Source of the DNA: Acidilobaceae archaeon
Lineage (GTDB): Archaea > Thermoproteota > Thermoprotei_A > Sulfolobales > Acidilobaceae
Assembly (NCBI GenBank): GCA_027014125.1
Contig: JALWEI010000008.1
Span: 1-49,505 of the forward strand
Direction: 5' to 3'
DNA: 49,505 bases
Shown: in pieces, positions 1-49,505 of the stretch
Position numbering within the stretch: position 1 is the stretch's first letter
Layout of the letters: each line of letters opens with the position of its first letter
The notes under the pieces: model-generated
What the model was told of the DNA's origin: nothing
Databases searched by the model: none
Seen by the model: only the letters and a program-made list of their open reading frames with translations
Position numbers and translations under genes: made by a program

Positions 1-17
1 ATACTAACACAACACGG

Positions 18-105
18 GCGGGGGTGCCCGAGCCAGGCCCAAGGGGGCGGGCTCAAGACCCGTTGGCGTAGGCCAGCGTGGGTTCAAATCCCACCCCCCG
101 CACCA
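18..105 (+). tRNA. tRNA-Leu (anticodon CAA)
   Basis: The 7-bp acceptor stem (GCGGGGG with CCCCCGC), a D arm, an anticodon stem GCGGG/CCCGT enclosing the loop CTCAAGA, a long class II variable arm and a canonical T arm (GTGGG TTCAAAT CCCAC) are all visible. Loop position gives anticodon CAA, which reads TTG leucine codons. The discriminator A is followed by an encoded CCA (103-105). No intron is seen, although tRNA-Leu(CAA) often carries one in archaea. Confidence 0.96.
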
Positions 106-387
106 CCTATAATTCTCGGATGCCTCCAAGCCGGGGTCCAGCAGCCTTAGGGGATAAATCCCCCCGGGCGTCATAACACTATGCTTAATGGGGCCGCGGC
201 TCGCGCCAGCGCGGGGCTCCTCATCACCGCGGCTCCACTAATTAATCAACCGGGGAGTTTAAACCCTATTTTATAGAAAAACCAGTAATACCCAGGTACA
301 AACTAATAACGGTATACGATGTTATATAGCCGAGCCTTCTTATAGCCGGCGCCCGGAACCCCTATACAGGCACGTGGTGCCCCACAC
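106..387. other. Intergenic region with structured GC-rich stretch and promoter
   Basis: No gene is recognised here. A short hairpin (GGGGAT/ATCCCC, 150-163) lies downstream of the tRNA and could act in its termination. A GC-rich segment at about 193-238 can fold through the CCGCGG repeats. A TATA-like sequence at 322-328 is placed to drive the creatininase-family gene. A GGTG ribosome-binding motif at 376-379 lies 8 nt before that gene's TTG start. Confidence 0.5.
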
Positions 388-1083
388 TTGGCCACGCCCA
401 GCCTAAACTGGAGGAGCACATGGGAGGGCAGGCCCAGGATCGTTATACTCCCCGTTGGCAGCTTTGAGCAGCACGGCCCCCACCTGCCCTACGAGACCGA
501 TACGCTGATCGCCGTGGAGGTGGCGAGGAGGCTCGCCTCCAGGCTGAACGCAGCCCTACTACCCCCCATACCCTACGGCGTCTCCCCAGAACACATGGGC
601 TTCCCCGGCACCATAACAGTGGACCCGATCAACTACTGCCTGCTACTCAGGGACATATTCCACTCCCTCTCCACCCACGGCACAGAGCTCCTAGTAATAG
701 TGAACGGGCACGGTGGCAACACTAGCACCCTAGACTCCTGCGCCACCCACTGGAACATGACCCACACCAGGCCCAAGGTACACGTAACCTGGGTGTGGAG
801 CCACACAGACACCATGGGGGACAAGCACGCAGGACCAGCAGAGTCGAGCATAATAGCATCACTCCTAGACCTAGACGATATAGAGGGGGAGGGCAGGGAC
901 TGCCCCGGCATCTTCCACCTACACCCAACACACCAATGCACGGATAGCGGAGTGGTGTATAACGGTTCCTTCACATCATCAAGAGAACTAGGAAGAAAGC
1001 TGCTAGACGACATAGTGAAGAGCGTGCTAAAGGAGGTGTGCAAGGTCGTGGAGATCCTAGGGTTAGACCTAGACTGTCCATAA
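388..1083 (+). CDS. arfB: Creatininase-family amidohydrolase, probable ArfB deformylase
   Basis: A 231-residue protein of the creatininase/creatinine amidohydrolase family. Visible signatures are SFEQHGPHLPYETD near residue 25 (metal ligands Glu, His and Asp), VNGHGGN near residue 106, and the HAGPAESS segment near residue 150, where the family normally has HAGE-AETS. In archaea this family includes ArfB, which deformylates the formamidopyrimidine (FAPy) intermediate in riboflavin and F420 synthesis, and the length fits ArfB. The chosen start is TTG with GGTG 8 nt upstream. It stands alone between the tRNA and the decayed vapBC pair. The assignment to ArfB rather than another creatininase-family member is inferred from family and taxon. 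Confidence 0.8.
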   Translation: MATPSLNWRSTWEGRPRIVILPVGSFEQHGPHLPYETDTLIAVEVARRLASRLNAALLPPIPYGVSPEHMGFPGTITVDPINYCLLLRDIFHSLSTHGTELLVIVNGHGGNTSTLDSCATHWNMTHTRPKVHVTWVWSHTDTMGDKHAGPAESSIIASLLDLDDIEGEGRDCPGIFHLHPTHQCTDSGVVYNGSFTSSRELGRKLLDDIVKSVLKEVCKVVEILGLDLDCP

Positions 1084-1371
1084 ACCCATTGCTTCTAAAA
1101 AGAATTGAACACGCTCAACGCCCGCGGTCTATAGTCCACACTTATTAATTATGAGTTCTAATCTCCTGACACTAGTTTCTCTAATATGGCCTTCCACACT
1201 TTACTCTCATCTCTCTACTACTCTATTATAGAGCCTCTATATTCTGTACTCTTCCATATGCAGTATCCCCTCTTGCATAGAATCCCTCCAACACTTACGC
1301 TTCTAACGAGAAGGATATTACTGATAGCCCTAGCATGGAAGACATACTCTCGAACTCGTTAGAGTAATTGC

Positions 1372-1446
1372 TTATGGCACCCTAGCGCCGAGACCCGACA
1401 TAGTGTTTAGATAAACAAGTAGCGGGGCATCTATGAAAGCTTTCAT
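1372..1446 (-). pseudogene. VapC PIN-domain toxin remnant
   Basis: This 24-codon ORF begins with ATG overlapping the upstream antitoxin stop (ATGA), the usual vapBC arrangement. Its product starts MKAFIDAPLLVYLN, matching the first strand of PIN-domain VapC toxins with the metal-binding Asp after the FI pair. It then hits TAA after about 24 residues. Downstream sequence to about 1084 has stops in every frame I read and no recognisable rest of a PIN domain. I infer a truncated, inactive toxin. Confidence 0.65.
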
Positions 1447-1670
1447 TGCTCGAATTCCTCCTCGAGGTAGGTTCTGGCCAACTCGCCAGGCCTAGGCTCC
1501 TTCCTTCCCCTTACCTCACCGAGCCTCTCTAGATGTGCCCTAAGGGATCTCCTTACCTCCTCCTCGTTAACCCTCCTCTTTACCGGCTTAATTATGATCC
1601 CGTCCCCATCCTCTACTACAACCTCGTCACTCTCATCTATGCCAGCCGCCTCCCTTATGGCCTTCGGCAA
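1443..1670 (-). pseudogene. AbrB/VapB-type antitoxin, probably frameshifted at its N terminus
   Basis: The 75-residue ORF (TTG start) carries the core of the SpoVT/AbrB swapped-hairpin domain: LPKAIREAAGI, then the DEVVVEDGDGIIIKPV strands, then a charged helical tail that would bind the toxin. In-frame sequence upstream adds KGREGYII before a TAA, but no start codon. A different frame beginning at a TTG at 1708 reads LHLKLRVG. Joining the two by a one-base shift would give LRVGREGYIILPKAIRE, a normal AbrB first strand. It overlaps the truncated VapC by ATGA. The family is clear. The frameshift is an inference from reading frames and could also reflect an unusual start. Confidence 0.7.
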
Positions 1671-1820
1671 TATTATGTAGCCCTCCCGACCCTTAATTTA
1701 AGGTGCAAAACTGTTCCACCCCTTATCCAACCTGGCTAAGCCAACCTATTAACCCTTACATGCATAAAGCAAAATCGTTCAGATCGCTTGTTCACCCAAT
1801 ACAATGATCCTTAGAACGAA

Positions 1821-1866
1821 ACCGCTGGCGGGATTCGAACCCGCGACCACTGGCTTACAAGGCCAG
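1821..1866 (-). pseudogene. 3'-half tRNA-Thr(TGT) fragment, possible attachment-site remnant
   Basis: The minus strand holds an anticodon stem-loop CTGGC CTTGTAA GCCAG, a variable loop, a complete T arm (GCGGG TTCGAAT CCCGC) and a 3' acceptor strand CAGCGGT. No D arm or 5' acceptor strand precedes it, and CCA is not encoded. It shares a 24-bp identical tract plus a further 13 bp with the intact tRNA-Thr(TGT) at 15138-15228, in the same orientation. Mobile elements that integrate in archaeal tRNA genes leave this kind of 3' duplicate. A split-tRNA half is a less likely alternative. Confidence 0.75.
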
Positions 1867-2149
1867 AGATACAAATACAGATGTTTCAGCTTATCACGTT
1901 AAATTGAAACAAATACTCGGCATTGCTGATAGATAATGATAATCAAATCTGTAAAATGAAATACCTAGTTACTGGGTTATAGCATCTGTAGCCAGATTGA
2001 CGAAATCATATAGCTCGCTTCATCATATCAATCCTAGTTTCCAAAAAGAAGAGTACTCTAGAAGTCTGTGAGATGCATGAGCACCCCGGAGAATGCCACC
2101 TATTTAGATACCACTAGATGTTACACAATATTGTGGGAGGATGTGAGGC
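1867..2149. other. Gene-free leader region of the type III cassette
   Basis: AT-rich sequence with no gene. It contains a lone CRISPR-repeat-like 28-mer at 1883-1910 and, near its right end, a TATA-like element (TATTTAGA, 2101-2108) and a GGGAGG ribosome-binding motif before the cas10-like TTG start. I see no second copy of the repeat-like sequence nearby. Confidence 0.45.
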
Positions 2150-4024
2150 TTGGGCAGCTATGATTGGTCTCATGCGGCCGAAGCTCATGATATAGGTAAG
2201 CTGTTTATCAAGGGACTCAAACATAACTTAGAAGACATGCTGGATAAACTTAGGAAAGATGGAGTTAGGGATGAATGGCCAGTAATCCAAGCTGCACTAA
2301 AACACCATTGTAAAGTGAGTCCAGAGCCATACGATATTCAATTATATCCTGACTCCTATGAAACACTTCTAATCCATCTAGCAGATACGCTTGCCTCGCA
2401 GGCATCACGTATACTCAAAAAGCTAGAAGAAAAGTTGAAAGGACTTGGAACAAACTACTGCGTATATAAGCTATGGAAGGGTGCACTATGTTACAGCGAT
2501 AGGCCTCCACTCTACGATAAGTACGAGATGCTTATCAACTACTTGAAAAATGACCCAGAAGGCAAGAGCTTCCTAACATCATTCAGAAGATACTTACCCA
2601 GGCGTGCTGAAAATGCTAGAAAAGGAGCAAACATAACAAGCCTATACTCGCACTCGATTCTCTCAGGAAAATTCTTTAGAATTCTCTATAAATACTATTA
2701 CAATAGAATCCGTAATATAAGAATAGACTTCGCCAAAAGAGAGGACGTATGTAATCAGGCACACAACATCTTAAGGACCTTACCACTTGCTATTGTCTAT
2801 TTACGTATAATTCCGACACAATACATTTACCGAGTAAAAGACCTAAACGTATTTGAGATAATAAGAGATATTCTGTCAAGCTTTGAGAACAAGCATGGAG
2901 ACCATGTGTTGTATCGCGGATTCAATGATATACTCTTAATTGACATACCAGGAGTTAATGTTCATGAAGAAATAGTACAGAGAGTTCATGAATATGGATT
3001 TTATGTAGATATAAATTCATTATATTCTACTTTTCAAAAAGATAATAACAGGATACTGGGTATTGAGCCAAGGAAAATTGCTAGAAGATTCAAGATACGA
3101 GAATGCAGAGGGACAGCGTCTAGGAGGGAATGTTTTGAAGACACATATCGTTATCCACAATTAGAGAAACAAATTAATCCACCTATATGCGACATCTGTC
3201 AGCTAAGACCTGCCACAAAGACATGGGTTGACGAGGAATCCGGACTCATAGAACATCTTTGCGAGCAATGCTATCGTGTTAGAACATACTCTCCTAAAAG
3301 GCTCTACAAACTAGCGGAATGGAGTGAAGGTATTGTAGCATGGATACGCGTGAACCTGGATATAGAGGCACTAGAAGATGCTTTAGTAAAACTCTATATT
3401 AAATACCTGCTAGAGCTCGGTATCAAAGACGCCGATGAAATAGTTAATGATATTGAGAGAGAAGAGGGTATAGTATCGCCGACACTGTTGCAAGAATTCC
3501 TATGGGACTATGATGAATTCGTTAAAGCTATTGTCAGGAAAATCTTAAGTCTATTCCCAGAGGATAGTATTGAAATAATAGATAATTCCTCTTATGTAGT
3601 AAAGGTAGAGAGGCTATCTAATATCGTTTCTCTAATAGAAGGCTATAACCGTCTTTTACAGGAACACTTTCCCAGATTAATTACTTTAGAAGAAATTGAA
3701 CCTATAAGGTTTGGAATATCGATATCTCATGTCAAGTACCCGTTTCATGAGCACTGGCGCCTTCTCTCTAGTATGAGGAGAGGGTTCCTGTTACATGCTT
3801 ATAGAAGGGGTATTGTTGATGCAACATATAGGGAGCTTAATGCTACCCTACGTTTCCATCGTTCACGGGAGGTAGCTAGGAGAAAAAGTGTACTATATAG
3901 GGCAATAGAGATTGCTGAATACAGTAAATTGCTAGCGGAAGCCGAGCTCCTAAAGCATCTAAGGCATGTGTCAAGAAATGTTAACCTACAGCTTCTAAGA
4001 ATGCTACTAGAATTTGAAGGGTGA
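2150..4024 (+). CDS. cas10: Cas10-like large subunit, HD nuclease intact, cyclase-dead palm
   Basis: A 624-residue type III CRISPR large subunit. The N-terminal HD domain shows AHDIGK (His13, Asp14), a later HH pair (52-53) and LADTLAS (Asp79). A palm-like half follows at about 205-290, then a four-Cys zinc finger (Cys347, Cys350, Cys371, Cys374), a second palm half, and a helical C-terminal domain from about 545. In the second palm the strand that should carry the GGDD cyclase motif reads IEIIDNSSYVV (DNSS at 478-481), and the adjacent metal-site strand reads IRVNLD. This predicts single-stranded DNase activity without cyclic oligoadenylate synthesis. The start is TTG, with an in-frame TGA six bases upstream and GGGAGG as the Shine-Dalgarno. 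It is first in a three-gene operon. Confidence 0.85.
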   Translation: MGSYDWSHAAEAHDIGKLFIKGLKHNLEDMLDKLRKDGVRDEWPVIQAALKHHCKVSPEPYDIQLYPDSYETLLIHLADTLASQASRILKKLEEKLKGLGTNYCVYKLWKGALCYSDRPPLYDKYEMLINYLKNDPEGKSFLTSFRRYLPRRAENARKGANITSLYSHSILSGKFFRILYKYYYNRIRNIRIDFAKREDVCNQAHNILRTLPLAIVYLRIIPTQYIYRVKDLNVFEIIRDILSSFENKHGDHVLYRGFNDILLIDIPGVNVHEEIVQRVHEYGFYVDINSLYSTFQKDNNRILGIEPRKIARRFKIRECRGTASRRECFEDTYRYPQLEKQINPPICDICQLRPATKTWVDEESGLIEHLCEQCYRVRTYSPKRLYKLAEWSEGIVAWIRVNLDIEALEDALVKLYIKYLLELGIKDADEIVNDIEREEGIVSPTLLQEFLWDYDEFVKAIVRKILSLFPEDSIEIIDNSSYVVKVERLSNIVSLIEGYNRLLQEHFPRLITLEEIEPIRFGISISHVKYPFHEHWRLLSSMRRGFLLHAYRRGIVDATYRELNATLRFHRSREVARRKSVLYRAIEIAEYSKLLAEAELLKHLRHVSRNVNLQLLRMLLEFEG

Positions 4025-4030
4025 TAGCCC

Positions 4031-5023
4031 ATGAGGCCTCTAGAGGTACTCGAGAAAAGATACCGAGGGCAACTCTACGACTACAAGCTTAAGTCTCCTG
4101 CTATGATTCTCGGAGAGCGGTTTAAGGGAGGAGTATTCCGCCCCTCGTCTAAAGTACTTCGCTATAGCCAGATTACTGGTGCACTAAAAGCTGAGCTGGG
4201 GATTCAGGATATACATGCCGTCGGAATTATTGAAAAATTCAACATCGACTTCTTTGTCTACTCACCTCAAGACAAGGTAGCAGGTAGAAGCAAGATACCT
4301 CTAATAGCTGAAGTATTAACTGACGTGAGAGCACGAGTATATGTTGCATCTCTAACAGACCTTCCTGAAGAACTCTTTTTACGCATAGGTGCTTTGGCTA
4401 CGAAAGGGTTTGGAGAATCGCATCTAAAGCTAGTGCGGGTCATAGAAGTTAGCGAGCTAAGAAAGAGCATAGGAGAGACGAGTAGAATCCTTGGTGAAGG
4501 AGGCTTACCAGAGCTAGCCACCCGACTACCGTTTCGCGAGGAAGTATACAAGGGGCTCTTCGGCATAAGCAGAATAATAAAGCCCATCTATTGCTACATG
4601 TTCTACCCCACATCGCCTACAACGGGATATTATGAGCTATCTTTGAAGGAGGGCTCCATTGTAATTGCTCCCTCCATACTTATACGTAGGCGTGAAGAAA
4701 TGTTTCTTGGGGGATGGGGTATGAGTAGTATAGACTCTCTTGTCGAAAGAATAGTTCAAGATAGACGGTTAAGGGGTATCCAATTTACCTCAAAGGAGTT
4801 AAACGACCTTGCCGAGATATATGAGAGGTACGGGTTTACGGTTGCAGAGATACATCTGAGAAGAAAGATGGAGAGAGCGCGAAACGAGCAGGAACAGTAC
4901 AAGCTTCGAACTCTTCTAAATATTTTAAATCTTATCGAGAACTCCCGTATCCCTCGACAGATAGGAGCCTATATAATTAGGAACCTGGACATAATAGCTA
5001 GGATGGGGAGGAGATACCGATGA
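4031..5023 (+). CDS. Cas5-like RAMP (Csm4/Csx10 type) with helical C-terminal extension
   Basis: A 330-residue repeat-associated mysterious protein, the Cas5-type subunit expected to cap the crRNA 5' handle. The N-terminal ferredoxin-like fold includes SSKVLRYSQITGALKAEL (about 39-56). The glycine-rich loop is ALATKGFGESHLKLV (about 121-135). Residues about 234-330 are almost all helical and charged, and could be a fused Cas11-like small subunit, because no separate small-subunit gene exists. It starts with ATG 6 nt after cas10 and overlaps the next gene by 4 nt (ATGA), implying co-translation. The RAMP identity is firm. Cas5 rather than Cas7 is inferred from single copy, size and position. 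The Cas11 fusion is a hypothesis. Confidence 0.75.
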   Translation: MRPLEVLEKRYRGQLYDYKLKSPAMILGERFKGGVFRPSSKVLRYSQITGALKAELGIQDIHAVGIIEKFNIDFFVYSPQDKVAGRSKIPLIAEVLTDVRARVYVASLTDLPEELFLRIGALATKGFGESHLKLVRVIEVSELRKSIGETSRILGEGGLPELATRLPFREEVYKGLFGISRIIKPIYCYMFYPTSPTTGYYELSLKEGSIVIAPSILIRRREEMFLGGWGMSSIDSLVERIVQDRRLRGIQFTSKELNDLAEIYERYGFTVAEIHLRRKMERARNEQEQYKLRTLLNILNLIENSRIPRQIGAYIIRNLDIIARMGRRYR

Positions 5024-5853
5024 GTATAAAGTATGCTGAGTACGAGATAATCCTCACGACCGAGTCTCCATTCCGTGTGGGCAGGAAGAAGGACCCCTTC
5101 ACAACTATCGACCAACCCATAGTGATGATAGGGAACCGTGTTGTCATACCAGGCACAACACTTAAGGGCGCACTGAGAGAGGCTATTGAGAGATACCTCA
5201 TAGAGAACTATTCCGATAAACCTGGCATGAAGCCTTGTTTACCAGCAACGCCACAGACGGTTACACCCGACGAGATAGAGTTAATTCGTCAAGGCAAGTA
5301 TAAAGGGACGGGATGCCACTATCCATGTACGCCTCATAGCCAGAGCAATCCTAGTTGTAAGCACGTAATTAGGTTTAATAATGCAGAGCATTGGGCTCCC
5401 GAGGAGAGGGATACAGGTCTACATTACATATGTCCCGTATGTTATCTCCTAGGGGCCCAGGGGCTAGTCGGATTCGTCACGGTACCATTCTTATATGCTG
5501 ATGTATCGCCCTACGAACTACCTGCTCTGAGAATAGACCGAGTTACAGGAACTGTAGCTACAGGAGTTTATGGAACCTACAGGACATACCAAGTCGTCCC
5601 TGAGGATACAGAGTTCCGAGGGATACTCCGGATAATACTAGAAGACCCAATAAGAGGATGGAAGCTAGGAGAGCCCAGACCATTAAAGGGTCCAACACTA
5701 GGAGACCTATGGCTTGAGAAGAACCCAGAATGGAGAAATCCTGATAAGATAATAAATGAACTAATAATAGAGAGACTTAAATCAATTAGGAGGCTTGGCG
5801 GGTTCAAATCACATGGAGCAGGTTACGTGAAAATAGAAGTAAAGAAAATATAA
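5020..5853 (+). CDS. Cas7-like RAMP (Csm3 type) with predicted RNA-cleaving Asp
   Basis: A 277-residue Csm3-like backbone subunit. Visible family features are the VVIPGTTLKGALREAIE helix (41-57), RIDRVTGTVATGVYGT (171-186), VVPEDTEFRGIL (192-203) and the terminal glycine-rich loop LGGFKSHGAGYVKIE (259-273). Asp31 in TIDQPIV aligns with the catalytic Asp that lets Csm3 cut target RNA at 6-nt steps. An insertion with Cys73, Cys99, Cys103, Cys113, His115, Cys138 and Cys141 (CPVCYLLG) looks like an enlarged form of the Csm3 zinc-binding lid. It is the only Cas7-like gene, so the filament would have to be homo-oligomeric. It overlaps the upstream gene by ATGA. Confidence 0.82.
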   Translation: MSIKYAEYEIILTTESPFRVGRKKDPFTTIDQPIVMIGNRVVIPGTTLKGALREAIERYLIENYSDKPGMKPCLPATPQTVTPDEIELIRQGKYKGTGCHYPCTPHSQSNPSCKHVIRFNNAEHWAPEERDTGLHYICPVCYLLGAQGLVGFVTVPFLYADVSPYELPALRIDRVTGTVATGVYGTYRTYQVVPEDTEFRGILRIILEDPIRGWKLGEPRPLKGPTLGDLWLEKNPEWRNPDKIINELIIERLKSIRRLGGFKSHGAGYVKIEVKKI

Positions 5854-6063
5854 CAGGAATAAAGAAGTATCTTTATAAAATTTTCAATACATATAATATT
5901 TTATATTTAAATCTAACTAATTTATATGTGATTTATATATGGACTCATTTAAAGAAAGCTAAGAGGTCTTCTATTATCGTTTTAGAATTTAAGCTTGGCG
6001 CACACAAACATGGGTAAACACTCATTAAGCCTCCCGAGTTAGAATATATCCGGGGAACACAAA

Positions 6064-6318
6064 TTGAGCAGAGCTGTCAATGCCATTAAGGCTGTTCACG
6101 ACGTGGACTTAGAGAGAGTCTTGAGGAGACTGGGGCTCTACGAGAAGCTTGCCCGGGGAGAGCTTAGGTGCGCGGTCTGCGGCCGCTCCCTGTCACTTGA
6201 GAATCTCGGCGGAATCTACAAGGAAGACGGAGAAGTAAAACTAGTATGCAACAGGATAGAATGTCTAGCAGAGGCTGCTAGGAGAGTCAGCCTAGCCAGG
6301 CAGTCAGTCCGTCCATAA
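6064..6318 (+). CDS. Small zinc-ribbon protein of unknown function
   Basis: An 84-residue protein with a basic helical N terminus (DLERVLRRLGLYEKLARGEL) and a treble-clef or ribbon-like zinc site formed by CAVC (36 and 39) and CNRIEC (62 and 67). Between the pairs is an ENLGGIYKEDGEVKLV segment. I do not recognise a characterised family. It uses a TTG start about 210 bp after the cas7-like gene, behind its own AT-rich promoter region (TATA-like sequence near 6041-6049), and converges on the last gene of the restriction operon. Its place between two defence modules suggests, but does not show, a defence role. Confidence 0.7.
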   Translation: MSRAVNAIKAVHDVDLERVLRRLGLYEKLARGELRCAVCGRSLSLENLGGIYKEDGEVKLVCNRIECLAEAARRVSLARQSVRP

Positions 6319-6361
6319 ATGAGTTCAGGGAGCAATCTTTTTACTTTAAGCGCGCTTGGGT

Positions 6362-7327
6362 CTACTTGAACTCCATTACTGCGACGAGCCTTGTGACATT
6401 AGTTCTACCTTTATAGTATCGAGCCTTGTACTCAAACCTATCGACTAGATGAAGGCCTCTTATATTCTCCTCCATATACTCCAAGAGTCTTTTAACAACT
6501 CTTGATGTAAACCTCCCCGCAGATACCACATAAACTCGTTGGAGGTTAGGGCACTCTCTGTGAATTCTTTCCACGAATTTAACATAGGGCTCCCATAGCT
6601 CCAGAGCTACTTTCTCCAGCTTGCCAGCGCGCACTATCGCTAGGCTTACGTAGCGGCCGCAGACCTTTGGAGCCTTTATATCCTCTAACTTGGCAATAAT
6701 ATATAGTAAGTTGCGGAGTTCGTTAGTAAGCATGTCTCTGTTAACCTTTGAACCAAATCTACTTAGTATCCTCCGGAGCTCGTAGAGGAATACGTGCTTG
6801 TAGAGGGAGGTATCGTCGGCCTCGTGTATTAATCCTAATAGCTCTTTATGCCTGCTATTTTTAAAGGCATCATTGGCGAGTTCCTTGAACCTGCGTAGAA
6901 TGTGTGGTTGTACTTGTAATATGCTTTCAATTAGTCCTATGGAGATTAGCCTGGAGAATTCGTCTCCTAAGGCTGGTTCAAGATACTCTGATACAAGGTA
7001 TGGGGCAACGAGAAGCGCTACTTTTGCCAGGACCTCTTCTAGCTTGTCAATGTATTCTACCCTCACAAGTAAAAGGTTCTCTTCTAGGTCGACATCAACG
7101 CTATTCTCGTCTGACCACTCGATTTTCACTCTTCCTATGCTAAGAGGCCACTCGATGGGTTCGCGGAAAAGCAAGTTATTAAAGTATTCTTCGACATAGT
7201 CTTTGTGTTTCTTTCGGCGTATCTTGACTGCTATGGGATAGTATATGTTAACCTTAAACTTAGTGACGAGTATTGCAACCAAGGTCGAAGAATTTGCCCA
7301 AGACCTCAAGAAGCTTTGTAATAGCAT
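6362..7327 (-). CDS. Unknown protein at the end of the type I restriction operon
   Basis: A protein of up to 321 residues that I cannot assign. It is mixed alpha/beta with strongly helical middle sections (about 75-215), and has no recognisable catalytic motif. The first 25 or so residues (LLQSFLRSWANSS...) look unnatural, because the same DNA encodes the C-terminal part of a 39-residue membrane peptide in another frame. The true start may be an internal TTG giving MVAILVTKFKVN, or the two ORFs may be one gene split by a frameshift, which would make this a membrane-anchored protein. It is the last gene of the leftward hsdM-hsdS-hsdR run. Confidence 0.65.
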   Translation of the reverse strand: MLLQSFLRSWANSSTLVAILVTKFKVNIYYPIAVKIRRKKHKDYVEEYFNNLLFREPIEWPLSIGRVKIEWSDENSVDVDLEENLLLVRVEYIDKLEEVLAKVALLVAPYLVSEYLEPALGDEFSRLISIGLIESILQVQPHILRRFKELANDAFKNSRHKELLGLIHEADDTSLYKHVFLYELRRILSRFGSKVNRDMLTNELRNLLYIIAKLEDIKAPKVCGRYVSLAIVRAGKLEKVALELWEPYVKFVERIHRECPNLQRVYVVSAGRFTSRVVKRLLEYMEENIRGLHLVDRFEYKARYYKGRTNVTRLVAVMEFK

Positions 7328-7379
7328 ATATGAATCCTATTACTGCGAAAATCCATAGTAGGATGTCCCTAGGGTTCAT
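7260..7379 (-). CDS. 39-residue single-pass membrane peptide
   Basis: This short ORF starts with ATG overlapping the stop of the upstream peptidase-like gene (ATGA), the hallmark of translational coupling. It encodes MNPRDILLWIFAVIGFIYAI followed by TKLLEVLGKFF, that is, a short polar head, one hydrophobic helix of about 17 residues and an amphipathic tail ending in TRH. It overlaps the start of the next gene in a different frame. It is either a genuine small membrane protein of the restriction operon or the true N terminus of the 321-residue downstream protein separated by a frameshift. Confidence 0.55.
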   Translation of the reverse strand: MNPRDILLWIFAVIGFIYAITKLLEVLGKFFDLGCNTRH

Positions 7380-7744
7380 GTTAGCCACCTTTTAGCTCTC
7401 ATGTTGATATTGATAACGTTGATGAACTTCTTGACTATCCTATTCTCTATCTCATCGGCCTCCCCTGGCGAGAACAATTTATAGAGTGCTTTGTAGAATT
7501 CCTCTCCATGGTTTAGTGTTGAGAGCTTAATGTGCATCAACTCGCGAACTAGAATATAGTATAACTCGTCTTCACTGAACAACTCTAATAAGTTCTTGTT
7601 TAGCCTTATGGTTTTATTTTTGAGTGATATCGATGCAACTTTGTATTTCATAGGATAAAGGATTAGCTTAACATTATCTTCTACTCCAACGGCTTGCTTA
7701 GCGCGCTCTAGAAGCGTTTTTATCCGTTCCCTATCTTCCCTCAT
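7376..7744 (-). CDS. YgjP/M48-like metallopeptidase-fold protein with altered active site
   Basis: A 122-residue protein resembling the C-terminal half of YgjP/SprT-type zinc peptidases (DUF45), a family often found beside hsdR genes. The zinc motif HExxH reads VRELMHIK (Arg67 in place of the first His, then Glu68 and His71), followed by NHGEEFYKALY (His79), which corresponds to the NHSxxFW segment of YgjP. The Arg substitution suggests loss of normal zinc chemistry. It overlaps the hsdR end by 14 bp and its stop overlaps the next small ORF by ATGA, so it is clearly part of the restriction operon. The role in restriction is unknown. Confidence 0.7.
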   Translation of the reverse strand: MREDRERIKTLLERAKQAVGVEDNVKLILYPMKYKVASISLKNKTIRLNKNLLELFSEDELYYILVRELMHIKLSTLNHGEEFYKALYKLFSPGEADEIENRIVKKFINVININMRAKRWLT

Positions 7745-10700
7745 TACTCATCGCCCTCTCTAGCTCCTCGGTTATGAATTCATCTACTAGCCTGTCTGCG
7801 AGTTTTGCTAGCTCGCTTTCGCTTAGCTTCCCTCCTAGTTCTAGGAATAGGTCTTTTAGTAGGGCTTTTGAGAGGCGCTGCCTGTCACTAGGCTTTATTG
7901 TTGAGGTTATCTTCTTCCTGAGGAGGCGCTTTATCTCCTTTTTCGTATTCCTCAGCTTTAGGCTTACTGGGGATTCCTGGAGGACTTCGCTCCTGATGTA
8001 AGTATTGATTGCCTCTCCTATCTTCTCTTCTATGGGTTTCCCTCTAATCCTCTCCTCGTAGCTCCTCCTCTCCTCCTCTAGAGCCTTTAGTTGTGCTAGG
8101 AACGTTCTCAGGTCTATTTTCCTGGTTATCCATTCCCTGAGGAGTCTCTCGAGTCTCCTCATTATCTCCCTGTATATTGGGTCGTGGGGGTTCCTCGCTA
8201 GTATCCCGCGGAGGTAGAAGTAGTAGTCTGCGATCACCCTTCTCAGCTCTATTGTCGGCGTCTTCGATTTTAGGAGTTGGTCGAGTGTTTCATCGCTTAT
8301 TTCTGTCTCTGCTATCTTCTCGAATTCGTCTATGACTGTCCTGGAGTGTATGAACTTTATCAGCTCTCTCCAGAACTCCTTCCCGAGCCTTGTCGCTCTT
8401 CTCCTCATCTTCTTGAGTATGCTCCCATAGACGAAGGTTAGTACCTCGATGTCGTCTACGTAGAAGAGTTTCTTTGGGTGGCCTCCGAGAGCCTTGTATA
8501 GTTTTATTGTTCTACGCATATCATTCAACAGCCTCTTAGCCCTCGCCACGTCATCGTTAGCTTCCTTGGAGGAGGCGTAGAGGGCTATTACTCCTATCTT
8601 AGCTTCGAACTCTCTTCTATCGAAGGTTTTTGTTCTAAGCTCCTTTTTCAGGGTGTTTAGGTCTATTGAGGCGTCTTGGCCTCCCAGTACTAGTCTGGAG
8701 AGTCTGTCCTTGACGCTGTTGTAGAGGTGTATGAACTCCTCCACTTTCTCGTCTATGTTCTCCATTAGGTTCTCTTCGAAGTCCTTGCGTATCTCCTCGT
8801 CTGCTAGCATATTGTAGAGTGCTAGCGTCTTGGAGAGGTGCTCGAGGAGTCCAACGGAGTCTATTATGAGGCCGAACTCCTTATCGGGGTAGGGCCTGTT
8901 GACTCTCGCTATTGCTTGTAGGAGGCGGTGCTCGTAGAGTGGCTTATCGAGATACATTACCTTGAGTATGGGGGCGTCGAACCCGGTTATGAGCATGTCA
9001 GTGACGACGAGTACTCGGGGGTTCTCCTCTTCGAGGAACCTCCTCTGGATTTCCTTGTTAATCTCGTTCATGTCGCTGGTTCCAAACCTCTTCTGGAGCT
9101 CCTCCCTATAGGATACTATCTCCCTATCCCTATCGTTGTAGTTGTAGGTCATTACGACCTCTACCCAATCCCGTGCCTGTTCGCCGTACTTCTCAACTAG
9201 GTACTTCTCCAGGCTACGCTTGAACCGTACACAGGCTAGACGATTCACAGCTACTACCATAGCCTTGAATTTGAAGCCCTCAGTATCCTCTTCTAGCCTG
9301 TCAGCGATGTACTTGGCTAGTCTGTCGATGCGCTCCTCGTTCATCAAGAATACTCGGACCTTGTTGATGTACTTCCCGACCTTCCTGTATAGTGTGGGGT
9401 CTAGGTGGTCTAGGATGTCGAGGCCTGCCTCGCGGCTCTTCATGTACTCCTCTATGAAGCCCCGTATCTCGTCCTCGGAGAGCTTTATCCGCACCCCCTC
9501 GCGGGAGACCTCGCCCTCACTAACAGCCTGGTACGCGAGTGGGAGGGTGAAGCCATCCCGAATAGAGTCCCTTATGAAGTAGACGTCGAGGTAGTACTCG
9601 CCCCTCTCGGGGTAGCCGAACTCTATGAAGGTGTTCCTCTCATACTTGAATACGGGAGTACCCGTGAAGCCGAAGGCCAAGGCGTTAGGGAACACGGTCT
9701 TCCTCATAGCGGCCAGTATACCGTACTGGGTACGATGAGCCTCATCTATCAGCAGCAAGATATTCCTACCCCCTACCTGACCTAGCCTGACCAGGTACTC
9801 GTCCCGAGCCTTACCCCGAAGCCTGGCTAGCTCCCTTGCATGCCTCTCATGCTCCTCCGGCTTCTCCCGGCGAAGCCACTCCAGGTATTCCTCGCCCAGC
9901 TTCATGAGCAGGTCTAGGAGGCCCCCACGGAGCTCCTCCACCTCCCTCTCAAGCTCCTCCCTGCTCTCGGGGGCTCTGGGGCCCCGCTGAAACTTCTGAA
10001 TCGTGGTAAGGTATACCCCATAGGCTATGGTTCCGCCGAGATACTCGCTCTCCCTAATCACCCTTATCCTACGGTGCAACTCCCTGATGCTATCTATCTT
10101 CTGGAAGAGCTTGGTGAACCTAGGCTCCTCAATGTTCTTGAAGACCTTCTCATGCTGCTCCTCGAGGTCGCTCCGGTCCACTATAAAGAACACTATGGGC
10201 CTCCTATCCCAGTACCTGTCGAGGAAGTAGTTGGCTATGAAGAACATTGTATACGTCTTACCGCTCCCCAGCCAGTGCCATATCAGTCCGCGGTTGAGCC
10301 TCCCGCCAGCCATGTACTCGTCTATGCGCCTCATAGTCTTCTTAGCTGCGTAGTACTGGTTGTATCTAGCGATAATCTTGCCTAGCCCGCCGCCACGCTC
10401 CCTACGGTAGAAGACGAAATAACGGATGTACTCGAGTAGCCGGCCAGGCTCCAGGATATAGGTTACATCCTCGTACTCCCTGAGCCTACCTTCCTTGTCC
10501 CTCTCCTTCACAACCCACCTAAAAGCGGGTACATCCCTCTCCTCACGGCTCCAGTTAGGCCGTGTCGGAGTAACCCTCTCCTCATCACCCACAGCAACCC
10601 CAAACTGCACAAACCGGAACAGCTCCGGGCTGAACATCTCATACCTGCGAATCTGCCCCAGAGCCTCCTGGTAAGAGTAGGGCTCAACTAGCCGCTTAAC

Positions 10701-11150
10701 CTCAACGATGACAACGGGTAGACCATTGATATAGAGAACTACATCGGGCTCAATATTACCGGGGGACCCCAGGAACCGGAGCCTAATAAGGTAGAAGAAC
10801 AGGTTGTTCCTCGGCTTATCATAGTCTATCAGCTTAACCGTGACCTTACGCTGCCTCCTCCGAAGGTAAACCTCCACCCCATACTTGAGATACTGGAGAA
10901 CCCGGACCTCATTATCGCCACGAAGCCGGTCAAAAACCTCCCGGAGAGCCTCCTCTTCCTCCTCACTAGTAAGCCCAGCGAAAAATCTCCGGTTAATCCT
11001 CCTAACAGCATCCTTTAGAACATCCTCAAAGAAGAAGGGGACAAGCTCTCTCTCCCCAACACCCACAATACTGGAGCCATCACGCCAACCCTTACTCTCC
11101 AATCTACCCAGGAAAGTCTTAACATCAACTTCCTCAACACGAACACTCAA
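7731..11150 (-). CDS. hsdR: Type I restriction enzyme, R subunit
   Basis: A 1139-residue motor and nuclease subunit. An N-terminal PD-(D/E)xK nuclease is visible: [19 protein letters not shown] with Asp136, Glu150 and Lys152. The helicase part has Walker A LGSGKT (294-299), DEAH (469-472), FGFTGTP (motif III) and the late motif [12 protein letters not shown]. The C-terminal third is helical and charged, as expected for binding the methylase core. The family's usual length is about 1000-1150 residues, so it is full length. It starts at TTG overlapping the hsdS stop (TTGA). With HsdM2-HsdS it would translocate DNA and cut unmethylated foreign DNA. Confidence 0.95.
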
Positions 11151-12607
11151 GAACTAGCACCCCCGCCAGGACCTAGCAAGTTCTCCTCGCTATCAGGCCT
11201 CTCTACACAAACCCTGACCCTGCCCGTCAGGAGAAGCTCCATCAGGCCACGTTTCAAACGCTCAAGCTTCTCCTTACGCTTCTCTTCGACCTCAAGCCAT
11301 CCCTCGAGAGACATTATAGTGCTGGCAATTTTTTGTTGCTCTTCATAAGGCGGGTAGGGAATTAGTGTCTCTTCTAGTGCTTTCTTCGATAATTCTTTAA
11401 AAGTGCTCCCACCACTCTTGGCTTCAAGTATAGGTCTTATTAGCGTAAAGTAGTATGCGTAGAACTCTGGAACGACATTCGAACTTTTCTTTAGAATTAA
11501 ACCTTTACAACCTTGATTAAAAGTAGCAGGCTCCTCGAGGACTGCCACATAGCCTACAGGGGCTCTTGTAGAGAGTATTATGCTTCCTCTCGGCATTAGG
11601 GCTAGATGATAGTCTTTCAATGCCTTCTCAGTTATTTTTCGTTCGCTTCTGCGAATTATTATTTTTCCGTTTAATTTACTGAGGTCTTGAGGTGTAATCC
11701 AGTTAATTGTTCCATTATCCCAGTAGTCTCTGACCTTAGTAGATGGGGTTGTACCAGTAACTACGTTAAATAGCTCCTTCACTTCGACAACCTGCCATTC
11801 TTTTGGTATTTTCCCTATTGGTGTTTGCTTGTATTCCCTGTGTCCTATGCCTTTGGTTAGTAGTTCCTGCATTAGGCCCCGCTTAAGCCTCTCCAGCCTC
11901 CCGATAAGCCTCTCAGTAGTCTCGATAGCCTCATCAACGCTGGAGAGAACCTCGGCAATACTCCACTGCTCCTCCAAAGGAGGGATGATAATATTCATAT
12001 TCTTAGCCAAATTATGGTTTAAGTGTAGAACATTAGTTCCTTGGGCAAAGCTTTTCATAATTTTCCTAATATAAGTCCAACTAAGAAGATAGAAAAAGAA
12101 CTTCATATTGACGTTTCCCTTCGGTATTAACTTTGTTAAATCCATAGAATAAACGAGGTGCTCTCCTTGTTTAACAAAAGCTTCATCTATATAAAGTGGA
12201 GCCCCTATTATGAATCCTTTACTCATGTCAGTATTAGCAATTAACAAGTCTCCCTTCTTTAACAAGAAACGATTATCTATCTTTAATTCTTCTTTAAGAT
12301 ATACAGGTTTTGCGTCTTTTTTCCTTCCTCCCTCCTTCTCCATGTCATTTAATGTGATAAACCTAATTGATGTTCGTGCTTCACTAATATCTTTCTTTCT
12401 ATAAGAAAATCCTCTTTGAAAATCAAATAGTTCTTTAAGTTTAACTACTTGCCATTCTTTTGGTATTTTTCCTATCAGTGTTTCTTGGAATTGTGTCTCC
12501 TTGTAGAATCCTGTTATCCGGTATTTTGGCTTAGTTGCGTGTTGTTTTATGGTTATGATTGTATAGGTTGCTTGTTTTAGGTATTCATCTAGTGTCCTGT
12601 GTGGCAT
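11147..12607 (-). CDS. hsdS: Type I restriction enzyme, specificity (S) subunit
   Basis: A 486-residue protein with the two-fold layout of HsdS: two target recognition domains, each opened by nearly the same segment ([20 protein letters not shown] and [20 protein letters not shown]), separated and followed by conserved helical spacers ([17 protein letters not shown] and [17 protein letters not shown]). Each TRD reads one half of a bipartite DNA target. It starts at ATG inside the 3' end of hsdM (23-bp overlap). The middle of the gene is AT-richer than hsdM and hsdR, as often seen in exchangeable TRDs. The target sequence cannot be predicted from reading alone. Confidence 0.95.
11793..11818. 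repeat. Direct repeat in hsdS, copy 1 (second TRD)
   Basis: A 26-bp stretch beginning TGCCATTCTTTTGGTATTTT recurs at 12450-12475 with a single mismatch. It encodes the conserved IPKEWQV entry of each TRD. Such repeats allow recombination that swaps or deletes recognition domains. Confidence 0.85.
12450..12475. repeat. Direct repeat in hsdS, copy 2 (first TRD)
   Basis: Partner of the repeat at 11793-11818, same orientation, one mismatch over 26 bp, spaced about 657 bp apart within the gene. Confidence 0.85.
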
Positions 12608-14399
12608 ATCTGTGTCGCCCCCGCTTGTTTGCTTGGATTACTTGTTGGATGTATTGTAGTGCCTTGGCCCTGGCCTCCATAGCTTGCTTCTCTATTTCTA
12701 GGAGTTCTTGTAGTTCTTTCTCCAGGTCTATTTCTTCAGCCTCTAGGGGTGGGGTTACATAGAGGGTTACGTTTAGGTTGTAGTCGTTCTCTCTGACTTC
12801 CCGGAGGGTTGCTATGTGGCTTAGACCAGGCTCCTCCCTGAACCCTCTGTAGATTTCGACTATTTTCTGGACGTGTTGTTCTCCTAGCCTGTTGAGCCTC
12901 CTCACCTCTGGGTGTTTCTCGTAGAGCTGGCTTGCGTTTATGAAGAGTATCTTGTCCCGGCGCTCTGGCGGTTTCTTCTTGTTGAATATTATGATTACTC
13001 CTGGGGCCTGTGTGTTGTAGAATAGCTTCTCTGGTAGGAGTATAACTGCTTCTATTAGGTCTTCTTCTACTATCTTCTTCCTTATGTTCTTCTCCTTTCC
13101 TCCCCTGAAGAGGGCTCCGTTGTCTATCACTACTCCTGTCTTCCGTGTGGCGTAGTGGGTGAGGAGTTGTATCCAGGCCCAGTCTGCTTGGCTGTTGGGT
13201 GGGTATCCGTAGCGGTATATCCTGCGTAGCCTGGGGTCTTTGGAGAGTGTTTCCTCGCCGTAGCCGTCCTGGTTCCAGGGTGGGTTTGAGAGGGTGTAGA
13301 CCGGCCTATTGTCTATCTTTGGGAATTTGGGGTTTACTAGGCTGTCTCCAACGTATATCTCAGCCTCGATGCTTGCCTCAGTGTTGCCTATCATGTTGTT
13401 TAGTATTAGGTTCAGCTTCGCCAGTGTCGCCGTTGTCTCGTTTCTCTCTTGGCCATAGAATTCCATGTCTACATCGGATAGTTCTCCGCCTTCCTCGATG
13501 ACCTTGTTTACTATGTACTTGTAGGCTTCTATCAGCATCGCGCCGGAGCCTGCTGCGGGGTCTATGACCACTGCTCCATTCTCTACATCGAGTAGCCTGA
13601 CTAGGAGCCTGATTACCTCTCGGGGGGTGTAGATTTCTCCCTCCTTCACCTTCTGTGAGGCGAAGTAGGATAGTATCCACTGGTAGGCATCCCCTAGCAC
13701 GTCATAGTCTACCTTGGAGAAGTCGAGTTCGTTGAAGATCCTAACTATACCCTCTAGGATGTGGAGGTTATCCTCGTTTATGAAACCAGTAAGGCCTAGC
13801 ATCTCCACGAGCTTAGATAGCTCGCCTATCTCCGGGTTCAGGCGGCCAATCTTTATCAGGGCGTTAGCCATCTCCTTGATTGTATCTCTTTGCCTAGTGA
13901 CCTCGTGCCATGTTAGCAGCTTCTGCTCGTCCTCGTCATACAAGACCATGTACTCCCTATTGGCAAGCATGTAGGCTTGGGTCACCGTGGCACCTTCAGC
14001 TAGGTTCCTCTTGACACGGTCCATCCACTTATCGCTAACAACCTTGTAGAATAGGAAGACGAGCAGAACCTTGTAGTCGACACCGCCACGGATTAGGTCA
14101 GCTGCCGCCTTGAGCGTCCTGAAGAGTCTATCTCGGGTTACCTCCCTCTCCTTAGGGTATACGAGCTGGTATAGGCTAATCCTCCTGTCCCGTGGGTCAC
14201 GAGTGACCTGTGCTAGCCCGTTCTTCACTAGGATAGACATTAGCTCCTTCACGCTACCCGCCTCTATACCCGCCTTCCGGAGAACCTCCTCAGCCTCAGA
14301 GAGCGTGAAGGGCCTCGAGCCAAAGTTTCTCTCCAGAACCAGGTAGCGCTTCTTGACCCAGTTCTCTAAGTCCGCTAGCTTATCCCAGGGCAAGCTCAA
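12585..14399 (-). CDS. hsdM: Type I restriction-modification, methyltransferase (M) subunit
   Basis: A 604-residue N6-adenine methylase subunit. Residues 1-90 form a winged-helix-like region ([13 protein letters not shown]-type helices) not found in short HsdM proteins. The HsdM helical N domain follows at about 90-240. The SAM-binding motif I is [10 protein letters not shown] (280-289) and the catalytic motif IV is NPPW (372-375), followed by the family's C-terminal helices. The chosen start is TTG with GGTG 8 nt upstream and an in-frame stop just before it. It is first in the leftward operon hsdM-hsdS-hsdR and lies directly behind an inverted-repeat operator. It modifies host DNA so that HsdR ignores it. 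Confidence 0.95.
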
Positions 14400-14418
14400 G
14401 CGTACGCACCATCAAATC

Positions 14419-14444
14419 GGTAGACTCTAATAGAGTAGTCTACC
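14419..14444. promoter_or_regulatory. Inverted repeat over the hsd promoter, probable operator
   Basis: Perfect 8-bp arms GGTAGACT and AGTCTACC are separated by 10 bp that themselves include an ACTCT/AGAGT pairing. On the hsdM-coding strand an A/T-rich TATA-like element (TATTTATG, about 14450-14457) lies just upstream, so the repeat should overlap the transcription start about 20 nt before the hsdM TTG. Position and symmetry suggest a repressor site that times methylase or nuclease expression. The regulator is unknown. The winged-helix N terminus of HsdM is one speculative candidate. Confidence 0.6.
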
Positions 14445-14653
14445 AATTTAGCATAAATAGCTTATGAGGCGTTAGAAGAGGCCAGCCGGCCTGTGGCGGT
14501 ATGTCTCCCCCTCCTCGGGTCGACGTGTCTCATCGGTAGTGCTGTGTAGACTTCTAATTTTTAGTAACCTAGTAGTATACAGGCTCCTCTTAAAGCACTA
14601 CTCCGCTGAGGGCGGAACTAGGGCTAATTAGCATCAGGGAGGGATAGTAAGGA

Positions 14654-14863
14654 ATGGATTGTGGTGGTTTGTGTACGGTTAAGGCTAGGGTTAGGGTCTA
14701 CCGGAGCATGGAGGAGCTTCCCGAGGTAGTGGAGCCTGGCAGGTACGTTATCGGGGGCGTAGAGGTGGTGGTCAACGAGCCTGTTGGGAGGGAGGAGCTA
14801 GCCTACCAGCTCCGCAAGAACAGGGAACTCATAGAGAGGTATGGTAGCAAGGGTTGGGTTTAG
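14654..14863 (+). CDS. Small protein, possible antitoxin
   Basis: A 69-residue protein starting at ATG with GGGAGG about 10 nt upstream. The N-terminal half reads as short beta strands (KARVRVYRSMEELP, GRYVIGGVEVVVNEP) and the C-terminal third as a charged helix (LAYQLRKNRELIERYG). That layout resembles RelB-like or other small antitoxins, and a RelE-type toxin pseudogene lies convergently 6 bp downstream, on the opposite strand. I do not recognise a named family, and the opposite orientation is unusual for a toxin-antitoxin pair. Confidence 0.6.
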   Translation: MDCGGLCTVKARVRVYRSMEELPEVVEPGRYVIGGVEVVVNEPVGREELAYQLRKNRELIERYGSKGWV

Positions 14864-14869
14864 AGAGGG

Positions 14870-15106
14870 CTACTTCTTCCTCCTCTTCATCTTCTTATAG
14901 GTTTCCTCGTCTCTAGGTAGAGCCAGGAGGAATACTACGATACACTCCTCCACGTTAACCAGGAATACGAGGCGGTAGGGCTTGCCTCGTATCTTTGCCG
15001 GGTTGACTTAAATCCGCCACTCCTGCTTGTCAGTCATGACTACTGCTTCTGGTGTTTACATCGCTCCATGATACTGGAACAGGCGAGAGGATATATGCTT
15101 GTCCAT
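14870..15106 (-). pseudogene. RelE-type toxin pseudogene with two in-frame stops
   Basis: One continuous frame of 79 codons from ATG to TAG contains two internal TAA codons. It reads MDKHISSRLFQYHGAM, stop, TPEAVVMTDKQEWRI, stop, then VNPAKIRGKPYRLVFLV, NVEECIVVFLLALPRD and a basic tail ETYKKMKRRKK. The last part is the RelE/ParE core (Arg-rich strand, VVFLLALPRD strand, basic C terminus). Because the frame stays open in sense across both stops, the two TAA codons look like point nonsense mutations (for example CAA to TAA). I infer an inactive toxin whose loss made the antitoxin-like neighbour dispensable. Confidence 0.72.
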
Positions 15107-15134
15107 TGTTATTATGACGGTTAGGAGGTGTTTG

Positions 15135-15228
15135 TGGAGCCGCCGGCGGGATTCGAACCCGCGACCACCGGCTTACAAGGCCGGCGCTTTAGGCCCCACG
15201 CAGGGTCTGCCTGCTGAGCTACGGCGGC
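15135..15228 (-). tRNA. tRNA-Thr (anticodon TGT) with an 18-nt D-arm intron
   Basis: Acceptor GCCGCCG pairs with CGGCGGC, the anticodon arm is CCGGC CTTGTAA GCCGG (anticodon TGT), the T arm is GCGGG TTCGAAT CCCGC, the discriminator is T, and CCA is encoded (15135-15137). The D stem GCTC should pair with GAGC, but genomic sequence has GA, then 18 extra bases (15188-15205), then GC. Removing the 18 bases restores a perfect D arm and a 73-nt tRNA. This is a non-canonical archaeal intron at tRNA position 23/24 (exact boundary ambiguous by one A). It also forms the right flank of the defence island. Confidence 0.93.
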
Positions 15229-15302
15229 TTCCGCTTCTTGTCCTGTCTCTGCGTTGGGTTTTTTAGGGTTATGGGGGTCTGTGGGGCTTCTGGGTGTGTG
15301 GC

Positions 15303-15761
15303 TTGAACAAGAGGAGGGATAAGGGGCAGAGTCACTCTACGAGGCCTGCTCGGCCCACTCCGCCGGGGTGGATCGTGTATAGCCCGGAGGAGATTGAGCT
15401 TGTTGTGGAGGAGCTGGCTAGGAAGGGCTACGGGCCAAGCATGATCGGGGTCATACTGAGGGACCAGTTCGGCATACCCCTGGTTAAGCCGATACTGGGG
15501 AAGAAGGTTACCGATATACTCGAGGAGAAGGGGCTGGCCTACGAGATACCCGAGGACCTTCTAGCCCTGATCAGGAAGGCCGTCAACCTTAGGAGGCACC
15601 TGGAGGAGCACCCGAAGGATCTGCACGCCAAGAAGGGACTACTGGACCTGGAGAGTAGGATAAGGAGGCTCGTGAAGTACTATAAGAGGGTCGGGAAGCT
15701 GCCCAAGGACTGGAGGTATAGCCCGGAAAGGGCGAAGCTCATCGTCGCGGAGACCGGCTAG
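15303..15761 (+). CDS. rps15: 30S ribosomal protein uS15 (archaeal S15)
   Basis: An archaeal-type uS15 of 152 residues. The N terminus [17 protein letters not shown], then the [24 protein letters not shown] helix and [17 protein letters not shown], are standard for archaeal and eukaryotic S15. The bacterial-like core ([34 protein letters not shown]) follows. I place the start at TTG 15303 because GGTG (15293-15296) then sits 6 nt upstream and the protein begins like its homologues. An in-frame GTG at 15294 would add three residues. It binds 16S rRNA in the small subunit. Confidence 0.95.
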
Positions 15762-15840
15762 CCGGTCTATACCTCCCCCAGGATATACTTAATTCCTCCC
15801 TGACCGGTATCCTAGCAGTGGAGCCTACCGGGTGGGTGTA

Positions 15841-17595
15841 GTGCCATTCGCTGAGGTGATAGAGCACGACGTCGTTATAGCAGGGTCCGGGATAGCCGGG
15901 CTAAGGGCGGCGGTTGAGATAAAGAGGAGGTACGGGGACAAGCTCGACGTGGGGATTATCAGCAAGATACACATCATGAGGTCCCACAGCATAAGCGCCG
16001 AGGGCGGCACCGCGGCCGTGCTATACCCCGAGGAGGGGGACAGCTACGCCCTCCACGCATGGGACACGATCAAGGGGAGCGACTTCCTAGCCGACCAGGA
16101 CGCTGTCTGGATATTCGTGAAGCTCATGCCAGAGGAGATAAGGCTCCTCGAGCACTGGGGGCTGCCATGGAGCAGGAGGCCCGACGGGAGGATAGCCACT
16201 AGGGCCTTCGGCGGCCACAGCTTCAAGAGGACAGTGTTCGCGGCGGACAAGACAGGGTTCTACGAGATGCACACCCTCTACAACAAGCTCCTCCAGTACG
16301 ACGGGTGGGAGAGGTACGACGAGTGGTACATAACCAACATTGTGGTGGAGGACGGGGAGTTCAGGGGGCTCTACGCCATAAACCTCAGGGACGGCAACCT
16401 ATACCTCTTCAAGGCCAAGGCGGCGATACTAGCCCTAGGCGGGGCCGGGAGGCTATACAACTTCGCCACCTACGCCCACACCGTAACAGGGGACGGGTGG
16501 GGGATAGCCTACAGGGCCGGGATACCCCTCAAGGACCCCGAATTCTTCCAGTTCCACCCGACAGGGATCATACCCAGCGGCATACTCATAACAGAGGGCG
16601 CCAGGGGCGAGGGCGGCTACCTGATAAACAATAAGGGAGAGAGGTTCATGCTACGCAGCGACTGCGCCCCCACCAAGGGGGAGCTAGCCCCAAGGGACAT
16701 AGTGTCGAGGTGCATCATAAGGGAGATACTAGAGGGTAGGGGCTTCAAGGACGAGGCCTCAGGCCTGGAGTACGTGCTCCTAGACCTCAGGCACCTGGGA
16801 GAGGAGAAGATCAATGACAGGCTCCCAGCGGTGAGGGAGATAGCGATAAGGTACTCAGGCATAGACCCGGTGGAGGAGCCCATACCCGTCAGGCCAGTGG
16901 CACACTACACCATGGGAGGGATAAGGACTGACAGCTACTACAGGGTGCTAGACGAGGAGGGCAAGTGGATCAAGGGCCTCTTCGCGGCAGGAGAGGTCGC
17001 GGCGGCGAGCATACATGGGGCAAACAGGCTGGGCAGCAACAGCACTGCGGAGTGTCTAACCTCGGGCAGGATAGTGGGGATACTAGCCGGTGAGTACGCA
17101 TCAAAGGTGCCAGAGGCCAGGGCGCCTGAGAGGGAGAGGAGCCTGAGAGAGGAGGAGTGGGTCTGGAGCCTGGTAAAGAGGGAGACGGGGGAGCCCACGT
17201 ACACGATAAGAAGCGAGCTAAGGAACACTATGGGCACCTACTTCTACGTGATAAGGGACGGCGCGGGCATGGAGGCAGGGCTAGCCAAGATAGTCGAGCT
17301 GAGGAAGAGGTTCTGGGGCAACGCCTACGTGGAGGATAAGAGCAGCATATACAACACAGACCTCGTAATGGCGCTGGAGACCGCTAACATGCTAGACGCG
17401 GCCCTGCTAAGCGCCAAGGCGGCGCTCGAGAGGAAGGAGAGCAGGGGCGCCCACTACAGGGTAGACTACCCCAAGAGGGACGACGACCAGTGGCTCAAGC
17501 ACACCCTAGCCCTGAGGTATGGAGACAATGACGCCAGGCTACTATACGAGCCCGTCAGGATAACAACCTGGAAGCCCGTGGAGAGGAAGTACTAG
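15841..17595 (+). CDS. sdhA: Succinate dehydrogenase flavoprotein subunit
   Basis: About 584 residues. The FAD-binding GSGIAGLRAA is at about 15-24, and His49 in RSHSISAEGG is the likely covalent FAD attachment site. Further signatures are FQFHPTGI, EGARGEGGYLIN, RPVAHYTMGGI (active-site His and Arg region) and GANRLGSNS. It oxidises succinate to fumarate and passes electrons to the SdhB iron-sulfur chain and then to quinone. A GTG at 15841 has GGTG 6 nt upstream. An in-frame GTG at 15832 would add three residues. First gene of a tight sdhA-sdhC-sdhD-sdhB operon. Fumarate reductase activity cannot be excluded from sequence. Confidence 0.95.
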   Translation: MPFAEVIEHDVVIAGSGIAGLRAAVEIKRRYGDKLDVGIISKIHIMRSHSISAEGGTAAVLYPEEGDSYALHAWDTIKGSDFLADQDAVWIFVKLMPEEIRLLEHWGLPWSRRPDGRIATRAFGGHSFKRTVFAADKTGFYEMHTLYNKLLQYDGWERYDEWYITNIVVEDGEFRGLYAINLRDGNLYLFKAKAAILALGGAGRLYNFATYAHTVTGDGWGIAYRAGIPLKDPEFFQFHPTGIIPSGILITEGARGEGGYLINNKGERFMLRSDCAPTKGELAPRDIVSRCIIREILEGRGFKDEASGLEYVLLDLRHLGEEKINDRLPAVREIAIRYSGIDPVEEPIPVRPVAHYTMGGIRTDSYYRVLDEEGKWIKGLFAAGEVAAASIHGANRLGSNSTAECLTSGRIVGILAGEYASKVPEARAPERERSLREEEWVWSLVKRETGEPTYTIRSELRNTMGTYFYVIRDGAGMEAGLAKIVELRKRFWGNAYVEDKSSIYNTDLVMALETANMLDAALLSAKAALERKESRGAHYRVDYPKRDDDQWLKHTLALRYGDNDARLLYEPVRITTWKPVERKY

Positions 17596-17604
17596 AGGTG
17601 GCGT

Positions 17605-18075
17605 GTGGTGGCTGGAAGGGGAGAGAGGAGGTTCCTCAAGAACATGCCCGGCTGGAGGGCGAGCTTCAACCCCTGGATCCTGAAGCTACCCAACAACCCT
17701 GAGAGGCTGGCGTTCGTTCTCCACAGGGTAACAGGGATACTACTAATACTGATACTATTCCTCCACATAACCGTGACGACCACCCCAGCCACGAGGGGAT
17801 GGGAGTTCTGGGTGGAGGAGATCAGGAAGGCCCAGGGCATAACCCCCGTCACGCTCTACTTCTTCATATTCGCCGGGATCGCGATATTCCACGGCCTCAA
17901 CGGTATAAGGCTGCTCCTCGTCGAGTTCCTCGGCTGCTGCGTTGGGAAGCCGGAGAAGCCCAAGCCGCCGTACATATCAGCCACCCTCAAGGCGCCCCAG
18001 AGGACCCTGCTCTACATCGTGTTCGCGCTCTGGATCATACTCTGGATGATAGCCGGCTACATAATATTCACGTGA
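17605..18075 (+). CDS. sdhC: Succinate dehydrogenase membrane anchor subunit C
   Basis: A 156-residue membrane protein with three hydrophobic helices (about 42-60, 87-110 and 135-155). HRVTG before the first helix (FVLHRVTGILL) and FHGLNGIRLLLVEFLG at the second are the classical heme b and quinone-site signatures of the SdhC/SdhD superfamily. Long basic N terminus (RRFLKNMPGWRASFNPW) faces the cytoplasm. It starts at GTG (17605 or 17608) behind GAGGTG, 9 bp after sdhA. Calling it C rather than D rests on the HRxTG motif. Confidence 0.88.
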   Translation: MVAGRGERRFLKNMPGWRASFNPWILKLPNNPERLAFVLHRVTGILLILILFLHITVTTTPATRGWEFWVEEIRKAQGITPVTLYFFIFAGIAIFHGLNGIRLLLVEFLGCCVGKPEKPKPPYISATLKAPQRTLLYIVFALWIILWMIAGYIIFT

Positions 18076-18090
18076 CCGTGGAGGTGTGTA

Positions 18091-18441
18091 GTGGTGGGGT
18101 ATAGTAGGATCCAGCTGTGGCAATACATAACCGCGATCCTACTCATATTCCTCCTAGCCTGGCACTTCGCCTCCAGGCTACCATTCCTCAGGGGCGTGGA
18201 TAGCTTCGCCGAGACGCTGGCCCCAGACAAGGTCTACGAGGACCTGGGCGGGGCCAGCGGCGTGCTAGCCCTGGCACTGGCATACACAGCACTCTTCCAC
18301 GGCCTCAACGGGCTGCGGGGCATACTGCTAGAGTGGCTAGGCCCATCCAGGAAGCCCCTAGTGAACACTGTGGTCATTATACTCTTCCTCGTATTCGCCG
18401 GCCTCGCCACCTACGGCGTGGTCGGCATAACCAAGCCCTAG
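18091..18441 (+). CDS. sdhD: Succinate dehydrogenase membrane anchor subunit D
   Basis: A 116-residue protein with three hydrophobic helices (about 9-25, 52-72 and 90-110). It carries LFHGLNGLRGILLEWLG, almost the same as the motif in the preceding SdhC, and WHFASRLPF in the first helix region. The shared motif suggests that the two anchors arose by duplication. It begins at GTG 15 bp after sdhC and lies 15 bp before sdhB, within the same operon. Role: anchors the SdhAB dimer and contributes a heme or quinone ligand. Confidence 0.85.
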   Translation: MVGYSRIQLWQYITAILLIFLLAWHFASRLPFLRGVDSFAETLAPDKVYEDLGGASGVLALALAYTALFHGLNGLRGILLEWLGPSRKPLVNTVVIILFLVFAGLATYGVVGITKP

Positions 18442-18456
18442 AATAGGAGGTGGTCG

Positions 18457-19377
18457 ATGGTGGCCCAAGCCCTAAAATCAGCGGCAAAATACCCCCCCAA
18501 GACTGTCAGGGTGAAGATAAAGAGGTACAGCCCCGAGACGGGCAGGGAGTGGTGGCAGGTATACGAGGTGGAGACCTACAGGGGCATGACCGTGCTAGAC
18601 GCGCTACTACAGGTCAAGGAGAAGAGGGACCACACCATAGTGATGAGGTACAGCTGCCGTATGGGCGTGTGCGGCAGCTGCGGCATGATTATAAATGGCA
18701 CCCCGAGGCTCGCATGCCAGACCCAGGTATCCATGGTAGCCAGCGAGGAGAACCCCGAGATCACGGTGGAGCCACTCAAGAACTTCCCCGTAGTCAGGGA
18801 CCTCCTGACAGACTTCACAAGCTTCTTCGAGAAGCACAGAAAGGTCAAGCCATACCTGATAAGGAGGGACACCCAGGAGCAGGAGAACCCGAAGACAGAG
18901 TACAGGATGACGCCCGAGGAGCTACTAGAGATCTACCCATACAGCCTCTGCATCTCCTGCGGCCTCTGCGTCTCAGCATGCCCAGTCTCGGCAAGCGACG
19001 AGGGCTTCCTAGGCCCCCAGGCGCTAGCACAGCTATGGAGGTACACCGCAGACGTCAGGGACGAGGCCTGGAGGGAGAGGCTTGAGATAGCCGACGACGA
19101 GAACGGGGCCCTGAAGTGCCACTTCGCCGCCAGCTGTAGCGCCGTATGCCCCAAGGCGGTGGACCCAGGAGGGGCCATACAGATGCTGAGGAGCGCCCTC
19201 CTCAAGTACAAGCTAGGCCTCTGGAAGAAGAGGAAGATAAGCGAGCCCGTCCCGCCCCTAGAGCCGACAGGGGAGAAGGTGCCCCTACCCCCAGAGGCGC
19301 AGACCCTACCCGGCGTGGACCTCGAGGCGATGGAGAGGGAGCCGGTGGTCATAGACGCCTCGAAGCTACTCGACTAG
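18457..19377 (+). CDS. sdhB: Succinate dehydrogenase iron-sulfur subunit
   Basis: A 306-residue protein with all three clusters of SdhB: the plant-type [2Fe-2S] site SCRMGVCGSCGM...C (about 66-88), a [4Fe-4S] motif CISCGLCVSACP, and the [3Fe-4S]/quinone-proximal motif CHFAASCSAVCPKAVDP. This set fits classical SdhB, not the SdhE (CCG-domain) type found in Sulfolobales. The C-terminal 60 residues, rich in Pro and Glu, extend past the usual end. ATG start with GGAGG upstream. It transfers electrons from FAD to quinone. Its 3' end overlaps the convergent PadR gene by 12 bp. Confidence 0.95.
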   Translation: MVAQALKSAAKYPPKTVRVKIKRYSPETGREWWQVYEVETYRGMTVLDALLQVKEKRDHTIVMRYSCRMGVCGSCGMIINGTPRLACQTQVSMVASEENPEITVEPLKNFPVVRDLLTDFTSFFEKHRKVKPYLIRRDTQEQENPKTEYRMTPEELLEIYPYSLCISCGLCVSACPVSASDEGFLGPQALAQLWRYTADVRDEAWRERLEIADDENGALKCHFAASCSAVCPKAVDPGGAIQMLRSALLKYKLGLWKKRKISEPVPPLEPTGEKVPLPPEAQTLPGVDLEAMEREPVVIDASKLLD

Positions 19378-19839
19378 CCCCCTACACTCTTTCTCCCTAG
19401 CCTTAACCAGCTCCAGGTACTCCCCTATAGCCCTCGCCAGGTGCTCCAGGCCCTCCACCAGCTCCCTCGAGGGGCACGGGCCCCCCTCGCCGCTAGCAGC
19501 CTCCCCTAGCCTCCTCCTAGCCTCCGCCACCAGGCCTAGCATCTTCGCCATGATCCTCTCCGCCACCTCGAGGCTCTGGGCGGCCACCTCTATCCCCCTC
19601 CTGGTCAGCTTGTAGACCTTCTTGGCCCTACCCGACTCTACTATCAGGTCCTCCTCGATTAGCCCCTCCTCCCTCATCTCCCTCAGGAGGGGGTACATGC
19701 TCCCCGGGCTCGCCCTGATCATACCCCCAGTGATCTCCTCAATCCTCTTGGAGAGCTCGTAGCCGTGGCTGGGCTTCACTGCCAGCAGGGTTAGGATGAA
19801 GAAGCGGAGCCTATACCTAAGCGGGTCCCCGGGCTCCAA
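19366..19839 (-). CDS. PadR-family transcriptional regulator
   Basis: A 157-residue protein with the PadR winged helix at about 8-90: FILTLLAVKPSHGYELSKRIEEITGG, then GSMYPLLREMREEGLIEE and a wing ending VYKLTRRGIE. The C-terminal helices (about 90-155) give the dimerising coiled region. PadR proteins usually repress a neighbouring transporter and release DNA on binding toxic compounds. It starts 6 bp after the RND exporter stop and on the same strand, so the two probably form an operon. It overlaps the sdhB end. Confidence 0.9.
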   Translation of the reverse strand: MEPGDPLRYRLRFFILTLLAVKPSHGYELSKRIEEITGGMIRASPGSMYPLLREMREEGLIEEDLIVESGRAKKVYKLTRRGIEVAAQSLEVAERIMAKMLGLVAEARRRLGEAASGEGGPCPSRELVEGLEHLARAIGEYLELVKAREKECRGLVE

Positions 19840-19845
19840 GGCCCC

Positions 19846-22800
19846 TCACCTCCTGGAGGGCCACCAGGCTAGGCGCTGGAGTAGGGCTATAGCTGGCGGT
19901 GTTAGGATGAGCGCAGCATTCAGCCCTGCTGCTAGGACTCCGAGCACTAGGGCAGCACCCATCTGGCTTAGCCCGGGGCTGCTGGCTAGGGTTAGGCCGA
20001 GGTATGCGCCAGCCATTATGGCCGAGAGGCCTAGGACTATCGGTGTGCCCCGTGCTATTGACCATGCTACTGCATCCCTGCTACACTCCCTCATGCACTC
20101 CTCCCTGGCCCTGGCTAGGTAGAAGCTGTTGTAGTCCATTCCCACTCCTAGTATCGCTGTGAAGACTATCACGGGGAGGTACCATATGACCTCGGTTCCC
20201 AGCACGTTCTGGTATAGTAGTACTGTCAGCGAGCTCCCCCACAGGGCTGCTAGGCCTACTGAGAGCACTGCCGCGGCTGCTGTCAGCACCCCTCCATAGG
20301 CTGCTAGCATCGTTAGGAACATTAGGGCTAGCGCTACCGGGTATACCCTGCCGTAGAATACCTGGTTTATCAGCTCCTTGAAGTCCAGGTTCATAGCCGG
20401 CAGGCCACCGACAAGGCTTCCTGGGTCTACCCTGTGCGCGGCCTCCCTGACCTGCTCGGCGCACTTGACCCCCTCGCTGCTGACTGGGTTTATCGCCTCG
20501 ACCGCTTTCACTATACTCGTGTTCCCTAGCCTGACCGCAGTTGCTATGCATTGTAGGCTTGATACCGTGTCGGCAACCTCCTGTGCCTTGGCCGGGCTGG
20601 ATGCAATTATGTATATCGGGTAGAGGGTTCCGGGGTCGTAGTAGGTGTTTATCATCTCGAGCGCCTTCCTGGAGCCCGTGTCTGGGGGCAGGTTTAGGGC
20701 CATGTCGTAGCTGCCCTCGAACCCGGCCGCTACCCATGCTGATAGTAGTGTGATCAGGGCGACAGCCGCCAGGGGGGCTAGGGGCCTCCTCGATATTGCC
20801 TCGCCTAGTGGCAGGAGCCTGTGGCGCCCTTGGGAGTTGGTTGGGTGCTTGGGCCACCAGAACCATTTCTTGGAGCCGACGTAGGCTAGTAGGGCTGGGA
20901 TGAAGGTTATGCTGGCCAGCATTACTGCTAGTATGGTTAGTGGCACGTTTGAGCCTATGCTGGCTATGAAGGGGAAGTCCCTGGCTAGCATCATGCTCCC
21001 GAAGCCTATGCTCGCTGTGAGGGCCCCCGCTATCACTGGCCTCCTAGACCTGGCGTATGCCTCCGCGGCGGCCCTCCTGGGGTCTAGCCCCTCCTGCATG
21101 GCTTCTCTGAACCTCTTGGCCACGTAAGCCGCGTAGTCTACCCCTAGGCCCAGGCCTGTGGTGAACATTATGGTCCTGCTCTGGGTAGTCACGTCTATCA
21201 CGCCCTGCTTGGCTAGTATGAACGCTGCGGCGAGGCTCAGGATGATGCCGAAGCCTATTCCTATGAATGGGAGGAAGACTGCGGCGAGGCTCTCTAGTAC
21301 TAGGGCTAGTATGGCCACGACGAATATCATGCTGAGCCTGTCACTCCTCTCCACGTCCCTCATCGCCGCCTCCCTGATCTCGTACTCCATAACCGCCTGC
21401 CCGCCTAGCGCGGTGTCTACCTTGTACCCTGCGGCCTTTAGGCCCGCCTCTAGTAGGCCCACGGCCTCCCTGGCGTTCTCAACCTTCTCCTCTAGGCCCC
21501 CACCGCTGGGTTCTAGTATTACTATGAACCCTTGTAGCTCCTTCTCTACCATTATCCCCCGGAGCCTCTCTATTATCCCGGGGAACACCTCCTCCAGCTT
21601 GGCTTGCGCCAGCCTCTCCGCCTCCTGGCTTGGGCTCGATTCTCCTGTGTACACCCTTACCGCGGCCTCTGCTATGATCCTTGCCTCCTCCTGGGTGAGG
21701 TTCCCCTTCTCCGCTATGGTTCCTGCTATCAGGTCTACCGCGCCCCGGGCAACCTCGTGGGGCGGCTTGCCTAGGAGTCCTTGGTCCCATAGCTTGTCTA
21801 GCAGCTGGGCCTCGCTCTGGCTTCCTAGCGCGAGCCTCATTATCTTGTACGCCGCCTCCTCTGGGCTGTCGACGCCCTCTAGGCTCCCGCCTAGGGAGCT
21901 TGCTATCAGGGAGGCTGCGACTCCTACTGCTGCTGGGCCTTTAAGGGTGCCGTTGGCTTGTGGGTCCCTCTCTGTCAGTATGCGGGGGAGCGCGTCTAGT
22001 ATGGTCGCGTTTGGTGGTGCCTGCATCCTTAGTATGTCTACTGCTATCTGCGATGCGTCTTGGCTTGTGAAGTTGCCTTCTAGGGCCTTCACAGCTATGA
22101 TTCTTGCCGCCTCTTCTGGTATCCCGACTTCTGTTAGGAAACCTGTCATCGAGTCTAAGAGTACCTCGTCCAGCTTGCTAGGGTTGCACCCGCTCTTCAC
22201 GGTGTTTAGGCCGACCATCCTGGCTAGGGCGGCCCCGTCCTCGGGCATGTCCTCGGTGAGGATCTGGACTGCGTTGAGCGCAGCCAGCTCCCTGGCCTTG
22301 GCGAGTAGGGCCTCTATCCTCTCTAGGAGCAGGTCCTGGCCTATGGTGGGGTTGTTGGCTACTATCATCCTATGGTCGGTATCGTTCGCGACGGCATCTA
22401 TCCACGCCTGCCTTGCGGCCTCTAGTAGAGGTGCCGCTTCCCTTGGTAGCGTGGTTTTTAGTATCCTGTACGCTAGCTCCGCCCCCGCGCTATTATTCCA
22501 GGCACCGGGCCCGCCTATCGATAGTGTGTAGTTGTAGACTAGCGCTACTAGTCTGGGGTCTAGTGGTCCTAGCCTGGACTGGCTGCTGGCTGCGATTACC
22601 GCCGCTATATCACTGCTCGTCAGGTTGCCCCTCTGGTATGCCTGTGTCTGCGTCTCCAGCAGGGCTTCTGCCCTGGTTATGTTGTAGTAGGTGTATGCCA
22701 TGGCTGGCGTTATGTTTAGGCATACTTGTACTATGCCTTGCTGTAGTTGCCTGAGGCCCGGCGTCGAGCCCTGGATGTTGATGCCTAGGCTGTGTATGGT

Positions 22801-23310
22801 CGTGTAGAGCCCGTCTGCCGCTTCTACTAGGCTCGCGGTCATGTTTACCTTCTCTAGGGTGTCGTTGTAGGCTTTGGATAGCTGGGTTATTCCTTGTAGT
22901 GCCGCTATGCTGCCTTGGACTGCCTGTAGCATTCCCTCTCTGATCCTCTCTTCTGCCTGTGCTACTATGTCTATCCACGTGTAGCTGCTTGCTGGGGATG
23001 CGTTCTTGTAGTCGTTCAGGTACCAGTCCCGTATCTTCCTGTATGTATCTAGGCTTACGGGGACTCCGTGTATCACTGCCATGTAGTCCGGGCTCCCCCC
23101 TGCCGCTTCCCCCGTTTTGGGTAGCTCCTCTGCCAGCTTCTCCATGGCCCTTACGCTCTCAGCTGTCGGTGGGAGGAAGTCGCGTTGGCTGGTCTCGACG
23201 ACCTCGTCTATCCTTGCAGCGTATGAAGCCGCTACCATGACTACTATTATCCATGCAGCCAGTATTATCCAGGGCCTCTCCTCTAACACCCTCCTCAATG
23301 CATCTCCCAC
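19846..23310 (-). CDS. RND superfamily (MMPL-type) exporter
   Basis: A 1154-residue protein. One membrane helix near 14-32 is followed by a very large soluble domain (about 35-640, with helical repeats rich in Ala, Asp and Gln), a bundle of helices (about 645-860), a short second soluble domain and a last bundle (about 985-1150). Signature segments are GLGLGVDYAAYVAKRFREAM with the following RRPVIAGALTASIGFGSMM, and GVGMDYNSFYLARAREECM. The Asp residues in the VDY and MDY motifs are the proton-relay type. The first extracellular domain is far larger than the second, which is unusual for the family. It is paired with a PadR regulator. Substrate is unknown. Lipids or drugs are usual. Confidence 0.88.
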   Translation of the reverse strand: MGDALRRVLEERPWIILAAWIIVVMVAASYAARIDEVVETSQRDFLPPTAESVRAMEKLAEELPKTGEAAGGSPDYMAVIHGVPVSLDTYRKIRDWYLNDYKNASPASSYTWIDIVAQAEERIREGMLQAVQGSIAALQGITQLSKAYNDTLEKVNMTASLVEAADGLYTTIHSLGINIQGSTPGLRQLQQGIVQVCLNITPAMAYTYYNITRAEALLETQTQAYQRGNLTSSDIAAVIAASSQSRLGPLDPRLVALVYNYTLSIGGPGAWNNSAGAELAYRILKTTLPREAAPLLEAARQAWIDAVANDTDHRMIVANNPTIGQDLLLERIEALLAKARELAALNAVQILTEDMPEDGAALARMVGLNTVKSGCNPSKLDEVLLDSMTGFLTEVGIPEEAARIIAVKALEGNFTSQDASQIAVDILRMQAPPNATILDALPRILTERDPQANGTLKGPAAVGVAASLIASSLGGSLEGVDSPEEAAYKIMRLALGSQSEAQLLDKLWDQGLLGKPPHEVARGAVDLIAGTIAEKGNLTQEEARIIAEAAVRVYTGESSPSQEAERLAQAKLEEVFPGIIERLRGIMVEKELQGFIVILEPSGGGLEEKVENAREAVGLLEAGLKAAGYKVDTALGGQAVMEYEIREAAMRDVERSDRLSMIFVVAILALVLESLAAVFLPFIGIGFGIILSLAAAFILAKQGVIDVTTQSRTIMFTTGLGLGVDYAAYVAKRFREAMQEGLDPRRAAAEAYARSRRPVIAGALTASIGFGSMMLARDFPFIASIGSNVPLTILAVMLASITFIPALLAYVGSKKWFWWPKHPTNSQGRHRLLPLGEAISRRPLAPLAAVALITLLSAWVAAGFEGSYDMALNLPPDTGSRKALEMINTYYDPGTLYPIYIIASSPAKAQEVADTVSSLQCIATAVRLGNTSIVKAVEAINPVSSEGVKCAEQVREAAHRVDPGSLVGGLPAMNLDFKELINQVFYGRVYPVALALMFLTMLAAYGGVLTAAAAVLSVGLAALWGSSLTVLLYQNVLGTEVIWYLPVIVFTAILGVGMDYNSFYLARAREECMRECSRDAVAWSIARGTPIVLGLSAIMAGAYLGLTLASSPGLSQMGAALVLGVLAAGLNAALILTPPAIALLQRLAWWPSRR

Positions 23311-23384
23311 CGATATACACCGGTTGTAGACATATTTCGGTTTTTAAAATATTCGGTACGGCTAGCATATAACCCCTATCCCGG

Positions 23385-23401
23385 CTGGATACTGTATCCA
23401 G
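23385..23401. promoter_or_regulatory. 17-bp perfect palindrome between exporter and deoC
   Basis: CTGGATAC T GTATCCAG lies in the divergent intergenic region, 11 bp before the proposed deoC CTG start and about 75 bp from the exporter start. TATA-like A/T runs (23341-23353) flank it. A dimeric regulator site is likely. The nearby PadR protein is a candidate binder, though the sequence differs from the usual ATGT-N8-ACAT type. Confidence 0.5.
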
Positions 23402-23412
23402 GGTGCACCAGG

Positions 23413-24102
23413 CTGAGGGGGATAATAGAGGCAGTATCGAGAACAAGCCCCGAGGACCTCGCCAGGATGATAGACTCGACCCTGCTCAAACCCACAGCCA
23501 AGGCCAGGGACGCCCTGGAGCTAGTCAGGGAGGCCGCCTCCCTGGGGTTCCACTGCGCCATGCTACCCCCAACACTGGTCGGGCACGTGAGGAGGGAGGC
23601 CGAGGAGCTGGGGGTCAGGCTTTGCAGCGTAGCCGGGTTCCCCAGCGGCATGCACCCCCTGAGGGTTAAGATCGCGGAGCTCGAGCACCTAGCCTCCCTG
23701 GGCGTCGAGGAGGTTGACATAGTACCCAGCCTAGCCACAGGGGAGGACATCGAGGCCCTAGTCAAGGTGGCTAGGGAGGCCGGGGTGAGGGTGGTCAAGG
23801 TGATAGTGGAGGCCCCACTCCAGGGCGATGACAGCCTAGAGAGGCTGGTAGAGGCCTCCTACAGGGCTGGGGCTGACTACGTGAAGACCAGCACCGGTGT
23901 CTACAGTAAAGGGGGAGACTATGAGACAGTCCGCAGGCTACATAGGATAGCCGGGCCCCGGGGTCTCAAAGTCAAGGCTGCTGGTGGCATAAGAGACGGG
24001 CTCCAGGCGATACTGGCTATAACAGCCGGGGCCTCGAGGATAGGAACCAGCAGCGGGGCCAGGGTGCTCAGGAGCTACAGGGAGCTGGTGGGCCAGGCTT
24101 GA
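23413..24102 (+). CDS. deoC: Deoxyribose-phosphate aldolase
   Basis: A class I DeoC aldolase that interconverts 2-deoxyribose 5-phosphate with acetaldehyde and glyceraldehyde 3-phosphate. Visible motifs are IDSTLLKP (normally IDHTLLKP), VDIVPSLATG, VKVIVEAP and DYVKTSTG, where the Lys forms the Schiff base, plus KAAGGIRD. The first ATG (23467) would start directly at MIDSTLLKP and cut off the N-terminal helix present in homologues. The open frame extends upstream without ATG, GTG or TTG. A CTG at 23413 with GGTG 7 nt before it gives an 18-residue natural N terminus (LRGIIEAVSRTSPEDLAR), so I infer a CTG start. It overlaps the next gene by TTGA. Confidence 0.88.
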   Translation: MRGIIEAVSRTSPEDLARMIDSTLLKPTAKARDALELVREAASLGFHCAMLPPTLVGHVRREAEELGVRLCSVAGFPSGMHPLRVKIAELEHLASLGVEEVDIVPSLATGEDIEALVKVAREAGVRVVKVIVEAPLQGDDSLERLVEASYRAGADYVKTSTGVYSKGGDYETVRRLHRIAGPRGLKVKAAGGIRDGLQAILAITAGASRIGTSSGARVLRSYRELVGQA

Positions 24103-25604
24103 GGGTGGGGCTGGTAACGAGCAGATCCGCTAGGAGGCTGGTGGAGGAGGTAGCTAGGGGCCTAGACGGGGAGGTAGAGATCATAGAGGTTCCAGTGCCA
24201 GTCATATCCTTCCTCTCCACCACCACCCTGGCAAAGATCATAGAGGCTAGGAGCGAGCTTAGGGAGAAGCTTAGCAGGGTCGACGTGATAGTCATACCAG
24301 GCAGGGTCAAGGGCGACGCTGAACCCATAGAGAAGGTGACAGGGAGGCCAGTGTACAAGGGCCCCAAGGACCTGGGCCTTATACCCGCTGCTGTGAGGCA
24401 CCTACTCTCCGGTGGCAGCCTAGACCGGGCCAGGCCTGCCGAGCAGGTTATGGGTAGCGTTACCCTCAAGCTGGAGCCCACCATCGCATTCAGGATAGGC
24501 AGGGTAGAGGTGCCATCCCGGGGCCCACCAGTGCTAGTGGTTACAGAGATCCACCCCGGCGTGGAGGAGGGTAGAGTTGCCTCGGAAGCCAGGAGGCACC
24601 TCTCCGACGGGGCCAGGATCATACTAGTCGGGGCCGGCGACGGGGTTAGCCCCGAGAGCCTCGCTAGGAGGATCGAGGCCGTAGCCGCGACCGGGGCCCC
24701 TGGGATCCTTGCCGAGGCGCCATCTAGAAGACACGCCAAGGCTGCGCTTGATGCGGGGGCTCATGGGATATCCACTTCGCCCGACACGCTAGGCGAGGTC
24801 CTAGACCTGCTGCCTAGCGACGCGGCTGTTCTCCTGGGAGACAGGGACCTGGGCCGGCTCGAGTCTGGGCTGGACCTGCTGCGCATCCATGGGGTGGACA
24901 AGGTTGTGCTAGACCCCGTCCTGGGGCTCCCCCTTATAGACCTGGCCGAGTCCATAGGGAGGTACAGGGAGGCCCACAGGCTCGGGGCTCCGCTCCTCTT
25001 CACCGCCGCCAACGTAACCGAGGAGGTTGAGGCCGACCCGCACGGGGTGCACGCAGTCCTGGCCGCCCTGGCCGTGGAACTCGGGGCCAGCCTCTACCTA
25101 GTCGTCGAGGAGACCTACAAGTCCACTCACGGCACCGCGGAGGCGGCGGAGGCGCTCAGGCTGGCATCTGAGGCTTGGGCTAGGCGCTCCACGCCCCGCG
25201 GGCTCTATAGCAGGCTCTACGTTGCCAGACAGCCGGTCAAGCCCCCGCAGCCCCCGAGGGTGGAGGCGGAGGCAGTGTATTATGTGGAGCCGAGGATCGA
25301 TAAGAGGGGTTACATAGAGGTGCATGTAGACCATGATAGGGGGGTCATAAGGGCCGTCTACAGGAGACTCCCAAGCCTGGAGGTGGAGGCTGCGGTTGAG
25401 GGTGTACACCCTAATAGCATAGCCAGGGCTCTCATAAGGAAGGTGGGGCTGGATCCCGAGCATGCCGCATACCTGGGGGCCGAGCTGGCTAAGGCTCATA
25501 TAGCCCTTAGGCTCGGCCTAACCTACACTCAGGACGAGCCAGTAGTAACCCCGGTATGGGAGAAGGTGCGAAGCGTTGAGGGTGGCGGCGAGCAGTCCTG
25601 CTAA
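24099..25604 (+). CDS. Dihydropteroate synthase-related protein
   Basis: A 501-residue protein matching the archaeal dihydropteroate-synthase-related family (TIGR00284 type). Residues about 1-130 are a unique N domain. A TIM-barrel-like middle (about 145-350) includes the GISTSPDTLGEVLD and DKVVLDPVLGLPLIDLAESI strands of a pterin-binding fold. The C-terminal domain (about 380-490) is specific to the family. Real pterin activity has not been settled for the family to my knowledge. It starts at TTG overlapping deoC by 4 nt and runs 29 bp into mevalonate kinase. Confidence 0.8.
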   Translation: MRVGLVTSRSARRLVEEVARGLDGEVEIIEVPVPVISFLSTTTLAKIIEARSELREKLSRVDVIVIPGRVKGDAEPIEKVTGRPVYKGPKDLGLIPAAVRHLLSGGSLDRARPAEQVMGSVTLKLEPTIAFRIGRVEVPSRGPPVLVVTEIHPGVEEGRVASEARRHLSDGARIILVGAGDGVSPESLARRIEAVAATGAPGILAEAPSRRHAKAALDAGAHGISTSPDTLGEVLDLLPSDAAVLLGDRDLGRLESGLDLLRIHGVDKVVLDPVLGLPLIDLAESIGRYREAHRLGAPLLFTAANVTEEVEADPHGVHAVLAALAVELGASLYLVVEETYKSTHGTAEAAEALRLASEAWARRSTPRGLYSRLYVARQPVKPPQPPRVEAEAVYYVEPRIDKRGYIEVHVDHDRGVIRAVYRRLPSLEVEAAVEGVHPNSIARALIRKVGLDPEHAAYLGAELAKAHIALRLGLTYTQDEPVVTPVWEKVRSVEGGGEQSC

Positions 25605-26526
25605 GGCGATCCTCTTCGGAGAGCACTTCGTAGTCAAGGGAGCCGCGGGGGTGGCAACCGCTATAGGCCTGAGGGCCAGGGTCGTCGTGGAGGAGTCCCA
25701 AGGCCGGGGGATAACTGTCACGAGCGCTATGGGCGAGGCCAGGATTAATGGGAAGCCCGTGCCAGGGTGGGCAGAGCCCTTCAAGATGGTCCTCGAGTGG
25801 CTCCGCGGCAGGGGCTACAGCGAGGCCCCGGCTAGGGTTGTGGTTGAGAGCGATATACCCCCGAGGGCGGGGCTGGGGAGCAGCGCTGCCGTCTCAGCTG
25901 CATTCGCCCTCGCCTACACGGCCCTCCACGGGGATCCCCTGAGCGTTGGGGACCTGATAAAGGCCGCCACTGTGGGGGAGGCCGCTGCCCATGGTAGGCC
26001 CAGCGGTATAGACCCTACCGTAACCGTCCTAGGCGGTGTTGTCAGTTTTAGCAGGGAGGAGGAGCCCATGGTTCTCCGACCCCCGAGGCTCGGGAGCGTC
26101 GCGCTCGTTATAGCCGATAGCGGGGTTGAGAGGAGCACTAAGGAGGCCGTCGAGAAGGTGCTTGCGCTGGCAGAGAAGTACTGGGACGTCATGTCCAAGC
26201 TGTACTATGCCGCCGACACCCTGTCTAGGAGGGCTGTGAAGCACCTGTCAAGGGGCGACTATGAGAGCGTGGGGGAGCTGATGAATATAAACCACGGCCT
26301 CCTATCGGCTATCGGAGTCTCAACCCCAAGACTGGAGGACCTAGTCTACACCGCCAGGGCGGCCGGGGCTCTAGGGGCTAAGATAACCGGGGCCGGGATG
26401 GGCGGCTCCATAGTCAGCCTCGCCAGGGCGGGGGACTCTAGCAGGGTCCTGGAGGCGCTGGCTGGGAAGGCTGCGTGGGCTAGGTCCGTAGAGATGGGCG
26501 TGGAGGGTACTAGGCTAGAGGAGTAG
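25576..26526 (+). CDS. mvk: Mevalonate kinase
   Basis: A 316-residue GHMP kinase. The N-terminal SSPAKAILFGEHFVVKG is the mevalonate kinase substrate motif, PPRAGLGSSAAVSAAFALA is the GHMP nucleotide loop, GRPSGIDPTVTVLGG contains the catalytic Asp, and KITGAGMGGS is motif 3. It phosphorylates mevalonate to mevalonate 5-phosphate, the first step shared by all mevalonate routes to archaeal lipids. TTG start inside the upstream gene's end. Other pathway genes occur 8 and 22 kb downstream (IPP isomerase, prenyl synthase, UbiD-family decarboxylase). Confidence 0.95.
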   Translation: MRVAASSPAKAILFGEHFVVKGAAGVATAIGLRARVVVEESQGRGITVTSAMGEARINGKPVPGWAEPFKMVLEWLRGRGYSEAPARVVVESDIPPRAGLGSSAAVSAAFALAYTALHGDPLSVGDLIKAATVGEAAAHGRPSGIDPTVTVLGGVVSFSREEEPMVLRPPRLGSVALVIADSGVERSTKEAVEKVLALAEKYWDVMSKLYYAADTLSRRAVKHLSRGDYESVGELMNINHGLLSAIGVSTPRLEDLVYTARAAGALGAKITGAGMGGSIVSLARAGDSSRVLEALAGKAAWARSVEMGVEGTRLEE

Positions 26527-26527
26527 C

Positions 26528-27565
26528 GTGATGCTGGAGCTGAAGCTGTCCAGAATCTCCACGCTCGGCATAGCCCTCTCCGTAGTCCTAGTGATCCCGG
26601 GTCTACTAGCTGCCCCCCGCCTTGCCACGCTCCACATGGGGCTAGTCGGCCTGGGCGCCGGGCTCCTCTTCCCCACAGCGATGTACATAACATTCACTGG
26701 GAGCCTCAAGTCTGGGCTGCCGAGGAGGGGCGTCGAGGCAGCCGTTCCTCTCGCCTCCGTCCTCCTGGCAGCGGCATCGCTCCCGCTGTACCTGGCTGGC
26801 CACCCCGGCTGGAGGGCCTCAGCTGTGGGTGGCCTCTTGTTCTTGGCCTTGCACTCGTGGCTACAGGCCCGGGGGTGGCGGAGGAGGGAGCCTTGGTTTG
26901 TGCTCCTCTATCCTTCCCTGGCTGGGGCGGCTGGCCTTGCGTGTGGGTGCGGCGTGGTCGAGTCGATGCTGAGGGTTGGCCTTTTCTACGCTGCTCCGAT
27001 GGTTGTCGTGGTCTCGCTATTGACTGTGTCCAGGAATTATGGCGTGGACCCGTCGAGGCCTTGGGTTTACTCACCCCTAGCCCTTAACGCTGTTAGCCTT
27101 GTACTGGCTGTTGCTGGGTATAGCTGGTATCCCGTCGTCTCTGGGCTGGGGCTGCTCCTCTACTTTGCCGTGCTTCGTGTCTGGAGGGCTCCCAGCCTAG
27201 TTGCCCGGGGCCTGCGCATCGGGGGTCCTGGTGGCGGGGCTCTGGTGTATATGGGGGTGTCCCACCTCTCATCGCTGGCTTCTCAGCTTCTCTGGCTGGC
27301 GTCCTTGGACGTGCTCTCGATGGTCCATGTTGTGTATATCGGCTTTGTCGGGGTTCACATATTCCTTCATGCTCCCCTGATGCTGCCTCAGGTTGTTAGG
27401 GTTAGGCTGGCTAAGGTGTATGTCCCGCCTCTCCCACCTATACTCCTGGCTATGGCGGCCGTCGCGAGGCCCTGGCTCCCTGGCATGTCCTATGCCCTCA
27501 TGGTTGCCTCGCTGATCCTACTTCTGGTCCAGTTTAGGCCCTTAGGGCTCGTAGGAAGGGGTTAG
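26528..27565 (+). CDS. Polytopic membrane protein of unknown function
   Basis: A 345-residue protein with roughly ten hydrophobic helices spread from residue 10 to 340 and few charged residues. Short basic loops (RGWRRREP, RLAKVY) lie between helices. His residues occur in helices (LFLALHSWL, GVSHLSSL, VHIFLHAPL), which could bind heme or metal, but no family signature is certain. It follows mvk by 1 bp (GTG then ATG at the start) so it is probably co-transcribed with it. It converges with the tRNA methylase gene with a 4-bp overlap. I do not recognise it. Confidence 0.75.
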   Translation: MMLELKLSRISTLGIALSVVLVIPGLLAAPRLATLHMGLVGLGAGLLFPTAMYITFTGSLKSGLPRRGVEAAVPLASVLLAAASLPLYLAGHPGWRASAVGGLLFLALHSWLQARGWRRREPWFVLLYPSLAGAAGLACGCGVVESMLRVGLFYAAPMVVVVSLLTVSRNYGVDPSRPWVYSPLALNAVSLVLAVAGYSWYPVVSGLGLLLYFAVLRVWRAPSLVARGLRIGGPGGGALVYMGVSHLSSLASQLLWLASLDVLSMVHVVYIGFVGVHIFLHAPLMLPQVVRVRLAKVYVPPLPPILLAMAAVARPWLPGMSYALMVASLILLLVQFRPLGLVGRG

Positions 27566-28584
27566 GGCCTCCTCGCCACTACTACCTCCCTAGTTAGGCT
27601 GGAGTGAACGTACATGTGCATCCTCGCCAGGACCTGGAGTCCTGCCTCCTCTCCGAGGCTCGCCGGCTCCTCGCTGTGTGGGCCGGCGTATACTATGTAT
27701 CCCCCGGGGGCTAGGGCCTCGAGTGCGGCGCTTAGGAAACCCTCCATGAGCCTCCTGTACCCCATCCTAGCGGTCGTGGTAGACCTACCGTAGGGGGGAT
27801 CCGTGGCTATAGAGTCTACTACACCACTGCCTATAGGCAGCTTCGCAGCGTTGTGTGCTATAACAAGGCACCTGCCGCAGGTGAATGTGTCTAGGTTTAC
27901 CCTCGAGCCCCTGTACATGGCCCTGTCTAGGTCTCCGCAGATTATCCTCCCGGCGCCTACCATCATGGCCTCTATTGCGAAGCCCCCGGTGCCGCAGAAG
28001 GGGTCTAGGAAGGTGGATCCCTCCCGGGGCCTGGATAGGTTTACAAGGACCCGTGAGAGGTCTGGGCTTAGGGGGCCGGGCTTGAAGAATGGCCTCCTTC
28101 TGGGCCTCCTAAGGTGGAACCCCTTCTCCCTGGAGGCGAGTATGATCCCGGCTATCGCTACTCCCTCGGTTATGAATACTCTGAGGACCTTGCCTCCCTT
28201 CCCCAGGCTGGCCCTGCCCCTGAGCTTTGATACGAGGATCCTCCTAACCACGTCCTCCCTTGCCTGGGGGGAGTAGCCTTTGAATCTCCAGGGGTCTACC
28301 CATACCTTCTCCCCCTCTAGGCTTCTCGCCGCCTCCTCTGCTAGTGCCTCTATCCCCTCGACTGTGGACTCTGCTATCCCTAGGAGGAGCCCTATCTCTC
28401 TGACCCATGCAGCCCTCTCCGCTGCTTTCCTGGGGTTCAGGCTCCCCGCGTCGAAGAGTGCTAGCCCCTCGAGGTGGTACGTGATCCTGTAGCTTGGCGT
28501 GACCACGTCTAGTATCGCTTTTAGCTCTTCTAGGGGGAGGCGTGGGTGTTCTCCTGATAGTATGGCGTAGTATCCCGGCTTCAG
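27562..28584 (-). CDS. trmG10: tRNA (guanine-10) N2-methyltransferase, TrmG10/Trm11 type
   Basis: A THUMP domain (about 30-150) joined to a Rossmann methylase (about 165-340). Motif I is FLDPFCGTGGFAIEA and the catalytic motif IV is TDPPYGRS, as in Trm-G10 enzymes that make m2G or m22G at position 10 of tRNA. The first standard start, GTG 28506, would begin at VTPSYRIT. In-frame upstream sequence reads KPGYYAILSGEHPRLPLEEL, the normal N terminus of this family, back to a CTG at 28582-28584 and no ATG, GTG or TTG. It lies 2 bp after the gcvH stop with GGGAGGG upstream, so I take CTG as the start (341 residues). Confidence 0.88.
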   Translation of the reverse strand: MKPGYYAILSGEHPRLPLEELKAILDVVTPSYRITYHLEGLALFDAGSLNPRKAAERAAWVREIGLLLGIAESTVEGIEALAEEAARSLEGEKVWVDPWRFKGYSPQAREDVVRRILVSKLRGRASLGKGGKVLRVFITEGVAIAGIILASREKGFHLRRPRRRPFFKPGPLSPDLSRVLVNLSRPREGSTFLDPFCGTGGFAIEAMMVGAGRIICGDLDRAMYRGSRVNLDTFTCGRCLVIAHNAAKLPIGSGVVDSIATDPPYGRSTTTARMGYRRLMEGFLSAALEALAPGGYIVYAGPHSEEPASLGEEAGLQVLARMHMYVHSSLTREVVVARRP

Positions 28585-28586
28585 GC

Positions 28587-29006
28587 CTAGCTTCCCTCCC
28601 TCCTCTTGACGCTCTCCACGTATCCCTGGGCGTCTAGTAGGCCCTCTAGCTGGGATGGGTTGCTTGGCTTGAGCTTGGCTATCCAGCCCTCACCGTAGGG
28701 GTCAGTGTTTACTAGCTCTGGCTCGTCTAGGAGCCTCTCGTTCGCCTCTACTACCTCCCCGTCAACGGGGGCGTAGACCTCTCCAGTCGCCTTTATCGAC
28801 TCTAGGACTGCCAGTACCTCGCCCCTCGAGTATACCTTGCCCACTTCTGGGAGCTCTACTCCTACAACGTCCTTCAGCTTCTTCTGCGCATAGTCTGTTA
28901 TCCCGATCACGATAGTGTCTCCCTCAATCCTTATCCACTCGTCGGACTCGGTGTACCTGAGGTCCTCGGGCACCTTGAACCTTATACCCCCAACCTCTAC
29001 CTCCAT
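28587..29006 (-). CDS. gcvH: Glycine cleavage system H protein (lipoyl carrier)
   Basis: A 139-residue GcvH. Typical segments are YTESDEWIRIEGDTIVIGITDYAQKKL (opening), VELPEVGKVYSRGEVLAVLESIKATGEVYAPVDGEVVEAN with the lipoylated Lys72 in ESIKATGE, and the closing NTDPYGEGWIAKL. It shuttles the aminomethyl intermediate between glycine decarboxylase and T protein, and may act as lipoate donor. No other glycine cleavage gene is in the window. ATG start. It is 2 bp upstream of trmG10, on the same strand. Confidence 0.95.
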   Translation of the reverse strand: MEVEVGGIRFKVPEDLRYTESDEWIRIEGDTIVIGITDYAQKKLKDVVGVELPEVGKVYSRGEVLAVLESIKATGEVYAPVDGEVVEANERLLDEPELVNTDPYGEGWIAKLKPSNPSQLEGLLDAQGYVESVKRREGS

Positions 29007-29117
29007 AACCTACACCCAGCGAGATACCTGCATGTAGCTAGGGATTTATAGCTGGCCACCTGGGCCCGTGCCCGCGCAGGGGGTGCCAAGGGCCTGGATC
29101 CGCTGCTACCTGGCTCT

Positions 29118-29963
29118 GTGTTGGCTGGTATAGCCCTGGGGTATGCTAGCAGGGGTGCGCTGTCCAGGGTTGTTGATCGGCTACTGGCCCCCAACGTTGC
29201 TATCCTCGTAGCGGTTATGGGCGTGGGCGCTGGCTCTAGGATCAGGGGAGGCGATGCTGGCGATATAGTCTATGGTAGTATTGCCGTCGCCCTTATCCCC
29301 TCTGCCGCTAGCCTGCTGGTGGCGCTGGCCCTGGTTGGTCCTGGCAGGCCTAGGGGTGGAGGTGGCCAGGCTGGGGCTGGCGGGCCGTGGTTGGCGTTGT
29401 CTAGCCTATTAGTGGGCCTAGCCCTGGGGTATTATACTGGAGTGGAGCCCCCGGGTATCGTCGTTGATGTGCTACTGTATATCCTATTGTTGCTCTCCGG
29501 CTATGCTATCGGCGGCATGGAGGGCCTTGCCGGGGCTCTGCGGGGCGGTGGCTCTCTGGGCATCCTCTTGGCCGCCTCGTGTATTGTTGGGGGAATCGTG
29601 GGTGGCGCTATTGTCGGGGTCCTGCTGGGGTGGGGCCCCATTGTGGGGGCTTTGATGGGGTCCGCCTCCGGGTGGTACTCCCTCGCTGGCCCCCTCCTGT
29701 ACCTTGTAGACCCGCTTTATGGAGCAGCGGCATTCCTAGGCAACCTGTTCAGGGAGGTGTTGCACATAATGGTTTATCCGCTGCTTGCTAGGAGGATCCC
29801 TCTGGCAGCTATAGCTGTCGGTGGTGCTACCACAATGGATACGGGGCTCCCCGTTGTAGCTGCTTATGGTGGCGTGGAGGAGAGGGTGGCCGCGTTCGTC
29901 CAGGGGGCCCTGCTTACCCTTGTACTTAGCCTGGGGCTCCCCCTGGCCGTGTCGCTGGTTTGA
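29118..29963 (+). CDS. LysO-type lysine exporter family membrane protein
   Basis: A 281-residue membrane protein with about eight hydrophobic segments. The GSASGWYSLAGPLL, GNLFREVLHIMVYPLLARR and GGATTMDTGLPVV segments match the LysO (YbjE, DUF340) family, which in Escherichia coli exports L-lysine. The membrane-embedded Asp in TTMDTGLP and Arg/Glu in LFRE are conserved in that family. A Gly- and Pro-rich cytoplasmic loop lies near residue 75-95. Start GTG 29118 (TTG next codon). It converges with mqnA with a 38-bp overlap. Substrate in this organism is an inference. Confidence 0.78.
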   Translation: MLAGIALGYASRGALSRVVDRLLAPNVAILVAVMGVGAGSRIRGGDAGDIVYGSIAVALIPSAASLLVALALVGPGRPRGGGGQAGAGGPWLALSSLLVGLALGYYTGVEPPGIVVDVLLYILLLLSGYAIGGMEGLAGALRGGGSLGILLAASCIVGGIVGGAIVGVLLGWGPIVGALMGSASGWYSLAGPLLYLVDPLYGAAAFLGNLFREVLHIMVYPLLARRIPLAAIAVGGATTMDTGLPVVAAYGGVEERVAAFVQGALLTLVLSLGLPLAVSLV

Positions 29964-30663
29964 TCCCCAGGACATGGAGGGCCTTGGCTAGCTCGGCCGG
30001 GTTGTAGTCTAGCCTTATCGTCTTGTGGTACCTCTCGGCCTCGTGTAGCGGTATCCCGGTCCTGGCTGAGGTTTTAGCTGGGTCGAGGGGGCTGGGCTGG
30101 GGCTTGTATTTGCCTAGTCTGCCTGGGCATCTTGCCCCTGGGTGCACCATTGTTGCGGCGAAGACTGGATTCACGCCTAGGACCTTCTTGGCTAGTAGTC
30201 CGAGGTCCTCTACTACCTTGTATACCACCCGGGCCTTGAGGGCCTCGTCGCCTAGGAGTAGGGCGCAGGGGGCTCGTGCTAGTAGCTCCCTGGCGCTGGT
30301 GTGGGGCGTGTGCTCTACCCTCTGTTTGGCCCCTATCCTGTCTAGGATGAGCTTGAGGTATAGTATGCTAGTTCTTGACTCGCCGCTGACCGCTATTATG
30401 CCGCAGTCCTCTAGGCTGCCTATGGTCTTTGAGGCTATGATCACGCTCATTGCCTCGCCCCTGGTGTACACCATGGGGCCTGGGCATATCCTGGCCTCCC
30501 CGGCTAGGGCTATGGGGGCTAGGCCTGGGGTGCCTGGCCTGGCTTGTATCTCCCTGGCCGCTAGGGGTGGGGGCATTGTTATGGGCTTTATCCCGATCCT
30601 CCTTAGCCCCCTCCACATGGGCCGGGCGTAGCTGTGGGGTGGGGCTATGTAGTGTGCATCCAT
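29926..30663 (-). CDS. mqnA: Chorismate dehydratase (MqnA), futalosine menaquinone pathway
   Basis: A 245-residue periplasmic-binding-protein-like enzyme resembling MqnA/MqnD. Segments such as SYARPMWRGL near the N terminus, VYTRGEAMSVIIAS, and a final helix (DYNPAELAKALHVLGI) follow the MqnA pattern, though the protein is divergent. It removes water from chorismate to give 3-(1-carboxyvinyl)benzoate. It lies downstream of mqnE (19-bp overlap) and mqnC, and that context supports MqnA. MqnD, a related protein, is the main alternative. ATG start. Confidence 0.72.
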   Translation of the reverse strand: MDAHYIAPPHSYARPMWRGLRRIGIKPITMPPPLAAREIQARPGTPGLAPIALAGEARICPGPMVYTRGEAMSVIIASKTIGSLEDCGIIAVSGESRTSILYLKLILDRIGAKQRVEHTPHTSARELLARAPCALLLGDEALKARVVYKVVEDLGLLAKKVLGVNPVFAATMVHPGARCPGRLGKYKPQPSPLDPAKTSARTGIPLHEAERYHKTIRLDYNPAELAKALHVLGIKPATRPGGAPG

Positions 30664-31820
30664 GGATGTCTTGGCACCTCCTCTCTGGGCTGGTAGTAGT
30701 TGTAGAAGGTGTCCCTCTCCATGGCCTTCCAGCCTGCTACTGTTAGGTGGTATGCTAGCCTGGACGGCTTCATTCCCTTCCTCTTCTCCAGCCTGGACGC
30801 CCTGCTTATCACAGACTCGTTGTAGAACGTTCCTCCTATGTCGTTTGCGCCGTGGCTGAGGGCGGCCTGGGCTAGCTTCTCGCCCATGCTGATCCAGTAT
30901 GCCATAATGTTGTCTATCCTGCCTAGGAGGGCTAGTCTCGCGACTGCTATTATCCTGAGGTCGTAGAGGCCTCCCCGGTCTCCCCTCTTCCTGTAGTCTG
31001 GGTGCCTCGAGAGGGGGGTCTTCCCGGGGTTGAAGCGCAGGGGTATGAAGCTTATGAAGCCCCGGGTCTCCTCCTGTAGCCTCCTCACCCGGATTATGTG
31101 CTCCGCCACGTGTATGGGGTCCTCTATGTGGGCGTATAGCATGGTTATGTTGCTCCTGAGCCCCATCTTATGGGCGATCCTGTGGATCTCTAGGAACTCG
31201 TCGCTGCTTATCTTGAGGGGTGCGATCCTCCTCCTGACCTCCTCGCTCAGTATCTCAGCCCCGCCCCCCGGCATGGCGTCTAGCCCCGCTTTGATCAGCC
31301 TATCTAGCACCTCCCTCACGCTGTTCCCGGTCGTCTTTGCTATGAATCCTATCTCCTCTGCCGTGAATGCCTTGAGCACCGCTCCTGGGGCTGCTTCCTT
31401 GATCCTCCTTACCGCCTCCTCGTAGTACTCTAGGGGGAGCTCGGGGTCGTTCCCGCCGACCATGTGGATCTCCCTTACCCCCAGCCTGGTATACGCCAGG
31501 CCGGCTACCTTTCCAAGCCTCTCGGGCGGGTGTAGGTAGCCCTTGCTCCTCCTCTCTGGGGGCACGTAGAAGTCGCAGAATGTGCACCTGGTTACGCATA
31601 CGTTCGTGTAGGCTAGGTATAGGTTTACTATGTAGCTCCCCACTCCCCCCTTGATCCTTCTTGCATAGTAGTCCGCCGCCGCTGCTAGCACGTGGAGTGG
31701 AGCGTCCCTTAGCATCTCCTCTACGTCCCTTATACTCAGGTCGTCGCCGTGGATGGCCCTCTCCAGCCCGGCCACCCCGGCCTGGCTGACTAGATCCTCA
31801 AGCCATCTTGGCGGGTTCAA
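30645..31820 (-). CDS. mqnE: Aminofutalosine synthase (MqnE), radical SAM
   Basis: A 391-residue radical SAM protein. The cluster motif is CVTRCTFC (CxxxCxxC) near residue 74-81, followed by FYVPPERRSKGYL. Other segments are GGNDPELPLEYYEE, GLDAMPGGGAEIL and SFIPLRFNPGKTPLS, ending with the GANDIGGTFYNESV signature. The FIPLRFNP segment and C-terminal form favour MqnE (joins the chorismate-derived product with SAM) over MqnC. TTG start, 2 bp after the mqnC stop. Divided labour between the two paralogues is inferred from motifs, and swapping the labels is possible. Confidence 0.82.
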   Translation of the reverse strand: MNPPRWLEDLVSQAGVAGLERAIHGDDLSIRDVEEMLRDAPLHVLAAAADYYARRIKGGVGSYIVNLYLAYTNVCVTRCTFCDFYVPPERRSKGYLHPPERLGKVAGLAYTRLGVREIHMVGGNDPELPLEYYEEAVRRIKEAAPGAVLKAFTAEEIGFIAKTTGNSVREVLDRLIKAGLDAMPGGGAEILSEEVRRRIAPLKISSDEFLEIHRIAHKMGLRSNITMLYAHIEDPIHVAEHIIRVRRLQEETRGFISFIPLRFNPGKTPLSRHPDYRKRGDRGGLYDLRIIAVARLALLGRIDNIMAYWISMGEKLAQAALSHGANDIGGTFYNESVISRASRLEKRKGMKPSRLAYHLTVAGWKAMERDTFYNYYQPREEVPRHPWMHTT

Positions 31821-31822
31821 GA

Positions 31823-32968
31823 CTATGCACCCACTGCCGCCTTTGCTATGGGCCTGTACCAGTTATCCCTCTCCACCGGCTCGTAGCCCGCATCCTTTAT
31901 GAGCCTCTCTATCCTGCTCCTTACAAGTGTCGGCAAGGGGACCCCTGCCTCGGGTAGGACCTTCTCCCCGTAGAGGGTTCCACCCCAGTCGTTGGCGCCA
32001 TACTCTAGGCTTGCCTGTCCTAGCGGGACTCCTGCCGTTAGCCATCCTGCCTGGATCCACTTGATCTCTCCCCGGAAGACTATCCTAGCCACCGCTATGT
32101 TCCTCAGCGTCTCCGTCCCTCCTGCCGGGTATGGTACCTTCTCGCCGAGGGGGCTCCTTCCTGGCTCGAAGTTCCATGTTATGAATGACATTATCTTCCC
32201 CTTCCTCCTCTGTAGGTCTAGTAGGCTGAGGAGGTGTTTTGCCCTCTCCTCTAGCGTTTCTAGGTGGCCGTACATCATGGTTGCGCTTATCGGTAGCCCC
32301 ATGTCCATTATCGTCTCCATTGTGGTTATCCACGTGTCGGCGCTGCTCTTGATCGGGGATATGAGCTTTCTAACCCTGTCGCTCAGTATCTCCGCCCCCG
32401 CGCCTGGCACGCTGTCTAGCCCTGCTTCTATTAGCCTGGCTAGTAGGTCCCTGAGGCTCACCCTGTTTACCTTCGCCAGCCATTCTAGCTCTACAACGCT
32501 CAGACCGTGTATGGCCACTTCTCCCCGCGTCTCCTCCTTTATGGTCCTAAACGCCTCCTCGTAGTACTCTATCGGTATGCCTGGGTCTACTCCCCCCTGG
32601 AAGAGGACTTGCCTTATCCTGAACCTCCTCCACGCCTCGATAACCCTACCAGCGGCCTCACGGGCCTCCAGCTTGTATGCATCAGGGGCCCCGGGCCTCC
32701 GGTAGAAGCTACAGAACGTGCATCCAACCACGCATATGTTAGTATAATTCATTATCATATTCACTATGTATCCTACCCTCCTCCCCGTGAGGCCGTCCGT
32801 CACCGCCCTGGCGACGCCGCCTAGGAGCCAGAGGGGGGCCCTGTACAGCTCCACTATGTCCCTTATCCCTGCCCTGCCCTCCAGCGCCCTCTCCAGGGGG
32901 GTTGCGTATCCCAGCTCCTCTGCTGCTCTTAGGTAGGCCTCTAGCCTCTCGTACCCCTCGGCGGCCAA
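31823..32968 (-). CDS. mqnC: Cyclic dehypoxanthine futalosine synthase (MqnC), radical SAM
   Basis: A 381-residue radical SAM protein related to MqnE. It shows CVVGCTFC with FYRRPG after it, QGGVDPGIPIEYYEE, GLDSVPGAGAEILSDRV, SFITWNFEPGRSPLG and GANDWGGTLYGEKVL. The Trp-containing WNFEPG segment and QGG start of the third strand are typical of MqnC, which cyclises dehypoxanthine futalosine. GAGAEI replaces the more usual GGGAEI. TTG start. First gene of the leftward mqnC-mqnE-mqnA operon. Confidence 0.85.
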   Translation of the reverse strand: MAAEGYERLEAYLRAAEELGYATPLERALEGRAGIRDIVELYRAPLWLLGGVARAVTDGLTGRRVGYIVNMIMNYTNICVVGCTFCSFYRRPGAPDAYKLEAREAAGRVIEAWRRFRIRQVLFQGGVDPGIPIEYYEEAFRTIKEETRGEVAIHGLSVVELEWLAKVNRVSLRDLLARLIEAGLDSVPGAGAEILSDRVRKLISPIKSSADTWITTMETIMDMGLPISATMMYGHLETLEERAKHLLSLLDLQRRKGKIMSFITWNFEPGRSPLGEKVPYPAGGTETLRNIAVARIVFRGEIKWIQAGWLTAGVPLGQASLEYGANDWGGTLYGEKVLPEAGVPLPTLVRSRIERLIKDAGYEPVERDNWYRPIAKAAVGA

Positions 32969-33103
32969 AACCCCACTCCCGCAGTGGTGTATGGAGCCTG
33001 TCTAGGCTTATCAATATGAGACTATAGTATGGGTCCTATTCGTGGCGTTGTAGCTTATAAGCCCTCCTGCGGGTTTCCCCCTTAGTGTAGAGGGTGTGAA
33101 GCG

Positions 33104-33433
33104 TTGCTACTAGCCGTTTTTATCGGGTTCCTGGCTATGATCGTGTTGAGCCCTATACCAATATTCGGCTCCTTGGCAGCTGGCTTTATAGCTGGGTTCC
33201 TGGCTGGAGGTGGCGCTGGTAGGGGTGCCACTGCTGGCTTCCTGGCGGGGGCCCTGGGTGGGTTTGTTGTGGTGCTACTGTTCACCCTCATAGGATCCTT
33301 CTTCGGCCCTCCAGGCTTTATGGCTGGGCTAGCCGTAGGCTCTATGCTGGCTCTAGTCATGTTCCTGGTCAAGGCGCTGCTAGGGATGATAGGGGGAGCG
33401 GTTGGGGGCGCCCTGCGGGGGTCCAGCGGCTAG
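33104..33433 (+). CDS. Small glycine-rich membrane protein
   Basis: A 109-residue, very hydrophobic protein with three to four predicted helices and many Gly-x-x-x-Gly type steps (AAGFIAGFLAGGGAGRG, GFLAGALGGFVVVLL). It resembles DUF5518-like archaeal membrane proteins but I cannot name a function. TTG start, preceded by a TATA-like element near 33053 and GAGGGTG about 8 nt before the start. It stands alone, divergent from the mqn operon and convergent with a hydrolase gene (4-bp overlap). Confidence 0.7.
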   Translation: MLLAVFIGFLAMIVLSPIPIFGSLAAGFIAGFLAGGGAGRGATAGFLAGALGGFVVVLLFTLIGSFFGPPGFMAGLAVGSMLALVMFLVKALLGMIGGAVGGALRGSSG

Positions 33434-34326
33434 TGCTCCTCTAGGTGGATCCTATACCATTCGAGCTCTAGCTTTGCTATATCGGTCCTGAGCGGGTCCC
33501 GGTAGACGTCGTAGTGCCCGGCCATGTAGCGGACTAGCCTCTTGTCGACCTTCACCCTGGATGCGACCTCTATAACCTCGCCAGTCGGCACGGTCTTGTC
33601 CTTCTCTGCGACTATGAAGAGTATAGGCTTGGATACTAGCTCTGCCTGGTGGCCCGGGTTGTAGCCTATTATCCTCTCCAGGCTGTCTATCGTCACCTTG
33701 TTCTCCATCGTCTTGTACCTCTTTACCTGTTCCCTGTAGTACTCGACCGCCTCACCACTCGTTATCAGGCCCGGGGGGTTCTGTGACGCTATAGGCACCA
33801 TCGCCTCGCTGTAATCCCCCCTACAGCACTCCTGCCTCGCCTCCTCTGCCAGCCATAGTAGTGGTGCTATGCTGCCGTGGTGCATCTCTAGGGTCTTGTA
33901 CATGTAGACGCTTGGTACCTGTGCAACCCCGCACCTGACTCCTCTGGGTGGGAAGGCTAGGAGGGACAGCACGTGGGCCCCGCTGAAGCTGGTGCCCCAC
34001 ACACAGATTCTATCCCCCTCAACCTCCTCCCTACTCCTCATGTAGCTGATCGCGCACCTATAGTCTGCCAGCTGGTCCTCCGGGTATATGGCTAGCCTAG
34101 GCTCGCCCCCGCTCTCACCGATCCTTCTATAGTCGAAGGATAGGACTGCTATACCCCGGGAGGCCCAGTAGCCGGCGTAATCATCGGCGTGCACCTCCTT
34201 AACTATACCCAGGCCACCGGCCATGACGACCCCAGGAAAGGGGCCCTCACCCTGGGGCAGGTAGAGGAGCCCGCTGCACTCCTCCCCGCCGCAGGGGAAC
34301 CTGATCTTCTCGACCCTATACTCCAT
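33430..34326 (-). CDS. Alpha/beta hydrolase (dienelactone hydrolase/acyl-peptidase-like)
   Basis: About 298 residues with the alpha/beta hydrolase fold. The oxyanion strand is GVVMAGGLGIVKE, the nucleophile elbow is WGTSFSG (Ser in GxSxG), the acid lies in FIVAEKDKTVPTGE and the catalytic His in YMAGHYDVYRD. SFDYRRIGESGG is typical of serine aminopeptidase-like and X-Pro dipeptidyl-peptidase-like subgroups. Natural substrate is unknown. An ATG at 34326 has GGGTG 9 nt upstream, so I prefer it over GTG 34338, which would add four residues. Confidence 0.82.
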   Translation of the reverse strand: MEYRVEKIRFPCGGEECSGLLYLPQGEGPFPGVVMAGGLGIVKEVHADDYAGYWASRGIAVLSFDYRRIGESGGEPRLAIYPEDQLADYRCAISYMRSREEVEGDRICVWGTSFSGAHVLSLLAFPPRGVRCGVAQVPSVYMYKTLEMHHGSIAPLLWLAEEARQECCRGDYSEAMVPIASQNPPGLITSGEAVEYYREQVKRYKTMENKVTIDSLERIIGYNPGHQAELVSKPILFIVAEKDKTVPTGEVIEVASRVKVDKRLVRYMAGHYDVYRDPLRTDIAKLELEWYRIHLEEH

Positions 34327-34456
34327 GAAGCCTGGCACCCACGGCGTGTCTATACATCTCAGGGGTGATAAAATAGTAGCCCAGAGGGGCCTCGGGGGAG
34401 TGTAGGGAGGGTGGTATTATTACTGTTCTGACCCCCAGCCTCGTGGGTGCCAGGGT

Positions 34457-35599
34457 TTGGGGGAGACCTCGTCGAGGAAGATGGAGCACATAAGGATGGT
34501 CGCCGAGGCTGGGGTCGAGTCCAGGGAGTCAACCCTGCTAGAGTATGTTAGGATAGTGCACAACCCACTGCCCGAGATCGACTTAGACGATGTGGACCTC
34601 TCCACGAGCTTCTGCGGCACCGGCAAAAAGCTCAGAGCGCCCCTCATGATCACCGGTATGACGGGTGGCCACCCCGATGTTGCCTGGATCAACAGGGAGC
34701 TCGCATCACTGGCGGAGGAGATGGGGATAGCATTCGGTGTGGGGAGCCAGAGGGCCGCCATAGAGGACCCGGGGCTTGCCCATACCTTCTCTATAGCCAG
34801 GGAGGCTGCCCCTAGTACAGTGATTGTAGCCAACCTAGGCGCTCCGCAGCTCTCACGCGGCTATGGTGTCAGGGAGGCTCGTAGGGCTGTAGAGATGATC
34901 GGTGCCGATGCACTGGCTATACACCTAAACCCGGGCCAGGAGGCGTACCAGGACGAGGGGGATCCGTACTACTCCGGTGTTCTGGAGAGGATAATAGAGA
35001 TCGCCGACTCCCTGGACGTGCCTGTAATAGTAAAGGAGACGGGCACCGGCATACCCGGCGAGGTTGTCAGGCTCCTCTACCGGTCGGGGGTAAAGTGCTT
35101 CGACGTTTCTGGCCTAGGCGGGACTAACTGGATAAAGGTGGAGGTGCTGAGATCCAAGAAGAGGCACGGAGCCCCACTGAGGCCAGCGGGGCCCCTGAGC
35201 GACTACTGGGGCAACCCGACCGCCGTGTCTATAGTCGAGGCTAGGCTCTCCGCTCCCGGAGGCTATATTATAGCAAGTGGGGGTGTGAGGAATGGGCTTG
35301 ACGCTGGGAGGAGCATAGCGCTGGGGGCTGACATGGCTGGGGTTGCCCTGCCCGTCCTGAGGGCGCTCCTAAGCGGTGGGAGGGATTCTGCAAGGAGGCT
35401 CCTCGAGTCGATAGCCTACCAGCTCCGCACCATACTATTTATGACTGGCTCCAGGAGGGTCGAGGACCTGTGGCTGGCCCCCATCGTTATCCATGGCAGG
35501 CTTAGGGGCGAACTCGAGTCTCGGGGTGTCGATGTTGACTGGTATACATTGAGGGGGAGGGTTGAGGCGCTACTGTGGAGGAGGCGTTACTCAACATAA
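34457..35599 (+). CDS. fni: Type 2 isopentenyl-diphosphate delta-isomerase
   Basis: A 380-residue FMN-dependent TIM-barrel isomerase. Motifs are SRKMEHIRM (N terminus), PLMITGMTGGH (FMN loop), FGVGSQRAAIEDP, IHLNPGQEAYQDEGD (catalytic Gln and Glu), KETGTGIP, FDVSGLGGTNWIKVE and ASGGVRNGLDAGRSIALGAD. It interconverts isopentenyl and dimethylallyl diphosphate using reduced FMN. TTG start with GGTG about 8 nt upstream. The prenyl synthase gene that uses both products follows 36 bp downstream. Confidence 0.95.
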   Translation: MGETSSRKMEHIRMVAEAGVESRESTLLEYVRIVHNPLPEIDLDDVDLSTSFCGTGKKLRAPLMITGMTGGHPDVAWINRELASLAEEMGIAFGVGSQRAAIEDPGLAHTFSIAREAAPSTVIVANLGAPQLSRGYGVREARRAVEMIGADALAIHLNPGQEAYQDEGDPYYSGVLERIIEIADSLDVPVIVKETGTGIPGEVVRLLYRSGVKCFDVSGLGGTNWIKVEVLRSKKRHGAPLRPAGPLSDYWGNPTAVSIVEARLSAPGGYIIASGGVRNGLDAGRSIALGADMAGVALPVLRALLSGGRDSARRLLESIAYQLRTILFMTGSRRVEDLWLAPIVIHGRLRGELESRGVDVDWYTLRGRVEALLWRRRYST

Positions 35600-35635
35600 A
35601 TCCCCCCAAGGCTCCAGGGGATCCGTGGTGGAGTA

Positions 35636-36622
35636 GTGGGGATGAGCAACAGCCTCATGCACATACTGGCGGGCTACGCCTCCATCGTGGACTCCTACCT
35701 CTGGGAGAGGATAAGGGGGGACCCCGGGTACATATACAAGGCAGCCACACACCTGCTCAGGGCTGGTGGGAAGAGGGTCAGGCCCGCCGTGACCCTAGCC
35801 ACCGCTAGCATGCTTGGTGGCCCTACAGCAGCTTCCGTGGCAGTACCCCTGGCTGGGGCAGTGGAGGCTATACACAACTTCAGCCTTATACACGATGATA
35901 TAATGGATAGAGACGATTATAGGAGAGGAGTTCCCACGGTCCACAGGGTATGGGGGGAGCCAGCTGCTATACTAGCCGGGGACCTTCTCTTCGCCTACGC
36001 CTTCATGATGGTCGGCGACTCCAGGGCCAGAGGGCTACGAAGGGCTGAGGAGGCCTACGGGGTCCTAGCGGAGGCCAGCGTGAAGCTCTCGGAGGGCCAA
36101 GCGTACGATATGATGTATGAGGAGACGTGGGATGTAGGCGTAGGGGATTACTTAAACATGGTATACTTGAAGACGGGGGCCCTTATAGAGGCTTCTGCAA
36201 AGCTCGGGGCGCTAGCGGCTGGAGCTGATAGTAGCGTTGTATCCGCGATGGGAGAGTACGGGAGGATGGTTGGCATATCCTTCCAGATAAGGGACGACAT
36301 ACTAGGGGTCTACGGCGACCCCGAGAAGACAGGGAAGCCTGTATACAATGACCTGAGGAGGGGCAAGAAGACGATACTCCTCATATACACGGTCGAGAAG
36401 ACTGGCAGGGAGAGGGTAGAGAAGCTGCTGGCGGAGGAGAGGTATGAGGAGCTTGCTAGCCTGATCAGGGAGACGGGGGCCCTAGGCTACGCTGAGGACC
36501 TAGCGAGGAGGTATATGGAGAGGGCCATCGCTATACTAGACGGACTCGACGACATCAAGGACGAGGGAGCCAGGGGCTTCCTCAGGAGCCTGGCTAGGTT
36601 CGTCGTGGAGAGGGAGAAGTAG
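35636..36622 (+). CDS. idsA: Polyprenyl (geranylgeranyl/farnesyl) diphosphate synthase
   Basis: A 328-residue trans-prenyltransferase. The first Asp-rich motif is LIHDDIMDRDD (DDxxD type), the second is FQIRDDILGVYGD, and GGKRVRPA at the N terminus binds diphosphate. In archaea this enzyme builds GGPP (C20) or longer chains (C25) for ether lipids. Chain length is set by residues just upstream of the first DDxxD (here GAVEAIHNFSL) and cannot be fixed by eye. It starts at GTG 35636 or ATG 35642. It is followed directly by DUF2118 with no gap, then GluRS. Confidence 0.92.
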   Translation: MGMSNSLMHILAGYASIVDSYLWERIRGDPGYIYKAATHLLRAGGKRVRPAVTLATASMLGGPTAASVAVPLAGAVEAIHNFSLIHDDIMDRDDYRRGVPTVHRVWGEPAAILAGDLLFAYAFMMVGDSRARGLRRAEEAYGVLAEASVKLSEGQAYDMMYEETWDVGVGDYLNMVYLKTGALIEASAKLGALAAGADSSVVSAMGEYGRMVGISFQIRDDILGVYGDPEKTGKPVYNDLRRGKKTILLIYTVEKTGRERVEKLLAEERYEELASLIRETGALGYAEDLARRYMERAIAILDGLDDIKDEGARGFLRSLARFVVEREK

Positions 36623-37111
36623 ATGGAATACAAGGCCGCCGACTACCAGTTCCCCCGGGCATACCTTGACGGCCACGATTCCATAGAGTGCCTGGTGCCG
36701 CTCGACGGAAGGGCCAGGATAGAGAGGCCCTGCAAGAGCCGGGGCCTGGGGCTAGCCCCATACGAGCACCTCACAAGCCACATACTCGACCCGGTAGAGG
36801 CGGTGGTGAAGAGGAGATTCGCCCTATACATTCCATGGAAGGGGAAGGCCGTGCTAGTCGAGCCGGGCACCAGGGTCAGCCTTGTAGAGGCCCTAGGAGT
36901 CCAAGTAAACCATAGGGCACGCGAGGGTGACGAGGTTAGGCCGGGGACGATTCTGGCCTATATACTAACGGGGAAGGGGGAGACCAGGACCCTCAGGGCC
37001 GGGGTAGAGGGGGTTATAGTCTATATAGCCTGGGGGCTGGAGGGGGAGAGGCAGAGGTACATATACGTGATAGCCCCCAGCGACTCCATCAGGATACTGG
37101 AGGTAGGTTAA
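36623..37111 (+). CDS. DUF2118 biotin/lipoyl-like protein
   Basis: A 162-residue protein of the archaeal DUF2118 family. The C-terminal half (about 85-160) looks like a biotinyl/lipoyl barrel: GVQVNHRAREGDEVRPGTILAYI, then RTLRAGVEGVIVYIAW. A modified Lys is not evident at the hairpin. It starts with ATG immediately after the prenyl synthase stop and ends 2 bp before gltX, a conserved-looking location between lipid and tRNA charging genes. Function unknown. Confidence 0.75.
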   Translation: MEYKAADYQFPRAYLDGHDSIECLVPLDGRARIERPCKSRGLGLAPYEHLTSHILDPVEAVVKRRFALYIPWKGKAVLVEPGTRVSLVEALGVQVNHRAREGDEVRPGTILAYILTGKGETRTLRAGVEGVIVYIAWGLEGERQRYIYVIAPSDSIRILEVG

Positions 37112-37113
37112 GA

Positions 37114-38814
37114 GTGGACCTCGAGAAGCTGGTTAGGGGCTATGCGCTGAAGAACGCGGTGAAGCACGGAGGCAAGGCTAGGACTGGTAGTGTAATGAGT
37201 ATGATCCTGGGGGAGCACCCAGAGCTAAGGAGTAGGGCCAGGGAGATAGCCCAGCTGGCATCGAGAATCGTAGAGGAGGTCAACAAGCTCCCGCCCGACG
37301 CGCAGAGGAGGATGCTGGAGGAGGAGTACCCGGAGCTTCTCGAGGAGAAGGCTAAGAAGGAGGAGGAGAAGCCCCGGCTACCCCCTCTACCAGGAGCGGT
37401 GGAGGGAAGGGTTAGAACTAGGTTCGCCCCCAACCCAGACTTCGTGATCCACATAGGTAACGCTAGGCCCGCTATACTTAGCGACGAGTATGCTAAGCTC
37501 TACAAGGGGACACTGATCCTGAGGTTCGAGGACACCGATCCCAGGACCAAGACCCCGCTAAGAGAGGCCTACGACCTCATCAAGGAGGACCTAAAGTGGC
37601 TGGGGGTAGAGTGGGGCGAGGAGCACATACAGAGCCTCAGAATGGAGATCTACTACGACGTAGCCAGGAGGCTCATCGAGAGGGGATGCGCATACATAGA
37701 CACCTGCGGGCAGGAGTCGAGGGAGCTGCTGAGGCAAGGCAAGTCGTGCCCTACCAGGTCCAACCCGCCGGAGTGGCACTTGGAGGAGTTCGAGAAGATG
37801 CTGGCAGGGGAGTATGGGGAGGGCGAGGCTGTGGTCAGGGTGAAGACGGATCTATCCCACCCCAATCCTAGCGTGAGGGACTGGGTGGCGCTCAGGATCA
37901 TAGATACAACCAGGCACCCCCACCCTCTTACAGGGTCCAAATACATCGTGTGGCCCACCTACAACCTCGCGGTCAGCGTCGACGACCACATGATGGGGAT
38001 CACGCACGTCCTCAGGGCCAAGGAGCACCAGGTCAATACCGAGAAGCAGCTGTATGTGTACAAGTGCATGGGCTGGGATCCCCCCGTATTCATCCACTTC
38101 GGCCGCCTAAAGCTGGAGGGCTTCATAATGAGCAAGAGCTATATAAGGAGGCTGATAGAGGAGAATCCAGGCAAGTTCCTAGGCTACGATGATCCCAGGT
38201 TCGGCACCATATCCGGGCTTAGGAGGAGGGGTATACTCCCTGAGGCCATAAGGGAGGCGATCATAAGCCTAGGCGTTAAGCCGGGAGATGTAACCCTGAG
38301 CTGGGCCAACCTGGCCGCTATTAACAGGAAAATGCTAGACAGGATGGCCGACAGGATCATGTATGTCCACGACCCGGAGAGGCTGACCGTAGACCAGCCC
38401 CAGTGCATGGAGGCTACTATACCCAGGCACCCCGATAGGCCGCAGGATAGCAGGGTGATCAGGGTGTGCCCCGGGGACGTGATCCTTTTGAACAAGGGGG
38501 ACGCCCGGGGGGAGGTTAGGCTCATGGGCCTGGGCAACTATAGGGTGGAGGACGGTAGGCTGGTATACACTGGCGACAGCCTAGAGTACGCGAGGAGCAA
38601 GAAGCTGCCCATAGTGCAGTGGGTGAAGGAGGCAGGCTCGGTGAGGGTCAGGTTGCTCAAGCCCCGAGGACTCGAGCTGGAGGTAGAGGAGGGCAACGCA
38701 GAGGCCGCCCTCAGGGATTACAGAGTCGACTCTAGGCTACAACTAGTCCGCTACGGCTTCGCCCGGGTCGACTCGGATGGCGAGGAGTATACCCTCGTCT
38801 ACACCCACGACTAG
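37114..38814 (+). CDS. gltX: Glutamyl-tRNA synthetase (archaeal, non-bacterial type)
   Basis: A 566-residue class I synthetase. The HIGH-type motif is HIGN in RTRFAPNPDFVIHIGNARP (near residue 115), and the KMSKS-type motif is FIMSKSYIRRL (near residue 343). FEDTDPRTKTP follows the first. The archaeal N-terminal domain (about 1-100) and beta-barrel anticodon-binding C terminus (about 430-560) match the GlnRS-like archaeal GluRS. It charges tRNA-Glu and, as in most archaea, probably tRNA-Gln for later amidation. GTG start. Confidence 0.95.
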   Translation: MDLEKLVRGYALKNAVKHGGKARTGSVMSMILGEHPELRSRAREIAQLASRIVEEVNKLPPDAQRRMLEEEYPELLEEKAKKEEEKPRLPPLPGAVEGRVRTRFAPNPDFVIHIGNARPAILSDEYAKLYKGTLILRFEDTDPRTKTPLREAYDLIKEDLKWLGVEWGEEHIQSLRMEIYYDVARRLIERGCAYIDTCGQESRELLRQGKSCPTRSNPPEWHLEEFEKMLAGEYGEGEAVVRVKTDLSHPNPSVRDWVALRIIDTTRHPHPLTGSKYIVWPTYNLAVSVDDHMMGITHVLRAKEHQVNTEKQLYVYKCMGWDPPVFIHFGRLKLEGFIMSKSYIRRLIEENPGKFLGYDDPRFGTISGLRRRGILPEAIREAIISLGVKPGDVTLSWANLAAINRKMLDRMADRIMYVHDPERLTVDQPQCMEATIPRHPDRPQDSRVIRVCPGDVILLNKGDARGEVRLMGLGNYRVEDGRLVYTGDSLEYARSKKLPIVQWVKEAGSVRVRLLKPRGLELEVEEGNAEAALRDYRVDSRLQLVRYGFARVDSDGEEYTLVYTHD

Positions 38815-38849
38815 CCCCTAAGATATATACCAGGCCCGCCTCAGGCCCA

Positions 38850-40304
38850 TTGGTGGGGTCCACCGTCTTGGCGAAGACTCCGGTCAGCTGGACGGAGTAT
38901 AAGGTCCTCGAAGCCATGGCTAGGGCAGGTGTCAGGGGAGGCCCTATAGGGGAGGTAGCATCCCGAATAGGCGTGCCCGAGTCAACGCTCCACAGTGTCG
39001 CTAGGCTCCTGGAGGAGAAGGGGCTGGCCCGGGTAAGGGTAGAGGAGGGGGAGAGGCTCGAGCTAACCGAGAGGGGCCAGGAGGCCCTCAGGGAGGGGTT
39101 ACCCGAGGAGAAGCTTGTCAGGCTCCTAGAGGAGAAGGGGGGAGAAGCCAGTATAGAGGAGGTCAGGGAGAGGCTTGGCAGGGAGGCTGGCGTTGCTATA
39201 GGCCAGGCTAGGAGGCAGGGCCTCGTCCAGGTTGAGGCTGGCCGGGTCAAGCTAACCGGGGCCAAGCCCGGGCTGAGGCAGGCCCTCGAGGCGGTGGCCC
39301 AGGGCAGGCCCCCGGGGGAGGCTCTGGGCGAGTTACTGTCACGTGGCCTAGCTAGGAGGGTTAAGGTTAGGAGGGAGGTCCTCGAGCTAGCCGGGGACCC
39401 TTCGAGCCTCCTGGATAGGGTAGAGGTTGAGGCTTCCAGGCTAACCCACGATATGCTGGCTAGTGGCGAGTGGAGGAGGTATAGGTTCAGGCCGTATAAT
39501 GTTGGGGCTGAGCCGCCTAGGGTCATGCCAGCCAGGATCCACTTCCTCACCGATTTCATAGAGATGCTTAGGGACCTGATGAAGGAGATGGGGTTCACTG
39601 AGGCCCGGGGCCCCATCGTCGAGCTTGAGTTGTTCAACTTCGACCTCCTCTTCCAGGCCCAGGACCACCCGGCTAGGGAGATACACGACACTCTCTGGGT
39701 CGAGGCTCCCCCTGCCGGTCTCGAGGAGTATGGGGAGCTAGTGGAGAGGACTAGGAAGGCCCATGAGGAGGGCTGGGGCTACCGTTGGAGCCCCGAGGTG
39801 GCGGCAAGGCTAGTGCTTAGGAGCCAGACCACCAGTGTCTCCGCTAGGCTCCTAGCCGCCAGGCCTAGCCCGCCGATTAGGTTCTTCACCCTGGGCAGAG
39901 TGTATAGGAGCGATGTCGTGGATGCTACCCACCTCCCCGAGTTCCACCAGCTAGACGGTATAGAGGGGTATAGCGGCTACACGTTCAGGGACCTCCTAGG
40001 CACACTCAGGGAGATCTTCGAGAGGTTGGGCCTCCAGGTCAAGTTTAAGCCTGCCTATTTCCCCTTCACAGAGCCCAGCGTGGAGGGCTATGTAAGGCTC
40101 CCCAGCGGCAGGTGGCTGGAGCTTTTCGGGGCCGGCCTCTTCAGGCCCGAGGTCCTCTACATGGCTGGGGTGGACTACCCTGTGGGGGCCTGGGGCTTCG
40201 GCGTGGAGAGGCTGGCCGCTGCGTTCTATGGTATTAGCGATATCAGGCTCCTCTACACTAGGGATACGATGTACATTAGGTCCTTCCCCGTGAGGGTGGT
40301 GTAG
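38850..40304 (+). CDS. pheS: Phenylalanyl-tRNA synthetase alpha subunit
   Basis: A 484-residue class II synthetase subunit. Residues 1-140 include winged-helix domains (EYKVLEAMARAG, then ESTLHSVARLLEEKGLARV) that bind tRNA in archaeal and eukaryotic PheRS. The catalytic core begins at about 200 with PARIHFLTDFIEMLRDLMKEMGF (motif 1 region), then FFTLGRVYRSDVVDATHLPEFHQLDG (motif 2) and GAWGFGVERLAAAFYG (motif 3). TTG start at 38850. An internal TTG at 38868 (LAKTPVSW) is a possible alternative because GGTG lies upstream. It overlaps nothing and is 1 bp before pheT. Confidence 0.95.
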   Translation: MVGSTVLAKTPVSWTEYKVLEAMARAGVRGGPIGEVASRIGVPESTLHSVARLLEEKGLARVRVEEGERLELTERGQEALREGLPEEKLVRLLEEKGGEASIEEVRERLGREAGVAIGQARRQGLVQVEAGRVKLTGAKPGLRQALEAVAQGRPPGEALGELLSRGLARRVKVRREVLELAGDPSSLLDRVEVEASRLTHDMLASGEWRRYRFRPYNVGAEPPRVMPARIHFLTDFIEMLRDLMKEMGFTEARGPIVELELFNFDLLFQAQDHPAREIHDTLWVEAPPAGLEEYGELVERTRKAHEEGWGYRWSPEVAARLVLRSQTTSVSARLLAARPSPPIRFFTLGRVYRSDVVDATHLPEFHQLDGIEGYSGYTFRDLLGTLREIFERLGLQVKFKPAYFPFTEPSVEGYVRLPSGRWLELFGAGLFRPEVLYMAGVDYPVGAWGFGVERLAAAFYGISDIRLLYTRDTMYIRSFPVRVV

Positions 40305-40305
40305 G

Positions 40306-41934
40306 ATGCCGGTAGTCAAGTTCAAGCCCGATAGGCTCCTCAACGCTCTCGGTGTGGGTAGTGTAGAGGAGGCGGGGGAGGTCCTCTTCAGGCTCAAGTG
40401 CGAGGTGGAGGAGAACCCCGAGGGCCTAGTCGAGGTGGAGGTGAACCCGGATAGGCCCGACATGTACATGCTGGAGGGCATAGCCAGGGCGGCCCGCGGG
40501 ATCTTGAGGCTGGAGTCCGGCTGGGAGATGCCACGGGTCAGGGACAGCGGGATCACGCTCAGGGCCGGGGAAGCGCCTTCTAGGCCCTACATAGCCGCGG
40601 CTGTCGTTTACAACTATAGGCTGGATGAAGATACGCTGGATGAGCTGATACAGTTCCAGGAGAAGCTGCATGATACGATAGGTAGGAGGAGGCGGAAGGT
40701 TGCGATAGGCATACATGACCTGGCGAAGCTGCCATCGAGGGAGGTAGAGTACAAGTCCCAGGGCCTCGATACTAGGATGAAGCCCCTGGGCCTAGACGTC
40801 GATGTCGAGGCCTCGTGGGTTCTTGAGAACACGGAGCAGGGCGTAAAGTATGGCGGGATATCGCTAGAGGAGGGGAGGCACCCATTCCTCCTAGCTGGGG
40901 GTCAAGTCATAGCTATGCCCCCCGTAATCAATAGCAACATAACTAGGCTTGAGCCCGGGACCAGGGACCTCTTCATCGACGTCACCGGTACTGACGCCAG
41001 GACGGTGGCAAAGGTCCTAGACGTCATTGTATCCACGCTATCCTACAGGGATGGAGTCGAGGTTGGCCTAGTCAGGCTAGAGGGCGCACCCTGGAAGTCT
41101 ACCCCCCTCCTCTCCTCCATCAAGTACAACCTAAGTCCCGGCGAGGTCAACAATGTCCTGGGGACCAGCCTCACCCCGGAGGAGGTGGCAGAGCACCTAT
41201 CCTACATGAGGCACAACGCCAGGGCTAGCGGAGCCACGGTAATGGTTGCAGTGCCCCCGTTTAGGGTTGATATACTGCGCAGCGTGGACCTGGCCGAGGA
41301 CGTTGCAATATCCATAGGCTACGAGGACCTTGGCCCTAGGCTACCACACTTCACCACCCGCGGCTCCCTGCTAGGCGAGACCCGCCTCTCGAGGAGGCTG
41401 AGGGAGCTACTGGTGGGCCTCGGATTCACTGAGGTCCTACAGCTGACCCTGACGAGCCCCAGACTAGCCTCCCTGGCCGGAGGCGGGGTTAGGGTTAGGA
41501 ACCCTGTCCAGGAGGAATACAGCGTGCTGAGGCCTAGCCTGCTACCCGGGCTGATCGCCGTTGCAAGGGCGAACCTGCATAGGGATAAGCCTGTCAAGGT
41601 ATTCGAGATAGGCCTAGTCGCCAAGCCCGCAGGTGGTGGCATAGTTGACGAGCTCATGCTGGGCCTGATGGTTATGGACTATGAGGCCAGCTACGAGGAC
41701 ATACAGGCTCCCTTATACTCGGTCCTCAGGCTACTCGGTATAAGCTTCACCGTCGAGCCTGCGGAGCATGGGCTCCTAATGCCGGGGAGGGCCGCTAGGA
41801 TCCTAGCTGGAGACACGGTTCTAGGCGTACTGGGCGAGGTTAGGCCGGAGGTCCTAGAGGAGGTAGGGGTGGACTATCCCCTGGTGGTCGCCGAGGTCTC
41901 TGTGGATAAGCTAGCCCGCCTGGCCCCGGGCTAG
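40306..41934 (+). CDS. pheT: Phenylalanyl-tRNA synthetase beta subunit
   Basis: A 542-residue archaeal-type beta subunit, shorter than bacterial PheT as expected. The B3/B4 editing domain lies at about 95-260 (RRRRKVAIGIHDLAKLPSRE, FIDVTGTDARTVAKVL), the B5 fold at about 265-350 (NVLGTSLTPEEVAEHLSYM, PPFRVDILRSVDLAEDVAI), and an inactive class II core to the end. The editing domain clears tyrosine charged to tRNA-Phe. ATG start one base after the pheS stop. It forms the (alpha-beta)2 enzyme with PheS. Confidence 0.95.
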   Translation: MPVVKFKPDRLLNALGVGSVEEAGEVLFRLKCEVEENPEGLVEVEVNPDRPDMYMLEGIARAARGILRLESGWEMPRVRDSGITLRAGEAPSRPYIAAAVVYNYRLDEDTLDELIQFQEKLHDTIGRRRRKVAIGIHDLAKLPSREVEYKSQGLDTRMKPLGLDVDVEASWVLENTEQGVKYGGISLEEGRHPFLLAGGQVIAMPPVINSNITRLEPGTRDLFIDVTGTDARTVAKVLDVIVSTLSYRDGVEVGLVRLEGAPWKSTPLLSSIKYNLSPGEVNNVLGTSLTPEEVAEHLSYMRHNARASGATVMVAVPPFRVDILRSVDLAEDVAISIGYEDLGPRLPHFTTRGSLLGETRLSRRLRELLVGLGFTEVLQLTLTSPRLASLAGGGVRVRNPVQEEYSVLRPSLLPGLIAVARANLHRDKPVKVFEIGLVAKPAGGGIVDELMLGLMVMDYEASYEDIQAPLYSVLRLLGISFTVEPAEHGLLMPGRAARILAGDTVLGVLGEVRPEVLEEVGVDYPLVVAEVSVDKLARLAPG

Positions 41935-41984
41935 ACCACCCTATTTACCCTCCCCTGTAGGTCCTGCCCCGTGGGTGCTGTGCT

Positions 41985-42830
41985 GTGATGGAGATCCAGG
42001 ATACTAGGCCCAGGCACCCCATACCCCTGGACTGGGTGGGGTTCCGGGGGGTAAGGAGGAGGGTTGTAATAGAGAGCCCCCAGGGGCCTATAGGCCTCGA
42101 CCTGGACCTAGATGTGCTTGTGGGGATTGACGGTGACAGGAGGGGCGCCCATCTTTCTAGGAATATAGAGGCGGTGAGGGAGGCTCTGGAGCCCCCATCG
42201 CGGGCCCCCTCTCTGGAGGAGTATCTGGAATCCATAGCCAGGGGCCTCCTTGGTAGGCATGAATATGCTACTAGGGCTAGTGTTAGGGCGAGGACTAGGT
42301 ATTACGTTGATATTGAGTACCGCGGCCTGCGGGGCGTGGAGCCTGTCGAGGTCGAGGTTGGGGTTCACATCGATAGGAGTGGGGAGAGGAGGTGGAGCGT
42401 CGCTGCAACGGTCAAGGGGATGACCGTCTGCCCCAGCGCGCAGTCAACTATAGCCTCCATGCTTGGGGTTGAGGCTGGCCGGGCGCCTAGCCATAGCCAG
42501 AAGGCGGTGCTAACCGGCAGGATTGAGACGATGGGGAAGCTTGTTAGGATCGAGGATATAGCCAGGGAGTTATTCATGAGCTTTTCCGCCCCTGCCATGA
42601 CGCTCCTTAAGAGGAGCCAGGAGGCTAGGCTCATACTCGAGGCACACTCCTCCCCCATGTTTGTTGAGGACCTTGTCAGGGAGGCGGTAGCCAGGCTCGA
42701 GGAGTTACTCAGGCGCATCGGCTTGGCACACGCGGTTATAGAGGTGGAGGCGGTAAGCCTCGAGAGCATACACCCCCACGACGTCTACGCTTATAAGAGG
42801 AGTGTTATAGGCTCAGGAGCCGAGGACTAG
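41985..42830 (+). CDS. mptA: GTP cyclohydrolase MptA (FolE2 family)
   Basis: A 281-residue member of the FolE2/MptA family, which opens GTP to 7,8-dihydroneopterin 2',3'-cyclic phosphate for methanopterin- or folate-type coenzymes in archaea. Typical segments are IQDTRPRHPIPLDWVGF at the start, KGMTVCPSAQS with the metal-binding Cys, and SHSQKAVLTGRIE, followed by ESIHPHDVYAYKR near the end. GTG 41985 and ATG 41988 are both possible starts. It converges with the CBS gene, 18-bp overlap. Confidence 0.92.
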   Translation: MMEIQDTRPRHPIPLDWVGFRGVRRRVVIESPQGPIGLDLDLDVLVGIDGDRRGAHLSRNIEAVREALEPPSRAPSLEEYLESIARGLLGRHEYATRASVRARTRYYVDIEYRGLRGVEPVEVEVGVHIDRSGERRWSVAATVKGMTVCPSAQSTIASMLGVEAGRAPSHSQKAVLTGRIETMGKLVRIEDIARELFMSFSAPAMTLLKRSQEARLILEAHSSPMFVEDLVREAVARLEELLRRIGLAHAVIEVEAVSLESIHPHDVYAYKRSVIGSGAED

Positions 42831-43619
42831 CCTGTCCCCGTGGCCGGCTAGGGCCCTTATCACTCCCCACTCGTCCACCACGCCTACGACGTGGCCCTCC
42901 ACCTCTAGGACCACCGCCTCGGTGTCGTACTCTCTCATCTTGTGTGCCGTGTCCCCTATAGAGGCGGTTGCCGGTGCTACAGCCTCTACGGGGTGCGCCA
43001 CGTTGAGAGCCTCATCCCATAGACCGTGGAAGCCTAGGTGGGATAATGCGCCTATGACGGATAGTGATGGGATAACCCCAACTGCGCTACGGCCTTCCAG
43101 GACTAGTACGCTCCTAACCCCGTGCATACCCATGGTCTTGACCACGTCCACCACCTTACTACTAGGCCCGACGCTCGGATACCTGGGGGTCGAGTACCTT
43201 ATGGCAGGATCCCTGGCTTCGCTGGGCTCCACTGCCCTTATTATGTCCCTGACAGTTAGTATACCCGTGCCCTTCTCCGTGTCTACTAGGGTAAAGTCTA
43301 GCCTGGTCGACGCCATGACCCGTGCAGCCTCTGCTATGCTTATATAACCACTGACTCTCGGCGGCCTCAAGGTCTTTAGGAATCCTATTTTCATAGTCTC
43401 AAGGTGCCTGGGGTCCCTTGCCACTGAGAGCATCCTGTATATGAGGCTGAATATGTTATCCACAGTTATGAACTCCCCTGAGCCTCTGACCATCACATGC
43501 CTAACCCTTTCCCTGGCCATTATCCCTAGTAGATCCTGTACTGTGTCGCCTGGGTCCACTGATATTATATTGGTTCTCGCATACCTGGATGCTGGCTCTA
43601 TTATCATATCTATCGTCAT
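42813..43619 (-). CDS. Protein with four CBS domains (two Bateman modules)
   Basis: A 268-residue protein built only of CBS repeats. Readable units start near ISVDPGDTVQDLLGIMARERVRHVMV, RVSGYISIAEAARVMAST, YPSVGPSSKVVDVVKTMGMHGVRSVLV and PVEAVAPATASIGDTAHKMREYDTEAVVLEV. Such stand-alone CBS proteins bind adenosine nucleotides or SAM and act on partner enzymes or channels. The partner is not evident from the neighbours. ATG start. A TATA-like element lies just upstream (43645-43655). Confidence 0.88.
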   Translation of the reverse strand: MTIDMIIEPASRYARTNIISVDPGDTVQDLLGIMARERVRHVMVRGSGEFITVDNIFSLIYRMLSVARDPRHLETMKIGFLKTLRPPRVSGYISIAEAARVMASTRLDFTLVDTEKGTGILTVRDIIRAVEPSEARDPAIRYSTPRYPSVGPSSKVVDVVKTMGMHGVRSVLVLEGRSAVGVIPSLSVIGALSHLGFHGLWDEALNVAHPVEAVAPATASIGDTAHKMREYDTEAVVLEVEGHVVGVVDEWGVIRALAGHGDRLVLGS

Positions 43620-43687
43620 ACCCCAGTTCCGTGTTTAACACGTTTGATACTATTTATCTCTTCCAGTCCTAATATGTGATTCGAGTT

Positions 43688-44269
43688 TCAGGGTAGATCC
43701 AGGACTAGCTTGATCATATCGCCCATATTCTCCTCGACCCTGAACCCCACCTTTCTAGCCAGCCTGAGGGCCCTGAAGTTGCCGGGGAGTATATAGGCTA
43801 CGGCCCTCCTCACCCCTGTTATCCTGGCCGCCTTGAGGAGTGCCCTGGTTAGGATCCTGCCTATACCCATACCCTGGTAGTCGTCATGTACAACAACCCC
43901 CACCTCAGCTAGGCCATTGGATGCGGGGACCACCTCGGCGGAGCCTATTATGGCGCCCCCAGCCTCAGCCACAACCACAGCGCCCCCAGAATCGAAGACC
44001 CTCTCCAGGTACGGCTTGAGGTCCCGCGATACGTTCATGAACCTGAGGTAAAGGGTCTCGGATGACAGGCTCCTATAGAACTCTGCTATCCTGTCCACCT
44101 CATCCCTACAGGCGCCCCTAACCCTTACCTCTAGCGAGCCGACCCTGCCAGCGGCAAGATCGACGCCGCACAGGCTGTCTAGCCTCACCACGCAGCACCC
44201 AGTGCCGGGGGTTTGTGCCCCGCCCCTGACACCCGGCGGCCATACAGCCCCCGCTGACACGGGGCTCAT
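43688..44269 (-). CDS. GNAT-family N-acetyltransferase
   Basis: A protein of up to 193 residues with a GNAT fold. The acetyl-CoA binding motif A is VVHDDYQGMGIGRILTRALLKAA, preceded by SETLYLRFMNVS and VVVAEAGGAIIGSAEVVP, and followed by YILPGNFRALRLARKVGFRVEE. The SxxTLYLRF segment is common in protein acetyltransferases of the Pat type. The first 40 residues are Gly-, Pro- and Cys-rich and unlike the rest, so the true start may be downstream, near VRLDSLCGVDLA or SLEVRVRGAC. Substrate unknown. Confidence 0.85.
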   Translation of the reverse strand: MSPVSAGAVWPPGVRGGAQTPGTGCCVVRLDSLCGVDLAAGRVGSLEVRVRGACRDEVDRIAEFYRSLSSETLYLRFMNVSRDLKPYLERVFDSGGAVVVAEAGGAIIGSAEVVPASNGLAEVGVVVHDDYQGMGIGRILTRALLKAARITGVRRAVAYILPGNFRALRLARKVGFRVEENMGDMIKLVLDLP

Positions 44270-44367
44270 GGTCCCGCGGGCTCTTGCAGCGGGGCCTATA
44301 CATATAGTACATGCCTGGACGTATTATTTCATAGGCGGCCTGCTAGCCGCGTCGAGGGGCCACAGGG

Positions 44368-45582
44368 TTGGATATAGCCAAGTGCATCGGGGACGGGAAG
44401 CACCTCAGGGTTGCATCCACGCTATGCAGGCTAGAGCTGGAGCGTTGCCTAGAGTGGAGGGGCGTCAAGGCTGCCGTTGCCCGTGGGTGTGGGAGGCGCA
44501 TGGTGCTGCTGGGCCCCCAAGAGGGGGATATGGAAGTCTTCCTCAGGGAGGCGGCCCGGGGCAGGGTGCCCTGGGTTAGGGGGTGCAACCTAGAGGCTGG
44601 GCTGGAGGTTGAGGGATACGGGCTCAGGGGTATACTGGCCCGGGGGGATGGTGTTATCGTGAAGCTGCTCTCCCTGGCCGTGGAGGATAACCCGGAGTAC
44701 GGCGTGCTGGCCCACCTCTTCCGGGTGGAGCCGGGTCTGGTGCCCGAGCCTCTGTGCTCTATGAGGGTCGACGGCGTCCAGGTCGGGATAGCCACTAGGG
44801 CTATAGAGGGGGAGCCGCTGGCGGTCGAATTCATATCCTCGGCCTCCCGGGGCCTCGTGCCTCCCTCTCTGGGGGAGTTAGCACGTGGGGTGGCTAGGCT
44901 TCATAGGGCCCTCTACGGGTGCGTGGAGGAGTGGTGCAGGCCACGACGTGTGACCCGGGGTGACGTGGAGAGGTGGGCCGGGCGGCTGGCTTGGAGGGCT
45001 AGGTTGTTGAGGCGAATAGTAGCCCCCGAGGATTTGGGCGTAGTGGAAGCCCTTGACTCTATGGAGGAGCTAGCCAGGCTCATGGCCAGGTCCTACAGGG
45101 ATATGGAGGGGATCCCGGCTATCAGGATCCATGGGGACCTCCACCTATACCAAGTCTACAGGACCCCTGGCGGCCTCATCTTCACAGACTTCGAGGGAGA
45201 ACCGTACCGGGAACCCGCTAGGAGGGACGAGCTCGAGCCCCCAGCGAGGGACCTGGCAACGTTGGCTAGGAGTATCGACTACGCCTCCGCGCTAGCCCTT
45301 ATGGAGAGGGGTATGGACGCGGGGGAGGCGGCGCTGGAGGCTTCGAGGGGGATGAGCTCCTGGAGGGAGAGGGTGTCTAGCAGGCTACTCGAGTTATACC
45401 TAGACGCGCTGGGGGATAGCCCCTTGGCTGAGGGGGACTGGGAGTCCGGGCTCGCCTTCTGGCTCGCGGAGAGGGCTAGCTACGAGCTTGTCTACGACAT
45501 AATTGAGGGGACCGGGCTGCACCATATACCCCTAAACGCCATACTCAGGATAAGGGATGCATGGCCCAAGATAGCATGGTGA
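44368..45582 (+). CDS. Maltokinase-like (aminoglycoside phosphotransferase-fold) kinase
   Basis: A 404-residue protein kinase-like-fold phosphotransferase. The catalytic loop IRIHGDLHLYQVYRTPGG and metal-binding IFTDFEGEPYREPARRDELEPPARDLA match maltokinase (Mak/Pep2), whose loop is HGDxHLGQVL with DFEGEP. The N domain (about 1-180) has the VGIATRAIEGEPLA hinge. Maltokinase makes maltose 1-phosphate in glycogen or trehalose metabolism. The neighbouring ROK sugar kinase fits carbohydrate use. TTG start. It overlaps the DUF2797 gene by 22 bp. Sugar specificity is inferred. Confidence 0.78.
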   Translation: MDIAKCIGDGKHLRVASTLCRLELERCLEWRGVKAAVARGCGRRMVLLGPQEGDMEVFLREAARGRVPWVRGCNLEAGLEVEGYGLRGILARGDGVIVKLLSLAVEDNPEYGVLAHLFRVEPGLVPEPLCSMRVDGVQVGIATRAIEGEPLAVEFISSASRGLVPPSLGELARGVARLHRALYGCVEEWCRPRRVTRGDVERWAGRLAWRARLLRRIVAPEDLGVVEALDSMEELARLMARSYRDMEGIPAIRIHGDLHLYQVYRTPGGLIFTDFEGEPYREPARRDELEPPARDLATLARSIDYASALALMERGMDAGEAALEASRGMSSWRERVSSRLLELYLDALGDSPLAEGDWESGLAFWLAERASYELVYDIIEGTGLHHIPLNAILRIRDAWPKIAW

Positions 45583-46478
45583 CGCCGGGGTTGGGCAGGT
45601 CTATCCTCAGGCTGGTGCACAAGGTCCTTGAGGGGCCTAGGGTAGAGAGGGTCACGGGGCACCTGTCTAGCCTCCTGGGCGAAGGGGAGGACTACGTGGT
45701 CCAGGTCTACACGGCTAGGCTTGACTCGCTCATAGTCCAGAGCCCTGGTGGTGCTGACGCCTACAGGCATAGGGGCCCCATAATGCTAGCCGAGGAGCCT
45801 TGGAGGACCTATTGTAGGTGGCATAGCGGCCCCCTGGACAGGAGGGACAACCCCTGGGAGAGGCTGTACTGCACCATGGAGGCCAGGGACTATTGTAGGT
45901 ACCACAGGAGAAGTACCCGGTCGCTATACGACGTCTGCCTGAGCCTGAGGGGCCCCCAAGCCCTGGAGGCTTGCAGGAGGGTAGACGAGGAGGTCTCGGG
46001 GGAGTACGCCCTGTACCTGGCCCATACTGGCAAGGGAGTGAAGGTCGGCGTGACAAGGTCCTTCCGCCTCCTAGATCGCATAGCAGAGCAGCCCCACAGC
46101 CTAGCCACTAGGCTGGCCATATACGACTCCCTCTACAAGGCTAGGAAGGCCGAGATGACGGTGTCTAGGAGCGGTGTGGCCAGGGAGGTGGGGGCTAGGA
46201 AGCCCAGGAGGCCAGACCCTGGGGCCGCGGCCCCTGCCCTGTCTTACGCCGCCGAGAGGGTGGCTAAGTTACTGGATGTGGAGTGGGATGGCACTCTCTT
46301 CAGGGTCAAGCCGCCTGACGGGCTATTCTCGAGCCGCCCAGCTACCCCCAGCCCTGGGTTGGGCGTGCTGGAGCCTGTGGGCTACTGGGGTGGCCTGCTC
46401 CAGCTATCGGGAGGCGGTGGACTAGTTGTTTTGAGGGTTAAGGACCTTCTCCATAGGGACTCGGTGATGCTGGTTTGA
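45561..46478 (+). CDS. DUF2797 protein
   Basis: A 305-residue protein of the DUF2797 family. The Cys/His pattern CRWHSGPLDRRDNPWERLYC and DYCRYHRRSTRSLYDVC suggests zinc binding. EYALYLAHTGKGVKVGVTRSFRLLDRIAEQ resembles a GIY-YIG-like strand-helix unit, for which the family is known, but the full catalytic set is not clear. ATG start inside the preceding gene. It overlaps the ROK kinase by TTGA, so the three genes are translationally linked. Biological role unknown. Confidence 0.8.
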   Translation: MAQDSMVTPGLGRSILRLVHKVLEGPRVERVTGHLSSLLGEGEDYVVQVYTARLDSLIVQSPGGADAYRHRGPIMLAEEPWRTYCRWHSGPLDRRDNPWERLYCTMEARDYCRYHRRSTRSLYDVCLSLRGPQALEACRRVDEEVSGEYALYLAHTGKGVKVGVTRSFRLLDRIAEQPHSLATRLAIYDSLYKARKAEMTVSRSGVAREVGARKPRRPDPGAAAPALSYAAERVAKLLDVEWDGTLFRVKPPDGLFSSRPATPSPGLGVLEPVGYWGGLLQLSGGGGLVVLRVKDLLHRDSVMLV

Positions 46479-47407
46479 GGGTTATAGCTGTGGACCTGGG
46501 GGCTACAAACCTTAGGGTTGCACTCTTCGATGATGGATCCCTGGTCAGGGTTGCCAGGTCTAGGACTCCTAGGGAGGGTGGAAGGGAGAGTGTGGCTAGG
46601 ACTATAGTATCCATGGCTAGGAGCCTCCTAGGCGGCGATAGACCTGATGCCGTGGGCATAGCTAGTATAGGCCCCTTGGACCTGGAGAGGGGGTGGGTCG
46701 TTGGTACTCCCAACCACCCATTGAGGTCTTTTCCGCTGCGTGGCCCCGTGGAGGAGGGGTTAGGCGCGCCTGTGTACCTGTATAATGACTGTGTAGCCGC
46801 TGTCTGGGGCGAGAAGGTCCTGGGCTCTGGTAGGGGGATGAGGGATCTCGGGTATATTACTATAAGCAGTGGGATCGGGGGCGGCTTCATAGTAGATGAT
46901 AGGCTTCTCATCGGTAGGAGGGGCAACGCTCACGAGGTGGGCCATATGGTGGTGGACCTCGACTCCGGGGCAGTGTGTGGGTGTGGCGGCGTGGGCCACT
47001 GGGAGGCTCTAGCCTCCGGTGTCAACATACCCAGGACGGCCGCCCTCTACGCATCCTCGTGGGGTGGCCCAGCCTCGAGGGCCTACGAGGCTGCTAGGGA
47101 GGGGAGACTATCCCCTGAAGCGTTGTACTCGCTAGCAAGGCAGGGGGATCCCTTCGCCTCTAGCCTGGTTGACTACCTTAACAGGGTCCACGCCGCTGGC
47201 TTAGCGTCTGTAGCGGCTGCCTATGACCCTGAGGCCGTATTCCTGGGGGGTAGCGTCTACTTGAATAATGAGGACCTTATCCTGCCGGGGGTGAAGAGGT
47301 ACCTTGCTAGGTACTCTATCTGGGTACCCGAGTTGAGGAGGGCCACCTACGGTCACGATGCGGTGCTTTATGGGGCCGCTGCGGTGGCCCTGGAGCCCCC
47401 GGGTTAA
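46475..47407 (+). CDS. ROK-family sugar kinase (glucokinase/hexokinase)
   Basis: A 310-residue ROK kinase. VIAVDLGATNLRVALFD is the phosphate-1 loop, YLYNDCVAAVWGE holds the catalytic Asp, ITISSGIGGGFIVDD is the adenosine region, and EVGHMVVDLDSGAVCGCGGVGHWEALASG is the ROK zinc signature. The usual CxCGxxGCxE reads CGCGGVGHWE, with His in place of the last Cys. Crenarchaeal ROK hexokinases phosphorylate several hexoses with ATP, and this is the expected role here. TTG start overlapping the DUF2797 stop. Confidence 0.9.
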   Translation: MRVIAVDLGATNLRVALFDDGSLVRVARSRTPREGGRESVARTIVSMARSLLGGDRPDAVGIASIGPLDLERGWVVGTPNHPLRSFPLRGPVEEGLGAPVYLYNDCVAAVWGEKVLGSGRGMRDLGYITISSGIGGGFIVDDRLLIGRRGNAHEVGHMVVDLDSGAVCGCGGVGHWEALASGVNIPRTAALYASSWGGPASRAYEAAREGRLSPEALYSLARQGDPFASSLVDYLNRVHAAGLASVAAAYDPEAVFLGGSVYLNNEDLILPGVKRYLARYSIWVPELRRATYGHDAVLYGAAAVALEPPG

Positions 47408-47422
47408 GGGTTAAGAGCCCCG

Positions 47423-48130
47423 GTGTGCGGTGTTGTGTTAGACTGGTGGGTAGCCTCGTCCAGCCTGCTGGTTGCCTGGCTCAGGGGGGACCCGGAGTCT
47501 ATGCGTGGCCTAAGCAGGGTGGCCCCCCTCTATGAGGCGCAGGGCGTTGTCTTCCTCCTTCCTGCCCCGGGTGAGCCCGTTGTTGCGGATGTAGCCGTCC
47601 TCCCCAGGGAGGGTAGCCCTGAGGGCCTCCTCTACGATTATAGTGTGGTTAGGGCGTCTAGGATTGTTAGGAAGCCTGGCTTCAGGGAGTCCTTGTTCGA
47701 CGCCCTCTCCGGGCCCCGGGGCTTCTTTAGGAGCCTGGTTATAGGGCTTGATCCTGGAAGGGAGTGCGGTGCTAGCGTTATCGGTGATGGCTTCCTTCTA
47801 GACGCCTCTAGGATGCCTTGCGGGGAGGTTGGCGGGTATGCTAGGGGTATACTGGCCGACGCTCCGTATAGGGTCTACTCTATATACCTGGGCAACGGCC
47901 CTGGGTTTGAGGATGCAGCTGCCTCCCTCTCGGGGGAGGGCCTGGAGTATACCGTGCTTGAGGAGGGGTACACGACCCGGGGGCCTCTGCCTGGTGGGAG
48001 CCTGGTTAAGGATAAAGATATTCTGGCATCCATCAGGATAGCGTATAAAGGTGTCTATGGTGGAGACTGGGTCGCTCGCAGGGTTCCTAGAGGGCATAGA
48101 AGTCGAGAGGGTGCCTGGGGTACTGTCTAG
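47423..48130 (+). CDS. RuvC/YqgF-like (RNase H fold) protein of unknown function
   Basis: A 235-residue protein. The C-terminal two thirds follow the RNase H-like order of RuvC and YqgF: SLVIGLDPGRECGASVIGDGFLL (first strand with catalytic Asp), VYSIYLGNGPGFEDAAASL (third strand), and VLEEGYTTRG then [15 protein letters not shown], which parallels the DExxTT...KD...A segment of YqgF. The N-terminal 100 residues are unassigned. I infer a nuclease or nucleic-acid-binding protein. It overlaps the UbiD-family ORF by 80 bp if both starts are right. GTG start, with another GTG at 47435. Confidence 0.65.
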   Translation: MCGVVLDWWVASSSLLVAWLRGDPESMRGLSRVAPLYEAQGVVFLLPAPGEPVVADVAVLPREGSPEGLLYDYSVVRASRIVRKPGFRESLFDALSGPRGFFRSLVIGLDPGRECGASVIGDGFLLDASRMPCGEVGGYARGILADAPYRVYSIYLGNGPGFEDAAASLSGEGLEYTVLEEGYTTRGPLPGGSLVKDKDILASIRIAYKGVYGGDWVARRVPRGHRSREGAWGTV

Positions 48131-49334
48131 GGAGTATGAGCCGGCGAGGCTGATATATAGGAGCCAGGGTAGGGGCCCCGCCCTGCTCTTCAGGGTCGAG
48201 GGCGCGCCGCAGGACTCCGCCTCTAACGTGGTAGATACGCGGGGGAAGCTCTATAGGGCCCTTGGCGTGTCTAGCGATGAGGAGGCTTATAGGAGGCTCC
48301 TCGACTCGCTTTCAAGCCCCTCTAGGCTGCACGTGTCCGGTGCGCCTAGGCTGAGGGTTGCTGAGAGGGGGCTCATGAGCTTGCCGGCTATACGCTTCTA
48401 CGAGGGCGAGGGTGGGTTGTATATCTCCTCCTCCATATTCATAGCGTGCAGGGATGGGGTTTGCAATGCCAGTATACATAGGATGATGGTGACTGGGGAG
48501 AGGGAGGCTAGGGTCCGGCTGGTCCCTAGGCACCTGTACAGGATGTGGAGGGAGGCTGCTGGTAGGGGCGAGGACCTCCCTGTTACTGTCGTGATCGGGG
48601 TGAATCCCCTGGTTATCCTATCCGCTGCTCTGACGCCCCCCTACGGGGTCTTTGAGCTAGAGATTGCGTCTAGCCTCCTAGGCGGCTTGGAGGTCTTTGA
48701 GAGCCCTATACACGGTAACCCTGTCCCGGTGGGGGCGGCTGCTGTGGTGGAGGCGCGGCTCACGCCTAGGCTGGAGGATGAGGGGCCCTACGTGGATGCG
48801 TTGGGTACTTATGATAGGGTTAGGAAGCAGCCGGTTCTTGTCGTTGATGGTGTCTATCTTAACATGGATGAGCCTACTCATGTGATAATGCAGGGTGGGT
48901 TGGAGCATGTCATGCTGATGGGGTTCCCTAGGGAGGCTCAGGTGTGGCGCTCCGTCTCCGGGGTTGTGCCGAGGGTGCATAAGGTTAGGCTTACTCCCGC
49001 CAGTGGTGGGTGGCTTCATGCTGTGATTTCTATTGATAAGAATCATGAGGGTGATGGTAAGAATGCTATTATGGCCGCCTTTGCCGGGCATCCCTCGCTT
49101 AAGCATGTCGTTGTAGTTGACTCCGACGTGGATCCTGAGGATCCGGGCCAGGTTGAGTGGGCTATTGCCACTAGGTTCCAGGCTGATAGGGATCTGGTTG
49201 TGGTTAGGGAGGCTAGGGGGTCTACGCTTGATCCTAGTAGTAGGGATGGGATGACTAGTAAGGTTGGGGTTGATGCCACTATGCCCCTTGGGGGCGGGTT
49301 GGGGTTTAGGAGGGGTAGGATCCCTGGTGTCTAG
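48051..49334 (+). CDS. UbiD-family decarboxylase, probable anhydromevalonate phosphate decarboxylase
   Basis: A 427-residue UbiD-family protein that would use prenylated FMN. Segments such as [55 protein letters not shown], and [21 protein letters not shown] with [31 protein letters not shown] are standard UbiD blocks. In Aeropyrum a UbiD homologue decarboxylates trans-anhydromevalonate 5-phosphate to isopentenyl phosphate. Mevalonate kinase, IPP isomerase and a prenyl synthase in this window make that role most likely. The first codons overlap the upstream gene by 80 bp, so a start at GTG 48060 is possible. It ends 4 bp inside the rpsB end. Confidence 0.85.
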
Positions 49335-49505
49335 CGCCTTAGCTTTGTAGCCATGAACTCCTCGTAGCCTACGTCTAGCTCCTGGTCGGGGGCTAGTACT
49401 CCCCTGTTTCTCAGTATCTCCCTGGTTAGTATCCAGAAGAGTAGGGCTAGGCTCTTCCTGCCCTTGTTGTTAGCAGGTATGACTAGGTCTATATTGTCTA
49501 CCTTG
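49331..49505 (-). CDS. rps2: 30S ribosomal protein uS2, C-terminal part (cut by window end)
   Basis: The minus strand reads [20 protein letters not shown], then [15 protein letters not shown], and ends [10 protein letters not shown]. The [16 protein letters not shown] segment is diagnostic of archaeal uS2. Only 57 codons plus the stop are inside the window. The rest of the gene lies beyond the right edge. Its stop overlaps the UbiD-family stop by 3 bp on the opposite strand. Confidence 0.93.

Follow-up and report, generated by a model that had tools for sequence, protein, structure and literature searches.

Probable CTG start codons of deoC, trmG10 and a small share of other genes in an Acidilobaceae archaeon

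Two core genes of an archaeon of the family Acidilobaceae, deoC and trmG10, appear to begin at CTG. This reading of the pair is well supported by comparison with related genomes, and the whole explanation, in which both starts belong to a low-frequency, lineage-wide use of CTG as a fourth start codon decoded by Met-tRNAi, is judged highly probable. CTG starts are known but rare; what is new is their regular, conserved use in core genes within one archaeal family.

Genomes and survey

The window, a stretch of 49,505 nucleotides, is contig C8 of the source genome (G000; 99.8% complete, 1.82 Mb, 47 contigs). The source organism is an uncultured, hydrothermal-vent relative of Aeropyrum. It was compared with three congeners (G001, G002, and G003), two Aeropyrum genomes (G015, which is A. 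pernix, and G023), and a more distant family member (G022). G000-G003 resemble metagenome assemblies, and two of them were deposited as MAGs. The best named matches to the trmG10 of the window come from an Acidilobaceae archaeon MAG (98%), a Desulfurococcales MAG (90%), and an Aeropyrum sp. MAG (54%). The survey of start codons covered 742 kb of G000 including the window (~41% of the genome), with 594 genes scored by codon usage.

The starts of deoC and trmG10

The identities of both genes are secure. Read from CTG, deoC (23413..24102, + strand) encodes a deoxyribose-phosphate aldolase of 229 residues plus stop, which matches Pfam PF01791 (E=2.4e-6) and the A. pernix DeoC structure 1n7k (E=1e-61) and has orthologues across the family. 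The Schiff-base lysine motifs that accompany the DeoC/LacD aldolase profile (KTSTG and KAAGGIR) are present as VKTSTGVYSKGG and KVKAAGGIRDG. The trmG10 gene (27562..28584, - strand), also read from CTG, encodes a TrmG10/Trm11-type tRNA (guanine-10-N2) methyltransferase of 340 residues plus stop, which matches PF01170 (E=1e-32) and the structures 6zxw (E=7e-26) and 5e71 (aligned across query positions 10-335). The DPFCGTG and DPPYG motifs of its methyltransferase domain are found as DPFCGTGGFAIEA and TDPPYGRS; the match to the N-terminal THUMP-containing region is that to 5e71, the THUMP Pfam model itself being unreported.

An earlier, sequence-only reading had proposed that neither gene has an ATG, GTG, or TTG at its conserved N terminus, and that each has in its place an in-frame CTG behind a Shine-Dalgarno (SD) motif. 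Direct reading upholds both statements, and the first is also borne out by a scan of genes lacking a standard start (orphan genes), in which each frame was read from its upstream stop. The proposed deoC start (23413..23415, +) is preceded by the SD core GGTG (23402..23405, +) with a spacer of exactly 7 nt, which are the commonest motif and spacing for standard starts in G000. Upstream, where the frame stays open for 42 codons, the 32 codons shown contain no in-frame ATG, GTG, or TTG, and none lies between the CTG and the first in-frame ATG (23467..23469, +), 18 codons downstream. A TATA-box-like CATATAAC (23366..23373, +), read directly, is kept in G002 and G003; transcription probably starts at about 23395-23400, for a leader of about 15 nt.

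The proposed start of trmG10 (28582..28584, -) lies 9 nt after the SD motif GGGAGGG (28594..28600, -), which is located in the 3' end of a gcvH-like gene (28587..29006, -); a GGAGGG run occupies the same position in G001-G003. The TAG of the gcvH-like gene (28589-28587) is 2 nt ahead of the CTG, and translational coupling of the two genes is possible. The frame upstream is open for 35 codons, with no standard start in the 32 shown, and again there is none before the first in-frame GTG (28504..28506, -), 26 codons past the CTG.

Both starts are conserved. The CTG of deoC is found in G000, G002 (83% protein identity), and G003 (61%), with G001 excluded from the comparison, as the N terminus of its deoC is beyond a contig edge. 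The trmG10 start codon is CTG in G000, G001 (98%), and G002 (90%); in G003 (65%) TTG takes its place exactly. For each gene, no other start-like codon combines the right frame, the SD register, and presence in the orthologues, the TTG of G003 being the one exchange. In G002 an in-frame stop lies 7 codons above this CTG, with no ATG, GTG, or TTG between. An error of sequencing or assembly that changed a start codon or shifted the frame might be suspected in a genome of 47 contigs whose two closest named relatives are MAGs. Its probability is nevertheless close to negligible, given that the same CTGs are present in independently assembled congeners at 61-98% protein identity and that alaS behaves likewise in two single-contig Aeropyrum genomes (discussed below).

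Translation could instead begin at the downstream standard codons, ATG 23467 and GTG 28506, with the CTG region serving as an untranslated leader. These are the starts that standard gene finders would call, and since in some bacterial DeoC proteins the first strand comes after only a few residues (matches begin at chain residue 2-4), a short DeoC could fold. However, neither codon is conserved: the ATG of deoC is AGT in G003, and the GTG of trmG10 is GTT in G002 and GTC in G003. Furthermore, the trmG10 residues that would be lost (YYAILSGEHPxLPLEEL) are conserved in relatives with standard starts, and the codons between each CTG and the downstream start have a strong third-position bias. Between G000 and G002, differences at codon positions 1/2/3 number 3/1/10 over the 18 codons from the deoC CTG, compared with 6/3/2 just upstream of it, and 1/0/10 over the 26 codons from the trmG10 CTG. 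The regions following the CTGs thus evolve as coding sequence while the internal starts are not conserved, which places the beginning of translation at the CTGs or within a very short distance of them and makes the downstream starts very unlikely. The preference for CTG over the two internal codons in the sequence-only reading is therefore sustained.

For deoC, a start at ATA (23422..23424, +) is a weaker alternative. The aligned codon, three codons past the CTG, is GTG in G002 and G003 and could be the deoC start in those two genomes, and ATA starts are plausible elsewhere in G000 (see below). In the window, where this codon is ATA, a standard start at that position is impossible. Against an ATA start, it is CTG rather than ATA that is common to the three species and stands at the modal GGTG spacing; the spacer between GGTG and ATA would be 16 nt, longer than those at which an excess of GGTG precedes standard starts. 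A start at ATA is accordingly considered unlikely, and CTG remains the preferred codon. The N-terminal peptides predicted from the CTG reading are (M)RGIIEAVSR for deoC and also (M)KPGYYAILSGEHPR.

CTG in the Shine-Dalgarno register

A broad test for SD motifs (any 4-mer, spacer 4-11) has a background of ~20% and is powerless, and a sharp test for GGTG with a spacer of 7 or 8 nt was used instead. GGTG with a 7-nt spacer (GGTG-N7) precedes 17.5% of the clear standard starts of G000 and 0.1% of internal ATG, GTG, and TTG codons, so that this register is nearly diagnostic of starts in this genome. When all codons near gene starts are ranked by their enrichment in the register, ATG, GTG, and TTG come first and CTG comes next. 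CTG occurs there 12 times, compared with the 0.9 that internal CTGs would predict (P=7e-9). At GGTG-N7, 9 CTGs are seen where 1.69 would be expected if CTG behaved like the other codons of these regions (P=7e-5), or 8 when deoC is omitted (P=4e-4); among the other 21 spacers, only a spacer of 18 reaches P<0.05 for CTG (11 against 4.94, P=0.013). Across the 742 kb and 594 genes surveyed, no non-standard codon other than CTG shows strong enrichment at GGTG-N7.

A second comparison concerns 31 genes whose coding stretch is not preceded by a standard start. Their 13 codons in the register comprise 6 CTG, 2 ATA, and 5 singles; CTG, which makes up 14 of the 597 codons, thus accounts for 6 of the 13 (P=2.5e-7, or 3e-6 without deoC). 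In A. pernix the register test is weak (4 against 1.2, P=0.035), and it is not significant in G023, in G022, or in the small sample from G002.

Other genes that may start at CTG

Outside the window, at least seven more genes of G000 appear to have a CTG start. The list was compiled with CTG in view, all codons being compared in the register and orphan-gene tests only. Two candidates have CTG in 4 of 4 congeners: a class I/II aminotransferase gene, with the SD motif AGGTGG, and a gene for a hypothetical protein of 154 residues. In the latter, the CTG and the SD motif of G001 have shifted together by one codon, and an in-frame TAG directly precedes the CTG of G003. In others, CTG is exchanged for a standard codon: hisS has CTG in G000-G002 and GTG at the aligned A. 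pernix codon; the start of the fecC permease gene is CTG in G000 and G001, GTG in G002, and ATG in G003 at the same codon; and cda (cytidine deaminase) has CTG in G000 and G002 and TTG in G003. The CTG of a class V aminotransferase gene (csd-like) is matched by TTG in two Aeropyrum genomes, in an alignment with a one-residue gap. The seventh, tmcA, has CTG behind AGGTG-N7, and no homologue of it was found in the congeners.

With deoC and trmG10, CTG starts would be used by 9 of 594 genes, an estimate of ~1.5% that is likely a lower bound because CTGs near a standard start are missed. The two starts, which the sequence-only reading took for rare exceptions, are part of a pattern that recurs in the family and covers at least 9 of the ~594 genes examined.

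Several SD-register CTGs were set aside. The CTG at L116 5858, replaced by CTA in G002, is probably a false positive; those at L086, L085, and L109, which are near standard starts, do not enter the count, nor does that at L102. In addition, several long coding stretches with no upstream standard start (L093, L092, L086, L098, L105 17568, and L099) turned out to contain a suitable GTG or ATG shortly after their beginning.

In Aeropyrum, alaS appears to start at CTG in both single-contig genomes (G015 and G023), and in G015 a stop precedes the CTG by 6 codons; in G000-G002 an ATG is found within one codon of the Aeropyrum CTG position. The Aeropyrum orc1/cdc6 gene (L125 11435 in G015; L215 12822 in G023) has a conserved GGTG-N7-CTG start candidate. 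The G015 gene, whose product is identical to PDB 2v1u across 58 residues, has an in-frame TAG 4 codons above the CTG, and the solved chain of 2v1u starts 12 residues later. A short-chain dehydrogenase-like gene of G022 (L243 12257) has GGTG-N7-CTG at its expected N terminus and also an upstream GTG.

Decoding of CTG

Strong pairing of GGTG or GGAGG at a fixed spacing would place the 30S subunit with CUG in the P site, where the ordinary initiator Met-tRNA (anticodon CAU) would be accepted despite a single mismatch at the first position, and the proteins would begin with Met. At trmG10, ribosomes that finish gcvH 2 nt upstream may re-initiate at the CTG. Together, the SD register and the exchange of CTG with ATG, GTG, and TTG favor such an ordinary initiation pathway. 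A special CAG initiator tRNA is not found among the 45 tRNA matches, whose sole CAG anticodon belongs to one ordinary, long class II tRNA-Leu, and this also makes the ordinary initiator with a strong SD the likely arrangement.

Initiation with leucine, by an elongator or a special tRNA, has been described for CUG in mammalian cells (PMC524250). For the present genes it is highly improbable: interchange with ATG, GTG, and TTG at orthologous starts fits Met-tRNAi, and the class II tRNA-Leu(CAG) is an ordinary one. Initiation with Met at CTG is thus preferred. Loss of the fidelity factor aIF1 is ruled out as a cause by the presence of SUI1. The 16S gene, including its 3' end, was not found in the G000 genome.

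ATA and other candidate starts

Two genes with suggestive evidence for a start at ATA are those of an M50 peptidase and a DEAD-type helicase. In three genomes (G000, G001, and G002) the M50 peptidase gene (L091 6405, -) has GGTG-N7-ATA, and an in-frame stop lies two codons ahead of the ATA; in G003 the codon aligned with it is TTG. The helicase gene (L100 ~19530, -) has GGTG-N8-ATA in G000 and G002. In each, ATA is the only start in the SD register. The count of ATA is not in itself significant (P=0.12).

A 2-isopropylmalate/homocitrate synthase-like gene (L111 8301-8250, -) has GTA where G002 has GTG. In both G000 and G002 it is preceded by a short ORF in another frame (MGLSNLGV/MGLPNLGV), the stop of which overlaps the GTA/GTG codon, an arrangement that may represent a leader peptide, a frameshift, or an odd start. 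A nuclease-like gene (L108 8545, -) has ACG where G003 has ATG, and in G000 a TAA breaks the frame behind an ATG that is aligned with a GTG of G002.

Relation to known systems

A. pernix belongs to the same family, has the same GGTG ribosome-binding motif (PMC2848648), and shares a relaxed choice of start codon with the window genome. Its starts are given as 52% TTG, 28% ATG, and 20% GTG (Yamazaki 2006, as quoted in PMC5911459). These figures, as quoted, leave no share for CTG, whereas the window genome appears to use CTG in the same register as an additional, less frequent start; A. pernix alaS itself seems to start at CTG. CTG initiation has been seen in another archaeon, Methanosarcina mazei, where Ribo-seq places CTG starts in ~5% of unannotated small ORFs (PMC11456600). 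There, however, the evidence is experimental and concerns unannotated small ORFs of a euryarchaeon, while here it is comparative and concerns conserved core enzymes of the Thermoproteota.

Switches between AUG, GUG, or UUG and CUG among close relatives have also been counted. Across 36 prokaryote triplets, 4 switches to CUG were found from ~69,000 ancestral starts (Belinky et al. 2017, PMC5622118), in contrast to the several CTG-to-standard differences within a few hundred genes of the window genus; because that work used annotated starts, CUG may have been under-counted. Prodigal, which learns the GGTG motif of A. pernix, limits its starts to ATG, GTG, and TTG (PMC2848648), so it is bound to shorten or misplace the start of each CTG gene reported here. 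Among the open-access papers searched, no report was found that core genes of the Acidilobaceae recurrently start at CTG.

A wider proposal stands at about even chances: that start choice is generally relaxed in the Acidilobaceae (the window genus and Aeropyrum), with CTG as a regular fourth start in a few percent of genes, among them those of aminoacyl-tRNA synthetases, and with ATA, and perhaps ACG or GTA, used at ideal SD spacing. If so, SD placement would outweigh codon identity in initiation, and N-terminal errors would be systematic in annotated proteomes throughout the family. HisRS, AlaRS, Trm-G10, and DeoC would be truncated or missed in databases, affecting cloning, structure prediction, and proteomics searches. 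A. pernix alaS would offer a natural test case, in a culturable organism, for SD pairing versus codon-anticodon match in archaea.

A palindrome beside deoC

Between deoC and a divergent transporter-like gene lies a conserved palindrome, TGGATACTGTATCCA (23386..23400), which is a probable operator. With up to one mismatch, the motif occurs ~2-3 times per genome in many members of the family, compared with few occurrences in reversed-sequence controls. Judged by eye, it precedes methylmalonyl-CoA mutase-like and BtuF-like binding protein genes, an ORF that lies 1.4 kb before FecCD, and a gene related to the window ORF 24099-25604. The motif possibly marks a cobalamin-related regulon.
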